Positions 1 to 64,000 of a DNA stretch of 64,000 nt are shown in pieces (position 1 is the first letter of the stretch; the number at the start of each line of letters is the position of its first letter). A model generated the notes under the pieces. That model had not been told where the DNA came from. It did no database searches and saw only the letters and a program-made list of their open reading frames with translations. The stretch is taken from contig NZ_JALJWH010000001.1 of the NCBI RefSeq assembly GCF_024168825.1, positions 4,216,001 through 4,280,000 on the forward strand. Reading direction: 5' to 3'. This stretch comes from Paenarthrobacter sp. A20. Lineage in GTDB: Bacteria; Actinomycetota; Actinomycetes; Actinomycetales; Micrococcaceae. The translations under genes and the position numbers were made by a program.

Positions 1-1
1 T

Positions 2-547
2 CCCGCCCGCCACGAGGGTGGCTCGCCCAACGTCCTGGGTGCGGCAACCCTCGCCCGCGCCACCCAGGTCCTCGCCGGACTGGACCAAGAGGCGTGGCAC
101 GCCCATGAAGCAGCCATCCGCTCCTACCTGGTGGACGGCCTGGAGGCCATCGATGGCGTGACGGTCCACCGGATCTTCAGCGACTCCGAAGACACCATTG
201 GCGTCGTCAATTTCTCCGTGGAAGGATTCGACGCCGGGTTGGTCGCCGCGTATCTGGCGGCGGAGCACGGCGTTGGTCTCCGGGACGGACGCTTCTGCGC
301 CCACCCCCTGCTCAAGCGGCTCGGCCTGCCCTCAGGCTCCTTGCGTGCCAGCTTTGGCGTCGGCTCCCGGTTGGAGGACGCCACGAGGCTGCTGGCAGGC
401 ATCGATGAACTCAAGCGCAACGGGCTGGGTTGGGACTACGTGGTGGACGAGGGCCGCTGGGTACCTGCCAATGACCACCGAACCTACCCGGAATGGGCTC
501 CCAACACACCCGGCACTGCCGGCGCTGCTCCCTGCACCGTGGACTAG
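2..547 (+). CDS. Class V aminotransferase (cysteine desulfurase-like), C-terminal part
   Basis: The frame is open from the window edge (base 2) to a TAG stop, so only the last ~181 residues are present. The visible protein opens with ARHEGGSPNVLGAATLARA, typical of the region after the PLP lysine in class V aminotransferases of the NifS/CsdB type. It continues with a small C-terminal domain carrying VNFSVEGFDAGLVAAYLAAEHGVGL and a GRFCAHPLL segment with a Cys-His. The family is PLP-dependent and cytosolic; substrates range from cysteine (sulfur or selenium mobilisation) to other amino acids. The PLP lysine lies outside the window, so the substrate cannot be judged. The next gene is ~110 bases downstream on the same strand. 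Confidence 0.8.
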   Translation, partial: PARHEGGSPNVLGAATLARATQVLAGLDQEAWHAHEAAIRSYLVDGLEAIDGVTVHRIFSDSEDTIGVVNFSVEGFDAGLVAAYLAAEHGVGLRDGRFCAHPLLKRLGLPSGSLRASFGVGSRLEDATRLLAGIDELKRNGLGWDYVVDEGRWVPANDHRTYPEWAPNTPGTAGAAPCTVD

Positions 548-655
548 AACCCCACCGTGGACCAGGGACGCGGCTAACCCCGAGATCCAAGCTCTCCCGC
601 TGCTGCGGTAAATTCGTAGGGTATATTTTTGGCGACCCTGTGAAGGAGTCCTTGC

Positions 656-1486
656 GTGGCATTGCGTTCTCCGGCTCCATCAAACGGACAGCCCGGCATT
701 CCCGGACCGGCTGGACCGCGTGGTCCGAAACTCCATGCCACACGTCGGCAAGAACTCGGCCAGAGCTTTCAAGACGGCGGTGAGCACTATGATCGCGTGC
801 GGCCCGGTTACCCAGCAGATTCCCTGACGTGGCTCCTTCCCGATAGAGCAGAGACAGCTGCGGACATTGGAGCAGGTACCGGAAAGTTCACTGCCCTCCT
901 CCTCGAACGCGGACTTGAGGTGGCCGCCGTCGATCCTTCCACTGACATGTTGGAACAACTGCGGAAGAACTATCCTCAGGTCAGCGCAGTGGAGGGTACG
1001 GCCGAGGCAACTGGGCTGGCGGACTCAGCATTCGACGTCGTCAGCGTTGCCCAGGCCTGGCACTGGTGCGACCCCCTCCCCGCCAGCACCGAAATCTCCC
1101 GGATCCTGCGCCCACAGGGAATCCTGGGACTGATCTGGAACCAGTTGGATACGTCGGTTCCGTGGGTCCACAGGCTTTCGCGCATCATGCACGCCGGAGA
1201 TGTCCACAAACCTGGCTTCCGGCCTGCCATCGGTCCGGAGTTCGCCGGGTTGCAGAGCCACCTCACGGCGTGGGCGGACCCCACCACGCCCGAGGAGATC
1301 ATGGAACTGACGAAGTCGCGCAGCTACTACCTCCGGGCCAACGAAGCAACGCGGGCGAAAGTCATGGGAAACCTCGAGTGGTATCTGTACGACCACCTTG
1401 CGCACGCGCCAGGGGGGACCGTCCAGTTGCCCTACGTGACGCAAACCTGGCGGGCGGTCAAGGTTCACCCCGCCCCGCCACGGTAG
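656..1486 (+). CDS. Class I SAM-dependent methyltransferase
   Basis: A 276-residue soluble protein starting at GTG 656, with the Shine-Dalgarno GAAGGAG at 642-648. Motif I (D-I-G-A-G-T-G-K-F) is at residues 70-78. An acidic ribose-binding residue follows in VAAVDPSTDML, and the later DVVSVAQAWHWCD fits the Methyltransf_11 fold. The first ~30 residues are Pro/Gly-rich and probably unstructured. The substrate is unknown; this subfamily is usually annotated only as a class I methyltransferase, often near small-molecule metabolism genes. It ends 9 bases before the DtxR-type regulator, so the two may be co-transcribed. Confidence 0.85.
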   Translation: MALRSPAPSNGQPGIPGPAGPRGPKLHATRRQELGQSFQDGGEHYDRVRPGYPADSLTWLLPDRAETAADIGAGTGKFTALLLERGLEVAAVDPSTDMLEQLRKNYPQVSAVEGTAEATGLADSAFDVVSVAQAWHWCDPLPASTEISRILRPQGILGLIWNQLDTSVPWVHRLSRIMHAGDVHKPGFRPAIGPEFAGLQSHLTAWADPTTPEEIMELTKSRSYYLRANEATRAKVMGNLEWYLYDHLAHAPGGTVQLPYVTQTWRAVKVHPAPPR

Positions 1487-1495
1487 GCTTGGGTT

Positions 1496-2209
1496 GTGAA
1501 GACCAGTACGCCCTCCTCCTCGATCGAGGACTACGTCAAGGTCATCTACTCCTACACGGAGTGGCAAGACAAGCCGATTACGTCCTCCCAGCTTGCCCAG
1601 CGCCTGGGTGTGGCCAACTCGTCAGTGTCTGAGATGGTCCGCAAGCTCAAGGACCAAGGCTTGGTGGACCACCAGCCCTACAGCGCCATCAGGTTGACTC
1701 CCGAAGGCATGCGCCTTGCCCTCTCCATGGTCCGACGACACCGCCTTATTGAGACGTACTTGGTGGAAGAACTCGGGTACAGCTGGGACGAGGTCCACGA
1801 TGAAGCCGAGATGCTGGAGCACGCGGTGTCAGACACCTTCATCGAGCGGATGTCTGCCAAACTTGGCCATCCCACCAGGGACCCGCACGGGGACCCCATT
1901 CCTTCGGCAGATGGCTCCGTTGAATTGCCGCACGCCTACCGCATGATCGAACTGGACCAGGGCCACTCCGGCCGTATCACCCGGATCAGCGATGAAAACC
2001 CCGATCTCCTCAGGTACCTGGCAGCCGAAGAAATTTCCTTGGACGCTCCGGTTGAAGTCGTCGGACGCAAACCGTTCGGTGGTGCACTCGTAGTCAGGAT
2101 CGGAACCGGAGCCCAATGCCGCGAGTTCGATCTCGCCGATGAAGTAGCGTCTGCCCTTTGGGTTCAGAGCGCTGAAGTCCATGAAGGTTGCGTCCTGCCC
2201 GCCCTGTGA
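1496..2209 (+). CDS. DtxR-family metal-dependent repressor, MntR-type metal site
   Basis: A 237-residue regulator with an N-terminal winged helix (about residues 8-70, ITSSQLAQRLGVANSSVSEMV as the helix-turn-helix), a dimerisation/metal-binding domain (75-145) and a C-terminal FeoA/SH3-like domain (about 150-230). Metal ligands align with DtxR: H82, E86, H101, E108 and H109. However, Asp12 stands in place of DtxR Met10 and Glu105 in place of Cys102. Those two substitutions are the hallmark of manganese-responsive MntR proteins. It probably represses metal uptake genes when Mn is replete; none are adjacent. The start is GTG 1496, 9 bases after the methyltransferase gene. The DtxR assignment is secure; manganese specificity is inferred. 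Confidence 0.9.
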   Translation: MKTSTPSSSIEDYVKVIYSYTEWQDKPITSSQLAQRLGVANSSVSEMVRKLKDQGLVDHQPYSAIRLTPEGMRLALSMVRRHRLIETYLVEELGYSWDEVHDEAEMLEHAVSDTFIERMSAKLGHPTRDPHGDPIPSADGSVELPHAYRMIELDQGHSGRITRISDENPDLLRYLAAEEISLDAPVEVVGRKPFGGALVVRIGTGAQCREFDLADEVASALWVQSAEVHEGCVLPAL

Positions 2210-2227
2210 CCGGAGCCCCGCATGAGG

Positions 2228-3676
2228 TCAGTTGGGCAGCCCGACCGCCCCGCCGTCGTCGGACGCTGCATCCGGTTCGCTGCCAGCGGCCGGCGCCGCC
2301 TCCTTTGGAGGGTTCCGGATTCCGACGGCGGATGCCACTGCCCCCAGCACGAACAGTCCCGCCGTTACCACCAGTGCGTTGAAAAGCCCTTGCCGGGTAA
2401 AGACCGGGCCCACGATCAGCCCTGCAAAGGCAATGGTGATCAACCCGGCGATGCGCGCCACTGCGTTGTTCACCGCAGACCCGATCCCGGCTTCGTCGGT
2501 TGGGACAGCACCAAGAATGGCGGCCGTGAGAGGCGCCACGAGAGTGGCCAAACCCAAGCCGAAGACGATCTGTCCCGGGAGCACCTGGGTCCAATAGTTC
2601 AGTGGCTCCTGAACTGAGAGTGACAGCAGGAAGCCCACCGCGCACAGCAGCGGACCCACGGTCATGAACCAGCGGGGGCCGTATTTTCCGGCCAGGCCGC
2701 CAAAATACGATGCACTGAGCATGAGGATGACGGTACCCGGGAGCAGGGCGATGCCCGCCATCGTGGCTGCCATGCCGCCAACTTGCTGCAGATAGATTCC
2801 CAGTACGAAGAATCCGAGGGAAATTCCACCGTAAATGGCAAGGGTGGCAAGGTTCCCCCAAGCAAAATTGCGGATGGCGAAAAGCCTGAGGGGCAGCATG
2901 GGCTCCGCCGTCCGGGCCTCATGGACCAGGAAGAGCGCCATGGCCACAATGCCCACCGCCAGGGGCACCCACACCTGGATGCTTCCCCAGCCCATGCGGC
3001 CTTGCTCGATGAAGGCATATACGGGGCCGCCGAGGCCCACCATGGCCAGAAATGCCCCGAGGTAGTCAATGCGCTTGCTCTTGTCCCTCGCTGCGTCGGA
3101 CGCCCGGAGGCCGGCCAGCATCGGCCAGATGGCGACAGCCGGAACGACGTTGATGAAGAAGATGACACGCCAGGAGAGAAGGTCCACGGCCATCCCGCCG
3201 ATCAGGGGCCCGACGATGGCTGCAGCACTGGTCCAACCGGACCACTGGCCGATGGCCTTGGATTGCGCAGGTCCGGAGAAGGACGTGATGATCATGGCGA
3301 GCGAACTCGGAACCAACAAGGCACCGGCAATTCCCTGAAGCGCCCTCGACACCACCAGAACTTCGCCGGTCCAGGCCAGCCCGCACAACACCGATGTCGC
3401 TGCGAAGCCCGCGAGGCCCCATTCGAGGATCCGTGCCCTGCCGAAATGGTCGGACAGCGAACCGGCCACCAGTATCAGTGCACCCAACGTCAGCAGATAC
3501 GCATCCACCACCCACTGCTGGATGACCAAGCCTCCACCCAGCTCGCGCCCTATGGCGGGGAGTGCGAGATTCACCACAAATCCATCAAGTATGGCGATGA
3601 ACGAAGCCACAATTGCCACCACCAGCACGCGCCTTTGGAGCGGAGTACTGGGTAGCAGGGCCGCTGCGTCAGTCAT
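2228..3676 (-). CDS. MFS transporter, DHA2 (EmrB/QacA) family
   Basis: A polytopic membrane protein of ~482 residues with about 14 hydrophobic segments, as usual for drug:H+ antiporters with 14 spans. Motif A appears as GSLSDHFGRARIL in the loop after TM2. The TM4 region has VSRALQGIAGALLVPSSLAMI, typical of EmrB/QacA proteins. The track ends in a charged, Gly/Asp-rich cytosolic tail. The family uses proton motive force to export hydrophobic cations or drugs; the substrate here is unknown. ATG at 3676 is preferred over GTG at 3682. It converges on the DtxR gene (18 bases apart) and diverges from the small protein at 3714. Confidence 0.9.
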   Translation of the reverse strand: MTDAAALLPSTPLQRRVLVVAIVASFIAILDGFVVNLALPAIGRELGGGLVIQQWVVDAYLLTLGALILVAGSLSDHFGRARILEWGLAGFAATSVLCGLAWTGEVLVVSRALQGIAGALLVPSSLAMIITSFSGPAQSKAIGQWSGWTSAAAIVGPLIGGMAVDLLSWRVIFFINVVPAVAIWPMLAGLRASDAARDKSKRIDYLGAFLAMVGLGGPVYAFIEQGRMGWGSIQVWVPLAVGIVAMALFLVHEARTAEPMLPLRLFAIRNFAWGNLATLAIYGGISLGFFVLGIYLQQVGGMAATMAGIALLPGTVILMLSASYFGGLAGKYGPRWFMTVGPLLCAVGFLLSLSVQEPLNYWTQVLPGQIVFGLGLATLVAPLTAAILGAVPTDEAGIGSAVNNAVARIAGLITIAFAGLIVGPVFTRQGLFNALVVTAGLFVLGAVASAVGIRNPPKEAAPAAGSEPDAASDDGGAVGLPN

Positions 3677-3713
3677 GAGCACAGCCTACGCCCGGGAAGT
3701 CCCGTATCGTTGA

Positions 3714-4088
3714 ATGGTGATTAGCAGACGTGATGCCGCATTGGCCCTTGATATTTCGATGGAAATGGCCCAACGCCACGGTATTCCGTCCCGGCTTTCA
3801 GAGGCCGAACTCCGCGAAATGCAGGACAACCCCCCGGCGTGGCTGGTTCAGTCGCGTGCCAACCGAACCGGCAAACGACCAGTCTGGGTCCATCTGACCT
3901 GTGCCGTGTGTGGCTACTCCGAGGCCGTCCGCCCCAAGAAATGGTGGCCTGACTTTTCATTCGTCTACTGCGGCACCCATCGGAACAGCGACCTTCCCAA
4001 GCTCTTCCTGGGTGAAGTGCGCAGCGAATACGAAGGTGTGGGCAGCCGCTTCGTCGGCGTCGTCGACGTTCCGGAGAACCAGGCCTAG
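3714..4088 (+). CDS. Small conserved-looking protein with a Cys3-His zinc-site pattern
   Basis: A 124-residue soluble protein of unknown function. Four potential zinc ligands are visible: C63-x2-C66 and C86-x2-H89, 19 residues apart, within a Trp/Phe-rich segment (KKWWPDFSFVYCGTH). This suggests a zinc ribbon or treble-clef fold. The N-terminal half is predicted helical. The gene diverges from the MFS gene across a 37-base spacer and converges on the HtrA-like gene with 7 bases between stops. No enzyme motif is seen. A role in nucleic-acid or protein binding is possible but unsupported. Confidence 0.75.
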   Translation: MVISRRDAALALDISMEMAQRHGIPSRLSEAELREMQDNPPAWLVQSRANRTGKRPVWVHLTCAVCGYSEAVRPKKWWPDFSFVYCGTHRNSDLPKLFLGEVRSEYEGVGSRFVGVVDVPENQA

Positions 4089-4095
4089 CCAGGCT

Positions 4096-5079
4096 TCATT
4101 GCTGTTGGCTCATTTCTGAGGGCACTGCGATGATCTGCAGGGCCTTTCCTTCCCTGAGCACTGTCAGCGGAAAGGGTTCGCCGATGGCTTCCTCGAACAA
4201 TAGCTTCTGAAGGCTCTCGGCGCTCGACACTGCCCGCCCCTGGGCGCGCAACACCAAGTCCCCTGCTCGGAGTCCGGACCACTCCGCTGGGGAGTTGGGA
4301 ATCACCTCCACCACCCGCAGGCCCTCTTTCTGCCCCGTCCTCACTACGGCACTGGCATCAAGCGGAATCGGAGTGCTCACCAAACCCAGGTAGGCGCGTC
4401 GAACACGGCCGTCCCGCAGGAGGGAGGCGACGATGCGCTGGGTTGTCGTGTTGATCGGTACTGCCAGCCCGAGGCCCAGCCCCGCCACAGCGGTGTTGAT
4501 GCCGACGATACGCCCCTTGGTGTCGGCCAAAGCACCACCGGAGTTCCCGGGATTCAGGGCGGCGTCCGTTTGTATGACATCCTCAATGACACGCCTGTGT
4601 TCCCCCGCACGGACAGGGACGGACCGTCCAAGACCGCTGACCACACCCGCGGTCACCGAACCGGCCAAGCCCAAGGGATTGCCCACGGCGATGACCAACT
4701 GCCCAACCCGCAGCGTGTCGGCATTGCCCAACAACGCTGGCGGTGGAGTGGACTTCACGCCCCGGACCACGGCGAGGTCTGACAACGGATCTGCCCCAAC
4801 CAGCTCCACATCGGTGTGCTTGCCATCGGCGAACACGGCCCGCCCGGACCGGATTCCTGCCACTACGTGGGCGTTCGTGAGCATGTACCCATCGCCGGTG
4901 AAGACAACGGCCGAGCCGCTGCCCATGCGGATTTGTCCCCGTCGTCCGGTGCTGGTCATCTCGATGGCGGCAACATGCGGCGTCACTGACTCGGCCACGC
5001 GAATCACGATCCTCGAGTAGGCATCCAGTGCCTGCCCGTCATCAGGGTCGTCCAGTTCGAACTCCGGCTCAGTACTCAT
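4096..5079 (-). CDS. HtrA/DegP-like serine protease with one PDZ domain
   Basis: A 327-residue trypsin-fold protease with the triad His71 (LTNAHVVAG), Asp101 (LSDLAVVRG) and Ser180 (NPGNSGGALAD), followed by a PDZ domain at about 235-320 (VVEVIPNSPAEWSGLRAGDLVL). The start was set at ATG 5079 because AGGAGG at 5085-5090 lies five bases upstream; a longer frame to 5130 is possible. No signal peptide or membrane segment is visible, although most actinobacterial HtrA proteins are membrane-anchored. The protein may therefore be cytosolic. It probably degrades or chaperones misfolded proteins. It stands alone, between the small zinc protein and the tmRNA. Confidence 0.9.
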   Translation of the reverse strand: MSTEPEFELDDPDDGQALDAYSRIVIRVAESVTPHVAAIEMTSTGRRGQIRMGSGSAVVFTGDGYMLTNAHVVAGIRSGRAVFADGKHTDVELVGADPLSDLAVVRGVKSTPPPALLGNADTLRVGQLVIAVGNPLGLAGSVTAGVVSGLGRSVPVRAGEHRRVIEDVIQTDAALNPGNSGGALADTKGRIVGINTAVAGLGLGLAVPINTTTQRIVASLLRDGRVRRAYLGLVSTPIPLDASAVVRTGQKEGLRVVEVIPNSPAEWSGLRAGDLVLRAQGRAVSSAESLQKLLFEEAIGEPFPLTVLREGKALQIIAVPSEMSQQQ

Positions 5080-5084
5080 CACAA

Positions 5085-5090
5085 GCCTCC
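5085..5090 (-). promoter_or_regulatory. Ribosome binding site of the HtrA-like gene
   Basis: A perfect AGGAGG on the minus strand, five bases before ATG 5079. It decides the start in favour of the 327-residue product. Confidence 0.75.
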
Positions 5091-5224
5091 TGCCACCGCT
5101 CCACCGTGTTTCGGCGCCTATCCTGTTCAACCGCTGAGCCGGTTCCGGTAGTCCTGGGGTCGGTACGCCCTGGGTGAACGCCTAAGCGCCCCTGGCATTC
5201 ATCAAGCACCCGGGCAAAAGAAAA

Positions 5225-5249
5225 CCCCCGGATCACGAGGATCCGAGGG
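5225..5249 (-). terminator. Rho-independent terminator of ssrA
   Basis: On the minus strand, CCCTCGGATC pairs with GATCCGGGGG around a short loop (one mismatch), followed by TTTTCTTTT. It lies just after the tmRNA 3' end. Confidence 0.8.
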
Positions 5250-5256
5250 CTTTCCG

Positions 5257-5625
5257 GGGTGGAGATGGGGGGAATTGAACCCCCGTCCGATGTCGTTTTG
5301 TCAGGGCTTCTCCGGGCGCAGTTCGCGTCGGATTTTCTCGGCCCCAGCCATCCTGCGAACAGGTGGCTGATCCGGGCCCAGTCATCTAAGAGTCCCGTTT
5401 ACCTCAATGACGAAGGCAAACAGCAGTGGCTATCTAAATGACGCCAGGAACCGGGGCGATAGCAACCCCGGGCTGACGGACTGTCTTACTGCTTAGGCAG
5501 CGAGAGCGAAGTCAGTGCGCTTAGATTCGGCACTTATTGGTTTGCAGACAGCGTTTACGAGATAATTCTGCATCCTCGGCCCGCTTCACCTGTCGCGACT
5601 AACATCGTCGAAACCGATCATCCCC
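5257..5625 (-). ncRNA. ssrA: Transfer-messenger RNA (tmRNA)
   Basis: One-piece tmRNA on the minus strand. The 5' end at 5625 reads GGGGATGATCGGTTTCGACG, a standard tmRNA start. The 3' end reads GGGGGTTCAATTCCCCCCAT followed by CTCCA, giving a T arm and an acceptor stem that pairs GGGGAT with ATCTCC. The discriminator base is at 5260. The three bases after it read CCC, so the CCA tail is probably added after transcription. The tag reading frame (5493-5531) encodes AESKRTDFALAA and then TAA. It frees stalled ribosomes together with SmpB, whose gene follows 113 bases upstream on the same strand. This region can look protein-coding on the plus strand, which is a false reading. Confidence 0.96.
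5493..5531 (-). other. tmRNA proteolysis tag reading frame
   Basis: GCC GAA TCT AAG CGC ACT GAC TTC GCT CTC GCT GCC TAA encodes AESKRTDFALAA. It is one frame inside ssrA and ends in the ALAA degron recognised by ClpXP-type proteases. The exact resume codon (GCC assumed) is inferred. Confidence 0.85.
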
Positions 5626-5738
5626 GTATTTTGTTACCAAACCCGACCGGCACATCGATCATGTCGAGTTCCCGTCGGACTACCCATCATAACGCATTCA
5701 TCCGTTGGAACATTCCCCGGACGCGATTGGCGTGGCGC

Positions 5739-6209
5739 CTACCGGCGGTTGCGTTCCCGCAGCTCACGCAGTGATTCACGCTTGTCCTGTTGCTCACGCA
5801 ACGTTTGGCGCTTGTCGTAGTCCTTCTTACCCCGGGCGATGGCGATTTCCACCTTGGCCCTGCCGTCAAGGAAGTACAGCTGCAGCGGCACCACAGTGAA
5901 TCCGGACTCGCGGATCTTTTGCGAGATCTTGTCCAGCTCTTCGCGGTGCAGCAAAAGCTTACGACGCCGGCGTGCTGCATGGTTGGTCCAGCTCCCTTGG
6001 TGATACTCAGGGATGTGGATACCCTCCATCCACAACTCGTCGTTGTAGAAGGTGCAGAAGCCGTCCACCATGGAGGCGTGGCCCTCACGGAGGGACTTCA
6101 CTTCTGTCCCCATGAGCGCGATGCCAGCCTCATAGGTGTCCAGGACATGGTAGTTATGCCGGGCCTTCCGATTGGTGGCCACTACCTTACGGCCACTTTC
6201 CTTGGGCAC
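5739..6209 (-). CDS. smpB: SsrA-binding protein SmpB
   Basis: 156 residues, the normal SmpB length. Diagnostic motifs include NRKARHNYHVLDTYEAGIAL near the N-terminus, GTEVKSLREG, and a basic C-terminal tail rich in Arg/Lys/Glu (KKDYDKRQTLREQQDKRESL), which enters the mRNA channel of stalled ribosomes. The start is GTG 6209 with AAGGAG seven bases upstream. It partners with the tmRNA encoded just downstream on the same strand, an arrangement common in actinobacteria. Confidence 0.97.
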   Translation of the reverse strand: MPKESGRKVVATNRKARHNYHVLDTYEAGIALMGTEVKSLREGHASMVDGFCTFYNDELWMEGIHIPEYHQGSWTNHAARRRRKLLLHREELDKISQKIRESGFTVVPLQLYFLDGRAKVEIAIARGKKDYDKRQTLREQQDKRESLRELRERNRR

Positions 6210-6283
6210 GGTAGAACTCCTTGTTAGTTGCGGATTTCAACTAGTGTACGCCAGCACGACGAGGCCCCCGCGCTGGCCCCACG

Positions 6284-7699
6284 CTAGAGAAGGTTCATGG
6301 GATCCACTGCGGAGCCGTTCAGCCACGTTTCGAAGTGCGCGTGGCAGCCGGTCGAGTTACCGGTGCTTCCCGAGTATGCGATGAGCTGGCCTGCAGAGAC
6401 CCGCTGGCCATTCGCCACCACGATGCTGCTGTTGTGGTAGTAAATCGTGGTCAGTGAGTTCCCTTGGACAACACCGTGAGACAGCTTTACTCGCCAGCCA
6501 CCTCCGTCGGCCGAGTTCCAGCCTGAGTTGAAGACTTCGCCTGCAGCTGCCGCATAGACGGGTGTGCCGCATGCCGCACCGAAGTCGATGCCGGTGTGCA
6601 TGTAGCCACCAGTACCGTAGAAGTCGATGGTGCCCGGCGGGGTTGCGCGCCAGCCGAATCCAGAGGTGATAGGCACATAGCTTGCGAACGGGTGACGCAA
6701 TCCAAAGGCAGAGGGCGAACCCGCAGCCGGAGGAACATAGGGCTGCTCCGGAGGCGCAGGCCGCCCCTGTGCTGCCGCTGCGGCCGCAGCGGCAGCAGCA
6801 GCTTCTTCGGCAAGACGCCGTTGCTCTGCTTCCCAGGCTTCCCTGAGTTTCCTGTCCCGTTCCACGATCTCGGCAGCAACGGTGTCCTGTTCGGCCTTCA
6901 CCCTGGCAAGGTTCGCTTCAATGCCGGGCTTGGCCGCCTGAAGTTGCCCGTTGAGGCGGGTGGTGTCTTCGATCAGCTTGTCGACTTCGGCTTTCTTGCT
7001 CGCAGCCTCGTCCCTTGCCGATTTTTCGCGTTCCAGCGCAGCATCCGCTTTCGCCTTGAGGTCCTGGATCTCCTCTTCGACAGCTACCAGCCTCGCCTGC
7101 GAGTTCACGTTGGTGGCGTTCTGCTGGGTCAGCTTGGTCATCGCTGCGTTCTGGCTCCGCATGGCCTGGTCTGCCAAATCCATGGATTCCGTCAGGTTGC
7201 CGGACTCGCTGGACCCGAACAGAAGGGCAATATTGGTCGGGACGCCACCGGATTTATAAGCCTGTGACGCGATCTGGCCGATCAGCTTCTTGGTGTCGGT
7301 GATTTTCTGCTTATCACTTTCCAGCTGCTCGGTGATCTTGGCCTTGTTCTGCTGGGCAAGTTCAACCCTCGCCGCCAATGCCTCGACTTCCTTGACCGCA
7401 CTGGCCACCCTGCCTTGGGCCTCAAGCAGGGCCTGCTGCGCCCCTGGAAGGCGGCCTTGGTAGATCACGAGGTCGCCGGCGGCCTTGGCGATGTTGGCGT
7501 CCACAAATTCGAGGGACGCCTGGACGCGGGCAGCTTCTGCTTCGAGTGCAGCCTGTTGGTCTTCAAGGTTGTCGGCCTGCGCCGCGGGAGCGCCCGACAA
7601 GAGACTGACAGCCAGACCCACAGCAAGGACTGCACCTAAAATCCGAGCATTGCCCGACGCAAGGCGCCGACGCAGGGATGTCGGGTCCAACGTGGTCAT
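6284..7699 (-). CDS. Coiled-coil M23 (LytM) peptidoglycan peptidase
   Basis: A 471-residue exported protein. Residues ~1-42 form a signal peptide ending near APAAQA. Residues ~43-290 are a long Gln/Glu/Lys/Ala-rich coiled coil. An Ala-run and Pro-rich linker follow (~295-335), then a C-terminal M23 domain. The zinc-site motifs are intact: H-T-G-I-D and H-A-H, so the enzyme should be an active endopeptidase cutting peptide cross-links. It has EnvC/PcsB architecture and lies 57 bases downstream of ftsX on the same strand. The FtsEX ABC complex probably recruits and activates it at the division septum, by analogy with EnvC, PcsB and mycobacterial RipC. The ATG at 7699 has AAGGA upstream. Confidence 0.92.
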   Translation of the reverse strand: MTTLDPTSLRRRLASGNARILGAVLAVGLAVSLLSGAPAAQADNLEDQQAALEAEAARVQASLEFVDANIAKAAGDLVIYQGRLPGAQQALLEAQGRVASAVKEVEALAARVELAQQNKAKITEQLESDKQKITDTKKLIGQIASQAYKSGGVPTNIALLFGSSESGNLTESMDLADQAMRSQNAAMTKLTQQNATNVNSQARLVAVEEEIQDLKAKADAALEREKSARDEAASKKAEVDKLIEDTTRLNGQLQAAKPGIEANLARVKAEQDTVAAEIVERDRKLREAWEAEQRRLAEEAAAAAAAAAAAQGRPAPPEQPYVPPAAGSPSAFGLRHPFASYVPITSGFGWRATPPGTIDFYGTGGYMHTGIDFGAACGTPVYAAAAGEVFNSGWNSADGGGWRVKLSHGVVQGNSLTTIYYHNSSIVVANGQRVSAGQLIAYSGSTGNSTGCHAHFETWLNGSAVDPMNLL

Positions 7700-7756
7700 C
7701 AGGAGTCCTTTTCCGTCGTGATCATGATTGTCAATCGAGTCAGAGTTTTCATTGCG

Positions 7757-8671
7757 CTAGACCTTCAGGTAACGCCGGAGCGTCAAAAGCGAGGATATCC
7801 CGGCAAGGCCAGCGCCAAGGGCGATCAGCACCGGTGCAATCACCAGCACTTGGGTGGAGGAAATGAACGGTGTGTTGAGGAACTGCGTGGACAAGTCGCC
7901 GTTGAGCCAGAAGTGCGCCATCAGCCATAGCGTGACCGAAGCCAACACCGCCCCCACAACAGCTGCGATGACACCTTCCAGGATGAAGGGCAGTTGGATA
8001 ACCGTCTTGGAGGCGCCCACCAACCGCATGATTCCGGTTTCCCGCCGTCGGCTGAAGGCCGAGAGACGGATGGTGGTGGTGATGAGCAATACCGCGCAGA
8101 AGATCATCACCACGGCCACACCCATCGCCGCAACGGACGCCCCGTTCATCCAGGAGAAGATGCGTTCCAGAACCTGCCTCTGGTCGCTGACCGTCTCGAC
8201 TCCCGGCTGGGAAGAGAACGTCTCGCTGATGATCTGGTATTTCTCAGGGTTCTTCATGTTGATCCGGAAGGATGCCGGCAGTTGGTCCTCAGAGACCGAA
8301 TCCACAATCGGTGAATTGGAGAACTGTTCCTTGAAGTGGGTGTATGCCTCGGCCTGGGATTCGAACTGGAAATCGTTGATGTATTGCTTGACCGCCGGCG
8401 ACTCCAGCATCGCCTGAAGGTTGGCTTGCTGTTCCTTGGTGGCCGGACCCGAAGCGCAACCAACCGCCGTCGAACCGTCGTTGCAGAGGAAGACGGCCAC
8501 CTGGACTTTGTCGTACCAGTAGCCCTTCATCTGGTTGATCTGCATTTGCAGCATTCCGGCGGCACCCACGAAGGTCAGGGAAACGAACGTCACCAGCACC
8601 ACGGAAATCACCATGGAGAGATTCCTGCGCAGACCGCTGCCGATTTCCCCCAGGATAAACAAAAGCCTCAC
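7757..8671 (-). CDS. ftsX: Cell division protein FtsX
   Basis: 304 residues with one N-terminal membrane span (about 20-45), an extracellular loop of ~120 residues, and three C-terminal spans (about 180-300), the usual FtsX topology. The extracellular loop contains two cysteines ([15 protein letters not shown]) that could form a disulfide. FtsX is the membrane part of the FtsEX ABC complex, which couples ATP hydrolysis to extracellular peptidoglycan hydrolases. The start overlaps the end of ftsE by four bases, implying translational coupling. The M23 peptidase downstream is its likely client. Confidence 0.95.
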
Positions 8672-9432
8672 AGCTGTGCCCCCTGTGCACGGTCGAGTTC
8701 CTCACCGCTGGCGTCCCGCAGCCGACGCGATTCGCCAACCACCGGAATCATCGACGTGTATAGGGCCTTGGCTTCGTCTCGAATGACCTTGCCATTCTTG
8801 AGCTCCACCACGCGGCGGCGCATTTCATTGACGATGTCGTCGTCGTGGGTTGCCATGACTACCGTGGTGCCGTTCTGGTTGATCTTGTCCAGGACTCCCA
8901 TGATTCCCATCGACGTAATGGGGTCCAGGTTTCCCGTCGGCTCGTCCGCCAGCAGGATGCCGGGACGGTTTACGACGGCGCGGGCGATCGCCACGCGTTG
9001 CTGCTCGCCGCCGGAGAGTTCGTGGGGCATGCGGCGTTCCTTGCCCTCCAAGCCCACAGTTTTCAGGACCTCAGGAACTGTTTCGCGAATGATTGAGCGG
9101 CTCTTGCCGATGACCTGCATGGCGAAGGCAACGTTGGCGAACACGTTCTTTTGCGGAAGGAGGCGGAAGTCCTGGAAAACAACCCCGATGCCGCGCCGGA
9201 GCTTGGGGACGCGCCAGCTCGAAATGTTGGCAACATTCTGGCCGGCAACATACACGGATCCGGAATAGGCTTTGTCTTCCTTCAGGATCAGTCGCAGAAA
9301 GGTTGACTTTCCTGAGCCCGAAGCGCCCACCAGGAAGGTGAATTCGCCGCGGTTGATCTCAAGGCTGACAGAGTCGAGCGCCGGTCGGGCATTCTGCTCG
9401 TAGACCTTGGTGACATTCTCAAATCTGATCAT
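8668..9432 (-). CDS. ftsE: Cell division ATP-binding protein FtsE
   Basis: 254 residues with a complete ABC ATPase: Walker [10 protein letters not shown], signature [15 protein letters not shown], Walker [13 protein letters not shown] and a switch His in MATHDDD. The N-terminus [19 protein letters not shown] is typical of FtsE. It pairs with FtsX and probably drives the neighbouring M23 peptidase. A C-terminal extension of ~25 residues after [10 protein letters not shown] is charged. It follows prfB with a ~190-base spacer. Confidence 0.95.
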
Positions 9433-9603
9433 GGCCCTTTAGAACCCCGCCGGACATGACATAGTCGCCCAGTCCAACAGCCGGAGCACGGGCTTTCGAT
9501 GGGGGAAGTGAGAGCACCGGCCACTCGACTATACGCACGGACGGACCGGGTTTCCGGGCCTTTGGGGGGCGTGTCGCAGAATCCCGAGGGTCAGTCCGAA
9601 CCG

Positions 9604-9622
9604 GACCCCGCCTTTCGGGGTC
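9604..9622 (-). terminator. Possible hairpin terminator after prfB
   Basis: On the minus strand, GACCCCG and CGGGGTC pair around AAAGG directly after the prfB stop. No T-run follows, so intrinsic termination is uncertain. The rest of 9433-9603 shows no gene and probably holds the ftsE promoter. Confidence 0.45.
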
Positions 9623-10741
9623 TTAGTTGGCAGCAGCGTTACGATTGCCCGTGCGCCAACGGATGCCGGCGTCAATGAAGTCATCGATATCGCCGTCCAG
9701 CACTGCCGAGGTGTTGCCCACTTCGTGTTCTGTACGCAGGTCCTTGACCATCTGGTACGGATTAAGAACGTACGACCGCATCTGGTCACCCCAGGACGCC
9801 TTGACGTCTCCGGCCAGTGCCTTCTTTTCAGCGTCCTGTTGTTCCTTCTTAACCAGCAGCAACCGGGACTGAAGCACACGCATGGCAGCGGCCCGGTTCT
9901 GAAGCTGTGACTTTTCATTCTGCATCGAGACCACGATGCCCGTGGGAATGTGAGTCAACCGCACAGCTGAGTCAGTGGTGTTGACCGACTGGCCGCCGGG
10001 GCCCGACGAGCGGAAGACGTCAACGCGGATTTCGTTGTCGGGAATCTCAATTGAATCGGTCTGTTCGATCAGCGGGATAACCTCGACGGCAGCGAAGGAT
10101 GTCTGCCGGCGTCCTTGGTTGTCGAACGGGCTGATACGGACCAGCCGGTGGGTACCTGCCTCAACACTCAACGTACCGAAGGCATAAGGTGCCTTGACTT
10201 CGAAAGTAGCGGACTTCAGGCCTGCTTCTTCCGCATAGGAGGTGTCCATCACGGTGGTGGGGTAGCCATGGCGTTCGGCCCAACGCAGGTACATCCTCAT
10301 GAGCATCTCGGCGAAATCGGCAGCGTCAACGCCGCCGGCCCCGGCTCGGATGGTAACTACGGCTTCGCGTTCGTCGTACTCACCTGACAACAGTGTGGTG
10401 ATTTCGAGTTCCGCCAGGGCTTTGCGTATTGACGACAGTTCCTTCGCAGCTTCCGCCATGGAGTCTTCGTCGCCCTCGTCCTGGCCGAGTTCCACCAGGA
10501 CTTCGAGGTCGTCAATCCTGGAGGCAAGCTTGGAAAGGCGCTCAACTTCCGACTGTCTGTGGGACAGCCGCGACGTGACCACCTGGGCCGAAGCGGGGTC
10601 GTCCCAGAGGTCCGGAGCGCCGGCTTGCTCGCTCAGTTCAGCGATCTCCGCCTTGAGGGCATCAACATCAGTGACGTTCTCGATGGAGCTGTAAGTTGCG
10701 CGAAGTGCGCGGATTTCTGCGGGAAAATCTATCTCAGCCAT
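9623..10741 (-). CDS. prfB: Peptide chain release factor 2
   Basis: 372 residues. The stop-codon-reading tripeptide S-P-F at about 204-206 marks RF2 (UGA/UAA), and the catalytic GGQ is in [14 protein letters not shown] (about 249-251). The frame is uninterrupted, so the in-frame UGA and programmed +1 frameshift that autoregulate prfB in E. coli are absent. ATG 10741 is preferred over ATG 10747 because [10 protein letters not shown] matches the family start and a weak GCTGGGA lies upstream. It precedes ftsE on the same strand. Confidence 0.96.
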
Positions 10742-10806
10742 GGTCATCCCAGCGTACGCTATTCACCGCGCTCCCCCGACGGCACCCATGTTGCCATGCC
10801 GGACCA

Positions 10807-11280
10807 TTACTGGGTCAAGGAAGACCGGGCGACGGACCTGGCCTCAACGAGGATCCCATCGGGCAACAGGAAGCTGACCACCGGAGGATGTGCGACTGCT
10901 GCCAGAACAACCACCGCCGTACCGCCGGGTTCGCTTCCTGTACCGGCCGTGAGAACCAGCTGATCATGACGCCCGAAGGCACCGTTGGCTGTGAGGTAGG
11001 AGCCTGCTGTCGCCTTGACGCGCTCTTCCATCAGCGAAGTTGCGGGCAAGCTCCCTGCCCCAATATCCCCCACCAGAAAAGAGTCAGCGGCCGCCAGGGC
11101 TGCTCCGTCCGCCAATGACAGCAGCTTCTTATGTTCCAAGTAGACCGCCGAAGCAGCCATAACCACGGTGGCCAGAAGAAGCGCCAACACAACGTAGCCA
11201 ATGACGAGAACACCGATCTGGCCATCTTCGCGTGGTTCACCGACGGGAGGACTGGACCCGCGACGCCGGAGCGATGTCAT
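10807..11280 (-). CDS. TadG-like / Rv3654c-type pilus-locus protein
   Basis: 157 residues from ATG 11280, whose start overlaps the stop of the preceding TadE gene (ATGA). An N-terminal helix (GQIGVLVIGYVVLALLLATVV) follows a short basic leader, and then comes the motif HKKLLSLADGAALAAADSF. This is typical of TadG/Rv3654c-like proteins with a pseudopilin-like helix. It is the last gene of the tad operon, so it is probably a minor pilin or assembly component. A longer frame extends to 11433 but runs inside the neighbour and is unlikely to be used. Confidence 0.8.
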   Translation of the reverse strand: MTSLRRRGSSPPVGEPREDGQIGVLVIGYVVLALLLATVVMAASAVYLEHKKLLSLADGAALAAADSFLVGDIGAGSLPATSLMEERVKATAGSYLTANGAFGRHDQLVLTAGTGSEPGGTAVVVLAAVAHPPVVSFLLPDGILVEARSVARSSLTQ

Positions 11281-11813
11281 TGGTAACGCCCCACGACCTG
11301 GGTCGACGACGCACTCAGTCGGGCGGCGTTCAAGTGCAGAGAGTCTGCGAACGGCAGCATGGGCAGAGGTACATCCAGGCCCACGGTCACTGTGACGCTT
11401 GCTCCTGCCGACAAGCAGTCCGCTCGATCGCATGCGATATCGACGCTGGCTTGGTTCGCTGTATGACCGTAGTCCCGAACGGCCAGGAGGACGGCGCCCT
11501 CAGCTGCAGCCCTTGCACCCGTGGCATCCGTGCGGGTCACAAAGACCTTGGCGGCCTGGTCGGCAGCCCCGACCACCGCGAACGACCCGCCTTGGATCTG
11601 GCCTACTGTCACTACGAAGTAGACCAGCGGAACCATGAGCAGCACCGCCAGGAAAGTAAACTCCACGACGGCGCTGCCCTTTTGCGCCTGGCAAGTCCGG
11701 TTGCGGTCCCCGAACCCGTCGACCACCTCGACAGGCAGGCACAGAGCCTCACTCAGCCTCCGCAGGAAGGCGTCCAGCACTCTCTTGGTTGGCTTATCCG
11801 GAGAGTGCTGCAT
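11277..11813 (-). CDS. TadE-family minor pilin-like protein
   Basis: 178 residues. After a ~45-residue leader comes QKGSAVVEFTFLAVLLMVPLVYFVV, the TadE signature. It has the Gly before the helix and the Glu at position 5 typical of prepilin-peptidase substrates. The remainder is a small extracellular domain with two cysteines (IACDRADCLS). It belongs to the Tad pilus operon and overlaps both neighbours by a few bases. It probably helps initiate or anchor the Flp pilus. Confidence 0.82.
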   Translation of the reverse strand: MQHSPDKPTKRVLDAFLRRLSEALCLPVEVVDGFGDRNRTCQAQKGSAVVEFTFLAVLLMVPLVYFVVTVGQIQGGSFAVVGAADQAAKVFVTRTDATGARAAAEGAVLLAVRDYGHTANQASVDIACDRADCLSAGASVTVTVGLDVPLPMLPFADSLHLNAARLSASSTQVVGRYQ

Positions 11814-12219
11814 GCCCCTTCACCTCCAGCAATCCACCGGGACCTACGAGCCCGACCACCGGCAGTGGTGCCTTCACCGTCACCTCCAAGGCACGAACGC
11901 CGTCTACTGTGACCTCGGAACAGGAAATGTCCTTGGAATAATCGCTGTTCAACGCCGCGTGGATAAGCTGCGCAGTCCGCGCTTGGGCATCCGCCTGGGT
12001 GCGGTCCGCCAGCGCTCCGTAGCGCGCGCCGGAAGCTGCGGCATCAATGAGCGTGTTGTTGATATGCAGCACCAGCGTGAGCTGGACGATCGCCATAAAG
12101 AAAACGGTCAATAACGCCCCTACCAGGACGAAGTCCACAATGGCTGACCCGCGCTCCTCGGCAGCTCCCTGCCGCTCACCCATGGCGGGCGACGCAACCG
12201 CGGTGCTGGTACACCGCAT
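11794..12219 (-). CDS. TadE-family minor pilin-like protein (second copy)
   Basis: 141 residues with the TadE hydrophobic segment EERGSAIVDFVLVGALLTVFFMAIVQL. Here the position-5 residue is Asp instead of the Glu in the adjacent copy. A helix-rich stretch (HINNTLIDAAASGARYGALAD) follows. ATG 12219 has AAGGTAGG upstream; ATG 12183 is an alternative. Its end overlaps the next TadE start by 20 bases. It is a probable minor pilin in the Tad operon. Confidence 0.8.
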   Translation of the reverse strand: MRCTSTAVASPAMGERQGAAEERGSAIVDFVLVGALLTVFFMAIVQLTLVLHINNTLIDAAASGARYGALADRTQADAQARTAQLIHAALNSDYSKDISCSEVTVDGVRALEVTVKAPLPVVGLVGPGGLLEVKGHAALSG

Positions 12220-12222
12220 TCC

Positions 12223-12462
12223 CTACTTGCCTACCTTGCTCATTGCCTGCTCGAACATGCCCCTCAGTGCCGGCGTGGCAAGGGCAAGAAGCCCGGCTAC
12301 CAGCACGGCCGACATCAGTGTGATCATGACCCAACCTGGGACGTCGCCGCGATCACGGTCTTCGCGACGGGGCATCCCTCTCATATTGATCGTCATGAGC
12401 CACGAGCCGCAGCCAAGGATCATGATCGATGAGGTGGACAGTAATCTTGCAATTTGCTTCAT
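12223..12462 (-). CDS. Small pilin-like protein of the tad operon
   Basis: At most 79 residues. The C-terminal ~45 hold a basic stretch (RREDRDRGDVPG), one hydrophobic helix (WVMITLMSAVLVAGLLALATPAL) and a short polar tail (RGMFEQAMSKVGK). That layout and its position between tadC and the TadE genes suggest the main Flp-type pilin. The usual G-x4-E-Y cleavage and Glu/Tyr pair is not seen. ATG at residue 27 (12384) is a plausible alternative start that would give a typical short prepilin leader. The function is inferred from context. Confidence 0.7.
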   Translation of the reverse strand: MKQIARLLSTSSIMILGCGSWLMTINMRGMPRREDRDRGDVPGWVMITLMSAVLVAGLLALATPALRGMFEQAMSKVGK

Positions 12463-12530
12463 GGTTTTCCAATTCGAGTAGTGCGGTCAGCGGATTCATC
12501 GTGAGTTGGTCAGATTCTGTTGTGGACGCC

Positions 12531-13472
12531 CTAAAGACTCATTTCCAAAGCTGCAACGGCCGGGAACGCGGCAAAAACGACCGTGAGTGGCAGCACTCCA
12601 AAAACCAGGGGCACCATCATGGCAATCTCTTTTCTGCCGGCGGACTCCATGAGGTCACGCTTTGCGGCATCGCGGACATCTGCAGCCTGTGCCCGGAGGA
12701 CATCTGCCAGCGGTGTCCCCCGTTCGACGGCGACCACAAGACCGTCAAAGAACCTGACCAAGGGAGGCAACTCCGACCTTGAAGAGAAGGCTTGGAGTGC
12801 CTCTGAGAGGGGCTTCCCGGACCGGGTGTCGGCAAGGACGATGTCAAATTCCGCCGAAAGTTCACCGTGGGAACTGCGGCTGACTCTGTCCATGGCGCCC
12901 ATCGCGCTCTCCCCTGCCGCGACTGCGAGCGCCATCAACTCCGCGAGACTGGGAAACTCGGCCAGCATTGCTGATTCACGCCGTTTGATCCGCTGGCCCA
13001 GTAGGTAGTCGCGGAGCAAGTAGCCACCCACGGAACCTGCGACGACTGAAACCAACGCGAATGCAGGGCTGAATTGGCCAGCCGCGGCGCTGACCGCGAC
13101 GACGAGCACCATGAGCACAAAACCAACACCGGCGCACATCAGCTGCTCGGCCCTGAAATCCAGCGTGGACTTTGTTGAACCGGCGCGGGCCATTCTCTTT
13201 ACCAGCGCAGCCGACCCCGGATTGAAGCGGGACAAGTACGTGACAGCGTCACCGATGATCGGGCGGAGAATCCGCTCCAGCGGCCCGAACGGCGTGAGAT
13301 TGGAAGTTGGTTTCCGCAGGAGGCGTGACTCAAGATTGCGGGACTTCAACTGGGGCTCGATACGTTCCGAAAATGTGGTCGCACGCATGAAAGGCAGCCG
13401 CACCAGGACGAGCCAACAACCCGACCCCAGAAGCAATCCGCAGAGCACGGCGAAGGCCAACGACGTGCTCAT
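12531..13472 (-). CDS. tadC: TadC, type II secretion system F-family membrane protein
   Basis: 313 residues with an N-terminal span, a cytosolic T2SSF domain (about 150-275; EFPSLAELMALAVAAGESAMGAMDRV) and C-terminal spans. This is a platform protein of the inner-membrane Tad complex and works with TadB and the TadA ATPase. Its start overlaps the TadB stop by four bases. A 68-base spacer separates it from the pilin-like gene. Confidence 0.88.
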   Translation of the reverse strand: MSTSLAFAVLCGLLLGSGCWLVLVRLPFMRATTFSERIEPQLKSRNLESRLLRKPTSNLTPFGPLERILRPIIGDAVTYLSRFNPGSAALVKRMARAGSTKSTLDFRAEQLMCAGVGFVLMVLVVAVSAAAGQFSPAFALVSVVAGSVGGYLLRDYLLGQRIKRRESAMLAEFPSLAELMALAVAAGESAMGAMDRVSRSSHGELSAEFDIVLADTRSGKPLSEALQAFSSRSELPPLVRFFDGLVVAVERGTPLADVLRAQAADVRDAAKRDLMESAGRKEIAMMVPLVFGVLPLTVVFAAFPAVAALEMSL

Positions 13473-14323
13473 CGAAGAACACGCTCGTCTTCGGGCAATG
13501 CACCCACGCGCAGCATCACGGAATAGCAGAAGACCGAGACCAGGAGCCCTCCCAGCAACACCATTGCTCCCACACCAGAGTTATAGGCAAGCATTGCTTC
13601 GGGACGGCTGGCCATGACAACCAGCACTATCCAAGGTGCGGCAACAGCCAGCCGCGCGGCGTTAATGGTCCATGACTGCCGCGCCTCAAGCTCACTACGG
13701 GTGCGGGCACTGTCCCTGAGGAACTCAGAGAGGATGCCCAACATCCGTCCGAGGTCTGAGCCACCCACTTCGCGGGTCATTCTCAATGCCTCGATAATGC
13801 GGTCTGCCACGGGATCAGCCAGTCGATCCTTGAGCCGATTCAGCGCGGCTTCAAAGTGGCCACCAGACCTGTAATCGGCCCCGAAATCCAAGAATAATAC
13901 CCGAAGCTCTTCGGGCCCCTTATGCCCCAATTGAATGAGCGCCTCCGGCAGTGCCAGACCGGCCCGTATGGCTGAGCGCAGGTGGTCTACGACATCCGGC
14001 CACAGCAGCCGAAGTGCTGCCCGGCGCTTTCTTGCACGCCAACGGACTGCAGCAAAGGGAATCCATGAACCGAATATCGCAAAGCACACGGCCACCGGGG
14101 GCGATCCAGTGACAACGAAGAACACGAGCAGTGTCAAAAGGCCGAAGCCCGCGCAGGTGAGAAGAAGTCCCCCACCCGTTACCTTCTCAATTCCAGCCGA
14201 CATGAGCAGCAGGTCCAAGCGTCGGGGCCTTGGCTCTTTGGCTTCCACCGGCGGCTGCACCCATGCGGACCACCACACCAGAAAGACACCAAGACCGAAA
14301 AGAATACCGAGAAGTGGCGCCAT
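13469..14323 (-). CDS. tadB: TadB, type II secretion system F-family membrane protein
   Basis: 284 residues: an N-terminal span (MAPLLGILFGLGVFLVWWSA), two spans near 60-100, a cytosolic T2SSF domain (about 105-230; LRSAIRAGLALPEALIQLG) and two C-terminal spans. It forms the TadB/TadC platform that the TadA ATPase turns. Its start ATG touches the TadA stop. It lies between tadA and tadC as in other Tad loci. Confidence 0.88.
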   Translation of the reverse strand: MAPLLGILFGLGVFLVWWSAWVQPPVEAKEPRPRRLDLLLMSAGIEKVTGGGLLLTCAGFGLLTLLVFFVVTGSPPVAVCFAIFGSWIPFAAVRWRARKRRAALRLLWPDVVDHLRSAIRAGLALPEALIQLGHKGPEELRVLFLDFGADYRSGGHFEAALNRLKDRLADPVADRIIEALRMTREVGGSDLGRMLGILSEFLRDSARTRSELEARQSWTINAARLAVAAPWIVLVVMASRPEAMLAYNSGVGAMVLLGGLLVSVFCYSVMLRVGALPEDERVLR

Positions 14324-15546
14324 CAGTTCAACTCCAGAAGCGCGGCGACATCGAAGCCCGCGCGGGAAAACTTCTCCGCGGCAGGCATGGAGTTGGCCCG
14401 CGGCTGCAATTGACCGGCGACCATCCCGAACACGCCTGAGGACTCGATGACGCCGTTCTCCACCCTTCGCCCGAGGGAGAGGATTTCGGTCACCTGTCTA
14501 CGCCCCGTGGAATGGCGGCTGCAGTGCACTACCAGGTCAATGCAGGACGCCACCGTGGGCACCACGAAAGCACTGGAAATATTGGCCCCCGCCAGTAGCG
14601 GGAGCGTGCAGATCTTGGTGACCGCGTCATGTGCGGAATTGGCGTGGACAGTGCACATGCCTGGCAAGCCCGAGTTAAGGGCAATGAGCATGTCAAGGCT
14701 TTCCGCCTCCCGCACCTCGCCCACTACCAGACGGTCCGGCCGCATTCGAAGGGCCTCCTTGACCAACCGCCTAAGCGGTATTTCACCTTCCCCTTCCAAG
14801 TTGGGTTGGCGGCACTGCAACCCGACCACGTCGCGCAGGGGTAGTTGCAGTTCGAAGATTTCCTCCACAGTAATGACTCGTTCACGGGAACCAATGTGGG
14901 CGGCAAGGCAGTTCAACATAGTGGTCTTCCCCGCTTGGGTAGCACCCGAGACCAATATGTTGAGCCCGCTGGCCACTGAAGCTCCCAGAAACCGCGCGGC
15001 TTGTGGCGTCAAGCTTCCAAGCTCCACCAAGTGCTCAAGTCGGCTCGCCCGTGCGATGAACTTCCTGATGTTGACAGCCCAATGCTTCCGGGTGATGTCA
15101 GGTATGGCTACGTGCAGTCTGGAACCGTCCGGAAGCGCGGCGTCAACGAATGGTGAAGACAGGTCAAGCCGGCGCCCGGAGCTCTTGAGCATCCGTTCCA
15201 CGAGGTCACGAACCTGCTGCTCGTTGAGGCTGATGGCGGTCAGTTCGGATTCACCATTGCGGGCAACGTAGACCTCGTGGGGCGCGTTGATCCACACCTC
15301 TTCCACCGCGGCATCATCCAGGAGTGGCTGCAGCGGCCCGAACCCGGCAACGGCATCGAAGATGTGCCTTCTGGCTGCATCAAGGTGCCCCAGGGGAGGA
15401 AGCGGTCCCAGGAGCGCCCGTTCGTCGTAGTCGTTGACTGCTGCTTCCACAAGCCGTCTGACATCCGCGGCCTGCTCGAGGGGATCCAGCCCGCGACGTC
15501 GAATGAGCTCGCGGACTTCACCTTCGACGATCCTTACAGCATCCAC
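14323..15546 (-). CDS. tadA: TadA/CpaF secretion ATPase
   Basis: 407 residues of the VirB11/CpaF family. The N-terminal domain (1-150) includes FGPLQPLLDDAAVEEVWINAP. Walker A is G-A-T-Q-A-G-K-T-T near residue 205, the Asp box is ITVEEIFELQL, the Walker B region is MRPDRLVVGEVRE, and the His box is MCTVHANS. It hydrolyses ATP at the cytoplasmic membrane to drive Flp pilus extrusion. It is the first gene of the operon. The upstream CpaE/TadZ and CpaB genes that normally accompany it are at 48.5-50.4 kb. The upstream spacer (15547-15825) is shared with the divergent GH25 gene and should hold both promoters. Confidence 0.93.
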   Translation of the reverse strand: MDAVRIVEGEVRELIRRRGLDPLEQAADVRRLVEAAVNDYDERALLGPLPPLGHLDAARRHIFDAVAGFGPLQPLLDDAAVEEVWINAPHEVYVARNGESELTAISLNEQQVRDLVERMLKSSGRRLDLSSPFVDAALPDGSRLHVAIPDITRKHWAVNIRKFIARASRLEHLVELGSLTPQAARFLGASVASGLNILVSGATQAGKTTMLNCLAAHIGSRERVITVEEIFELQLPLRDVVGLQCRQPNLEGEGEIPLRRLVKEALRMRPDRLVVGEVREAESLDMLIALNSGLPGMCTVHANSAHDAVTKICTLPLLAGANISSAFVVPTVASCIDLVVHCSRHSTGRRQVTEILSLGRRVENGVIESSGVFGMVAGQLQPRANSMPAAEKFSRAGFDVAALLELN

Positions 15547-15825
15547 ATCTTCCCCAAACGATCCCGAGCCCGTAAACGAGAGGCATATCTCGAGTCATTC
15601 ACGCTAAGGGAGCCATCACCCGCCCTCAAGTCGCCTGGCATGGCATGTGGATAACTTAGGAACACCAGCCACGTGAGCAACCTGGATCCCACTAGTCACT
15701 CCAGTTTCAGGATGTTATGGTAAAGCCCGTTAGGAGCTGGCCTTTGGTCTCATGCGCAAGCGCCCGCCCCGGAGCTTGTCCGCAAGCCACCCCATGCGCC
15801 GCTGAGCCGCGGTACAGGGCCGGAT

Positions 15826-18519
15826 ATGAAGATGAAAAGACGTGCAAGTGCCCCGTTCGGCCGCAGCCTACTGGCCCGGGCAGGCCTGGCGCTAACGACC
15901 GCCCTCGTAGCGGGCAGCTGCCTTGGTTCGCCGTCATGGGCAGAGTCCTCCGGACCACGACCGGCCCCATCGCCTGAGGCGCAGGAAACAATTCCAGCGC
16001 AGGGACCGCAGCCCGCAGGTGCCGGGCAGCAACAGCCGCTGCCCGCCGTCGAGCCTTCACCCGACATTGCGCCGTTGCCCGCCGATCCCGGTAACGGCTC
16101 CGAGGGACAGCTCCCCAAAGCGCAAGCAATGCCCGGCAACGCACCGGACGCGGAAACGATGAAGGCAGCCATGCGGGCAGCCATCCCGGCAGGCGGCGCG
16201 GAAATGGGACAACGATCCCCCAGGGTCCTGGCAGCGCAACAAAGCAATGGCACCCCGGCAGCTTCAGGCTCACGGGCCATAGGCAGCGCAGTCAGCTCCG
16301 CGGTTTCCATGGCAGCAGATCCGGGCCACTGGCGTCCCACCATCGGCGTCGCCGGACAGGACGTCAGCGCCCACCAACCCAACATCAACTGGCAGAGCCA
16401 ATGGAACCAAGGATCCCGCTGGGCTTACGTCAAGGCATCCGAGGGCAACTACTACCTCAACGAGCAATACACCCAGCAGTACAACGGCTCCCGCAACGTG
16501 GGCATGGTGCGGGGCGCCTATCACTTCGCCATCCCCAATTGGTCATCAGGCGCTGACCAAGCACGGTATTTCGTGGCGAACGGTGGAGGCTGGACGGCCG
16601 ACGGATACACCCTCCCGCCCGTTCTGGACATCGAGTACAACCCGTACGCCGGACGAACCATCAACGGTTTCTACTTCGGCAACACGTGCTACGACATGTC
16701 CAAAGCCCAGTTGGGGCAATGGGCAGCCGACTTTGGCAACACCGTCAAGGCCCTGACCGGCCGCTTCCCTGTCATTTACAGCACCACCGATTGGTGGAAC
16801 ACCTGCGTCGGCAATTCCACCTTCGGAAGCTACCCCTTGTGGATCGCTTCCTACTGGAACAACCCCACAAATTCGCCGGGCTCCATGCCGGCCAGCTGGG
16901 GCGACTACACGATGTGGCAGTACAGCAGCACAGGTCCGTTTGAGGGTGATTCAAACATTTTCAATGGCAGTTATGACCAGCTGCGCACGTTTGCCCGCGG
17001 GGTCTCCTACCCTTCGAATCCGTCCATCAAGTCTGCTGCCGATGTCCTTGCTACGAGCCCGGGCGGACGATTGGACGCCTTCCCTGCAAACGGTTCGGGT
17101 CGAATCACCGGACCTGTCGCCATCGGGTCAGGGTGGTCCGGCGCAAAGTCGCTCTACGTTGTGGACTGGAACCAGGACGGAGTGCAGGACATCCTGTCCC
17201 AATGGTCCGATGGGACGCTAAAGGTATTCCGGGGCGCCCCTGGGGGGTCTTTCTACGCACCCATCCAAGTCGGTTCCGGGTGGCAGGAAATGTCCCTGAC
17301 AGTAGGGTGGTGGAACGCGAAGGATGCCTATCCGGGTGTGATCGGACAGGACTACCTGGGCAATCTGTACCGGTACCCGAACAGCGGCGGTGGAGGACTT
17401 GGAAACGGTGTCTTGATTGGCACCGGATTCAGCGGCCACCAACTCAACCAAATCGACTTCGACGGCGACGGCAACCAGGACATTGTCACACGCACTTCGG
17501 ACGGAACCCTCCGTCTTTTCCGTTCCAATGGCGTCGGCAGCTTCATCAGCGAGCCCGGCAGGGTGATCGGCTCGGGCTGGGGTGGCATGACGGCAGTAAG
17601 CTCGGCAATCAACTTCAATGGAGCAGACTCCCAAGGTCTCCACGCCCGTGCAGCGAACGGCGATCTTTACTACTATCCTGCAGGTTCCGGGTCATGGGGC
17701 AACCGCAGCCTCATAGGGTTGGGGTGGAACGACGCAAGCCTCATCAGTGGTGCCTCACTGGATGTGGAGACAACCCTTGGCATCGACCAGGAAGATGTCC
17801 TGGCGGTCCGTCCGGATGCCAACCTCTACCGTTATCCGGGGACCGGCACCACGGCCCTTTTGCCGGAAGACCTCATCGGAACGGGCTGGGCGGGCTTCAA
17901 AGCAGGGTTTGTCACCGACTGGAACGGCGACGGCGCACTGGACATTGTCGCCCAATGGTCTGACGGCCGGTTAAACGTCTACCCGGGCAGGAACGGCAGC
18001 GGCTTTGGGACGGCGATAGCGTTGGGCAGCAACTGGAAGGGCTGGACCCTGAGCGTAGGCACCTGGAAAAAGGCAGACGCGCACCCCGGAATTGTCGGCT
18101 ATGACTCCGCCGGCCGGCTGTACTACTTCAATAACCCCAGCGGCAAGACCCTTTCCGCGGGGGTCTACATCGGCGTCGGATGGGCCGGCCTGGACATTGC
18201 CCAAATGGACTTCGACAAGGATTCCAATGCTGATCTCCTCGTCAAAACGGGCACCGGGGACCTAAAGCTGTACCGCACTAACGGTACCGGCAACTTCATT
18301 CAGGAAGCTCCAAGCGTTGTGGGTACCGGCTGGAACGTGATTTCCGGATTCGGTGCCGTTCGTGGATTTGCGGGTGCGGGCTCACTCGGCGTCGTTGCAC
18401 GAACCACCATCGGTGAACTGCGCTACTACCCTGTAGGTTCGAACAAGACCTGGGGAACGCCAACCAGGATCGGCACAGGCTGGAGCAACCTCACAATCCT
18501 GGCACCGGCCGCCGGTTAG
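15826..18519 (+). CDS. Secreted GH25 muramidase with VCBS/FG-GAP-like repeats
   Basis: 897 residues. A signal peptide (~1-39, basic start, LALTTALVAGSC, cut near SWA) is followed by a Pro/Ala/Gln-rich linker to ~165. A GH25 lysozyme domain (~170-365) has catalytic-type acids in GQDVSAHQ (D about 178) and VLDIE (D/E about 268 and 270). The C-terminal ~500 residues hold repeated modules of the form IGxGWxGxxxxxxxDxNxDGxxDIxxxxxDGxLxxY, a seven-bladed-like VCBS/FG-GAP array. It probably hydrolyses peptidoglycan outside the cell, in remodelling or against competitors. ATG 15826 is chosen; ATG 15832 is possible. A strong terminator follows. Confidence 0.93.
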   Translation: MKMKRRASAPFGRSLLARAGLALTTALVAGSCLGSPSWAESSGPRPAPSPEAQETIPAQGPQPAGAGQQQPLPAVEPSPDIAPLPADPGNGSEGQLPKAQAMPGNAPDAETMKAAMRAAIPAGGAEMGQRSPRVLAAQQSNGTPAASGSRAIGSAVSSAVSMAADPGHWRPTIGVAGQDVSAHQPNINWQSQWNQGSRWAYVKASEGNYYLNEQYTQQYNGSRNVGMVRGAYHFAIPNWSSGADQARYFVANGGGWTADGYTLPPVLDIEYNPYAGRTINGFYFGNTCYDMSKAQLGQWAADFGNTVKALTGRFPVIYSTTDWWNTCVGNSTFGSYPLWIASYWNNPTNSPGSMPASWGDYTMWQYSSTGPFEGDSNIFNGSYDQLRTFARGVSYPSNPSIKSAADVLATSPGGRLDAFPANGSGRITGPVAIGSGWSGAKSLYVVDWNQDGVQDILSQWSDGTLKVFRGAPGGSFYAPIQVGSGWQEMSLTVGWWNAKDAYPGVIGQDYLGNLYRYPNSGGGGLGNGVLIGTGFSGHQLNQIDFDGDGNQDIVTRTSDGTLRLFRSNGVGSFISEPGRVIGSGWGGMTAVSSAINFNGADSQGLHARAANGDLYYYPAGSGSWGNRSLIGLGWNDASLISGASLDVETTLGIDQEDVLAVRPDANLYRYPGTGTTALLPEDLIGTGWAGFKAGFVTDWNGDGALDIVAQWSDGRLNVYPGRNGSGFGTAIALGSNWKGWTLSVGTWKKADAHPGIVGYDSAGRLYYFNNPSGKTLSAGVYIGVGWAGLDIAQMDFDKDSNADLLVKTGTGDLKLYRTNGTGNFIQEAPSVVGTGWNVISGFGAVRGFAGAGSLGVVARTTIGELRYYPVGSNKTWGTPTRIGTGWSNLTILAPAAG

Positions 18520-18545
18520 CAGGACCCCCAAGCTCAGACCACGTC

Positions 18546-18595
18546 ATGAATGAGGGGCCCATCCGCGGAAATCCGTGGGCGGGCCCCTCATTCAT
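18546..18595. terminator. Bidirectional terminator between GH25 and ceramidase-like genes
   Basis: Perfect 15-bp arms (18546-18560 and 18581-18595) enclose a second inner hairpin. It sits between convergent stops and could serve both genes. Confidence 0.85.
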
Positions 18596-18618
18596 CATTG
18601 CCCTTAGCCGGGCCAACT

Positions 18619-19965
18619 CTATGCAAGCAAAGCATTCATGGCATTTACCAGTGTGGTCTCCACGCCATTAGTGCCGGCTTTGAAGTGCGCCAAGTGGCCG
18701 TAGACAGTCATCGAACCCCCCGCGATTCCAGGGAAGTCGGGCTCCCATCCACCTTCATAACTGCCCAGAGGCATGAAAGGTGGAAAGAACTCATTGCTTG
18801 GTATATAGCAGCAGGATTCATTTGCATATCCACCGACAATAATACCGTTGGTCCCACCATTTCGGCCGCGAAAATAAGCCGCATAGCCGCTGACGAGTTC
18901 GCCACCGATCATGGCTATCTTCAGCTCCGGGCTGCCATTGAATTTCCACACCTGGAACGGGGACGGTACAGCCGTTTCAAAACTGTTGCTGTCAATGCGT
19001 CCGATCATTACCTGCGCGTGCCGTTGGTACCACTGGGGCTGGCCGTTGGGATTGGCCAGCCTGGCAACGTAGGAAGCACGCACCGCGGCCAGATTTCCGG
19101 CTGTCGGAGTGATATCCAACGGCAGTTGGACTTCCTGGTAGCGCGTCACCATGGGACCGCTGAGGGCACGCCCCGCAGATTGCATGTTCGAATGGACCGT
19201 GGCACCAAGGGCGTCTCCATGCTGGTCCCGGAGTTCCCAGCTGCGGACTCCCCCGGGGTCTTGATCTCCAGCCGGACCCTGCACGAACATCGCGAAACAA
19301 TTCGGATTCCGGTTTTCGATGTAATTGCAGGCGCCTGCAGCAAAATCTCCATCAAAGAGCGTGCGCAGACCTGCACTGATGGGATGGCACCCATAGCTAA
19401 ATATCACGGCAGCCGGCGTACCATTGCCTCGCCTGGCGACGAGAATTGGGACTGCCGTTTCCGTGTATGGCAGTCCCACGCGGTTGGCGGAGAAATTCTG
19501 GGTTGAAACTTTGTAGTCGAAAGTCACTGCCGTTTCATCCGCGTCCAAGGCTTCCCGGGCGAGGTCAACGATGGTGTCTTCAAGATCGGCACTGTAAGAA
19601 CGCACCAAGCCCAAATCCGCCAGCCCGTAAGCCATGAAGGGATGGAGAGTGTCAATCAAGGCGGGCCCATTGTGCGTATGCGTCGCCTGGATCAGGATGT
19701 CGCTGCTCGACCAATCCGCGAGCTCGATGATCCTGTCCCGGATCCGCTGGTGCATGGATCGCGGCAATGCCAGGACATCCAGGCTGATGATGATGTGGGG
19801 ATGGGCGTCTTCCCAGATGAGGATGGCCCGAGCGTACAAGGGCTCGAACGGTGAACTGCTGGTGGCCTCGCGTCCGCCGTCGGTAGAACCATATCCAGCC
19901 ATATACGGATTGGTGCTCAGCGACGGCGTTATGTCAGCGCTTGCAGTTCCTACTCTAAACGCCAT
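18619..19965 (-). CDS. Neutral/alkaline ceramidase-fold protein, probably not a true ceramidase
   Basis: 448 residues matching the N-terminal domain of neutral/alkaline non-lysosomal ceramidases. It opens with RVGTASADITPSL, and has the zinc-site motif T-H-T-H-N-G-P (95-101) and a second His in YGCHPIS (H194). Where characterised ceramidases carry the nucleophilic Ser (G-D/E-V-S-P-N), this protein has G-D-Q-D-P-G (233-238). No signal peptide is visible and the C-terminal domain of true ceramidases is absent. It probably belongs to the wider hydrolase group of this fold with unknown substrate. ATG 19965 has AAGGAG ten bases upstream. Confidence 0.8.
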   Translation of the reverse strand: MAFRVGTASADITPSLSTNPYMAGYGSTDGGREATSSSPFEPLYARAILIWEDAHPHIIISLDVLALPRSMHQRIRDRIIELADWSSSDILIQATHTHNGPALIDTLHPFMAYGLADLGLVRSYSADLEDTIVDLAREALDADETAVTFDYKVSTQNFSANRVGLPYTETAVPILVARRGNGTPAAVIFSYGCHPISAGLRTLFDGDFAAGACNYIENRNPNCFAMFVQGPAGDQDPGGVRSWELRDQHGDALGATVHSNMQSAGRALSGPMVTRYQEVQLPLDITPTAGNLAAVRASYVARLANPNGQPQWYQRHAQVMIGRIDSNSFETAVPSPFQVWKFNGSPELKIAMIGGELVSGYAAYFRGRNGGTNGIIVGGYANESCCYIPSNEFFPPFMPLGSYEGGWEPDFPGIAGGSMTVYGHLAHFKAGTNGVETTLVNAMNALLA

Positions 19966-20178
19966 AAAAGATCACTCCTTGATTGTGCGCAACGGGTGAT
20001 CTTCGTTTGCCCCCAAACAAAGTCAGTTTCCCAAATACGCTGAACAGCCAATACGTGAGACCACCTTCATTAGACCATGTGATCCCGCAGATTTGTGTGG
20101 TTGGTAGCGATGAATATCGCCCTGAAATGCGCCGCCCCGGCTTGAAAAATCAGGGCGGAATCTGCGCCTTCTCCGTGT
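19966..20178. other. Spacer upstream of the ceramidase-like gene
   Basis: 213 bases, more AT-rich than its surroundings. It holds the Shine-Dalgarno and presumably the promoter of the ceramidase-like gene. A weak stem CGCCCTGA/TCAGGGCG (20118-20157, long loop) lies after the lipoprotein stop. No further gene is seen. Confidence 0.5.
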
Positions 20179-20721
20179 CTAGCCAGGCACTGCAGTCTTG
20201 AGCCACCTGGTCAGCAGCGCAGCCTGCGGAGCCAACGGGGCCAACGTCAGTGCGCCCTTCACTACGGGTATCCCGTAGGCCGCGAGTGAGGCTGCCAGTG
20301 TCCTGTGATCGGTACGCGTGCACGCCCTGATGATGAGCAGGCACAGAGCCGACGCTTGGCCGGGAGCCGCACCGGCGGCCACGGCCGCGTTGACGGCAGC
20401 CGTTTCTTCGGGAGTCAGGATGTGCGGTCCACTTCCGACGTAGGCCACCTGGCAGTCCGTGACGTGCATGTACCGCGTGGATGCCCAGACTTCCTCGAGG
20501 CTCGAAAATTTGCCAATCAGGCTGCCGTCTGCCGCAGTACATGTGAATTGGTACCGGATGAGAGGCTCCGGACGCTCAATGGGGACTTTGTCATCATTTG
20601 CGATAACAGGCGCCAAATCGAGTGCGGCTGGTTGGGAAGTATCTACTTTGGTTCCTGAACAACCGGCCAAGGCAAGAGTTGCCACACCGAGTTGAAGAAC
20701 ACTGCGCCTGCGCATGTCCAC
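20179..20721 (-). CDS. Putative lipoprotein A (paralogue of the gene at 20802-21596)
   Basis: 180 residues starting at GTG 20721 (or ATG 20715). The leader reads M-R-R-R-S-V-L-Q-L-G...LALAGC, a lipobox with Cys near residue 21, preceded by a possible twin-arginine stretch. The mature part carries TCTAADGSL, FSSLEEVWASTRY, DCQVAYVGSGPHILTPEE and a C-terminal IRACTRT. These features are shared with the upstream paralogue, including conserved cysteines. The function is unknown; it is likely surface-anchored. Its first ~22 codons and its upstream 80 bases form the left arm of a 190-bp inverted duplication. Confidence 0.72.
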   Translation of the reverse strand: MDMRRRSVLQLGVATLALAGCSGTKVDTSQPAALDLAPVIANDDKVPIERPEPLIRYQFTCTAADGSLIGKFSSLEEVWASTRYMHVTDCQVAYVGSGPHILTPEETAAVNAAVAAGAAPGQASALCLLIIRACTRTDHRTLAASLAAYGIPVVKGALTLAPLAPQAALLTRWLKTAVPG

Positions 20722-20840
20722 CGAGGGATCCCCACTTCATTCGGATGCTCCCCAGCTCCGCATGCATTGGTTATTCGCCCCAAGCCGTTTCCGGCTGCGT
20801 CTTAGTACATCTTCCCCCAAATTCCGCATTTGTCACTAGT
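20650..20840 (+). repeat. Left arm of the ~190-bp inverted duplication
   Basis: This stretch covers the first codons of lipoprotein A, the 80-base spacer and the 3' end of lipoprotein B. Its reverse complement recurs at 21687-21877 with roughly 88% identity by eye. Bases 20715-20782 (68 bp) are identical, then one mismatch, then another 19 identical bases. The spacer is better conserved than the coding ends. A small hairpin (AGCCG/CGGCT) lies inside it. Confidence 0.9.
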
Positions 20841-21596
20841 AAAGTTTTGGCCGGCCTCAAGCTCGACGTTTTTGCCGGCCTCAGGGACTCCTCCGCTGGC
20901 GACGACGGAACCGTCCTGCGCAGCGACGGACCACGTACATTCGCTGGCCAAAGCGCCGGGCTTGACGAGCTGGACTCCGCCGGCTTCCACGGTTTCGCCC
21001 ACTACATGGCTGCCGTCGCCAACCCTCGTACCTTGAGCCCAGCCAGCGATGATTTTCCCCTGCGGCGCGTCCGGACAAAATGCAGCCGCAGCGAGCAACG
21101 TCCCGTGACTTGCCTCCTCGAATCCGCCGGGGCCTGTTTCATCGCTGATGCGCGTGCACAACCGGAGGACATCCTGCATGGCTGCCAGACCATCCTCGGC
21201 TACTGCACCCTGCGGCGCGGCCGTGGAAATAGCTTCAGCTTCGCGGGGCGTTGGAACGAATGGTTCTTCACCTGCGTAGGTGACTTCGCAGGAGTCCATA
21301 CGGGTGTAGTTATTGGCAGCCCAGACCTCCGCGAGGCTCGACAACTGGACTTCCGGCGATGCGTCAAGGCTGGTGCAACGGTAGGAGAAACGACCCGGGT
21401 CGTCGTCGCCTGCTGACGGACCGGGGTCGCCAGTTTCGCGGCTTCCGGGAGCGGACGACGACTGGCTGGGCCCTGCGGTAGCAGTGTCACTACTGGGTGC
21501 CGGCGTACTGTTCCCAGGAGTTGGCTGTGATGAAGGGGCCGTGCAGGCGACCAACAGCATCACCATCGGCATTGCCATCAGCAACATTCTGCGCAT
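20802..21596 (-). CDS. Putative lipoprotein B (paralogue of lipoprotein A)
   Basis: 264 residues from ATG 21596. The signal is MRRMLLMAMPMVMLLVAC with a lipobox Cys near residue 18, followed by a Ser/Pro/Thr-rich linker (~20-65). The folded part has YRCTSLDASPEV, LSSLAEVWAANNYTRMDSC, VTYAGEEPFVPTPRE and LRLCTRI, closely matching lipoprotein A. An extra ~100-residue C-terminal region ends with TSDKCGIWGKMY. The longer frame to 21905 runs through the right repeat arm in reverse and has no lipobox, so it was rejected. It is probably extracytoplasmic; the function is unknown. The next gene in the same direction is lipoprotein A, 80 bases on. Confidence 0.75.
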   Translation of the reverse strand: MRRMLLMAMPMVMLLVACTAPSSQPTPGNSTPAPSSDTATAGPSQSSSAPGSRETGDPGPSAGDDDPGRFSYRCTSLDASPEVQLSSLAEVWAANNYTRMDSCEVTYAGEEPFVPTPREAEAISTAAPQGAVAEDGLAAMQDVLRLCTRISDETGPGGFEEASHGTLLAAAAFCPDAPQGKIIAGWAQGTRVGDGSHVVGETVEAGGVQLVKPGALASECTWSVAAQDGSVVASGGVPEAGKNVELEAGQNFTSDKCGIWGKMY

Positions 21597-21805
21597 TGTG
21601 ACCTCCACCTCAATCGTGCGGTGCGGCGGTTGTGTGGTCAAGACGGACTGCTTGACGCCCCTGAATCCGAGGCCATTCAGGAATGCACTAGTGACAAATG
21701 TGAAAATTGGTGGAAGATGTACGTAGACGCAGCCGGAAACGGCGTGGGGCGAATAACCAATGCATGCGGAGCTGGGGAGCATCCGAATGAAGTGGGGATC
21801 CCTCG
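21597..21805. other. Divergent intergenic region with repeat arm and gene relic
   Basis: 209 bases between lipoprotein B (minus) and the large secreted protein (plus). It contains most of the right repeat arm and a short relic encoding about 15 residues of a lipoprotein B C-terminus. Both promoters should lie here. Confidence 0.6.
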
Positions 21806-21877
21806 GTGGACACGCGCAATCGCAGTGTTCTTCAGCTTGGTTTGGCATGTCTTGCCTTCGCCGGTCGCTCAAGAACC
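21687..21877 (-). repeat. Right arm of the ~190-bp inverted duplication
   Basis: Read on the plus strand, this arm begins with a relic of the lipoprotein B 3' end (TSDKCENWWKMY, no longer stopping in the same place). It then has the conserved spacer and the start of a lipoprotein A-like leader (VDTRNRSVLQLG) that runs into the large FG-GAP gene. The left arm is at 20650-20840. Confidence 0.9.
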
Positions 21878-24800
21878 TCTCATAAGACTCCCCGCCGCAT
21901 TGCACTCAGCAAGGCGGGCGAAGGACGGCAACGCCACAAACTGACGGCAGTTCTGGCCACTGCCAGCCTTGCGACGGCGGCACTCACCGGCGTCCTGACA
22001 GCGGGCCCGGCCTTCGCGGACCAAGCACGCCAGACAGTGGCCACAGGTCTGACCAAAGCCGCAGGAACATTGGTGGACCCGGACGGACGCCTGTGGGTTT
22101 CCGACGCTCGGGCAGGGTTCTGCCGCGTGACGGAGGCTTCGGGCGCAACCGCGGGGGGCCTCGAAACGGACACCTGCCTCGGTGGAACCCTGACTGGTCA
22201 CGACAACGGCCCGGCCTTGGCCGGAACGCCCGCCATGATCGATCCGTCCCCTGCCAACCACGGCGATGGTGACGAAGTGGCCTTCATTCCGGATGCCGCC
22301 GTCGGAAGTTCCGACGTCGTACGGGCCCTGTGGAATCCTGACAATGGCGTATTCGAGTACAACGGCGCGCTAACCATCTTCGACGGCGACCTGAGGCCAA
22401 ATGCCGTCAGCGACGGCCCCGACGGCAACATCTACCTGTCGTTTGCCAACGCCCGGTCAATCGTCAAAATCGTGGATCCCACGGCCCTCCATCCGAGCAT
22501 CGAATCCATCGCTTCGGTCAACTCCAGCTCCCTCAGCCTGGCTGCCACGCACCGCAACAGTGCGGGCAACGTAGTGGTGTATGTCGCAGAAACCACAGGG
22601 TTGACGGTGTTTACGGCACCCGAAGACGGTGTACTGACCAACTTCGTCCCAGCGCCGCTCTATAACGTCGGCAAGCCGACAGCCATCTACTACGACTGGC
22701 AGTCGCCCCTCGTCCTCTACACAGGAACCGGGGTCGGAACCACCACAGCCGATGCCGGGAAGGACACCATCTCCCGCATCGACCTGAGTACGGACACCGT
22801 GGACAACCAGTGGGCCCTGGGCTTCAGCAAGGTCGGCGGCCTGACCATGCGGGACGGCAAACTCCTGGTCATGGAAGACCCGGGACAATTGGATCCTGCC
22901 AAGCCCGCTGAGCGCGGAAGGATGCTCACCCTGGGTGGCGTTGTACCTTCCATCGTCAGCGGTCCGACGGCGGCAAATGGAACCCAAGCGGCCAACCCGG
23001 CGTTCACCAACGACTCCACGCCAACGTTCACTGTTGCTTCAACGCCGCCGGGCGGCGCCCTTGAGTGCAGCCTCCAGTTGAGCACGGCGACGCCGGTCTG
23101 GCAGGTATGCTCCGGCGGCACCTTCACGCCGTCAACGGCTTTGGCCAGCGGCGCTTACACGTTCTCGGTGAGGGCAGCTCCATCAGGCCTTCCCGTATCG
23201 CGGACTTTCACAGTCGACCTGGCCGCACCCAGCGCACCGGTGATCACCTCACCCGCGGCGGGGGCAACCGTCAACGGCGCGCCGGTCCTCGGCGTCACCT
23301 CCGATCCCGATTCGACGTTGTCCTGCTCAGTCGATTCCACGACAACGTTCACCGCCTGCGCCAACGGGCACGTTTTCAATCTCACTACCGCGGGGCAACA
23401 CGTCCTGCGGGTCCGAGCCACGGACATGGCCGGCAACGTCAGCACACTTGCGTCGGTAACCGTAACCGCCGACCTGACCGCGCCCCAGGTATCCATCAGT
23501 TCACCCGCGGAAGGCGCAACTGTCGGCATCTCGCCATCCTTCACCTTCACCTCCACCTCCACGGACATTGCAGGATTCAGGTGCAAGCTCGGCTCCAACG
23601 CCTACACGGCCTGCACATCTCCCAAGGCCTACACGAACGTTCCAAGTGGTCCTGTGACCTTCACGGTGGAAGCCAGGGACAACGCAGGCAACACTTCCAC
23701 GGCTGCAAGGAACGTGACTGTCTTCGCTCCTGACACAGCCCCTCCCGTCGTATCCGTGGATCCGGCCGGAGGAACGTACGGTGCCGGCAAGACCATTGCC
23801 TTGTCAGTCAATGAAGCGGCCACCATCTACGTCACAACCAATGGCACGACGCCGACTACATCGAGTCCGGTTTATTCGGGCCCGATCCCCTTGACGTCGA
23901 TGACCCTGAAGTACTTCGCGCGGGACACCGCAGGAAATTCATCGGCAGTGGTCACGCAGACGTACGTGCTGGACAACACGGCTCCGACCCTGACCGTCAC
24001 TCCCGGGGCAGGGGGCTATGCCTCAGGACAACTGGTCACGATGTCTTCCAGTGAACCGGGAAGCATCTTCTACACAACAGACGGGACAAACCCCGCAACT
24101 ACCGTTTCGGGAACCACCAAGGCCTACACTGCGGCGTTTGCGTTGACTGCCACCACCACCGTAAAGGCCTTGGCCGTGGATGCTTCCGGAAACGTCTCGG
24201 CCGTCACCACGCGCGCCTACACGGTTCTGGATACCACTCCTCCGGTGGTAACTGTGACACCACCCGCTGGCAGCTACCCCGCCAATCAGCAGATCACCCT
24301 CACCGCCAACGAAGCTGGATCCAGCATCTACTTCACCACCAACGGAACGAACCCCACCGCCACAGCGGCCAACAAGTACTCCTCAGCGATCACGCTGACG
24401 GCAGCCATGACGCTGAAGTATTTCGCGGTGGACACCTCCAACAACAGTTCGGGCATCGTCAGCCAGGCCTACACCGTGACAGCCCCACCGGCGAATACCT
24501 GGAAGGACTACACCGGTGATGCAAAGAACGACGTCGTGGCACGCGACAACGGCGGCACGCTGTGGCTGTATCCGGGCAACGGATCCGGGGGTTGGTTGAC
24601 CCAACGCTCCCTGGGAACCGGCTGGAACTCGCTGAATGCCATCGTTCCCACGAAGGACTTCAACGGGGACGGACGCAGCGACGTCCTGGCCCGGGATGCG
24701 AATGGTGTTCTCTGGCTTTACCCGGGCAATGGATCCGGTGGCCTCCAGGCACGCGTCCAGGCGGGGACCGGCTGGGCCGGAATGACGCTCATCCTGGCGC

Positions 24801-25249
24801 CAGGCGACTTCAGCGGTGACGGCAAGGCCGATGTCCTCGCAAGAAACTCGGCAGGCGTCCTGTGGCTCTACCGCGGCAATGGCACAGGCGGCTTCACCTC
24901 AAGCGCCCAAGTTGGTACGGGTTGGAATGCCATGAATGCGATCCTGAGTACCGGCGACTTCAACGGCGACAGCAAGACCGATGTCCTGGCCAGGGACACC
25001 TCAGGAATCCTCTGGCTGTATCCAGGCAACGGCACGGGTGGTTGGCTTAGCCGGGTCCAGGTTGGGAGCGGCTGGAGCGGGATGACGGCCATCCTCGGAC
25101 CGGGCGACTTCAACGGTGACGGCAAGAACGATGTCCTCGCCCGTGACGCCGGTGGCAACTTGTTCCTGTACCCCGGCAACGGAACATCCGGATGGCTCTC
25201 CCGAAGCCAGGTCGGCTGGGGTTGGGGAGGATTCACGTCCCTTCCATAG
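21806..25249 (+). CDS. Large exported multidomain protein: propeller, Ig-like, CHB_HEX_C and FG-GAP repeats
   Basis: 1147 residues from GTG 21806. Residues 1-25 duplicate the leader of lipoprotein A, but the lipobox Cys is Arg (LAFAGR). A better signal peptide lies at ~46-72 (LTAVLATASLATAALTG, cut near AFA). Then follow a propeller-like region (~75-380, DGRLWVSD and DGNIYLSF blades), Ig-like domains (~400-640), three chitobiase/hexosaminidase C-terminal-like repeats (~645-895), and five FG-GAP repeats of exactly 50 residues (~900-1147, consensus DFNGDGKxDVLARDxxGxLW). No enzyme motif or wall anchor is visible. It is probably a secreted adhesive or glycan-binding protein. The leader fusion makes the native start uncertain. 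Confidence 0.85.
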   Translation: MDTRNRSVLQLGLACLAFAGRSRTSHKTPRRIALSKAGEGRQRHKLTAVLATASLATAALTGVLTAGPAFADQARQTVATGLTKAAGTLVDPDGRLWVSDARAGFCRVTEASGATAGGLETDTCLGGTLTGHDNGPALAGTPAMIDPSPANHGDGDEVAFIPDAAVGSSDVVRALWNPDNGVFEYNGALTIFDGDLRPNAVSDGPDGNIYLSFANARSIVKIVDPTALHPSIESIASVNSSSLSLAATHRNSAGNVVVYVAETTGLTVFTAPEDGVLTNFVPAPLYNVGKPTAIYYDWQSPLVLYTGTGVGTTTADAGKDTISRIDLSTDTVDNQWALGFSKVGGLTMRDGKLLVMEDPGQLDPAKPAERGRMLTLGGVVPSIVSGPTAANGTQAANPAFTNDSTPTFTVASTPPGGALECSLQLSTATPVWQVCSGGTFTPSTALASGAYTFSVRAAPSGLPVSRTFTVDLAAPSAPVITSPAAGATVNGAPVLGVTSDPDSTLSCSVDSTTTFTACANGHVFNLTTAGQHVLRVRATDMAGNVSTLASVTVTADLTAPQVSISSPAEGATVGISPSFTFTSTSTDIAGFRCKLGSNAYTACTSPKAYTNVPSGPVTFTVEARDNAGNTSTAARNVTVFAPDTAPPVVSVDPAGGTYGAGKTIALSVNEAATIYVTTNGTTPTTSSPVYSGPIPLTSMTLKYFARDTAGNSSAVVTQTYVLDNTAPTLTVTPGAGGYASGQLVTMSSSEPGSIFYTTDGTNPATTVSGTTKAYTAAFALTATTTVKALAVDASGNVSAVTTRAYTVLDTTPPVVTVTPPAGSYPANQQITLTANEAGSSIYFTTNGTNPTATAANKYSSAITLTAAMTLKYFAVDTSNNSSGIVSQAYTVTAPPANTWKDYTGDAKNDVVARDNGGTLWLYPGNGSGGWLTQRSLGTGWNSLNAIVPTKDFNGDGRSDVLARDANGVLWLYPGNGSGGLQARVQAGTGWAGMTLILAPGDFSGDGKADVLARNSAGVLWLYRGNGTGGFTSSAQVGTGWNAMNAILSTGDFNGDSKTDVLARDTSGILWLYPGNGTGGWLSRVQVGSGWSGMTAILGPGDFNGDGKNDVLARDAGGNLFLYPGNGTSGWLSRSQVGWGWGGFTSLP
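24506..25246 (+). repeat. Five tandem ~150-bp repeats coding FG-GAP units
   Basis: Units begin about 24506, 24656, 24806, 24956 and 25106, all in phase. The shared core is LWLYPGNGxGG, followed by QVGxGW. They also resemble the repeats of the GH25 protein, but at lower identity. Confidence 0.85.
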
Positions 25250-25261
25250 GAACATGAAAAA

Positions 25262-25296
25262 GGGAGGGTCCGGACGCTCGGCGTCCGGACCCTCCC
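25262..25296. terminator. Bidirectional terminator, 16-bp stem
   Basis: Perfect 16-bp arms around a TCG loop, flanked by CGTTTT on the plus strand and by a T-run (CTTTTTC) on the minus strand. It serves the large secreted protein and the convergent GT2 gene. Confidence 0.9.
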
Positions 25297-25317
25297 CGTT
25301 TTAACTTTCAGGAGATC

Positions 25318-26274
25318 CTAAGTGCGTTCCTTCATGGGATGCATGGTGGGCCTGTTCGGACTCGCCTGGATATCCAACTGCAGGGATACCAGGAGCATCT
25401 GCACGCCCAGGACAAAAGGCACCACAGCCAACATCACCGACCCGGCCGTCGGAGATCCCACGCTTGCCGCGAGGACCCAGATTCCAGCCACAAGGCCCAT
25501 GACGATGAGGGCAATGCCGGCGATCAGCAAGAGGGCAACAGCGGAGAAGGACCACACCATGTACTTCCACCACACACGGCGCCAGAAGCCGCCAAAGAGC
25601 ATGGCAAGGAGTTCGGGAATGACCTTCCGCAATTTGATGCTGGAGACTTCGTTGCCATAGACCGCAGGAATCGGCACATCCACGATCGGAACATCAAGAA
25701 TATTGAGGTGGATCAGGAGGTCGTTTTCGAAGCTGTAGCGCGCTGCCACTTTGTTCATTGGAAGGCGGCGGAGGACCTCGGTGCGGATGGCGGTGTAGCC
25801 GTTCTGCGGATCGAAGATGTGCCAGTAGCCGGAGGCAAGCTTGGTCATGAAGGACAACACGATGTTGCCGAAAATGCGGTAGCCGGGCATTCCTGCAAAC
25901 GACTCTCCCGAGAAGAACCGGTTGGCCTTGGCGAAGCCATAGCCATCTACCACGGGATCAAGAAGTTGGGGAAGGTAGTCGGGATCCATCTGGGCATCGC
26001 CTGCCATGACCACGTTGATGTCGGCACCCAGTTCCATGGCTGCTTTGTGGGCCGTCAGGACGGCACCTCCCACGCCCTGGTTGACTTCGTGCCGAATCAA
26101 GGTGACGCGACCGTCGTCGGCGCGGCGTGCGGCTCCCGACGTGTCGTCCGGGCTGCAGTCATCAACAATGACGATGTCATCAACAAAATCAGGCATCGTC
26201 TCGATGACCTGGGCGATGTGGTTTTCTTCTTTGTAGGCCGGTACTACCGCGGCAATTCGAACGCCTCGATACAT
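25318..26274 (-). CDS. Glycosyltransferase family 2, polyprenyl-phosphate sugar synthase type
   Basis: 318 residues. The GT-A domain (1-230) has VVPAYKEENHI, the nucleotide/metal motif IVIVDDCSPDDT, and MAGDAQMDPDYL. Two hydrophobic spans follow at ~235-295. This matches dolichol-phosphate mannose/glucose synthase-like enzymes that charge undecaprenyl phosphate with a sugar. GtrA (flippase) lies 3 bases upstream, and a DUF6541-like membrane protein precedes that. The three could move and transfer a lipid-linked sugar onto a surface glycan. Confidence 0.88.
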   Translation of the reverse strand: MYRGVRIAAVVPAYKEENHIAQVIETMPDFVDDIVIVDDCSPDDTSGAARRADDGRVTLIRHEVNQGVGGAVLTAHKAAMELGADINVVMAGDAQMDPDYLPQLLDPVVDGYGFAKANRFFSGESFAGMPGYRIFGNIVLSFMTKLASGYWHIFDPQNGYTAIRTEVLRRLPMNKVAARYSFENDLLIHLNILDVPIVDVPIPAVYGNEVSSIKLRKVIPELLAMLFGGFWRRVWWKYMVWSFSAVALLLIAGIALIVMGLVAGIWVLAASVGSPTAGSVMLAVVPFVLGVQMLLVSLQLDIQASPNRPTMHPMKERT

Positions 26275-26277
26275 CGA

Positions 26278-26763
26278 TTATCCTTCGCTGCTGTTTGGTG
26301 TGAGTTTCTGTGTTGGCGTGTCGGTGCCCGACTGGCCATCTAACTGTTCGCTGCCGCTGTTCGATTGCTTCTTCTGAGGAAAGACCCAGTGCTTGTAAAT
26401 GAAGTAGTTCCACCCCATGGTCACGATCGTCGCAACCACTTTACCCACTACGTAGCCGGCACCAATGAACTCGAAAAGCTCAACAATGCCCATCACAGCC
26501 AGCGTATTGAAAACCAGGAGGCCTGAATACCGAAGCACTCCCCCGAGGGCCGTTCCGCCACCGTTGAAGGCAAAATGGCGCTGCAGGAAGTAGTTGAAGA
26601 AGAAGCTGCCCCAGAAGCCTGCACCGGTGGCCAGCCACAGCGGCCAGCCAAAGACCTGGAAGCACAGGGCCAGGAGACCAAGGTCCAGCAGGAAGCTCAA
26701 GCCTCCGATGAGCAGGAACTTGAACAAGCTGGATGCCAGGAACTTGGAGATAAATGCCTTCAT
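26278..26763 (-). CDS. GtrA-family membrane protein
   Basis: 161 residues with four predicted spans between ~10 and 130 and a hydrophilic tail. The N-terminal FLLIGGLSFLLDLGLLALCF and FFFNYFLQRHFAF motifs are diagnostic of GtrA. Family members are proposed flippases for undecaprenyl-phosphate sugars. The stop is 3 bases from the GT2 start and its own start follows the DUF6541-like gene by 2 bases, so the three are probably one operon. Confidence 0.9.
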   Translation of the reverse strand: MKAFISKFLASSLFKFLLIGGLSFLLDLGLLALCFQVFGWPLWLATGAGFWGSFFFNYFLQRHFAFNGGGTALGGVLRYSGLLVFNTLAVMGIVELFEFIGAGYVVGKVVATIVTMGWNYFIYKHWVFPQKKQSNSGSEQLDGQSGTDTPTQKLTPNSSEG

Positions 26764-26765
26764 GA

Positions 26766-28874
26766 TCAGCAGATCCTTCCTAGCGGTGCAATGCCGTCCG
26801 GATTCCGGTTTTCAAGAATCCCTGATACGCCGTCAAGCTGCAGACGGTCCTTCGCCGAGGCATCGAATGCCTCCTTGCCACCAGGCAACTGGGACCAGTC
26901 GATCTTGTACAGGGCGGCGTTTCCTTCACGCACCACGAGCTGGAGGTATGGAATGGAATCAGGCTGCGTGAGCCCCGCCTTGGGCTCATCCCATGCCCTG
27001 ATCCTGCCGTCGGCAATGTAGACCCATTCGATGCCCAATTCAGCGGCCGCGTCGCGTACCTGCGGATCCGTTGCAAGTTCAGGGAGCTTTTGGAGGACGA
27101 GCAACTGACGGTTTGTCGGAAGAATCTCGAAATGGCGGATCATCGGCATGCGGTTGCCCAGTGCGTACATCCATACCGAACCATCGCATGAGTCGTTCAG
27201 CACGGTGGCGTCCGCCGGCACGTACTGGTCGATCTTGCTGAGAAGCCCAACTTCTGATGCACTCAGCGTTGCGCCATCAACCTTGGTATTGATGTTGATC
27301 CGCTCGGCGTTCTGCTTGAAGTAGGGGATGGCGGCAATACCACTCACCAGGAGCACGGCCGCAGCTGCCGCAGCAGTCACTACATGGCTGGGCCTGTGGC
27401 CGGCGTGAGATCCATCCGGGGCGGATTTCCCCGACCTGCTGCGTATCTTTGCGACCAACCACGCGATGGCTTCGGCCAACTGCGCCACTCCCAAGCCTGC
27501 GAGCGGTACAAGGAGCATTACGAGGATGCCGAAGATACGCCACTGGTCGTCGTAGAACGGAGCCGTCAACGTCATGAATCTAGGGTTGTCGGTACCCATT
27601 GTGTAGACCGACAGGAATGCGAAGGCCAACACAGGACCGAAATACCACCACATGCGGATCCTGAGGATCATGGCCAAACAGCCCAGTGCCACGAGGGCGG
27701 TCAGGATCGGCATAGCCATCGAACCATGGTTCAGGAAAATGATGTTTTGGATGGCTCCGTTGCGATCGGTGTCCGCTGCCCACACCTGCTTGGAAACGCG
27801 CTCGGATTCCTTCAGCATCTGGGCGATGATCGGCCAGCCGAGGACCACCGCGAGGACACCTGAGACGGCGAGGTATACCGTAATGCCGAGAATCCTGCCC
27901 TTTCGGCGGATCAACGCCGAAAGCAACCAGAAGAGAAGTACGGGAAGTACAACGAAGGCCAGCGAGGGATGGACGGCGATAAGTCCTACTGCCCCGAACG
28001 CGATGCCGGGGACCCAGAACTTCTGCCGTTCCACCGCTCCCTTCACTGCCAGCAGAGCGAATGGACCTACCAGCAGCATGCCGGCAAAGAACGGAATCAG
28101 CGGGCCACGCCACAGGAGGTCATAAGGGTAGACCGTAAACCAGCCGGCAACGGCCGCAGCCGCAGCCACGGCGATCGGGCGGCGAGTGACCAGCATCGTC
28201 AGTGCCATGGTGCTCAACGGCAGTTGAACTGCCATCATCACCAGGACAAAGACGTTAAGGAACACGGGGATGCTGACACCGCTCATCGGCCAGAACAGCG
28301 ACAGCACGGCGTGGAAGGCAATCGGGTAGCTCCGGATGGGAGCTTCAGGAATATTGGTGTCGTAGTAGGCGAAGTTGCCCGCGATACTCGGATCCCACTC
28401 GTGGTTCACCGAGATCAACCGGATCATGTTGGCGTGCCACGGGATATCCCAGTCCTGATTGATCCCCTGGAGGCCTTCAGTTCCAACAATCCATGAGACA
28501 GCGGCTACCGCACCGCCTGCGATCAGTCCTGCAAGGAGTATCCACCAGGAGCCTGCAAACCGATGCTTGCCAAATATCGCCGGTTTGGCCGCGGACCCGA
28601 ACTTATCCGGGAAATAGCGGCGCAATGTGATGCGCAGGGCGAACAGGAGTGCAGAGAGAACCAGCAGGACAGCCGTCACTGGAAGCAGCTGCCAGCTGAG
28701 TCCCAGCGCATTTCCCATCACGCCGATCACGGTCAATACGCCCATTCCGAGCAATGGTGCCACGACGGGCAGCAGAACCCGGCGAACGCCCAAGGCTTCC
28801 CCCAAGATCCAGCCCGGGCCCCACCACAACACAACGATCAGGAGTACACACAACAGCAGCGGGCCGATACCCAT
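26766..28874 (-). CDS. Large polytopic membrane protein, DUF6541-like, possible GT-C transferase
   Basis: 702 residues with about 11-13 spans, a WW-G-P-G-W segment near the N-terminus and a C-terminal soluble domain (~530-702) containing NDSCDGSVWMYALGNRMPMIRHF. Extracytoplasmic loops (~130-180) carry GINQDWDIPWHANMI, where acidic residues could be catalytic as in GT-C enzymes. The layout matches the actinobacterial family I recall as DUF6541, whose members sit next to glycan genes. It may transfer a sugar from the lipid carrier supplied by the neighbouring GT2 and GtrA. Enzyme activity is inferred. Confidence 0.78.
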   Translation of the reverse strand: MGIGPLLLCVLLIVVLWWGPGWILGEALGVRRVLLPVVAPLLGMGVLTVIGVMGNALGLSWQLLPVTAVLLVLSALLFALRITLRRYFPDKFGSAAKPAIFGKHRFAGSWWILLAGLIAGGAVAAVSWIVGTEGLQGINQDWDIPWHANMIRLISVNHEWDPSIAGNFAYYDTNIPEAPIRSYPIAFHAVLSLFWPMSGVSIPVFLNVFVLVMMAVQLPLSTMALTMLVTRRPIAVAAAAAVAGWFTVYPYDLLWRGPLIPFFAGMLLVGPFALLAVKGAVERQKFWVPGIAFGAVGLIAVHPSLAFVVLPVLLFWLLSALIRRKGRILGITVYLAVSGVLAVVLGWPIIAQMLKESERVSKQVWAADTDRNGAIQNIIFLNHGSMAMPILTALVALGCLAMILRIRMWWYFGPVLAFAFLSVYTMGTDNPRFMTLTAPFYDDQWRIFGILVMLLVPLAGLGVAQLAEAIAWLVAKIRSRSGKSAPDGSHAGHRPSHVVTAAAAAAVLLVSGIAAIPYFKQNAERININTKVDGATLSASEVGLLSKIDQYVPADATVLNDSCDGSVWMYALGNRMPMIRHFEILPTNRQLLVLQKLPELATDPQVRDAAAELGIEWVYIADGRIRAWDEPKAGLTQPDSIPYLQLVVREGNAALYKIDWSQLPGGKEAFDASAKDRLQLDGVSGILENRNPDGIAPLGRIC

Positions 28875-28946
28875 TCCTACGATCGCCTTTCTTAGATGCT
28901 TCCACTAGCCATCCGTTGACAGACGACTCTTTGCAATTGACTGCGG

Positions 28947-29678
28947 TTAGTTGCGTTCCCGCAGCCACGCCACAGCTTGGTCCGCCGGACCCTCGAACTG
29001 GACCGTGCCGGAGGACAACACCACTCCCCTGTCGCAAATCCGCGAAATCATGTCAAGGTCGTGGCTGACAACCACCAGGGTGCGGCCTTCGTCGGAGAGT
29101 TGCTTGATTTTGGCAAGGCACTTCCTCTGGAAGGGCTCGTCACCCACCGCCAGGATCTCGTCCACGAGGAAAATATCGGGTTGGGTATGGACGGCCACCG
29201 CAAAAGCAAGCCGGAGGAACATTCCCGAAGAGTAGAACTTCACCTCAGTATCAATGAACTGTTCGATCTCGGAGAAGGCAACGATGTCGTCGAACTTGTC
29301 CTGGATCTCCTGCTCAGTCATCCCAAGGATGGCTGCGTTGAGGTAGACGTTTTCACGCCCGGACAGATCCGGGTGGAACCCGGCTCCCACCTCGATCAAA
29401 CCTGCAACCCTGCCCTTGGTACGCACGGTGCCTTCGTCGGGCAGGATGACACCCGAGATCAGCTTCAGCAAGGTGGACTTGCCGGAGCCGTTGAAGCCCA
29501 GCAATGCCACTGTCTCCCCCGGCTGGATCTCAAAGCTCACGTCATGGAGCGCATCGAACTTCTTGGTGAGGTCCCCTTTTCGCCCTTTGGCGAGCCAAAC
29601 GAGGGTTTCCTTCATGGAGTGCGAGTGACGGAGGTTGAATGTTTTCTTCAGGCCCTTGACGATTACTGCGGCGCCCAT
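28947..29678 (-). CDS. Polysaccharide ABC exporter, ATP-binding subunit (Wzt/TagH-like)
   Basis: 243 residues with Walker A G-F-N-G-S-G-K-S-T, the signature region FYSSGMFLRLAFA, and Walker B IFLVDEILAVGD. The opening KTFNLRHSHSMKETLVWL is typical of teichoic-acid/O-antigen exporters. There is no C-terminal carbohydrate-binding domain as in long Wzt, so chain-end recognition is not expected here. Its start immediately follows the permease stop. A 72-base spacer separates it from the DUF6541-like gene. Confidence 0.92.
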   Translation of the reverse strand: MGAAVIVKGLKKTFNLRHSHSMKETLVWLAKGRKGDLTKKFDALHDVSFEIQPGETVALLGFNGSGKSTLLKLISGVILPDEGTVRTKGRVAGLIEVGAGFHPDLSGRENVYLNAAILGMTEQEIQDKFDDIVAFSEIEQFIDTEVKFYSSGMFLRLAFAVAVHTQPDIFLVDEILAVGDEPFQRKCLAKIKQLSDEGRTLVVVSHDLDMISRICDRGVVLSSGTVQFEGPADQAVAWLRERN

Positions 29679-30536
29679 TTAGACCTCCTGCGCAAAGTGG
29701 CCCTCGAGCCGTCGGAAGACGATCTGGCCAATAACAAGGAACAGTGCTGCCATGCCGAGGCCTATGAAGCCCGTCACCAAGAGATGCGGGGGCAATTCGA
29801 CGGGCTGGTCGACCGTCGGATACCAGAAGGCCCAATGGAATAGCTCCACGGCAACGGTGATGGGGTTGAGCTGGTAGATCGTGAGAACCCAGGGCGCTGC
29901 CAACCGGCGGATCATCGTCCAGTCATAGAGGACCGGCGAAGTCCACGTCACGATCATCATCAACATATCGACGATGTTCTCGGCGTCCCGGAAGAACACA
30001 TTGACGGCACCGGCCAACAGGCCGAGGCCGGTTGCCGTGACGGCCACAATGACAAAGCCAAGAAGGGCGCCAAATAACTGCATGACATCCGGATGCCACC
30101 CACTCAGCAGGGCCGCGGCCAGCAGAACAATCAATTGCGGAAGGAAGTGGACCGCAGCGACCCAGACGGAGGCTACGGGGAACAGTTCACGCGGAAGATA
30201 GATCTTTTTGACCAGTGCCGCGTTCGACACGATCGACCTTGTGGCATTCGAAAATGCTTCGGAGAAGAAGTTGATGACAATGACGCCGGAGAACATGTAC
30301 AGGGCGTAGTTGGGAATTTGGTCCCCGACGCGCAGAACGATGCCCAAGGCGAAAAACAACACGACGTACTGGACGAGCGGCTTGACGTACGACCATGCCA
30401 GACCCAGTACCGAACCGCGGTAGCGGACACGAAGTTCTTTGCGGACAATCAGTTTGAGGAGGTACCGCCGCCGGTACACGTCCAGCAGTCCGGCGCCCAC
30501 CCCCGGAACAGCATAAGTATCAGTGGAGTTCGACAT
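29679..30536 (-). CDS. Polysaccharide ABC exporter, permease subunit (Wzm/TagG-like)
   Basis: 285 residues with six predicted spans of the ABC-2 type. The N-terminal cytoplasmic helix carries LRVRYRGSVLGLAWSYVKPL, which is diagnostic of TagG/Wzm permeases. It transports a lipid-linked polysaccharide across the cytoplasmic membrane with the adjacent ATPase. The start is 2 bases after the GlfT2-like stop, so it is in one operon with glf and the galactofuranosyltransferase. The likely cargo is a galactofuranose-containing glycan. Confidence 0.92.
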   Translation of the reverse strand: MSNSTDTYAVPGVGAGLLDVYRRRYLLKLIVRKELRVRYRGSVLGLAWSYVKPLVQYVVLFFALGIVLRVGDQIPNYALYMFSGVIVINFFSEAFSNATRSIVSNAALVKKIYLPRELFPVASVWVAAVHFLPQLIVLLAAALLSGWHPDVMQLFGALLGFVIVAVTATGLGLLAGAVNVFFRDAENIVDMLMMIVTWTSPVLYDWTMIRRLAAPWVLTIYQLNPITVAVELFHWAFWYPTVDQPVELPPHLLVTGFIGLGMAALFLVIGQIVFRRLEGHFAQEV

Positions 30537-30538
30537 CG

Positions 30539-33768
<3,230 letters not shown>

Positions 33769-33849
33769 TCAAGGCTACCCGACATGACGAGGGTTCCCCG
33801 TATCCGGGGCGGCACACGGTGGTGATGGGCGGCGTCGGGAAACGGCAAA

Positions 33850-33876
33850 GGGAGACTGGCCGGCGGCCAGCCTCCC
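33850..33876 (-). terminator. Terminator after the amino-sugar operon
   Basis: Minus-strand stem GGGAG-G-CTGGCC / GGCCAG-T-CTCCC around a short loop, followed by TTTGCC. It lies 28 bases after the oxidoreductase stop. Confidence 0.65.
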
Positions 33877-33903
33877 CTCGGTGCCTTGCTTTATGTGGAT
33901 GGC

Positions 33904-34890
33904 TCAGAGAGCGATGACTGAGCCGGATTTTGCCGAAGCCAAAACGGCCTCCGCAACCCGCAGAGTCTCAAGCCCCTCTGCCATCGTGACGATGTTCAGT
34001 GACTTTCCGAGAACTGCATCACGGAAGGCCTCATGCTCCATTTTGAGGGGTTCGCGCTTCGCCAGCGCGAAGCGGGTCGAGGATCCCTCGGAAACGCCCC
34101 GGAAGGCTGCAACCGAATCCCAGTCCGTCTGGAACGTCCCGTTCTCCACGAACGTAAGGTCGGCGGAAATGGTATCGGCGATGAACGCCCCGCGTTCGCC
34201 AAGAACCACCGTAGTGCGTTCCTTCATGGGCGATAGCCAGTTGACGATGTGGTTTGTCACGACCCCACTCTTGAGATGGCCAATAGCCGTAACCATGTCT
34301 TCGTGCTCGCGTCCGCTGCGGGAGGTGGTGTGGGCCACGACGTTGATGAAATTGCTCTGGGCCAGCCACGCCGTGAGGTCGATGTCATGGGTTGCCAGGT
34401 CCTTGACCACGCCTACGTCTGCGATGCGGGCCGGGAACGGTCCTTGCCTTCTCGTGCTGATTTGGTAGACCTCACCCAGGTCGCCGTTCTCCAAACGGTC
34501 CCGGAGGCTCTGCAGAGAAGGGTTGAACCGTTCAATGTGCCCGACAGCACCGATAAGTCCTTTGGATTCAAAGGCTTCGGCAATGCGACGGCCGGACTCG
34601 GAGTCGTTCGCGATCGGCTTTTCAACGAGGCAGTGCACACCGGCCTCGGCCAGCTGAAGTGCCACTTCTTCGTGCAGGATGGTAGGCACGGCCGCTACGG
34701 CCATGTCTATTCCCTGCGCAATGAGCTCCTCGACCGTGTTGAACACTGTCAGGCCGTCGGCAACGTTGTGGGGGTCCCCGAAAGAATCGGCGACGGCGAC
34801 CAGGTCAACGCCCTCCAGTTCACGGATGACGCGGGCGTGGTGGCGACCCATCATGCCCAGTCCAATAAGGCCGGCGCGCAGATTCGCCAC
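33904..34890 (-). CDS. Gfo/Idh/MocA-family oxidoreductase (WbpB/WlbA-like)
   Basis: 328 residues. The N-terminal Rossmann fold starts AGLIGLGMMGRHHARVI, with the EKP motif in CLVEKPIAND near residue 95. GHIERFNPSL and DLATHDIDL match UDP-sugar dehydrogenases of the WlbA/WbpB type, which oxidise C3 of UDP-GlcNAcA. It starts at GTG 34890, overlapping the aminotransferase stop by one base. With the two upstream genes it likely forms a 3-oxidation, transamination and acetylation pathway to a diacetamido-uronic acid. The UDP-GlcNAc 6-dehydrogenase (WbpA) is not in the window. Confidence 0.85.
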   Translation of the reverse strand: MANLRAGLIGLGMMGRHHARVIRELEGVDLVAVADSFGDPHNVADGLTVFNTVEELIAQGIDMAVAAVPTILHEEVALQLAEAGVHCLVEKPIANDSESGRRIAEAFESKGLIGAVGHIERFNPSLQSLRDRLENGDLGEVYQISTRRQGPFPARIADVGVVKDLATHDIDLTAWLAQSNFINVVAHTTSRSGREHEDMVTAIGHLKSGVVTNHIVNWLSPMKERTTVVLGERGAFIADTISADLTFVENGTFQTDWDSVAAFRGVSEGSSTRFALAKREPLKMEHEAFRDAVLGKSLNIVTMAEGLETLRVAEAVLASAKSGSVIAL

Positions 34891-35981
34891 TAGCTGCCTG
34901 CCTTGGCAACGGCGTTGACAGCGGCAACAATCCGGTCAAGGTCGTCCTGGCTGAGGGACGGGTGCACCGGGAGCGACAGCACGCTTGCTGCTGCTTCTTC
35001 AGTGACGGGGAGGTCATCCGAGGTCTGGAAAGGCGCAAGCCGGTGGTTGGGGATGGGGTAGTAAACGCCGCACCCAACGTTGTACTCCTCGCGGAGGGCC
35101 TTCGCAAACCCGTCACGGTCCTCGGCAATGCGAATCGTGTACTGGTGGTAAACGTGCTCGTAGCCTTCGGCGACCTTGGGGGTCACGACACCTTCGATGT
35201 TTGCATCAAAGAATGCTGCGTTTTCCTGACGGGTCTTCGTCCAACCATTGACTTTGGTGAGCTGAACGCGGCCGATGGCAGCGTGGATGTTTGTCATGCG
35301 GCAGTTGAAACCGACCAGTTCATTTTCGTACTGGCGTTCCATGCCTTGGTTGCGGAGCAGCCTCAGTCGACGTTCAACATCCGCCAGACCAGTGCTGACC
35401 ATGCCGCCTTCGCCTGACGTCATGTTCTTCGTGGGGTAAAGGCTGAACATAGCGAAGTCGCCGAATGTACCCACCTTGCGCCCGTTGACGGCTGCACCAT
35501 GAGCTTGGGCCGCGTCTTCGAAAACCTTGACACCGTGCTTAGCGGCGAGTGCACCGATGGCGTCAACATTAAACGGGTGCCCATAAAGGTGTACGGGCAT
35601 GATGGCAGCGGTGCGATCCGTGATTTTCGCCTCGACCGAAGCCGGGTCCAGCGTGTAGTGGTCCGGGTCCACATCGGCGAAAACAGGAGTGGCACCAGTC
35701 AGCGCTACCGAGTTTGCGGTCGCAGCAAACGTGAATGACGGGACGATGACCTCGTCCCCAGCCCCAATGCCCGCTGCCAAAAGGCCCAGGTGCAAACCGG
35801 AAGTGCCGGAGTTAACGGCAACGGCTGCCCTGCCATCGAGGAGGACCTGCGAAAACTCCTGCTCAAAGGACGCCACCTCCGAGCCCTGGGCGAGTTGGCC
35901 CGAGGCCAGCACGGCATCGACGGCCCTGCGCTCTTCATCGCCGATGATGGGTTTGGCCGGGGGAATGAATTCGGGGCTCAT
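34890..35981 (-). CDS. DegT/DnrJ/EryC1/StrS aminotransferase (WbpE/WlbC-like)
   Basis: 363 residues of the sugar aminotransferase family. The PLP lysine is K185 in FSLYPTKNMTSGEGG, with NSGTSGLHLGLLA and FEDAAQAHGA as other PLP-binding motifs. It transfers an amino group, usually from glutamate, to a 3-keto UDP-sugar. It sits between the acetyltransferase (four-base overlap) and the oxidoreductase (one-base overlap), which supports a role in UDP-GlcNAc3NAcA synthesis as in the Wbp pathway. Confidence 0.93.
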   Translation of the reverse strand: MSPEFIPPAKPIIGDEERRAVDAVLASGQLAQGSEVASFEQEFSQVLLDGRAAVAVNSGTSGLHLGLLAAGIGAGDEVIVPSFTFAATANSVALTGATPVFADVDPDHYTLDPASVEAKITDRTAAIMPVHLYGHPFNVDAIGALAAKHGVKVFEDAAQAHGAAVNGRKVGTFGDFAMFSLYPTKNMTSGEGGMVSTGLADVERRLRLLRNQGMERQYENELVGFNCRMTNIHAAIGRVQLTKVNGWTKTRQENAAFFDANIEGVVTPKVAEGYEHVYHQYTIRIAEDRDGFAKALREEYNVGCGVYYPIPNHRLAPFQTSDDLPVTEEAAASVLSLPVHPSLSQDDLDRIVAAVNAVAKAGS

Positions 35982-36568
35982 GCCTCTACCTCTCGAAGGG
36001 TCTCGTTCTGTTCAACATACGTTGCGCCGGTTTCCGGACATACCCAGTTCTCACCGCTGCGCTGCAGCGGGAAACCAGCTTTGCCGACCCAACCGTGGCG
36101 CTTGGCCGGAACTCCGACCATCAGGGCAAAATCAGGGACATCCTTGGCCACGACGGCTCCGGCGGCAACTGTGGCCCACCGACCAATGGTTACTGGAGCG
36201 ACGCAGACGGCACGGGCACCGATTGATGCACCTTCACGAATAGTGACGCCTACCGGCTCCCAATCGTGAGCGCTCTTCAAGCTGCCATCCGGGCTGACCG
36301 CACGGGGGTAGGTGTCGTTTGTCAGCACTACGGCCGGGCCGATGAAAACTCCGGCTTCAAGTACCGCGGGCTCGTAGACAAGTGCATAGTTCTGGACCTT
36401 GCAGTTGTCCCCCATCTTGACCCCAGTGCCGATATAGGCACCCCGTCCTACGATGCAATTGACGCCCAATTCGGCCTGCTCGCGGACTTGGGCCAGATGC
36501 CAAATCTTTGATCCATCACCAATTACCGCCTTGTCTGAAACATCGGCGCTCTCCGCAACCACTATCAC
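35978..36568 (-). CDS. Left-handed beta-helix acetyltransferase (WbpD/WlbB-like)
   Basis: 196 residues from GTG 36568, chosen because AGGAAGGA at 36578-36585 lies nine bases upstream; a TTG start at 36604 would add 12 residues. Hexapeptide repeats (VIGDGSKIWHLAQV, NCIVGRGAYIGTGVKMGDN) form a beta helix. The C-terminal WVCPETGATYVE is characteristic of WbpD/WlbB. It probably acetylates the 3-amino group of the UDP-sugar made by the next two enzymes, using acetyl-CoA. It is the first gene of a three-gene operon and overlaps the aminotransferase by four bases. Confidence 0.9.
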   Translation of the reverse strand: MIVVAESADVSDKAVIGDGSKIWHLAQVREQAELGVNCIVGRGAYIGTGVKMGDNCKVQNYALVYEPAVLEAGVFIGPAVVLTNDTYPRAVSPDGSLKSAHDWEPVGVTIREGASIGARAVCVAPVTIGRWATVAAGAVVAKDVPDFALMVGVPAKRHGWVGKAGFPLQRSGENWVCPETGATYVEQNETLREVEA

Positions 36569-36577
36569 CGGTGAAGG

Positions 36578-36585
36578 TCCTTCCT
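36578..36585 (-). promoter_or_regulatory. Ribosome binding site deciding the WbpD-like start
   Basis: AGGAAGGA on the minus strand, nine bases before GTG 36568. It favours the shorter acetyltransferase. Confidence 0.65.
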
Positions 36586-36790
36586 CATTGAGCACACGCG
36601 ACAACGAGATTCATCTTAGCCGAGACACCATGCCCCAGCGTCAAGCTCACCAGCGTAGTGGCCCAGCCCGGGTTGTCCACATACGCCGCACCGGGTGCTG
36701 CGGTCCCGGCTCCAAGCCCATAACGTCGGCCGTAGTGTTCAGGCCAGCGAGGGTCAAGACCACCCATTGATGAGGCGGGAGAGGGAAGCA

Positions 36791-39700
36791 ATGACATTGG
36801 AGTGCACATTGGTACGCGGCCCCGTTGCCGCGGAGCCCCCCACTCCGGAGGAACTAACCATCGCGGTTCCTGCCGGCACGTCCGGCGCCCATCTTGAATC
36901 CATTCTCATGCGCGAACGTGGAACTGGCAGGTTATTCGTCAAGGGACAGGATCTATCCACCCTTACGGTTGGCATACCGCCCCTGGTGTCAGGCGTTGTC
37001 ATAGTGGATGGCACCGTGCAGAAGCGCGACTTTGGACCGGAGTGCATGTCTTTGATACTTCTTACCCACTCCGGCCCCAGCGCAGGTAAGGTCTTCCGGA
37101 TTCAACGCGGCCGGTTCCGATTAGGCAGGGGTCCGGTCGATCTCTCGGTACCAGATCCGGGCATGTCCCGGGAGCACGCCGTCCTGGAGGTATCCAGCAC
37201 CTCCCTCACTTTAACGGACGTCGAGGCTGCCAACCCGGTCCTCGTGGATGAACAGCCCATCCGCCACATGTCAGTTACCTCCGAATCAACGATCCGGTGC
37301 GGCAACTCCACGTTCACAGTCTCCGCCGAAAGCGGTCCACTTCTGGATATTTCAACCAATGCCGGCCGCTCCGTGGAAGAGGCCCTGGAGGTATCGCATG
37401 CGGGAAAATCCGGAAACCGTGCGGCCGTGATCCTGACGGCGGGGCTGCCCTTGATTGCCGGGATCGGACTGGCTGTTGCCACGGGGATGTGGATGTACTT
37501 GGGTTTCACAGCCATCTCGGCAGTAAGCCTCCTTGTCCCATTCCTCACTGGCCGCAAAAGCCGACGGGAGTGCAGACTCGCTGTAGCGCGCGCGGCGCGG
37601 GAAGATGCTGACCGGCGCCGTCGGTGCTCGCCGTCTGCCGCAGAGCTGGTGCTTGCTGCGCATGGTAGGTCCGGGGCCTTAGGCAGGCCGATTGCTGAAA
37701 CAGCCCAGGAGCCGGCTGTTTCAGCAGCACTGCTGGGTTCATCATCACAATCAGGAGGTGAGCCGTCAGGGGTATGGATCCGGCTCGGCACAGCGGAAGA
37801 GTCGGCGAACATCCGATTGGCTCCCGATGATCCCCTGTTCAGTCCGCCAACAATCGGCTTTGTGCCAGTGACGTTGGATCCACGGCATGCTGAGGTAACT
37901 CTGCGGGGGCCGAACAGTCACGTGGACGCCGTGCTCCGTTTCATGGTGATGCAGCTTGCCGCATACCCCTGCGCGGCAGAGTCCGCTGTCATTTTTCTTG
38001 GACGCCTCGGGAGGCTGCCCATGAGCGCCAGATTCCTGCCTGAAGTGATTCTTACGACCAATCCTGAGGCCGCTCTCGCTGCCCTTGACCACCTGAAAAA
38101 CAGCCCGGACGGCCGGCTGATCGTGCTGGACCATCCGGGCTGTCAAGACGACGTCCTTACCGCCGTCGTCAATTCAGCTCGTCTGGCAGGGTGGCAAGTA
38201 GTGCGTTGCGGGACATCGGCCGAACGGGCTGGACCCCTCGTCGAAATTTCGCAGTCCGGGACAACGGGCTATTTGGAGTTTGGCGGCGAGCGCCGGACTT
38301 TCGTTCCGGATCTGGTCCCTGAGGGAGTCTTCGACGCATTCTGCCGAAATCTGGCGTCGATACCCCGCCCTGACAGTGCCGGCATCGGCCGTAATGTTCC
38401 TCTCCGATGCTCCCTGACCGATCTGCTTCCACTCGGACCACGAAGGATCCTCCTTCGTTGGGAACAGACCGCAATGCTGGACGGACTTTCGGCTGTGCTG
38501 GGCCAGGGCCCGGGAGGGTGGGTTGGATTTGATTTAAAACTCGACGGTCCCCACCTGCTGGTTGCCGGGACCACCGGATCCGGAAAGTCGGAACTTCTCA
38601 GGACGCTCGTCGCTTCAATAGCGCTGAGCTATTCTCCCGCCCATACAACGTTCCTGTTTTTTGATTTCAAAGGCGGTTCAGGGCTGCGGCCACTTTCCGG
38701 ACTGCCACACTGTGTCGGCCTCCTGACGGACCTCGGCAGGCACCATCTGGATCGTGCGTTGGCTTCCCTTCGCGGAGAGGTCAGGCATCGCGAGGAACTG
38801 TTCGCAGCGGCAGGTGTCACGGATCTAACCCAATATCGCCACGCCGCTTCGGACGAGTTTCCTCCCATCCCGCATCTTGTGTTGGTGATCGACGAATTCC
38901 GCATGCTGATAGACCAGGCCCCCGGCGCTCTTAGTGAACTCATGAGAGTCGCTGCCATCGGCCGCTCCCTTGGCATTCATCTGGTGATGGCCACGCAAAG
39001 GCCACAAGGAGCCCTGACCGCAGATATCCGGGCAAACGTCACCTCAAGTATCGCCCTTCGAGTGCAATCGGAGACTGAGTCCGTGGACATCATCAATTCC
39101 AAGGCCGCTGCCTCGATACGTGCGGACACGCCGGGGCGGGCATACCTGGCACGGGCTTCGGGCAGGCCGGAAGAATTCCAGACTGCGTCCCTGGCCATTT
39201 CCAGCGATTCCACGGCACCCGAGGGGCGGGGGGAAATCTCGCGGGATCTTGTCCGTTCGGCCGGGGATGCCCTGCACCGCCGCTCCGAGGCGCAATCGGT
39301 GTCAAACCGCCAAAGTGGCCTTTCCGATGCTGGTGTCCAACAGCTCACGGCTGCCGTCCTGGATGCATGGGGTCGGGTGGGCAGCCCCCTCCCGAGACAT
39401 CCTGTAGCTGTGCCACTGCCCTCGCTGATCCGATGGCATGAGGAGCTTCCAGGCTCGGATGAATCCCCACAACCAGCCACACTTTGGGCAGTAGGGCCGT
39501 TGGCCTTGATTGACAGACCGGCCCGCCAAATCGTGGAGCCTCTGCTGTGGCTGCCGGCCGAGCACGGCCATCTGGCAATGATCGGCAGTCCCTCAGGGGG
39601 AATGCACAACTGCTTCAGAGCCGTCTCTGCCATGTTGGCAATACACGGGCCTCAACCACACATGTACATCCTGGATGGGGCCGGGATACTGGGCGACTTC

Positions 39701-40933
39701 GATGGCTGGGAAGGAGTCGGCGCCAAGGCGGGGCTGCACGAGTTGCCTCTCGCGGTCAGTGTCCTGAGGCGCCTGTCAGAGGAAATGGACCATCGGCGAA
39801 GAGCCAATGAAGCCACCCGGACCAAACCACTGGCGTTAATGATCACGGGGTGGTGCTCGTGGGCAACCGCGTTCCGGTCCGGACCTTCAGCGTGGGCAGA
39901 GGGTGTCCTGCAGGATATCGTGAGGGACGGCTGCCCCTTGGGCATCACAGTGTTGATTTGTGGCGACCGGGAACTGGTCAGCTCACGCTTTTTTGCGGCG
40001 ATACAGAGTCGTGCCTATTTCCCTCTCGGGTCCACGGAAGAATCGAGGTTCCACTGGCCGCGCCTTCCGGACGTGGAACCACTTCCGGGCCGCGCCATAA
40101 CCACGGGCAGCTTCGTCGGAGGAGAGCTCACCGTCACACATTTTCGTGAAGCTCCGGACATAGGAAGTTGGCCGTTCGCGAACATCACGTCATCGGAACC
40201 TCCGTTCCGCCTAAGGCCCCTCCCGGGTCGCCTCAGCGAACACGAATTCCGCGACCGGCTGGAGACGTTCGAGGCTCAGCGGATGCGTGCAGGTCAGGGT
40301 TCCGCATCGTGGTCCGATCAACGTGGCGCCACAAGCGGGCCGGGCCATCCTGAAGGCAGCTCGGGGGCGCAACTCTGGGTCGGCGTTGGAGGTGACGAAG
40401 CCATCCCTCTGTCGTTGCCCCTCCGTTTACACGCTGTCACCGTTATCCTCGGAAGCCCTCTCTCCGGGAAGAGCTCAACGCTGGCCTCCCTCCACAACCT
40501 AAATCCCTCTGTTCCATGGGTCTTCCCAACCGTTGGAACTTCCCCTGCCCCGTTTTGGGCGTCAGTCGCACGAAAGGCAGCCGAAGGAGGCCTGAACCCC
40601 AACAGCATTCTGCTGGTAGACGACGCTGACTCTTTGGACAAGCAAGGCCGCCAGGCTCTCGCCAGCTTGGTGGAAGGCGTCCGCGGCGTCGTCCTGACGG
40701 CCACTCCAGGGCCTGCACTGGTCCAGCAACTGCCACTTGTCCGGGAAGTGCAAACCTGGCGCACGGGTTTGGTCCTGGCACCGCGAACACCCCACGATGG
40801 CGAACTCCTTGGTGTCCGTCTTGAAGTCGACCGGACAGCCCACGCTGGTCGCGGCTATCTCGTGAACGGAGCTGATGTGCAACCGTTTCAAGGAGTGCTG
40901 GGAACGGGCTTTCCGCCCCAGGTGCAAGCATGA
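36791..40933 (+). CDS. FHA-FtsK/SpoIIIE ATPase resembling EssC/EccC
   Basis: 1380 residues from ATG 36791 (GAGGGA upstream). The order is an N-terminal domain (~1-95), an FHA domain (~97-185; FRLGRG, PGMSREHAVLE), two spans (~215-260), a linker, then three RecA-like modules. The first has an intact Walker A (G-T-T-G-S-G-K-S-E, near 592-600) and Walker B (LVLVIDEF, ~697). The second is degenerate (G-S-P-S-G-G-M-H). The third has G-S-P-L-S-G-K-S-S near 1220. This layout is that of Firmicutes EssC type VII secretion motors. No WXG100 protein or other T7SS component is nearby, so its substrate is unknown. It is probably membrane-bound. Confidence 0.88.
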   Translation: MTLECTLVRGPVAAEPPTPEELTIAVPAGTSGAHLESILMRERGTGRLFVKGQDLSTLTVGIPPLVSGVVIVDGTVQKRDFGPECMSLILLTHSGPSAGKVFRIQRGRFRLGRGPVDLSVPDPGMSREHAVLEVSSTSLTLTDVEAANPVLVDEQPIRHMSVTSESTIRCGNSTFTVSAESGPLLDISTNAGRSVEEALEVSHAGKSGNRAAVILTAGLPLIAGIGLAVATGMWMYLGFTAISAVSLLVPFLTGRKSRRECRLAVARAAREDADRRRRCSPSAAELVLAAHGRSGALGRPIAETAQEPAVSAALLGSSSQSGGEPSGVWIRLGTAEESANIRLAPDDPLFSPPTIGFVPVTLDPRHAEVTLRGPNSHVDAVLRFMVMQLAAYPCAAESAVIFLGRLGRLPMSARFLPEVILTTNPEAALAALDHLKNSPDGRLIVLDHPGCQDDVLTAVVNSARLAGWQVVRCGTSAERAGPLVEISQSGTTGYLEFGGERRTFVPDLVPEGVFDAFCRNLASIPRPDSAGIGRNVPLRCSLTDLLPLGPRRILLRWEQTAMLDGLSAVLGQGPGGWVGFDLKLDGPHLLVAGTTGSGKSELLRTLVASIALSYSPAHTTFLFFDFKGGSGLRPLSGLPHCVGLLTDLGRHHLDRALASLRGEVRHREELFAAAGVTDLTQYRHAASDEFPPIPHLVLVIDEFRMLIDQAPGALSELMRVAAIGRSLGIHLVMATQRPQGALTADIRANVTSSIALRVQSETESVDIINSKAAASIRADTPGRAYLARASGRPEEFQTASLAISSDSTAPEGRGEISRDLVRSAGDALHRRSEAQSVSNRQSGLSDAGVQQLTAAVLDAWGRVGSPLPRHPVAVPLPSLIRWHEELPGSDESPQPATLWAVGPLALIDRPARQIVEPLLWLPAEHGHLAMIGSPSGGMHNCFRAVSAMLAIHGPQPHMYILDGAGILGDFDGWEGVGAKAGLHELPLAVSVLRRLSEEMDHRRRANEATRTKPLALMITGWCSWATAFRSGPSAWAEGVLQDIVRDGCPLGITVLICGDRELVSSRFFAAIQSRAYFPLGSTEESRFHWPRLPDVEPLPGRAITTGSFVGGELTVTHFREAPDIGSWPFANITSSEPPFRLRPLPGRLSEHEFRDRLETFEAQRMRAGQGSASWSDQRGATSGPGHPEGSSGAQLWVGVGGDEAIPLSLPLRLHAVTVILGSPLSGKSSTLASLHNLNPSVPWVFPTVGTSPAPFWASVARKAAEGGLNPNSILLVDDADSLDKQGRQALASLVEGVRGVVLTATPGPALVQQLPLVREVQTWRTGLVLAPRTPHDGELLGVRLEVDRTAHAGRGYLVNGADVQPFQGVLGTGFPPQVQA

Positions 40934-40951
40934 TTCGCCAGCGCAGTTGCC

Positions 40952-41452
40952 TTAGAGGACCCCGGGCGTACCGCCTGTGCGTGATGCGTAAGCAATAACG
41001 TCCTTGTGGAAGAGGAAGACGATCGCCGCAATTGCAGGGACGACCATCGCGAGGCCCTGCAGTACCAGCCCGGCGGTCATAGTGGGGAACCCAATGGTTA
41101 GGACAAACAGCTGGGCCACCAGCGCCGCCGCCCGCGTCCATCGATATCCGCGGAACAGGAAATGGCCCACTGCGAACAACCACGCCGAGAAAGCCAGGAG
41201 GAGCCCCAGAGTAAAGACAGCTCCCCAAAAAGTCAGCACCGGCGCCCCGGTGAGGAGTTCGAACGCGTACCACGCGGCGGCACCTAGGAGAGCGAGGGCT
41301 TCCAACAGGACTACGGCGGAAATCACGAGGACGCCCCGGGGTCGGTGACTGCCGCCCGGGCCGCTGGTTTTGTGGTGCGCCTGCACATCTGAATCGTCCC
41401 TAGGCTCCGGTCCGGAGGCGGGTTGGGCGGGGTTTACGGGAGGTCTTGACAC
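40952..41452 (-). CDS. Small membrane protein, four spans, unknown function
   Basis: 166 residues: a Pro/Gly/His-rich cytoplasmic N-terminus (~45 residues) followed by four hydrophobic spans between ~45 and 150. The gene converges on the FHA-FtsK gene with an 18-base spacer and diverges from whiB1. No recognised domain or motif was found. Its role is unknown; partnership with the neighbouring ATPase is not supported because the strands differ. Confidence 0.7.
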   Translation of the reverse strand: MSRPPVNPAQPASGPEPRDDSDVQAHHKTSGPGGSHRPRGVLVISAVVLLEALALLGAAAWYAFELLTGAPVLTFWGAVFTLGLLLAFSAWLFAVGHFLFRGYRWTRAAALVAQLFVLTIGFPTMTAGLVLQGLAMVVPAIAAIVFLFHKDVIAYASRTGGTPGVL

Positions 41453-41690
41453 ACTGGCACACTACCGGACATAGTCGTCTAGCAGTGAGGGCACTGGCGG
41501 CTGATGTGATGCATCGCTCACGGATTCCGGGCATTTCGACCACTAACACCCCTTGTTTACAAGGCGTTAACATGAAACGCTTGACTCAGACGACCAAGGG
41601 GGCCCATGCGGGCCCCTTTCCTTTGGAGCCTCTCGTGAATGTTTTCACAAAAGGCCTATCTAGTTCTCACGAATGGAGTGACTGATCAGC
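41453..41690 (+). promoter_or_regulatory. Long whiB1 leader with hairpin and small open frame
   Basis: 238 bases without a long gene. A GC-rich hairpin at about 41596-41618 (AAGGGG(G)CCC / GGGCCCCTT) lies ~75 bases before whiB1. A 37-codon frame starts at ATG 41572 and ends at 41685, five bases before the whiB1 ATG. Attenuation or translation-coupled control is possible. The promoter positions could not be assigned. Confidence 0.4.
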
Positions 41691-41939
41691 ATGGATTGGC
41701 GTAATCGCGCAGCCTGCCTCGACAAGGACCCGGAGCTCTTCTTCCCAGTCGGCAACACCGGACCCGCACTTCTGCAGATCGAGGAAGCCAAAAGCGTCTG
41801 CCGCCGCTGCCCCGTCGTGGACACCTGCTTGCAGTGGGCTTTGGAGTCCGGACAAGACGCCGGTGTTTGGGGCGGCATGAGTGAAGACGAACGTCGGGCC
41901 CTCAAGCGTCGCGCCGCCCGCGCACGCCGCGCTTCCTAG
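41691..41939 (+). CDS. whiB1: WhiB1-like iron-sulfur transcription factor
   Basis: 82 residues. Four cysteines (C9, C37, C40, C46) bind a 4Fe-4S cluster that reacts with nitric oxide in WhiB1. GVWGG at 58-62 contacts sigma factor region 4, and the C-terminus is a basic RRALKRRAARARRA that binds DNA. The adjacent pdtaS gene, converging from the other side, reproduces the mycobacterial Rv3219/Rv3220c pair. It is probably an essential regulator. Its leader region is unusual (see the separate entry). Confidence 0.95.
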   Translation: MDWRNRAACLDKDPELFFPVGNTGPALLQIEEAKSVCRRCPVVDTCLQWALESGQDAGVWGGMSEDERRALKRRAARARRAS

Positions 41940-41954
41940 ACCTCAGGATCAAGG

Positions 41955-41985
41955 AAGGCCGCGGACCATTTCGGTCCGCGGCCTT
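41955..41985. terminator. Terminator between whiB1 and pdtaS
   Basis: A 13-bp perfect stem (AAGGCCGCGGACC / GGTCCGCGGCCTT) and a short loop, followed by TCTCTTT on the plus strand. It lies between convergent genes. Confidence 0.85.
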
Positions 41986-41989
41986 TCTC

Positions 41990-42025
41990 TTTAAGCCAAG
42001 CGTCAGCTTTTAAGCCAAGCTTCAG
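41990..42025. repeat. Two 17-bp direct repeats, 19-bp period
   Basis: TTTAAGCCAAGCGTCAG at 41990-42006 and TTTAAGCCAAGCTTCAG at 42009-42025, differing at one base. They sit between the whiB1 terminator and the pdtaS stop. Confidence 0.8.
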
Positions 42026-42065
42026 TGGTGCGCTCTCCCGGGTAGTTGAGGGACCATCCGAAGTC

Positions 42066-43535
42066 CTACGCGCGCGCCAGGTTCAAGACGATTTCGACGG
42101 CGGTGCCCCCTCCGTCGCGTGGGCTCCACTGGATGGATCCACCGAGCTCGCTTGTCACCAACGTGCGGACGATCTGCAAGCCCAGGCCCTCCGTGTACTG
42201 TCCGTCCGGCAGCCCCACGCCGTCGTCGGCGATTGTCACGGTCAGAAATTCGTCGTTGCCGTCGCCATCTGCCCGATCTGCCAACAGCCACACCGTACCC
42301 GTACGGCCCTCAAGGCCATGCTCCACGGCGTTGGTAACAAGTTCGTTGATCACCAACGCCAGAGGGGTGGCAAAATCACTGGGCAACTCGCCGAACATCC
42401 CCGAGCGCTCGGTTCGCACCTGTTGGGACGGTGACGCGACTTCGGCAGACAGCCGGAACTGACGCCCAATCAGTTCGTCAAAATCGACACTCTGCGTTAG
42501 CCCCTGGGAAAGGGTCTCGTGCACCAGCGCGATGGTGGCCACGCGTCGCATCGCTTGTTCCAGACCCTGCTTAGCTTCGTCGCTGACCATGCGCCGCGAT
42601 TGCATGCGCAGCAGGGCCGCCACAGTTTGAAGATTGTTCTTTACCCTGTGATGGATTTCCCGGATGGTGGCGTCCTTGGTGACGAGCTCCATTTCCCTTC
42701 GCCTCAATTCCGAGACGTCACGGCACAAGACAAGGGCACCGAATCGATGCTGCTCATCTCGCAAAGGAATGGCCCGCAGGGAAAGACTGACGCCCCTTGA
42801 TTCAATCTCGCTGCGCCAAGGCATTCGGCCGGTGACGACCAACGGCAGTGTCTCGTCCACCATGCGGCGGTCCTTGAGGAGGCCAGCTGTCACTTCCGCC
42901 AGAGACCGGCCCTCGAGTGACTCAACTTCACCGAGTCGGCGGAAGGCAGAGACGCCATTCGGGCTGGCATACTGGACGATGCCTTCGGCATCGAGCCTGA
43001 TAAGGCCGTCCCCTACACGCGGCGCTCCTCGCCGAGAACCCGTCGGAGAAGCGAAATCGGGCCACAGCCCGAGGGTTCCCATCCGCAAGAGGTCATACGC
43101 GCACTGGCGGTACGTCAGTTCCAGCCTTGAAGGCATGCGGGAGCTGGACAGGTCCATGTGGGACGTGACAACCGCGAGTGTCCTGCCGTTGCGCACCATG
43201 GGGACAGCTTCAACCCGAAGCGCCATCTCGCTGCTCCAGCTTGTCTCGCTGGAACGTTCGATGGAACGGCTGTTCCATGCCTTGTCCACCAAGGGGCGGA
43301 GGTCAGATCGGATGCCCTCCCCCACGAAGTCCGCGTGGAACACCGTATGGGATGTCGACGGACGAACGTGGGCGAGGGCGATGTACCCAAACTCCGGATG
43401 CGGGAACCACAGCGCGAGGTCCGCGAAAGCCAAGTCAGCGACCATCTGCCAGTCACCGACGAGGAGGTGCAGCCATTCGGCATCGCCAGGCCCGAAATCA
43501 GCGTGTTCCCTGATGGGGTCTGTAAAGATTGCCAC
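42066..43535 (-). CDS. pdtaS: PdtaS-type sensor histidine kinase
   Basis: 489 residues: GAF-like (about 1-165) and PAS (about 170-275) sensor domains, then an HWE/HisKA_2 kinase. The phosphoacceptor His is in REIHHRVKNNLQTVAAL (H295/H296). N-box LVINELVTNAVEHG and G-box DGVGLP follow. No membrane span, so the kinase is cytosolic. PdtaS phosphorylates the antiterminator-type regulator PdtaR, whose gene is not in this window. It shares the converging arrangement with whiB1 known from M. tuberculosis. Confidence 0.92.
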   Translation of the reverse strand: MAIFTDPIREHADFGPGDAEWLHLLVGDWQMVADLAFADLALWFPHPEFGYIALAHVRPSTSHTVFHADFVGEGIRSDLRPLVDKAWNSRSIERSSETSWSSEMALRVEAVPMVRNGRTLAVVTSHMDLSSSRMPSRLELTYRQCAYDLLRMGTLGLWPDFASPTGSRRGAPRVGDGLIRLDAEGIVQYASPNGVSAFRRLGEVESLEGRSLAEVTAGLLKDRRMVDETLPLVVTGRMPWRSEIESRGVSLSLRAIPLRDEQHRFGALVLCRDVSELRRREMELVTKDATIREIHHRVKNNLQTVAALLRMQSRRMVSDEAKQGLEQAMRRVATIALVHETLSQGLTQSVDFDELIGRQFRLSAEVASPSQQVRTERSGMFGELPSDFATPLALVINELVTNAVEHGLEGRTGTVWLLADRADGDGNDEFLTVTIADDGVGLPDGQYTEGLGLQIVRTLVTSELGGSIQWSPRDGGGTAVEIVLNLARA

Positions 43536-43566
43536 TGCACCTCCATTTGCGACGCCGGGTGTTGCC

Positions 43567-46500
43567 CTAGCGTCGAACGATTGACCTCAAGAGCCTTAAT
43601 GCTACCGACAGTGAAGCCATGTCGTCGGCTTCGAGAGCGTTGACCTCATCAAACATGGTCTTGGCACGCCCGAGTTGCTCGGCATTCTGGCCTTCCCAAG
43701 CCCTCAGCCGGTCTTCAGCCACGGTGCCGGACTCCGTCGACTCAAGGACCGACGTCGTCATATCCGCCACTGTCGAGTACAAGTCATCCCGAAGTGCTGC
43801 CCGAGCCAGCGCCTGCCAACGGTCATCCCGCGGCAATGAACTTATTCGTTCCAGCAGCGAGTCCACGTGGAAGCGGTTGAACACGGTGTAATAGACATGC
43901 GCAACATCCTCGACGCTGTCGCCGCCGCCTTGGGCAATCCTGGAGATGTCCAAAAGTGCGTAACTCTCGAAGAGCTCCACCCACCGGTGGGCAAGATGCT
44001 CAGGCAGCTCCCAGCCGCGGGCTTTCTCCAGCCAACTAGTAATGCGGACCTTGTCCTCGCCCCGAAGGTAGTCCAGGAGTTTGGCCCTCAAAGGCACCAT
44101 CATCGGCTTGAATGATTCGACAACCTTGGAAATCGGCTGTGACGCCATCCCTTGTCCCAGCACCCATCGCACTGCCCGGTCGAGCAGTCGACGGATATCC
44201 AGGTGGACTTCACTCCAGTGTTCCGTCGGGAAAGATGCAGGGAGTGCGTTCAGCTCCGCCACCATGGGATCGAGGTCATAGATTTCACGCAGCGCCACGA
44301 ATGCCTTGGCGACTGCTACCTCGTTCGCCGACGTCTCTTCGATCGCCCGGAAAGCAAACGTGATGCCGCCCAGGTTGATGATGTCATTGGCCACTACAGT
44401 TGCGATGATCTCGCGCCGCAGGGGGTGGGTGTCCAGCTCGGCGTCGAATTTCTCCCGCAATTGCTGGGGGAAGTAGTTGCGGATGGTGTCCGCAAACCAA
44501 GGATCGTCGGCAAGGTTGCTGTCCCGCAACGCAGCGCCGAGCTCGATCTTGGCGTAGGCGGCCAGGACCGCCAGTTCGGGCGACGTCAAACCCTGGCCCT
44601 GCTCCAACCTCGCACGAAGGGTATCCGTGGTGGGCAACGCTTCAAGATCACGCTTGAGGTCGGCAGACTTCTCCAGCCAGTCCATCAGGCGCTCGTAACT
44701 CGGGCTCCAGTCGGCAACCCGTGTCCGATCGTTCAGGAGCAGGATGTTTTGGTCGATATTGTCCTGCAGGACGAGGCGTCCCACTTCGTCCGTCATGGCC
44801 GCCAGGAAAGACGCGCGCTCTGCAGCATCCAGCTTTCCGGCCGCGACCATGCGATCAACGAAGATCTTGATGTTGACCTCGTGGTCGGAGCAGTCCACTC
44901 CGGCAGAGTTGTCGATCGCGTCTGTATTAAGGATGACCCCCTGCAAGGCCGCTTCGATACGTCCGCGCTGCGTCAAACCGAGGTTTCCGCCTTCGCCCAC
45001 GACCTTGACCCGAAGGTCGCGGCCGTCCACACGAATGGCATCATTTGCTTTGTCGCCAACGGCCGCATGTGTTTCCGTGCTGGCCTTGACGTACGTGCCA
45101 ATGCCGCCGTTGTAGAGAAGGTCTGCCGGAGCCAACAAAATCGCACGAAGAAGTTCGGGCGGACTCAGCTGCGTCGTGCCATCGGGCAAGCCCAGGGCCT
45201 TGCGGACTTGGTCGGAAACCGGGATGGTCTTGGCATGGCGCGGGTAAACGCCGCCACCTTCGCTGATGAGCGACCTGTCATAGTCGTCCCAGGACGACCG
45301 AGGCAATTCGAACAGTCTCTGCCGTTCCGCAAAGGACGTCGCGGCATCAGGTGCAGGATCAAGGAAGATGTGCCGGTGGTCGAAAGCCGCCAGAAGCCGG
45401 ATGTGACGGGAAAGCAGCATCCCGTTACCGAAGACGTCACCGGACATGTCGCCAACACCAACTACGGTGAATTCTTCGGTCTGGGTGTCCAGGTCGAGCT
45501 CGCTGAAGTGCCTCTTGACTGACTCCCACGCACCACGTGCAGTGATACCCATGGCCTTGTGGTCGTAGCCGACGGATCCGCCGGAGGCAAAGGCATCGCC
45601 CAGCCAGAAGCCATAATCGGCAGCCAGCCCGTTGGCGGTGTCAGAGAACGTCGCCGTTCCTTTATCCGCTGCCACCACCAAATAGGAGTCGTCGCCGTCG
45701 TGTCGAACGACGTCCGACGGCGGTACAAGCCTCTCGCCATCAGCCGAAGTTACGAGGTTGTCGGTGATGTCGAGCAGACCCCGGATGAAGGTCTTGTAGC
45801 TCTCAATTCCTTCAGCCATCCAGGCTGCACGGTCGGTTGCCGGGTTGGGAAGTTTCTTGGCAAAGAACCCACCCTTGGCGCCAGTAGGCACGATGACTGC
45901 GTTCTTGACAGTCTGCGCCTTCACGAGGCCGAGGATCTCGGTCCGGAAATCTTCCCTGCGGTCCGACCAGCGAAGGCCGCCGCGGGCCACCTTTCCGAAC
46001 CTCAGGTGAACGCCCTCTACCCGGGGAGAGTAGACCCAGATCTCGAACATGGGACGTGGGAAGGGCAGCCCGTCAATCGACGTAGGGTCCAGCTTGAAGC
46101 TGAGGTATTCCTTGTTCTGGAAATAGTTGGTCCGCAGGGTGGACTCAATCAGGTTCACGAAAGTGCGCAGTACACGGTCCGCATCCAAGGTGGCAACCTG
46201 CTCAATGGACTCCGAGAGGGCTGCCCGGGCGGCGGCTTGGCGTTCAGGCCGGAGATCCTCCGCTACCGCAGGATCGAAGCGGGCGGAGAAGAGGGCGTTA
46301 AGCCCCCGGGCGACATCGGGGTTGCCCAGAAGCGTGTCGGCTATGAAACCGAACGAGTTGGTGTTGCCCATTTGGCGCATGTACTTGGCGTACGCGCGGA
46401 GAACCACCACCTGCCGCCAGTGCATGCCTTCACGCAGCACCAGACGGTCAAAGTTATCCGATTCCACGGCCCCCGTGACGGCAGCTCCAAAGGAATCGGC

Positions 46501-48429
46501 GAGAAGGTCGCCGGTGGCGATGGGATCGACACCGGCGGGATACTTCAGCCCGAGGTCGTAAAGGAAGAAGTCGCGGTGGTCGGACGTTTCTATTTCGAAA
46601 GGCCGTTCGTCCAATACCTCAAGGCCAAGATTATGGAAGTACGGAAGGATCTGGCTCAAGCTCTTGGGCTCCATGAGGTAGAGCTTGACGCGGGCGTCCT
46701 CCTCCAAGGCTTCGCCGGCACCGTCGGGAAGGTACACGTGAACACCCGGCTTGACCTGCTTGGTTGCTTCCCCGGCACGCTCGGCCTGCGCTCCGTATTT
46801 CTCGAAGCGTTCGATGTCCTCCAGCGCATCCTCAACCTCGTAGTCGACGCGGTAGCCTGCCGGGAATGCCTCGGCCCACAGCGCAGACAGGACATCGGCA
46901 TTCTCCGCGGGGCGGTGTTCGCGGAGGACCTCGGCAACACCTTCGCTCCAGGATCGGGATGCCCTCATCAGCCGGTGTTCGAGCTCCGCCACGTTGACTT
47001 CAGCGAGTTCAGCTGTACGTGGCAGCCTGATCCGGAAGAAGACACGAGCCAAGGCAGACTCGGTTATTCGAGCCTCGTAATCGATGCTCTCAGCTTGGAA
47101 GGTTTCCCGTAGTTCTTGCTCGATCCGAAGGCGAACGCTGGTGGTGTAGCGGTCGCGGGGCAGATATACGACTGCGGACATGAAGCGGCCATAGATGTCA
47201 GGGCGGAGGAAGAGCTTGGTCCGGCGGCGTTCCTGCAGGCGCTGAATGCCGGTAGCTGTGGCAGCCAGGTCCGCTATTTCGATCTGGAACAGTTCATCAC
47301 GCGGGTACGTCTCCAGAATGCCGAGGAGGTCCTTGCCGGAATGAGAGTCAATCGGGAACCCTGCGTTCCGCAGTACGGCGTCGACCTTGTCGCGAACGAT
47401 GGGGATGTTCCGGACAGATCCTGTATACGCACTCGTTGCGAATAGCCCGATGAAGCGCCGCTCCCCATTAACGTTGCCCAAAGCGTCAAAGCTCTTGACT
47501 CCGATGTAGTCGAGATACGCGGGCCGGTGAACTGTGGACCGGGAGTTCGCTTTGGTGATCACCAGTGCGCGCTTTTCCCGGGCACGCTTACGACCGGCAT
47601 CGGTCAGATGCTGGACCTGGCGTGTGGTGTCGCCCGCGCGGAGAAGCCCAAGACCGCTGTCGTCACGCAGTTGAAGGACGTCCTCACCTTCTTCGTCAAC
47701 GAGATCGTATTCGCGGTATCCCAAGAACGTGAAGTTACCGTTATCCAGCCACCGCAAGAGATCCTGGGCCTGCCGGAGTTCGGCGACTTGTTCAGGGTGG
47801 GATACGCTCCCAAGTGCTTCAGCCAGTTCAAGTGCTTTGCTACGCATCTTTGGCCAGTCCTCGACCGCCGCCTTGACATCACCGAGGACACGTTGCAGTC
47901 CTGCGATCAATTCTGCACGGGCTTCGTCGCTGACCCGGTCGATTTCCACAGCGATCCACGACTCCATATGGGAGGCGTTGTCGCCGTCACCGAGAAGATG
48001 GGCAATGCTGGGTAAGGCAGCGGTATCGCCGCTGGATATTCCGACGTTGGACGGAACTCTGGAAATATTGCGCAGTTCCCCGGACACCCGATCACGGGTG
48101 ACCACGAACAAGGGGTGCATTACCAACCTGATGGCGCAGTTCTGGCGAACGAGTTCTGCGTTAACAGAGTCGACAAGGAACGGCATATCGTCCGTGACGA
48201 TGTAGACGACGCTTCGGTCAGCCTCACTGGCGATCTCGACGACGGCGTTGCCCGGCAAACGGGACTGCGCGACACTTCTGTGATTGGTAGCCCGCGATAT
48301 CAGAAGCTCAGGAGAGTATGCGCGGGAGTCCTCCTCTGCGAGGTGCTCATAGTAGTCACCAAAGAACCCCTCCCGGACAACTGCTGCATCGGACCGATCC
48401 TCTACGCTGGATCCTGACGACATCGACAA
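43567..48429 (-). CDS. NAD-specific glutamate dehydrogenase, large (180-kDa) type
   Basis: 1620 residues, the normal length for the L_180 class. The N-terminal half (~1-700) has ACT-like regulatory segments (VYIVTDDMPFLVDSVN). The catalytic half (~740-1250) has KGGFFAKKLPNPA, with the substrate-binding lysines, and GYDHKAMGITARGAWESVK. The NAD-binding part carries VVGEGGNLGLTQRGRIE. A helical C-terminus ends after ~1500. It deaminates glutamate to 2-oxoglutarate, linking amino acid catabolism to the TCA cycle. It ends 31 bases before the pdtaS start in the same direction, so read-through between them is possible. Confidence 0.96.
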   Translation of the reverse strand: MSMSSGSSVEDRSDAAVVREGFFGDYYEHLAEEDSRAYSPELLISRATNHRSVAQSRLPGNAVVEIASEADRSVVYIVTDDMPFLVDSVNAELVRQNCAIRLVMHPLFVVTRDRVSGELRNISRVPSNVGISSGDTAALPSIAHLLGDGDNASHMESWIAVEIDRVSDEARAELIAGLQRVLGDVKAAVEDWPKMRSKALELAEALGSVSHPEQVAELRQAQDLLRWLDNGNFTFLGYREYDLVDEEGEDVLQLRDDSGLGLLRAGDTTRQVQHLTDAGRKRAREKRALVITKANSRSTVHRPAYLDYIGVKSFDALGNVNGERRFIGLFATSAYTGSVRNIPIVRDKVDAVLRNAGFPIDSHSGKDLLGILETYPRDELFQIEIADLAATATGIQRLQERRRTKLFLRPDIYGRFMSAVVYLPRDRYTTSVRLRIEQELRETFQAESIDYEARITESALARVFFRIRLPRTAELAEVNVAELEHRLMRASRSWSEGVAEVLREHRPAENADVLSALWAEAFPAGYRVDYEVEDALEDIERFEKYGAQAERAGEATKQVKPGVHVYLPDGAGEALEEDARVKLYLMEPKSLSQILPYFHNLGLEVLDERPFEIETSDHRDFFLYDLGLKYPAGVDPIATGDLLADSFGAAVTGAVESDNFDRLVLREGMHWRQVVVLRAYAKYMRQMGNTNSFGFIADTLLGNPDVARGLNALFSARFDPAVAEDLRPERQAAARAALSESIEQVATLDADRVLRTFVNLIESTLRTNYFQNKEYLSFKLDPTSIDGLPFPRPMFEIWVYSPRVEGVHLRFGKVARGGLRWSDRREDFRTEILGLVKAQTVKNAVIVPTGAKGGFFAKKLPNPATDRAAWMAEGIESYKTFIRGLLDITDNLVTSADGERLVPPSDVVRHDGDDSYLVVAADKGTATFSDTANGLAADYGFWLGDAFASGGSVGYDHKAMGITARGAWESVKRHFSELDLDTQTEEFTVVGVGDMSGDVFGNGMLLSRHIRLLAAFDHRHIFLDPAPDAATSFAERQRLFELPRSSWDDYDRSLISEGGGVYPRHAKTIPVSDQVRKALGLPDGTTQLSPPELLRAILLAPADLLYNGGIGTYVKASTETHAAVGDKANDAIRVDGRDLRVKVVGEGGNLGLTQRGRIEAALQGVILNTDAIDNSAGVDCSDHEVNIKIFVDRMVAAGKLDAAERASFLAAMTDEVGRLVLQDNIDQNILLLNDRTRVADWSPSYERLMDWLEKSADLKRDLEALPTTDTLRARLEQGQGLTSPELAVLAAYAKIELGAALRDSNLADDPWFADTIRNYFPQQLREKFDAELDTHPLRREIIATVVANDIINLGGITFAFRAIEETSANEVAVAKAFVALREIYDLDPMVAELNALPASFPTEHWSEVHLDIRRLLDRAVRWVLGQGMASQPISKVVESFKPMMVPLRAKLLDYLRGEDKVRITSWLEKARGWELPEHLAHRWVELFESYALLDISRIAQGGGDSVEDVAHVYYTVFNRFHVDSLLERISSLPRDDRWQALARAALRDDLYSTVADMTTSVLESTESGTVAEDRLRAWEGQNAEQLGRAKTMFDEVNALEADDMASLSVALRLLRSIVRR

Positions 48430-48480
48430 ACGCCTCCATCACATGTTGATTGCTGCGACTCTGCAGCCCACATGGTGAGC

Positions 48481-49791
48481 CTAGCGCTTTAGGAAGCGGG
48501 AGGCTCTGGTAGTTAGTACAGAAGATTTTGGATTTTGCTGGGCAGGCGCACAGACCAAATTGGCAATGGCGACACGAAGCGCCGATTCTGGTGCAACTTC
48601 GAGTAGAACCGATCCGGAAAGCAATGCGGCGTCGCAGGCCACCGGATCAGCCGGCAGGTAGGCATCGATTCCCGTTCCCGGGCCGTAGCGGTCCCAGGCG
48701 TCCTCCAATTGCTGTTTTGGCGAATGGCCCACGGTGGAGCGCCTGACCTTGTTCAGCACGATACGTGGGGATGCTTGCGGAACTGCTGCTTCAAGTTCGG
48801 CCAGTCCACGAACCAAGCGTGGCACCCCGACCGCATCCGCTGCCCCCACGGCGAACACGACATCTGCTGTTTCCAGGCTGCGGAGGGTTGCAGCGTTTCT
48901 CCTCGGTGCCATGGTGTCAAAGCTCAGCTCTTCATCCGATTCGAGGCAGAACCCTGTGTCCACGACCACAACATCCGCCAAGTGCCTGGCTCGTTCGAGT
49001 ACCAGTGAGAGTGCCGCCGACCTGAGCTCGGTCCAACGGTCAGCGCGTGTAGTACCCGTAAGTACGCGGAATGAGCCACCCTTGGTGAAGACGGGGATAG
49101 CCGTCGTCTTAAGGGAGCTGACGTCAAGCATGCCCTGATCTGCGAGCCTGCACGCTTGGGCCAGGCCGGCGGACTCGTCCAAGAGTCCCAGAACCGCAGA
49201 GACGCTGGCACCGTAGCTGTCAGCGTCCACAAGAAGGACAGATTGACCATTCAATGCCAATTCCGCTGCGATATTGACCGCGACGAGGGTTCGGCCTGGC
49301 GAACCTACAGGCCCCCAGACGGCAATGACCTGGCCTGCGCCCCTTGACACTTCGTCCGCAATTTCGGTTGCCGGCAGTAAGACCAAGTCCTCCCCGGCAT
49401 CTGCGAATCCCACGTCATGCCCCGACCCCAGACGGCCGCGGGTGTGCTCGCGGGCAACAGCCTCGGAGATTCTGGCTGCGAGTGCTGAAGGTTCTATTCC
49501 GGAAGCTGCTGCGACAACACCGATTGACCGCAAACGGTGGGTTTCGGCTGGATCGTCCGTCAAGGCTACGATGGAAACTCCAACCGCCCCAAGCCGATCG
49601 ACCAAAGTTGTCGTCAGTTCCTCGGAGCCCTCAGCCACGACAGCAGCCATCGCAAGGCCGCTTTGGCAGGCAGCCATCAGCTCAGCCAGCTCAGAACAAC
49701 GACGAACCACCGTCACCGGGCCATGAAGTCGTTCCAGCCCTCCGACTACGGCCTCTCGCGCACTGCCGACAGTAACAATGGGAATACTCAT
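48481..49791 (-). CDS. CpaE/TadZ-like ATPase
   Basis: 436 residues: an N-terminal receiver-like domain (~1-125; VGVSIVALTDDPAETHRL) and a MinD/ParA-type ATPase domain (~155-420). The region IAVWGPVGSPGRTLVAVNIA replaces the canonical deviant Walker A K-G-G-x-G-K-T/S, so ATP binding may be altered. LLVDADSYGASVSAVLGLLDE is the Walker A' region. CpaE/TadZ places the Tad pilus machinery in the cell. The start overlaps the CpaB-like gene by four bases, although the tad operon is ~33 kb away. Confidence 0.83.
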   Translation of the reverse strand: MSIPIVTVGSAREAVVGGLERLHGPVTVVRRCSELAELMAACQSGLAMAAVVAEGSEELTTTLVDRLGAVGVSIVALTDDPAETHRLRSIGVVAAASGIEPSALAARISEAVAREHTRGRLGSGHDVGFADAGEDLVLLPATEIADEVSRGAGQVIAVWGPVGSPGRTLVAVNIAAELALNGQSVLLVDADSYGASVSAVLGLLDESAGLAQACRLADQGMLDVSSLKTTAIPVFTKGGSFRVLTGTTRADRWTELRSAALSLVLERARHLADVVVVDTGFCLESDEELSFDTMAPRRNAATLRSLETADVVFAVGAADAVGVPRLVRGLAELEAAVPQASPRIVLNKVRRSTVGHSPKQQLEDAWDRYGPGTGIDAYLPADPVACDAALLSGSVLLEVAPESALRVAIANLVCAPAQQNPKSSVLTTRASRFLKR

Positions 49792-50432
49792 TGGCCTGAG
49801 CCTGCTGGGTTCCAGACTACGGAAATATTAGCTTTGTTCGCCTGGGCACCCAACAGTTTGGGTATCTGCTCATCAGTCACCAAGACCTGAACCACGGTGG
49901 TCTTCGAGGCGCCCAAGGTATCGGATCCCGAGGCCACATTGGCAATTTCTGCACCTGGCAGCAACAGCTGCGGCTTGTCATACGCATTGTTCGAACCCGG
50001 CATGGAAACCCATACGTCCACGCGCGCACCAGGCGTTGCTTGCTCGGGGAGTTCTTCATCCATTGAAATGGCGACTGGCTTCCTGTTCAAGGCGTCGGCC
50101 TTGCCCAGGCTCTGCTGGGGAATAAGCTGATTCTTCTCCACCCGCTGCAGAGCGACTTTGCCCGCTGCAAGGCCCTCCTCCACTGTCACGTAACTTGACT
50201 CGATGTCATCAAGCCGGACTTTGACGATAGACAAGTCCGCTGCCGTCACCGCCTGGCCCACGGAGATATCTTCCCGGGCCGCATAGACCTGCGTGGTCCT
50301 GTCAGCTGTGCCGACCAAGGCTATGACGCCCGCGATGGACGCCAACACCAGTAACACACCAATAAGAAGGCGGGGGTCCTTCCACGATGGCTTCTTCAGT
50401 CTCTGGCCGGCAACGATGGCTGCTGAACCCAT
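49788..50432 (-). CDS. SAF-domain protein, CpaB/RcpC-like
   Basis: 214 residues with an N-terminal membrane span (DPRLLIGVLLVLASIAGVIALVG) and a SAF domain (~60-130; ISVGQAVTAADLSIVKV, ALQRVEKNQLIPQQSL). A C-terminal RcpC-like segment contains VSMPGSNN. In Tad systems RcpC/CpaB binds cell-wall glycan and stabilises the pilus complex. ATG 50432 has GGGAGCAGGGA upstream. It forms a two-gene operon with the CpaE-like gene. Confidence 0.82.
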   Translation of the reverse strand: MGSAAIVAGQRLKKPSWKDPRLLIGVLLVLASIAGVIALVGTADRTTQVYAAREDISVGQAVTAADLSIVKVRLDDIESSYVTVEEGLAAGKVALQRVEKNQLIPQQSLGKADALNRKPVAISMDEELPEQATPGARVDVWVSMPGSNNAYDKPQLLLPGAEIANVASGSDTLGASKTTVVQVLVTDEQIPKLLGAQANKANISVVWNPAGSGQ

Positions 50433-50587
50433 TTCCCTGCTCCCCCGTCATGAGTAATGGCATGGACTACTGACCCGCCACACCATTCTTTACCGACGAC
50501 TTCTCATGCACCAAAGCCAATGAGGGCAAATGGCCTGAAACTGTGGATAAGTGCACCAAACGGGGGCATCAGTGGCAAAATGGATCC

Positions 50588-50809
50588 ATGCCCCGATTCC
50601 TGACTCTGGCGGACGTCGCCGAACAACTCCAAATCAACTCCCCACAGGCGTATGCCCTTGTCCGAAGCGGAGAATTGAAAGCCATCCAGGTAGGGGGCCG
50701 GGGGCAATGGCGTATCGAGGAAACGATGCTTGAGCAGTACATCCAGGAACGTTATGCAGAAGCCAGCCGCATGATCGAAGAGGCTAAGACCAAGTCACCC
50801 CAGACCTAG
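50588..50809 (+). CDS. BldC/excisionase-type helix-turn-helix protein
   Basis: 73 residues from ATG 50588. The motif LTLADVAEQLQINSPQAYALVRSGELKAIQVG and the tail QWRIEETMLEQYIQERY match MerR-like HTH_17 proteins of the BldC family, which bind DNA cooperatively. It diverges from the CpaB-like gene and converges with the next gene, overlapping its stop by four bases. It is probably a transcription regulator; its targets are unknown. Confidence 0.85.
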   Translation: MPRFLTLADVAEQLQINSPQAYALVRSGELKAIQVGGRGQWRIEETMLEQYIQERYAEASRMIEEAKTKSPQT

Positions 50810-51393
50810 TAGTTGCCGCGGGGCAGATCCTGGCCGCCGGCCGATGACAGTGCTGCCAGCGAGCTGAAAGGGATGGTCAACACTGCCCTCACGTTGCCGA
50901 CCCGACGCACCTCGCCGTCGGGGACAACCGCGAGATCGAAATGATCGCGACCGACCCTGTCGATGACGCCTTGTACTTTGTAGCCATCCCCCGTCCGAGC
51001 ACTAAGGTAAACAATCAGTTCGGCACGGTCCCTGGCCAACGCCCTCAAGGCAGCGGAAATCCCCAGCGAACGCTGCATCGGGGACAGAGGCTTTCGGACC
51101 GATCTGCCCAGTCCCTCGTATGAGAGCACTGAAGCGCAGGGAACCAGCCATTCCCGAGATCCGTCCACCAGCCCCAACCACTCGCCGCCTACATGTCGCA
51201 GGCTTCCGCGGATGATGCTGCCATCAGCCAGGACAATTTTGATCCCGGAACCGGCGACGGCTCGAAGGCGGTCCCCCAGCTCAATCGCAGCAAGTTCGAC
51301 CCTGGCCCGCTCCGATATCTCGGATTCCCTTTCCAGGGCGCGCTCTGCTGAAAATTGTGCTTCCAAGTCATCGAAGAGAGAGTCCCATCTCAT
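50806..51393 (-). CDS. Soluble protein of unknown function, Sm/SH3-like pattern
   Basis: 195 residues. After a charged N-terminal helix (~1-45), two similar beta-rich stretches appear: VAGSGIKIVLADGSIIRGSLRHVGGEWLGLVDG and VYLSARTGDGYKVQGVIDRVGRDHFDLAVV. They are reminiscent of tandem Sm-like or SH3-like barrels. No catalytic motif. It is convergent with the BldC-like gene (four-base overlap) and divergent from the LysM gene. The function is unknown. Confidence 0.75.
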   Translation of the reverse strand: MRWDSLFDDLEAQFSAERALERESEISERARVELAAIELGDRLRAVAGSGIKIVLADGSIIRGSLRHVGGEWLGLVDGSREWLVPCASVLSYEGLGRSVRKPLSPMQRSLGISAALRALARDRAELIVYLSARTGDGYKVQGVIDRVGRDHFDLAVVPDGEVRRVGNVRAVLTIPFSSLAALSSAGGQDLPRGNY

Positions 51394-51541
51394 GTGGTCA
51401 GACTAGGCTGCAACATGTAGGTACGGCGAATCCCGTTAAAGGCTCGTCAATCCGATTGGACAAGCACTAACAAATGTGCTCAAAATAGTCCAAGCGGTTC
51501 AAATGACATCAAAATCGATCAAACGGAGCCTGGGGGCCTGA
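51394..51541. other. Divergent intergenic region, AT-rich
   Basis: 148 bases between the Sm-like gene and the LysM gene. It contains CAATC-C-GATTG and a small hairpin (AGCAC/GTGCT, about 51465-51482), possible operator sequences. No gene is seen. Confidence 0.45.
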
Positions 51542-52315
51542 ATGGCACGAGCATTGCGCAATGACACTGCCCTGGCCGTATCGATTCTTGGACTAGGGCT
51601 GCTCCTTAGCTATGTGGGCCGCGTGCTCGTGAGTCAGTGGCAGTCCGCGGAGCGCCACGGGCACAGCATGTCGTTTGAACACCTCCTCGGTTTTGTTTCG
51701 AGCGCCGTCGGTGCGGGGATAGTAATGTGGTGGATCCTTTCCCTTCTGATCGCCTTCCTCACCTCGCTCTTGCACCGTGGCGGACAGCAGAGAAGAGCTG
51801 ACTTCATCTCCAAGTTCAGCCCCGGATTCATGGTGCGACTGGCAGTGGCAGTGCTGAGCTTGAATCTGTTTGGTGCATCAGTGGCGCACGCCAGTATGGA
51901 AACGTCCGATCCGGGCTGGAAACCGCAAGCCGGTAAATCCGTGCAGGCTGCACCCGCAGTGTGGACGCCGATGTCCTTGGTCGGCTCCGCCCCTGTCCCA
52001 CAAACGGCCGGCGTCGGAGAAACGGGAACCCCGGTCGATGATCCACGCTGGCAGCCCGGGCCCCTAGTGACTGATCCAGGGCTGCTGAGCCGTCAGTCCT
52101 CCCGGCAGGTTGCCACTGCCCACGAAACCGGCGTGGTAGTTGAAGCAGGAGATACCCTCTGGTCGATCGCCGCTTCGAGGCTGGGCCCTTTTGCCACGGA
52201 CGTCGACATCGCCTTGGCATGGCCCAAATGGTACGCCGCCAACAGGACCGTCATAGGCGGTGACCCCTCCGTGGTGCTTCCGGGCCAAGTGCTGCGGCCA
52301 CCCTTACCCGGCTAG
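51542..52315 (+). CDS. Membrane protein with C-terminal LysM domain
   Basis: 257 residues. Hydrophobic segments at ~12-32, 50-78 and ~98-118 precede a Gly/Pro/Val-rich linker. A LysM domain (~198-250; VVEAGDTLWSIAASRL, ending LPGQVLRPP) closes the protein. LysM binds peptidoglycan glycan, so the domain is probably outside the membrane. GGGGG lies just upstream of ATG 51542. The gene is upstream of the Rv3235-like and secA genes, as in related actinobacteria. Confidence 0.87.
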   Translation: MARALRNDTALAVSILGLGLLLSYVGRVLVSQWQSAERHGHSMSFEHLLGFVSSAVGAGIVMWWILSLLIAFLTSLLHRGGQQRRADFISKFSPGFMVRLAVAVLSLNLFGASVAHASMETSDPGWKPQAGKSVQAAPAVWTPMSLVGSAPVPQTAGVGETGTPVDDPRWQPGPLVTDPGLLSRQSSRQVATAHETGVVVEAGDTLWSIAASRLGPFATDVDIALAWPKWYAANRTVIGGDPSVVLPGQVLRPPLPG

Positions 52316-52460
52316 CATCCAGGGTCTCCGCCGCCCTTTCAAATCTTGGACGACACCCGCTCAGGGGCCAGGTCCGCGCGTCAAAGTTAATTCCAGCGTC
52401 ATCCCAGCAGAAGCCATTCGAGCAGGGCGTCCCCACGCCCGGGCTCAAGTAGTGAATGCC

Positions 52461-52466
52461 AGAGGG
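52461..52466 (+). promoter_or_regulatory. Ribosome binding site of the Rv3235-like gene
   Basis: AGAGGG, seven bases before ATG 52474. It favours this start over ATG 52456 or 52468. Confidence 0.6.
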
Positions 52467-52473
52467 TATGACC

Positions 52474-52896
52474 ATGACCGTTGCAACTGCAAGCCACCCG
52501 GCAGGGCGCCGGAGCGCCAAACGTCCTATCGCCGCGAAGGGCTCTAAGGCCCCTGATATCGATGTACGGCTGGTTGCGCGCAGCATCGCCCAGGCAGCGT
52601 TGGAGGTTCTGGCCGGCACCCGCCCGGTCAGCCAGCTTTCCAGGTCCTTGGATCCGGAATGCTACCTTTCCCTCCAGCATCGGGCCGCCCTCACGCGCAA
52701 GCACGCCGCCAGAATCCGGGCCAATTTGCGGCCACACCGGAGCCCCATGGTCCGTTCCGTCAGGGTTTGTTCCATCTCCGCAATTATTTGCGAAGCAAGC
52801 ATCGTTGTTGCAGAAGAACAAAGATGCCGGGCCATCGCCATGAGGTTGGAGCGCTTCGACGGCATCTGGCGGGTCACCGCTCTGGAAATCGGTTAG
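52474..52896 (+). CDS. Rv3235-family protein
   Basis: 140 residues from ATG 52474. A basic N-terminus (~25 residues) is followed by an alpha/beta domain (~30-140) with DVRLVARSIAQAALEVLAG, VRVCSISAIICEASIVV and RAIAMRLERFDGIWRVTALEI. These match Rv3235-type proteins, which resemble a SecB/SnoaL-like fold, found next to secA. It may associate with protein export, but evidence here is only position. The gene is convergent with secA. Confidence 0.82.
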   Translation: MTVATASHPAGRRSAKRPIAAKGSKAPDIDVRLVARSIAQAALEVLAGTRPVSQLSRSLDPECYLSLQHRAALTRKHAARIRANLRPHRSPMVRSVRVCSISAIICEASIVVAEEQRCRAIAMRLERFDGIWRVTALEIG

Positions 52897-52929
52897 CACC
52901 ACCGCGCCCGGCCACCATGACCACGTACG

Positions 52930-52972
52930 AAAAGGGTGGACCCCGGACAATGAGTCCGAGGTCCACCCTTTT
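52930..52972. terminator. Bidirectional terminator between the Rv3235-like gene and secA
   Basis: A 12-bp stem (AAAAGGGTGGAC / GTCCACCCTTTT) with a further inner pairing, and terminal A/T runs on both strands. Confidence 0.88.
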
Positions 52973-53006
52973 ACATACCGCGCTTGTCCCGCCCCAGCGG
53001 AATGGC

Positions 53007-55748
<2,742 letters not shown>

Positions 55749-55790
55749 GTGAAATTGCTCCCAGTCTCATGCTGCCGAATTCTGGCTGTT

Positions 55791-57080
55791 TCAGTCTACG
55801 GGAGAGACCAGCGCCACGTTGCCGGGTTCCCCTGTGAGCGGACTGCCCGGTTGCCCGTGCTCTTTCGTGCGATCACGGCGGCGTGCCACGGCCTCGGCGA
55901 GCACGCCGGCGAGATCTCCAACGGGCCACACCACCACTTCCTGCAACCCAAGCCAGGAGGCCATGAGGTCAAGTTCGGCAGCAAGTTCGACGGCGGTATC
56001 CGCCGGTGCACCAACCTCACCGAATGCCGAGCGTACCAAGAGCTGGCCGGACGCCCGATCCGCTTTCAGGTCCACGCGCGCGACGATCCCGTCGCGAAGC
56101 AGGAACGGCAAGACGTAGTAGCCGAATCGGCGCTTGGCGGCAGGGGTGTAGATCTCAATCCTGTAATGGAAGCCAAACAGTTCTTCAAGCCGCCGGCGCT
56201 CAAAAACCAGGGAATCGAATGGACTCAGCAGCGCCCGCCCTTTGGCTATGCGTGGTGTTCCGGCGCTGACATGCTGATAGATTTCCCTGTCCCAACCACT
56301 GACTGACACTCGTTGAAGGCGACCAGCCCTGACCAGCCGCTGAACCGAATCAGCTCCCGCCTTGAGGGGCGTCCGGAAGTAGTCGGAAAAGCAGCGCACA
56401 GTACCAATGCCGTGGGCTTGGGCGGCTGCATCCATCAACCGGTCAAGTGACTCCTCAGGGTCGCCTCCGGACAAGGCCAAGTTTGGTACGACCCTTGATG
56501 TCAGGGTGTACTTTCGCTCGAATTGAGGGGTCCGGGAAGCAGCCGACACTCTTCCCTCTTCAAACAGATGTTCCAAGACCCGCTTGACGATGTTCCAATT
56601 CCACCCCCAGTTGTCACGTTCGGCTGCCTGGGCATGTCCGAGTTCTGCGGTGAGTTCGGACGCGGTCATGGGACGTCCTGCCGTGAGGGCTGCGAGGATG
56701 CGATCCTCCATCTCCTGACGGACACCAGGATCCAGGTGGTGGGCTCCCACCCACGCCCGCTTTTGCCACACCAACAGGTCCTGAAAGTGCTCCGGGCGGA
56801 TAAAGCTGGCCTCGTGTGCCCAGTACTCCATCATCCTTCGCGGCTTCCGGCCAGCCATGGTTTGGAGGATGAGGGGGTCGTAGTTGCCCAGCCGGGAAAA
56901 GAACGGAAGGTAGTGGCTTCGGGCCACGACGTTTACGGAATCGATCTGGACAAGCTGGAGTTGGGCAAAGGTCCGGCCCACCGCCCGTGCAGTCACGGGG
57001 CCGGTGGGCCGGACCTTTGCCAATCCTTGAGCTGCCAATGCGATCCGCCGTGCCTGTGACAGGCTCAGCGAAGCGGTCAT
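55791..57080 (-). CDS. YcaQ-like winged-helix DNA glycosylase family protein
   Basis: 429 residues of the AlkX/YcaQ (HTH_42) family. The N-terminal region has ARAVGRTFAQLQLVQIDSVNVVARSHYLPFFSRLG. Residues Q45 and D47 in Q-I-D match the catalytic pair reported for E. coli YcaQ. Winged-helix domains span the rest, ending with a basic tail. The family removes alkylated bases and unhooks DNA interstrand cross-links. It lies between secA and hpf on the same strand. Activity is inferred from the conserved residues. Confidence 0.85.
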   Translation of the reverse strand: MTASLSLSQARRIALAAQGLAKVRPTGPVTARAVGRTFAQLQLVQIDSVNVVARSHYLPFFSRLGNYDPLILQTMAGRKPRRMMEYWAHEASFIRPEHFQDLLVWQKRAWVGAHHLDPGVRQEMEDRILAALTAGRPMTASELTAELGHAQAAERDNWGWNWNIVKRVLEHLFEEGRVSAASRTPQFERKYTLTSRVVPNLALSGGDPEESLDRLMDAAAQAHGIGTVRCFSDYFRTPLKAGADSVQRLVRAGRLQRVSVSGWDREIYQHVSAGTPRIAKGRALLSPFDSLVFERRRLEELFGFHYRIEIYTPAAKRRFGYYVLPFLLRDGIVARVDLKADRASGQLLVRSAFGEVGAPADTAVELAAELDLMASWLGLQEVVVWPVGDLAGVLAEAVARRRDRTKEHGQPGSPLTGEPGNVALVSPVD

Positions 57081-57109
57081 GGAAGTCCCTTCATTCAGGA
57101 AATATTGCC

Positions 57110-57838
57110 TTACTTGGCTGTCGAAGCCTGGTCGTCAGAGCGGTAGGCGTGAATCTTCTCTTCCACGGCCTCCTCGCCAGGCTCGCACGTGGAGTCGAGG
57201 GTGATCACACCGTACGTCCAACCACTGCGCCGGTACACGACAGACGGCGCGTTGGTTTCCTTGTCCAGGAAAAGGTAGAAGTTGTGCCCAACGAGTTCCA
57301 TGCTGTCCACTGCATCATCCAGGGTCAGTGACGCGGCGGGGAACACCTTCCGGCGGATCAGGACGGGTGAATCGCCAGCCGGAATGTCGTTCTCGATGTC
57401 GTAGGGCGAACGCTCTTCTGCCTGCGGCACAGACTCTTGGTGATTGCTGGCTTCAACGTAGAGCGGTTCGCTCGCACTGGCGGGCTCAAGTGTTGCTGTG
57501 GCTTCCCGCACTGCCTTAGGCGTGTGGCGGCCGTGGTGCACCTTTTTCCGGTCCTTCGCACGGCGAAGCCTCTCAAGAAGCTTGTTGTACGCGAGATCGA
57601 AGGCAGCGAATTTGTCAGCGGCTGTGGCCTCGGCACGGATGACGGGGCCGCGGCCCAGGACTGTCACTTCGACGGTGAGCTGGCCCGGCGTCTGCCGGGG
57701 ATTGGTTTCCTTGGAAACCTTGGCGTCGACTCGCTGGACCTTATCCCCCAGCGATTCAATCTTTGAGATTTTCTCGCCGGCGTATTCGCGAAAGCGGTCA
57801 GAAACTGTGAGATTTCGTCCGCTGATCATGAACTCCAT
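57110..57838 (-). CDS. hpf: Ribosome hibernation-promoting factor, long form
   Basis: 242 residues from ATG 57838, chosen because GGAGGG lies four bases upstream (57843-57848); a frame to 57871 is possible. An S30AE domain (~1-105; MEFMISGRNLTVSDRFREY, RRAKDRKKVHHG) is linked by a Glu/Pro-rich stretch to the C-terminal dimerisation domain (~170-230; DDAVDSMELVGHNFYLFLD). Long HPF pairs ribosomes into inactive 100S dimers in stationary phase. Confidence 0.95.
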   Translation of the reverse strand: MEFMISGRNLTVSDRFREYAGEKISKIESLGDKVQRVDAKVSKETNPRQTPGQLTVEVTVLGRGPVIRAEATAADKFAAFDLAYNKLLERLRRAKDRKKVHHGRHTPKAVREATATLEPASASEPLYVEASNHQESVPQAEERSPYDIENDIPAGDSPVLIRRKVFPAASLTLDDAVDSMELVGHNFYLFLDKETNAPSVVYRRSGWTYGVITLDSTCEPGEEAVEEKIHAYRSDDQASTAK

Positions 57839-57981
57839 GGTGCCCTCCAAATAACTCAGGTGACACGACAACGACGCTGTTGGGGGCTAGTCTGACGGAC
57901 AGTCGAGCCCCTTTCCGAGCCGCTATCGACAGGTACATCTGTTCTTGGTACCCACAACCGACGTTAGTTCATCGCCACGCG

Positions 57982-58986
57982 TTATTCATCCTTTAGCCAC
58001 TTATTTTTTGATTGAGTCTTAAGGGCTTCACGTGGATAGTCTGCGGTGCTGTTTGAAGCGTAGGCTGGTGGCCTCGTGGCCGCGAGCACGACGGCGCCAC
58101 ACACCACTCCGCCAGCAGCCCTGACGGCCCGCGCTGCCTCAGCGAGAGTGGCCCCGGTGGTGAGGACATCGTCCACAAGAATGCACCTCATGCCTCTGAT
58201 CGTGTCCAAACGCCGTCTGCGTACCCTCATGGACCCCCGGACCTTGCTGGCCCGCGCACCCCTCCCCAAGCCCTTTTGGCCGGCTTCGCGGCTTGTCCCG
58301 TCCTTATCCGAAACGATCTGGAACATCCGGGCAGTGAGCCCCCGCAAGGAATCTCTGCTGACTGCGTGGACCGGTATTGCCGGCCTCTTCTCAAGTGCGT
58401 CAATGATGGGGCATTGCGGCAGGACGCGGCGCATCCGCAGACATCGAAGCAGGAGGTGCAGGGGGCTGAATCCGCGTTTGCGGTATGCCCGGCCGCTCGT
58501 GGGAACAGGGACGAGGCAATAGCCTGGCTGTCCTCCAATGGCGGTCTCCACCGCCTTGCCGAGGCAAGGAGCCAAAACACCTGCCAGACGCCACTGGCCA
58601 AAGTGCTTGAATGACAGCAGGCATCGTGCCAGTTCATCCCGGTACGGGCCCGCTGCGACCACTTCGAGTTTTGCCGTGCCATCGACGTCAACCAATGCGG
58701 GCGATTCCTGCTCCGCACGGAAAGGCTGCCTGCACAGTTGACGGACACGCTTCGCGCAGCCGCCGCACAACACGGTGTCCTCCACTCCGCAGCAAACGCA
58801 TTCAACCGGAACCAACAGAGCCATCAGGTCAGCCATGGCTCCCCGCAGTGCGGATATCAGCCGGTCAAAGCGACGCTGTTCCCCACCACGTCGGTGCGCC
58901 CTGACAGGATCTGCGGCGTGGAGGTCGGGGTCCCCGCTCACGACCCGCCACCCACGGTGCCCGTTCCTGATGCCTGGGGAAGTCAT
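57982..58986 (-). CDS. comF: ComF-family phosphoribosyltransferase-like protein
   Basis: Up to 334 residues. An N-terminal zinc-finger module (VECVCCGVEDTVLCGGCAKRV, near 60-85) precedes a phosphoribosyltransferase fold with the PRPP-binding loop CILVDDVLTTGATLAEA. ComF-type proteins act in DNA uptake or related nucleotide metabolism. The first ~35 residues look spurious. GTG 58941 or ATG 58836 are other possible starts. It lies downstream of lpqB, as in M. tuberculosis (Rv3242c), and is preceded by an 85-base spacer. Confidence 0.82.
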   Translation of the reverse strand: MTSPGIRNGHRGWRVVSGDPDLHAADPVRAHRRGGEQRRFDRLISALRGAMADLMALLVPVECVCCGVEDTVLCGGCAKRVRQLCRQPFRAEQESPALVDVDGTAKLEVVAAGPYRDELARCLLSFKHFGQWRLAGVLAPCLGKAVETAIGGQPGYCLVPVPTSGRAYRKRGFSPLHLLLRCLRMRRVLPQCPIIDALEKRPAIPVHAVSRDSLRGLTARMFQIVSDKDGTSREAGQKGLGRGARASKVRGSMRVRRRRLDTIRGMRCILVDDVLTTGATLAEAARAVRAAGGVVCGAVVLAATRPPAYASNSTADYPREALKTQSKNKWLKDE

Positions 58987-59071
58987 CCTGCAAGCCTGCC
59001 CAGTTGCCGGCTCGGCCGGAAGTCGCTGTGAGCCCTATGTGGACAATCGACCCGGCACTTCTGGTGGCAGG

Positions 59072-60784
59072 TCAGCCCGGGAAGGCTGGCTCCGTAGGCC
59101 CCTTCAGCTGGAGCTCCCAGCCATTTCCGACACGTTGGAAAACGCCCGCCTCCGATTGGCCATAAATCTGCTCGGAGCCGTTTCCGGCGCTGAGGCTGGT
59201 CAGCCCGTCCCAAGGTGCCAGCTGTTGAGGCTCGCCCGTTGCCAAAGACAAGAGCTCGGGAACCACGGTTGCGGTGGCCGAACTGGACATCACTGCCACC
59301 GTCGAGCCGTTGACCCAGACACCTTGGTCAGCCGTGGCAGTGCTCAGCAGGGTGACAGGAGTGGTGAGGTCCTTGGGAACGCCGTCGGGATTCCGGACGA
59401 TTCCGGTGATCTGCACCGTGGACTTTCCATTCGCCTCGGAAATAACCAGTGCCCGGGTCCCTTCCCTGGAGACCCTGAAGTCCTTGACGGTCCTTCCGGA
59501 CAACCAGGAGGGAGTCAAGGTGACGTTGGGTATGGCCATGCCGGGTGCAACACCGGTGGGCTTGAATGCCACGACCTCGGCGGCCCCGTTGGCACCCGGT
59601 CCTGCCGTCCATACCCAGTCGTGCGGACTGAAAGAGGGGCCGGTCAGGGTGCTCCGGGTGGTCAATTGACGTGCGGGTTGCCCGGGTTCGATCGCGTACA
59701 GAGTTGTCTTATCACCGTTAAGGAATGCGGCCGTTTGGGACACCGGAGACTCCGCCGGCGAGTGGGGCCCCAATCCAGCTACCGATTGTATGTCCGGCAG
59801 CGGAGTGATCCGGTTGTTCTCATAGCGCACCAGGTCACCGTTGTTCACCGCGATTTGGCGGGCGGGAACACTCTTGTCCAGTACTGGGGGCAGTACGGTG
59901 CCGTTGTCTTCAACCCGCACAAGGTCCTGGTCCGCACGCAACTGGACGTTGATGACGTCGGGCTGGTCCCGGAAGGTCAAAGCCAACTGGTTTTGCATCC
60001 TCTGGCGGTCTTCCGCAGAGGCCTCGAACAGTTCCTTGGCAGACAGGTCCACCTGCGCAGAGCCTGATACGACCGGCACGGATTCCCGTGCAAGCTTCAT
60101 CCCGGACGGGAACGCACTGACAACTGCACCTCGAAGGTAGGGAGCCGGACCAGCCAGGAGTGCGCTTGTCATGGATTTGACGGTGTTCTTCTTGATGAAC
60201 CACCTGTAGTCAGGAACAGCGTAGGTAAACGTGGGGTCGTAGAAGTAGATGGGATTTGCCCCATAAATGACCTTGAATGTTTCCTCCGGGATAGCCGTGC
60301 CATCCGGCACCTTGGAAATCCGCCACTCCCCTTCCACCTGTTCAAGTGTCAGCGGGATGGTCTCCTTGGTCCCCGGCGGAAATTGGGTAGCAACGCCGTC
60401 AGCATCCACCGAATAGGCGAGGTCGAGTTCGTAAAGGTACTCATTCTCAGCGGCGGACTTGACCACCTGCGCCTCACGGAAAACTATGGCGCGCTTGTCA
60501 GGCTTCCATGTAACCGACTGCGCTTGGGTCAGATACTGGCGCGCCACAGGATAGTCGTCCTCGTAGCCGCTGCCGGCCATGTAAAAGTCCTCAATGACAG
60601 TCTCGGGACTTGAACCGGCGCGTGGGGCCGCAGGAAAGAACACGGGCGCATTGGGATTGCCTGCACCCTCGTCCTTGCTCTTGCCAACTGGACCGGAACG
60701 GGGAATCTGCGCACAGGAGGCGAGCAAAACCATCAGCACCGCCAGGACGGCCACAACCGCCTTGGAGTTCCGGAGATGCATCAT
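59072..60784 (-). CDS. lpqB: Lipoprotein LpqB, MtrAB accessory
   Basis: 570 residues. Signal peptide and lipobox: [13 protein letters not shown], Cys near residue 24. A GerMN domain (~150-270; STKV-type [21 protein letters not shown]) and a C-terminal beta-propeller (~290-570) follow. LpqB binds the extracellular domain of MtrB and affects MtrA signalling. Its start overlaps mtrB (ATGA), indicating co-translation. Confidence 0.93.
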
Positions 60785-62748
60785 GCTCCCTCCTCGGCGC
60801 CATCGTCGGCCACCATGGGCCGGCCGGTTCCAGCCTCGGACTTTTGCGGAGGACTTCCTAATTCTGTCCCAAGTATGAGCATTTGGCGCTCGGTCCCGGC
60901 CCCGGGAAACTTAATATCTGTGGGTTCAAGCTGCAGCGGCGATTTCACGATGGTGCCTCCTTGCCTGAGTGGCAATGTCAGCCGGAAATTGGAGCCGGCC
61001 CCCTTGCGGCCCCAGGCCTGAAGCCAGCCATTGTGCAACTTGGTGTCCTCAGCCGCGATGGAGAGTCCCAGGCCGCTGCCCCCCGTGGTTCGCGCCCGCG
61101 CGGGGTCCGCCCGCCAGAAACGGTCGAAGACCCGTGCAGCTTCTGCTTGACTCATCCCAATGCCATGGTCCCGCACTGACACAGCTACGGCATCGTGGTT
61201 GGCGGCAACTGATATGTGGATTGGCTTGCCCTCGCCATGTTCCAGGGCGTTGAGCAGCAAGTTGCGGAGAATCCGGTCGATTCTCCTGGAGTCCATTTCC
61301 ACCACAATGCTCTTTTGCCTGGCATTGAGCCTGACATCGGACCCATATTCCACCGCCACGGGTGCCGCACCCTCAGTGACGTGGGAGATCACTTGGAAGA
61401 TGTCCTGAGGTTCTGCGTCCAGGACGGCAGCGCCGGCGTCGAAGCGCGAAATCTCCAACAGGTCCGAAAGCAACGACTGGAAGCGTTCCACCTGGTGGTA
61501 GAGCAGCTCGGCTGATCTTTTGTTCATGGGGTCGAAGTCCTCACGGGCTTCGAAGAGGACCTCGGCCGCCATGCGGACGGTGGTAAGCGGGGTACGCAGT
61601 TCGTGGGACACATCTGAGACAAAGCGCTGCTGCATTTGCGACAAAGTTGCCAACTGGGTGATCTGTTCCTGCAGGCTGGCAGCCATATGGTTGAAGGAGG
61701 CACCGAGCCTGGCGACCTCGTCTTCCCCTTTGACCACCATGCGTTCCTGGAGCTGGCCTGCCGCGAGCTTTTCCGAGACTACGGCGGCATGGCTGACAGG
61801 ACTGACCACATTGCGCGTCACGTACCACGCGATGGCCCCGATCATGAGGACAAGGGCTGCGCCGCCTGCCCAGAGGACGTTCTGGATTTCGTCCAGTGTT
61901 TGTTGGGCCGTGTTGAGGTCGTAAATCAGGTAGAGCTCGTAGGACGTGCCATTGAACGTCACCAAGTTGCCGACGGCGATGCCGGGGCGGTCCTCATTGC
62001 CTACAGGGAATTGGGTGGAAGCCCAGAACTGCTGCTTTCCGCCTTCCTGGACAGCCTTGCGCAACTCCGGCGGTATGACCCTCACCGTCAGTTGGTCGGA
62101 CGCGCGTGACTCGACCCAGCGGTTTCGCGGCTTTGTTTGCTCCGGTTTCGCTTCAAAGACGTATCTGCGCTGGATCACTGAACCCCGGCCCTCCACGGCA
62201 GTCAGTGTGTCGTAAACCAACGTGATGACACTGGACTGGTCGGTGACCTGCGCGCCGTCGAACGTGTCCTGGACCTGCTTGACGTTGTAGCGCGACTCGG
62301 ACTCGGCCTGGGCCAGGCGTTCCTGGAAGAGGTTGTTCGCGATTTGGTTGGACAAGTACGCGCCGACAATCGCAAAGGACGTGACAGCGAGCAGCAACGT
62401 GGTGAGGACTGTTCGAAATTCCAGCGATCGCCGCCAACGCCGAAGCAAGGACCGCCAGAGGTATCGAAGTCCCGGCCTGATCTGGCGCACGCCGAAGGAC
62501 ACCAGCCGCGAAACCCGAAGAATCAGGATGAGTCCGCGTCGGGTCCAGATTCGTCCGCGCGACAGCAGCCACGACAGGTTCCGGGTCTTCGGTCCCGACC
62601 CCTCCTGGGACTGTTCGGGGTCGGTTGATGGTGCCGGCGTCAAAGGCTGGACACCGGCCGCTTCCGGACCCCTTGGTTCAAGGTCCTCGTCTGTCGCGCC
62701 GGCCTTGCCGACCGGAGACTCAGGAACCTGCTTTATATCCGACACCAC
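60781..62748 (-). CDS. mtrB: Sensor histidine kinase MtrB
   Basis: 655 residues: a long charged N-terminus (~1-85), a first span (~115-140), an extracellular domain (~140-300), a second span (~305-330), HAMP, HisKA with [15 protein letters not shown] (His near 380) and HATPase (N-box [13 protein letters not shown]-box DHGIGMS). It phosphorylates MtrA in response to a cell-envelope or division signal. The reading frame overlaps mtrA by 29 bases. GTG at 62748 is the first start; later starts are possible. Confidence 0.95.
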
Positions 62749-63394
62749 GCACCGTCAAAACGACCTCGGGCGCCTCCGGATCACGCTCAATCTTGGACCG
62801 CAGGCGCTGGACGTGCACATTGACCAGGCGCGTATCCGCGGCATGGCGGTATCCCCAAACCTGTTCAAGGAGCAGCTCGCGGGTAAAGACCTGCCAAGGC
62901 TTGCGTGCCAGCGCGACCAGAAGATCGAACTCCAGGGGGGTCAGCGAAATCCGCTCACCGCCGCGCGTGACCAAGTGGCCCGCGACGTCGATGGTCACGT
63001 CCGCGATACGCAGCGTTTCGGGGGCCTTCTGGTCGCCCGGACGGAGCCGCGCACGAACCCGCGCCACGAGTTCAGCCGGCTTGAAAGGCTTGGGCACGTA
63101 ATCGTCGGCACCCGATTCAAGACCCCGGACGACATCGGACGTATCAGACTTTGCAGTGAGCATGACAATGGGGACGTCCGACTCACCACGGATCTGCCGG
63201 CACACTTCAATGCCGTCAGAGCCCGGCAACATAAGATCCAACAGCACCAGGTCCGGCTTGGAAGAGCGGAAGACCTCCAATGCCTGGCCGCCATCTGCGC
63301 AGAACACCGGCTCGAAGCCATCATTGCGCAAGACGATGCCAATCATCTCTGCGAGCGCTTCGTCGTCGTCAACTACCAGAATGCGTGCCTTCAT
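62720..63394 (-). CDS. mtrA: Response regulator MtrA
   Basis: 224 residues from ATG 63394 (AAGGGA ten bases upstream). The receiver domain (MKARILVVDDDEALAEM) has phosphoacceptor Asp53 in LVLLDLMLPG and the conserved Lys in VMLTAKSD. The OmpR-type winged helix (~130-220) ends with GYRHAADTRLVNVHVQRLRSK. MtrA controls cell-wall and division genes in actinobacteria. The longer frame to 63493 lacks support. Confidence 0.97.
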   Translation of the reverse strand: MKARILVVDDDEALAEMIGIVLRNDGFEPVFCADGGQALEVFRSSKPDLVLLDLMLPGSDGIEVCRQIRGESDVPIVMLTAKSDTSDVVRGLESGADDYVPKPFKPAELVARVRARLRPGDQKAPETLRIADVTIDVAGHLVTRGGERISLTPLEFDLLVALARKPWQVFTRELLLEQVWGYRHAADTRLVNVHVQRLRSKIERDPEAPEVVLTVRGVGYKAGS

Positions 63395-63605
63395 AGTTAT
63401 ATATTCCCTTATCACCAAGTCTTTGTCCCGTTGGGCACGGCGCACGGCATGGCGCCCCATGGGCAGTTCCACCGTACTGCACAACAGCGCCACTCCGCCT
63501 TTGCCGGCTGGCCGGGCGGCGGGCTATGAGGGACGACGACGGGACTATAGGCTGGGTGCCAAGGTCCGTATGGGGGACGTCGGATGTCGACGGGCCGGGT
63601 CTTAT

Positions 63606-63613
63606 GGGGAGGA
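63606..63613 (+). promoter_or_regulatory. Ribosome binding site of the edge gene
   Basis: GGGGAGGA, four bases before GTG 63618. Confidence 0.7.
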
Positions 63614-63617
63614 TATC

Positions 63618-64000
63618 GTGTCACAGCCAGAGCACGGCCAAAATCCATCGCCGGGCAGTCAGCCCGCGCCGGGCAACCAGCCACAGTGGGGCGGCCAGCC
63701 ACAGTGGGGCGGTCAGCCACAGTGGGGTGGTCCCCCGGCCTGGGCGGCACCGCAAAGCGGTGGTCACCAAGCCCAACCCACCCCTGGATGGCCGCCGGGC
63801 CCATCTTATGGACAACCCTTCTATGTTGCTCCTCCCAAACCTGGCGTTATCCCCCTGCGTCCGCTCCAGTTCGGAGAGATTCTGGACGGGTCCTTCCAGA
63901 CGATTCGCCGCAACGCGGCATCGATGTTCGGTTCGGCCCTGATTGTGCAAGCCCTTGGGGCGGTGTTCGTCGGCATCGTCACGGTGGGGATGTTCCAACT
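63618..64000 (+). CDS. Proline/glutamine-rich membrane protein, 5' part only
   Basis: The gene runs off the window; ~127 residues are present from GTG 63618, which has GGGGAGGA upstream. A low-complexity N-terminus holds three near-identical QPQWGG repeats (about residues 22-39), then a Pro-rich linker. A conserved-looking segment (RPLQFGEILDGSFQTIRRNA) is followed by the first membrane span (MFGSALIVQALGAVFVGIV). Such proteins are commonly found beside mtrA and resemble glycerophosphodiester phosphodiesterase membrane-domain proteins. The gene diverges from mtrA. The function is unknown. Confidence 0.78.
   Translation, partial: MSQPEHGQNPSPGSQPAPGNQPQWGGQPQWGGQPQWGGPPAWAAPQSGGHQAQPTPGWPPGPSYGQPFYVAPPKPGVIPLRPLQFGEILDGSFQTIRRNAASMFGSALIVQALGAVFVGIVTVGMFQ
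63673..63726 (+). repeat. Three tandem 18-bp repeats coding QPQWGG
   Basis: Core CAGCCACAGTGGGGCGG repeated with 18-bp period and a few third-position changes, in phase with the coding frame. Confidence 0.8.

Follow-up and report, generated by a model that had tools for sequence, protein, structure and literature searches.

Why should a short cassette made of two gene ends and a spacer stand twice, in opposite orientations, on the two sides of a single lipoprotein gene? We addressed this question at one locus of Paenarthrobacter sp. A20, within the whole stretch of 64,000 nt of DNA that was analyzed (the window; all positions are counted from its first letter). The features of the locus are as follows.

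20179..20721, minus strand: lipoprotein A, 180 aa, GTG start, MDMRRRSVLQLG...LAGC; the start is supported by its paralogue A2 in L078, which has ATG at the same place
20802..21596, minus strand: lipoprotein B, 264 aa, with a weak resemblance of its C-terminal region to NCBIfam Rv1352_Rv1906c (24.6 bits against a cut-off of 25)
21806..25249, plus strand: FG-GAP / chitobiase C-terminal / Ig-like protein, 1147 aa, first 24 codons in the right arm
20650..20840, minus strand: left arm, with the last 12 codons and stop of B, the leader and the first 24 codons of A
20831..20836, minus strand: -35-like hexamer GTGACA of the left arm, inside the last codons of B, kept in non-coding copies
20809..20814, minus strand: -10-like hexamer GAAGAT of the left arm, with A28, A31 and T32 invariant in the 51-row alignment A1
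20784..20795, minus strand: predicted 5' hairpin GCCG-GAAA-CGGC of the left arm, GNRA loop in 43/43 aligned rows
20728..20765, minus strand: 38-nt core of the left arm with ribosome-binding G-run, invariant in all 34 two-arm rows
21687..21877, plus strand: right arm, a cassette copy upstream of and into the FG-GAP gene
21691..21696, plus strand: -35-like hexamer GTGACA of the right arm, kept in non-coding copies
21713..21718, plus strand: -10-like hexamer GAAGAT of the right arm, kept in non-coding copies
21732..21743, plus strand: predicted 5' hairpin GCCG-GAAA-CGGC of the right arm, from folding and the GNRA loop
21762..21799, plus strand: 38-nt core of the right arm, invariant in the 34 two-arm rows

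The first-pass annotation had described an inverted duplication here, and local alignment bore it out at the same coordinates: the two arms were identical at 172 of 191 bases, with 19 mismatches and no gaps, and the alignment score of 287 compared with a maximum of 26 across 500 base shuffles. A repeat finder stretched the pair to 209 nt at 87%, and with 14-base seeds the arms were the sole inverted repeat of at least 60 nt within the 64 kb. Each arm runs from the 3' end of B through a spacer into the 5' end of A. This spacer, from the B stop to the A start, was the best-kept section, with only one of its 80 positions differing (20783/21744). Selection on the spacer, which the annotation had offered as one option, was supported. 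In the genome of the strain itself (5.38 Mb, 3 contigs), the arm sequence occurred at two places, both of them here, apart from one 19-nt match; the 22-nt core pattern had two exact matches, one in each arm, and two more with 3 mismatches.

Across the genus, a profile of the leader sequence built from 15 diverse copies, a method whose filters can lose weak matches, located the element in 36 of 206 genomes, 18 with both arms and 18 with one copy, all at this locus. At E up to 0.01 the profile matched 47 genomes, 36 of them strongly (E below 1e-19), the next match having E 0.003. Among seven loci compared, the named relatives include P. aurescens TC1 (locus L034, with both arms) and P. nitroguajacolicus. 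A DNA search over 395 genomes of the family gave matches in only one other genus, g7, in two genomes (G297 and G326); judging from a Sinomonas homologue among the matches of B, g7 is probably Sinomonas. With the left copy of G326 as query, strong matches among 15 g7 genomes came from G326 only. An exact pattern search at the level of the order (396 genomes) returned four genomes of the same genus and one hit to the core in another family (G801), which we rejected as chance, as it falls on the antisense strand of a coding frame that is unrelated. The left arm had no match among plasmid or phage records, and a mobile element with terminal inverted repeats was likewise rejected, since strong matches were confined to this locus in the genome itself and in the 206 genus genomes.

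The arms were conserved well beyond the genes around them. In 15 of the 18 two-arm genomes (L004-L018), mean pairwise conservation was 0.957 for the left arm and 0.961 for the right arm, and it fell off sharply at the arm edges. Within the arms, third codon positions reached 0.970 (B end), 0.894 (A start) and 0.936 (FG-GAP start), compared with 0.488, 0.526 and 0.520, respectively, outside them. In an alignment of 34 arms, 16 distinct ones from the left and 18 from the right, 132 of the 190 columns did not vary, and the longest invariant run was 38 nt, GCATGCGGAGCTGGGGAGCATCCGAATGAAGTGGGGAT. The larger alignment A1 holds 51 of 52 stretches, without one spurious match inside B of L013. Stretches of identical sequence (L011 left, L013 left and L025) were collapsed, with L011 and L013 restored for the pairing permutation described below.

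In the genomes with two arms, A and B share a strand, and the FG-GAP gene is on the opposite one and begins inside the right arm. In contrast, 15 one-copy genomes (ten genomes together with G172, G060, G033, G034 and G023) carry B, A and FG-GAP in line on the same strand, and their only core stands between B and A; at L087, the one junction read, the TGA of A overlaps the ATG that opens the FG-GAP frame. Of the 20 genomes of the genus with the split order, 18 had the element twice, in inverted orientation. The genomes G016 and G087 have the split order and an FG-GAP gene without a core before it; thus, the second core copy is not obligatory. These genomes together provide a natural experiment, with one copy where the two targets share a strand behind the element, usually two inverted copies where they do not, and exceptions that can be compared. 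By eye, the split-order loci without the right element, L022 (the same as L085) and L023 (the same as L086), share another conserved stretch before the FG-GAP start. The one-copy genome G517 had no FG-GAP match in 7.5 kb around B, and the place of the FG-GAP gene beside B (L084:3120-3700) reads by eye like a transposase gene.

The two genomes of the other genus, G297 and G326, are also of the split order; one core precedes A (in G297 a degenerate one) and another precedes FG-GAP. Their right copies lack the flanks from the B end and the A start, which suggests that both genes probably already had the core when, in the two-arm clade, the left flanks were copied to the right. In G326 we also noted a third core (L078:6791-7463), which lies before a second lipoprotein A gene (A2) and is followed by a second ceramidase-like gene.

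The right arm contains the start of the FG-GAP gene. In all 18 two-arm genomes, a stop codon interrupts the FG-GAP frame 18 nt upstream of GTG 21806, and from this GTG onward the frame is open over 300 codons. Within the first 70 codons, the only in-frame ATG, GTG or TTG codons common to the 18 relatives were GTG 21806 and the TTG at codon 13, both of them inside the right arm. The annotation had regarded this arm as fused to another gene; the fusion stands, but the arm is not merely fused, since the shared start codons of FG-GAP are inside it. The copied N-terminus reads V-D-T-R-[NK]-R-S-V-L-Q and is followed by a second hydrophobic stretch (18/18), and in 18/18 this copy has lost two features of the lipoprotein A signal, the twin arginine and the lipobox cysteine. 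Thus, the coding stretch is not kept for signal function, and because the copied signal is broken yet its bases are kept, the constraint appears to act on the nucleic acid.

The outer part of the cassette showed a promoter-like pattern. In L019, L020 and L021, the B gene has no C-terminal region and its stop comes 56-59 nt ahead of GTGACA, so that the start of the arm is non-coding there, and the GTGACA of the cassette is kept. Among the 21 non-coding copies (18 right, 3 left), no column of TAGTGACAAAT had more than one deviating copy and none of GGAAGATG more than two, whereas most columns between the two drift. In the 13 distinct copies that still code for B, the stretch is almost invariant up to the B stop. 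The arrangement of GTGACA, 16 nt and GAAGAT follows the pattern of -35 and -10 boxes, which in housekeeping sigma promoters are 16-18 nt apart, and is a candidate promoter. The -10-like hexamer GAAGAT lacks its first T, and a strict sigma-70 scan found no promoter here (0 found, shuffle mean 0.2). In the right copies of the other genus the -35-like hexamer is missing, and the -10-like hexamer was picked by a pattern.

Downstream of the -10-like box, the main hairpin starts after about 6-10 nt in most distinct leaders, according to predicted folds. Its loop is a GNRA tetraloop in 43 of 43 aligned rows (34 two-arm, 9 collinear), occurring as five different sequences (GAAA, GAGA, GGAA, GCAA and GTAA), and the sole stem change in the aligned set, G-C to A-T in the right arm of L019, is compensated. 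More distant copies have hairpins of other sequence, and the predicted fold of the left copy of L078 differs from the main pattern. The region from the -10-like box to the core folded below the base-shuffle mean in 26 of 26 distinct regions, with p below 0.05 in 12 of the 26; only two of these 12 are among the 14 distinct regions from two-arm leaders, so that the signal in the two-arm leaders by themselves is weak. These shuffles preserved base content, not dinucleotide content. Past the hairpin, the leader showed no consistent structure. The order of core, G-run and start codon is alike in A, A2 and FG-GAP.

Taken together, we consider it likely, from comparison of sequences, that each arm is the same cassette of promoter, 5' leader and start, which would express A from the left copy and FG-GAP from the right copy. 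The putative promoter would overlap the last codons of B on the left and a non-coding copy of them on the right, with transcription predicted to start at about 20798-20806 on the minus strand and 21721-21729 on the plus strand. The 5' leader would open with the short hairpin and continue into the nearly invariant core, including the ribosome-binding site, and the cassette would end in the GTG start and about 24 constrained codons. With lipoprotein A driven by the left copy and the FG-GAP surface protein by the right one, the two genes may stay co-regulated despite lying on opposite strands. We proposed that the repeat is inverted because the co-regulated A and FG-GAP occupy opposite strands. 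The flanks of the right copy would have been copied from the left in an ancestor of the 18 two-arm species and held by selection since. What looked like duplication debris would then be a candidate regulatory element that is conserved more strongly than the surrounding genes and is absent from the RNA family library searched (Rfam).

This proposal resembles promoter capture by duplication at an operon split, in which the regulatory region is copied to the separated gene; the one-strand order B-A-FG-GAP with one copy and the split order with mostly two fit this likeness. Unlike promoter capture, however, the copy here is inverted, takes in parts of both the neighboring gene and the coding region that follows, and has remained near-unchanged as species diverged.

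A more specific reading is that the hairpin, the GCUGGGGAGCAUCC core and the first 24 codons form one regulated leader, a translational RNA switch of a new class. In such a reading the leader would sense a cell-envelope signal and control two surface proteins at once, and, once the genes had come onto two strands, the whole switch would have been copied in inverse, with both copies then frozen by selection. We regard this reading as possible but rather doubtful. Pairing between the core and the coding start, perfect by eye in the right arm, was no better than in 300 synonymous shuffles in most of 19 copies, and we rejected it: in just five of these copies did no more than 25 shuffles do equally well (16 for L004 right, 20 for L015 right, 16 for L017 right, 25 for L019 right and 14 for L023), and the right copy of L079 is to be disregarded in this comparison, having been assigned a wrong start codon. 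Pairing of the core with the ribosome-binding site (anti-RBS) was rejected as well, being inconsistent in 14 copies. As a possible partner, 6C RNA had no match in the genome itself, by a method that detects it in one of 14 control genomes, and there below the cut-off. A search of 19900-22200 against Rfam, at E up to 5, gave two hits below threshold, both of them outside the arms, and the titles and abstract beginnings found in the literature held nothing on this element.

Structured 5' leaders are cis-regulatory RNAs of bacteria that include riboswitches and protein-binding leaders. The locus is like them in having a conserved motif between promoter-like region and ribosome-binding site, a GNRA hairpin, and neighboring genes that share the leader. 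It is unlike them in lacking an Rfam match, in occurring at one locus per genome, and in a constraint that runs into the coding region. Among leader RNAs of actinobacteria, the ANTAR-target RNAs, reported in Arthrobacter, lie near ribosome-binding sites and have two stem-loops with six-base loops carrying A1 and G4 (PMC8164766). Both they and the proposed leader of the cassette lie near a ribosome-binding site, but the loop here is a four-base GNRA and a single hairpin is established.

Alternatively, the arms could be protein-binding DNA sites, an operator common to the two genes, with the RNA-like features incidental. A long invariant DNA core would suit an operator. So would the unremarkable folding of the whole arms, whose predicted RNAs folded no better than dinucleotide shuffles (z 0.19 and 0.01), and the inconsistency of the core structure between groups. 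However, where the hairpin loop varies it still fits the GNRA rule in every aligned row, the only stem change is compensated, and A, A2 and FG-GAP all have the core immediately ahead of their ribosome-binding G-run; thus, we consider the operator unlikely.

The annotation had further envisaged that the arms promote inversion of the 20.8-21.7 kb segment. Homologous recombination between them would flip B and swap the genes that it faces, and the length of the inverted arms, their 90% identity and a 38-nt stretch invariant in 34 rows would be favorable to it; the cassette would stand before A and before FG-GAP in either orientation. The comparison of species did not support such a switch, and we hold it to be very unlikely. 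The orientation of B was constant in all 18 two-arm genomes, the 3' end toward A and the 5' end toward FG-GAP, and the other orientation occurred in none. The arms are also side-specific: mean identity across species was 0.943 between left arms and 0.961 between right arms, and 0.883 between left and right within a genome (0.881 between genomes). For 32 of 32 arms with an alignment partner, the best match was the same-side arm of another genome, and five columns, all on the A-start side, were fully fixed between left and right. Pairing of arms within a genome was no closer than random pairing (permutation, p = 0.23). Two alleles (L015, L017) were shared by the two arms of one genome and by no other arm, and several arms agree with the opposite side at single columns or along short runs, as at three columns of the left arm of L015 and of the right arms of L007 and L008, hinting at no more than possible, rare and short gene conversion between the arms. 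Because some arms carry such other-side runs, the argument rests on gene order and side-specific columns and not on unbroken linkage. The constant orientation of B speaks against frequent inversion over evolutionary time; rare inversion inside a culture or population would be compatible with the gene-order evidence. As in the invertible promoters and segments of phase variation, inverted repeats here flank a segment with a promoter-like region; unlike in those systems, the arms are side-specific across 18 species and the gene order is the same in 18/18. These results indicated that an inverted repeat can keep side-specific arms in many species of one genus, with neither inversion nor homogenization visible.

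It is similarly improbable, in our view, that the element codes for a small peptide, ATGCGNNGCTGGGGAGCATCC = M-R-x-W-G-A-S, acting as an attenuation leader peptide. All 15 diverse copies in alignment A2 keep the ATG and M-R-x-W-G-A-S, and a CGG/CGT change among them is synonymous, but the ATG is missing from the left copy of L079 (outside A2), the frame past codon 7 and the stop vary by eye between groups, and the third positions of W-G-A-S never vary in A2, a constraint stronger than a peptide needs.

Finally, that the right arm is a relic, as first annotated, or more precisely a decaying leftover of a duplication kept similar only through recency or gene conversion, is hardly credible: it does hold a broken C-terminus of B and a lipoprotein signal without its cysteine, and there are two private alleles shared by the arms of one genome, but both arms occur in 18 genomes with B proteins down to 57% identical to the query B, the right arms of these 18 species are on average 0.961 identical compared with 0.883 between left and right within a genome, within-genome pairing adds nothing significant, and third-position conservation drops from 0.936 inside the arm to 0.533 directly after it.

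The promoter, leader and start cassette that we favor lies among genes most of which belong to the cell surface. Lipoproteins A and B are paralogues, with about 29% identity across about 140 residues; among solved structures, lipoprotein B had a single match, LppX at E 0.7, which is not meaningful, and PADLOC gave no hit on four proteins. Profiling of 13 proteins of the locus and neighborhood named none of them a recombinase. The neighbors include T2SSE, T2SSF, a GH25 lysozyme with FG-GAP repeats and a weakly ceramidase-like protein, and further a glycosyltransferase, GlfT2, a UDP-galactopyranose mutase and an FtsK/SpoIIIE-FHA protein. Two large FG-GAP-repeat proteins lie within 10 kb, at 15826-18519 and 21806-25249, one of them with the GH25 lysozyme domain. 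The ceramidase-like neighbor (18619-19965) runs in the direction of A in some two-arm genomes (e.g., L034) and in the opposite direction in others (e.g., L039), and has therefore flipped within the two-arm group.
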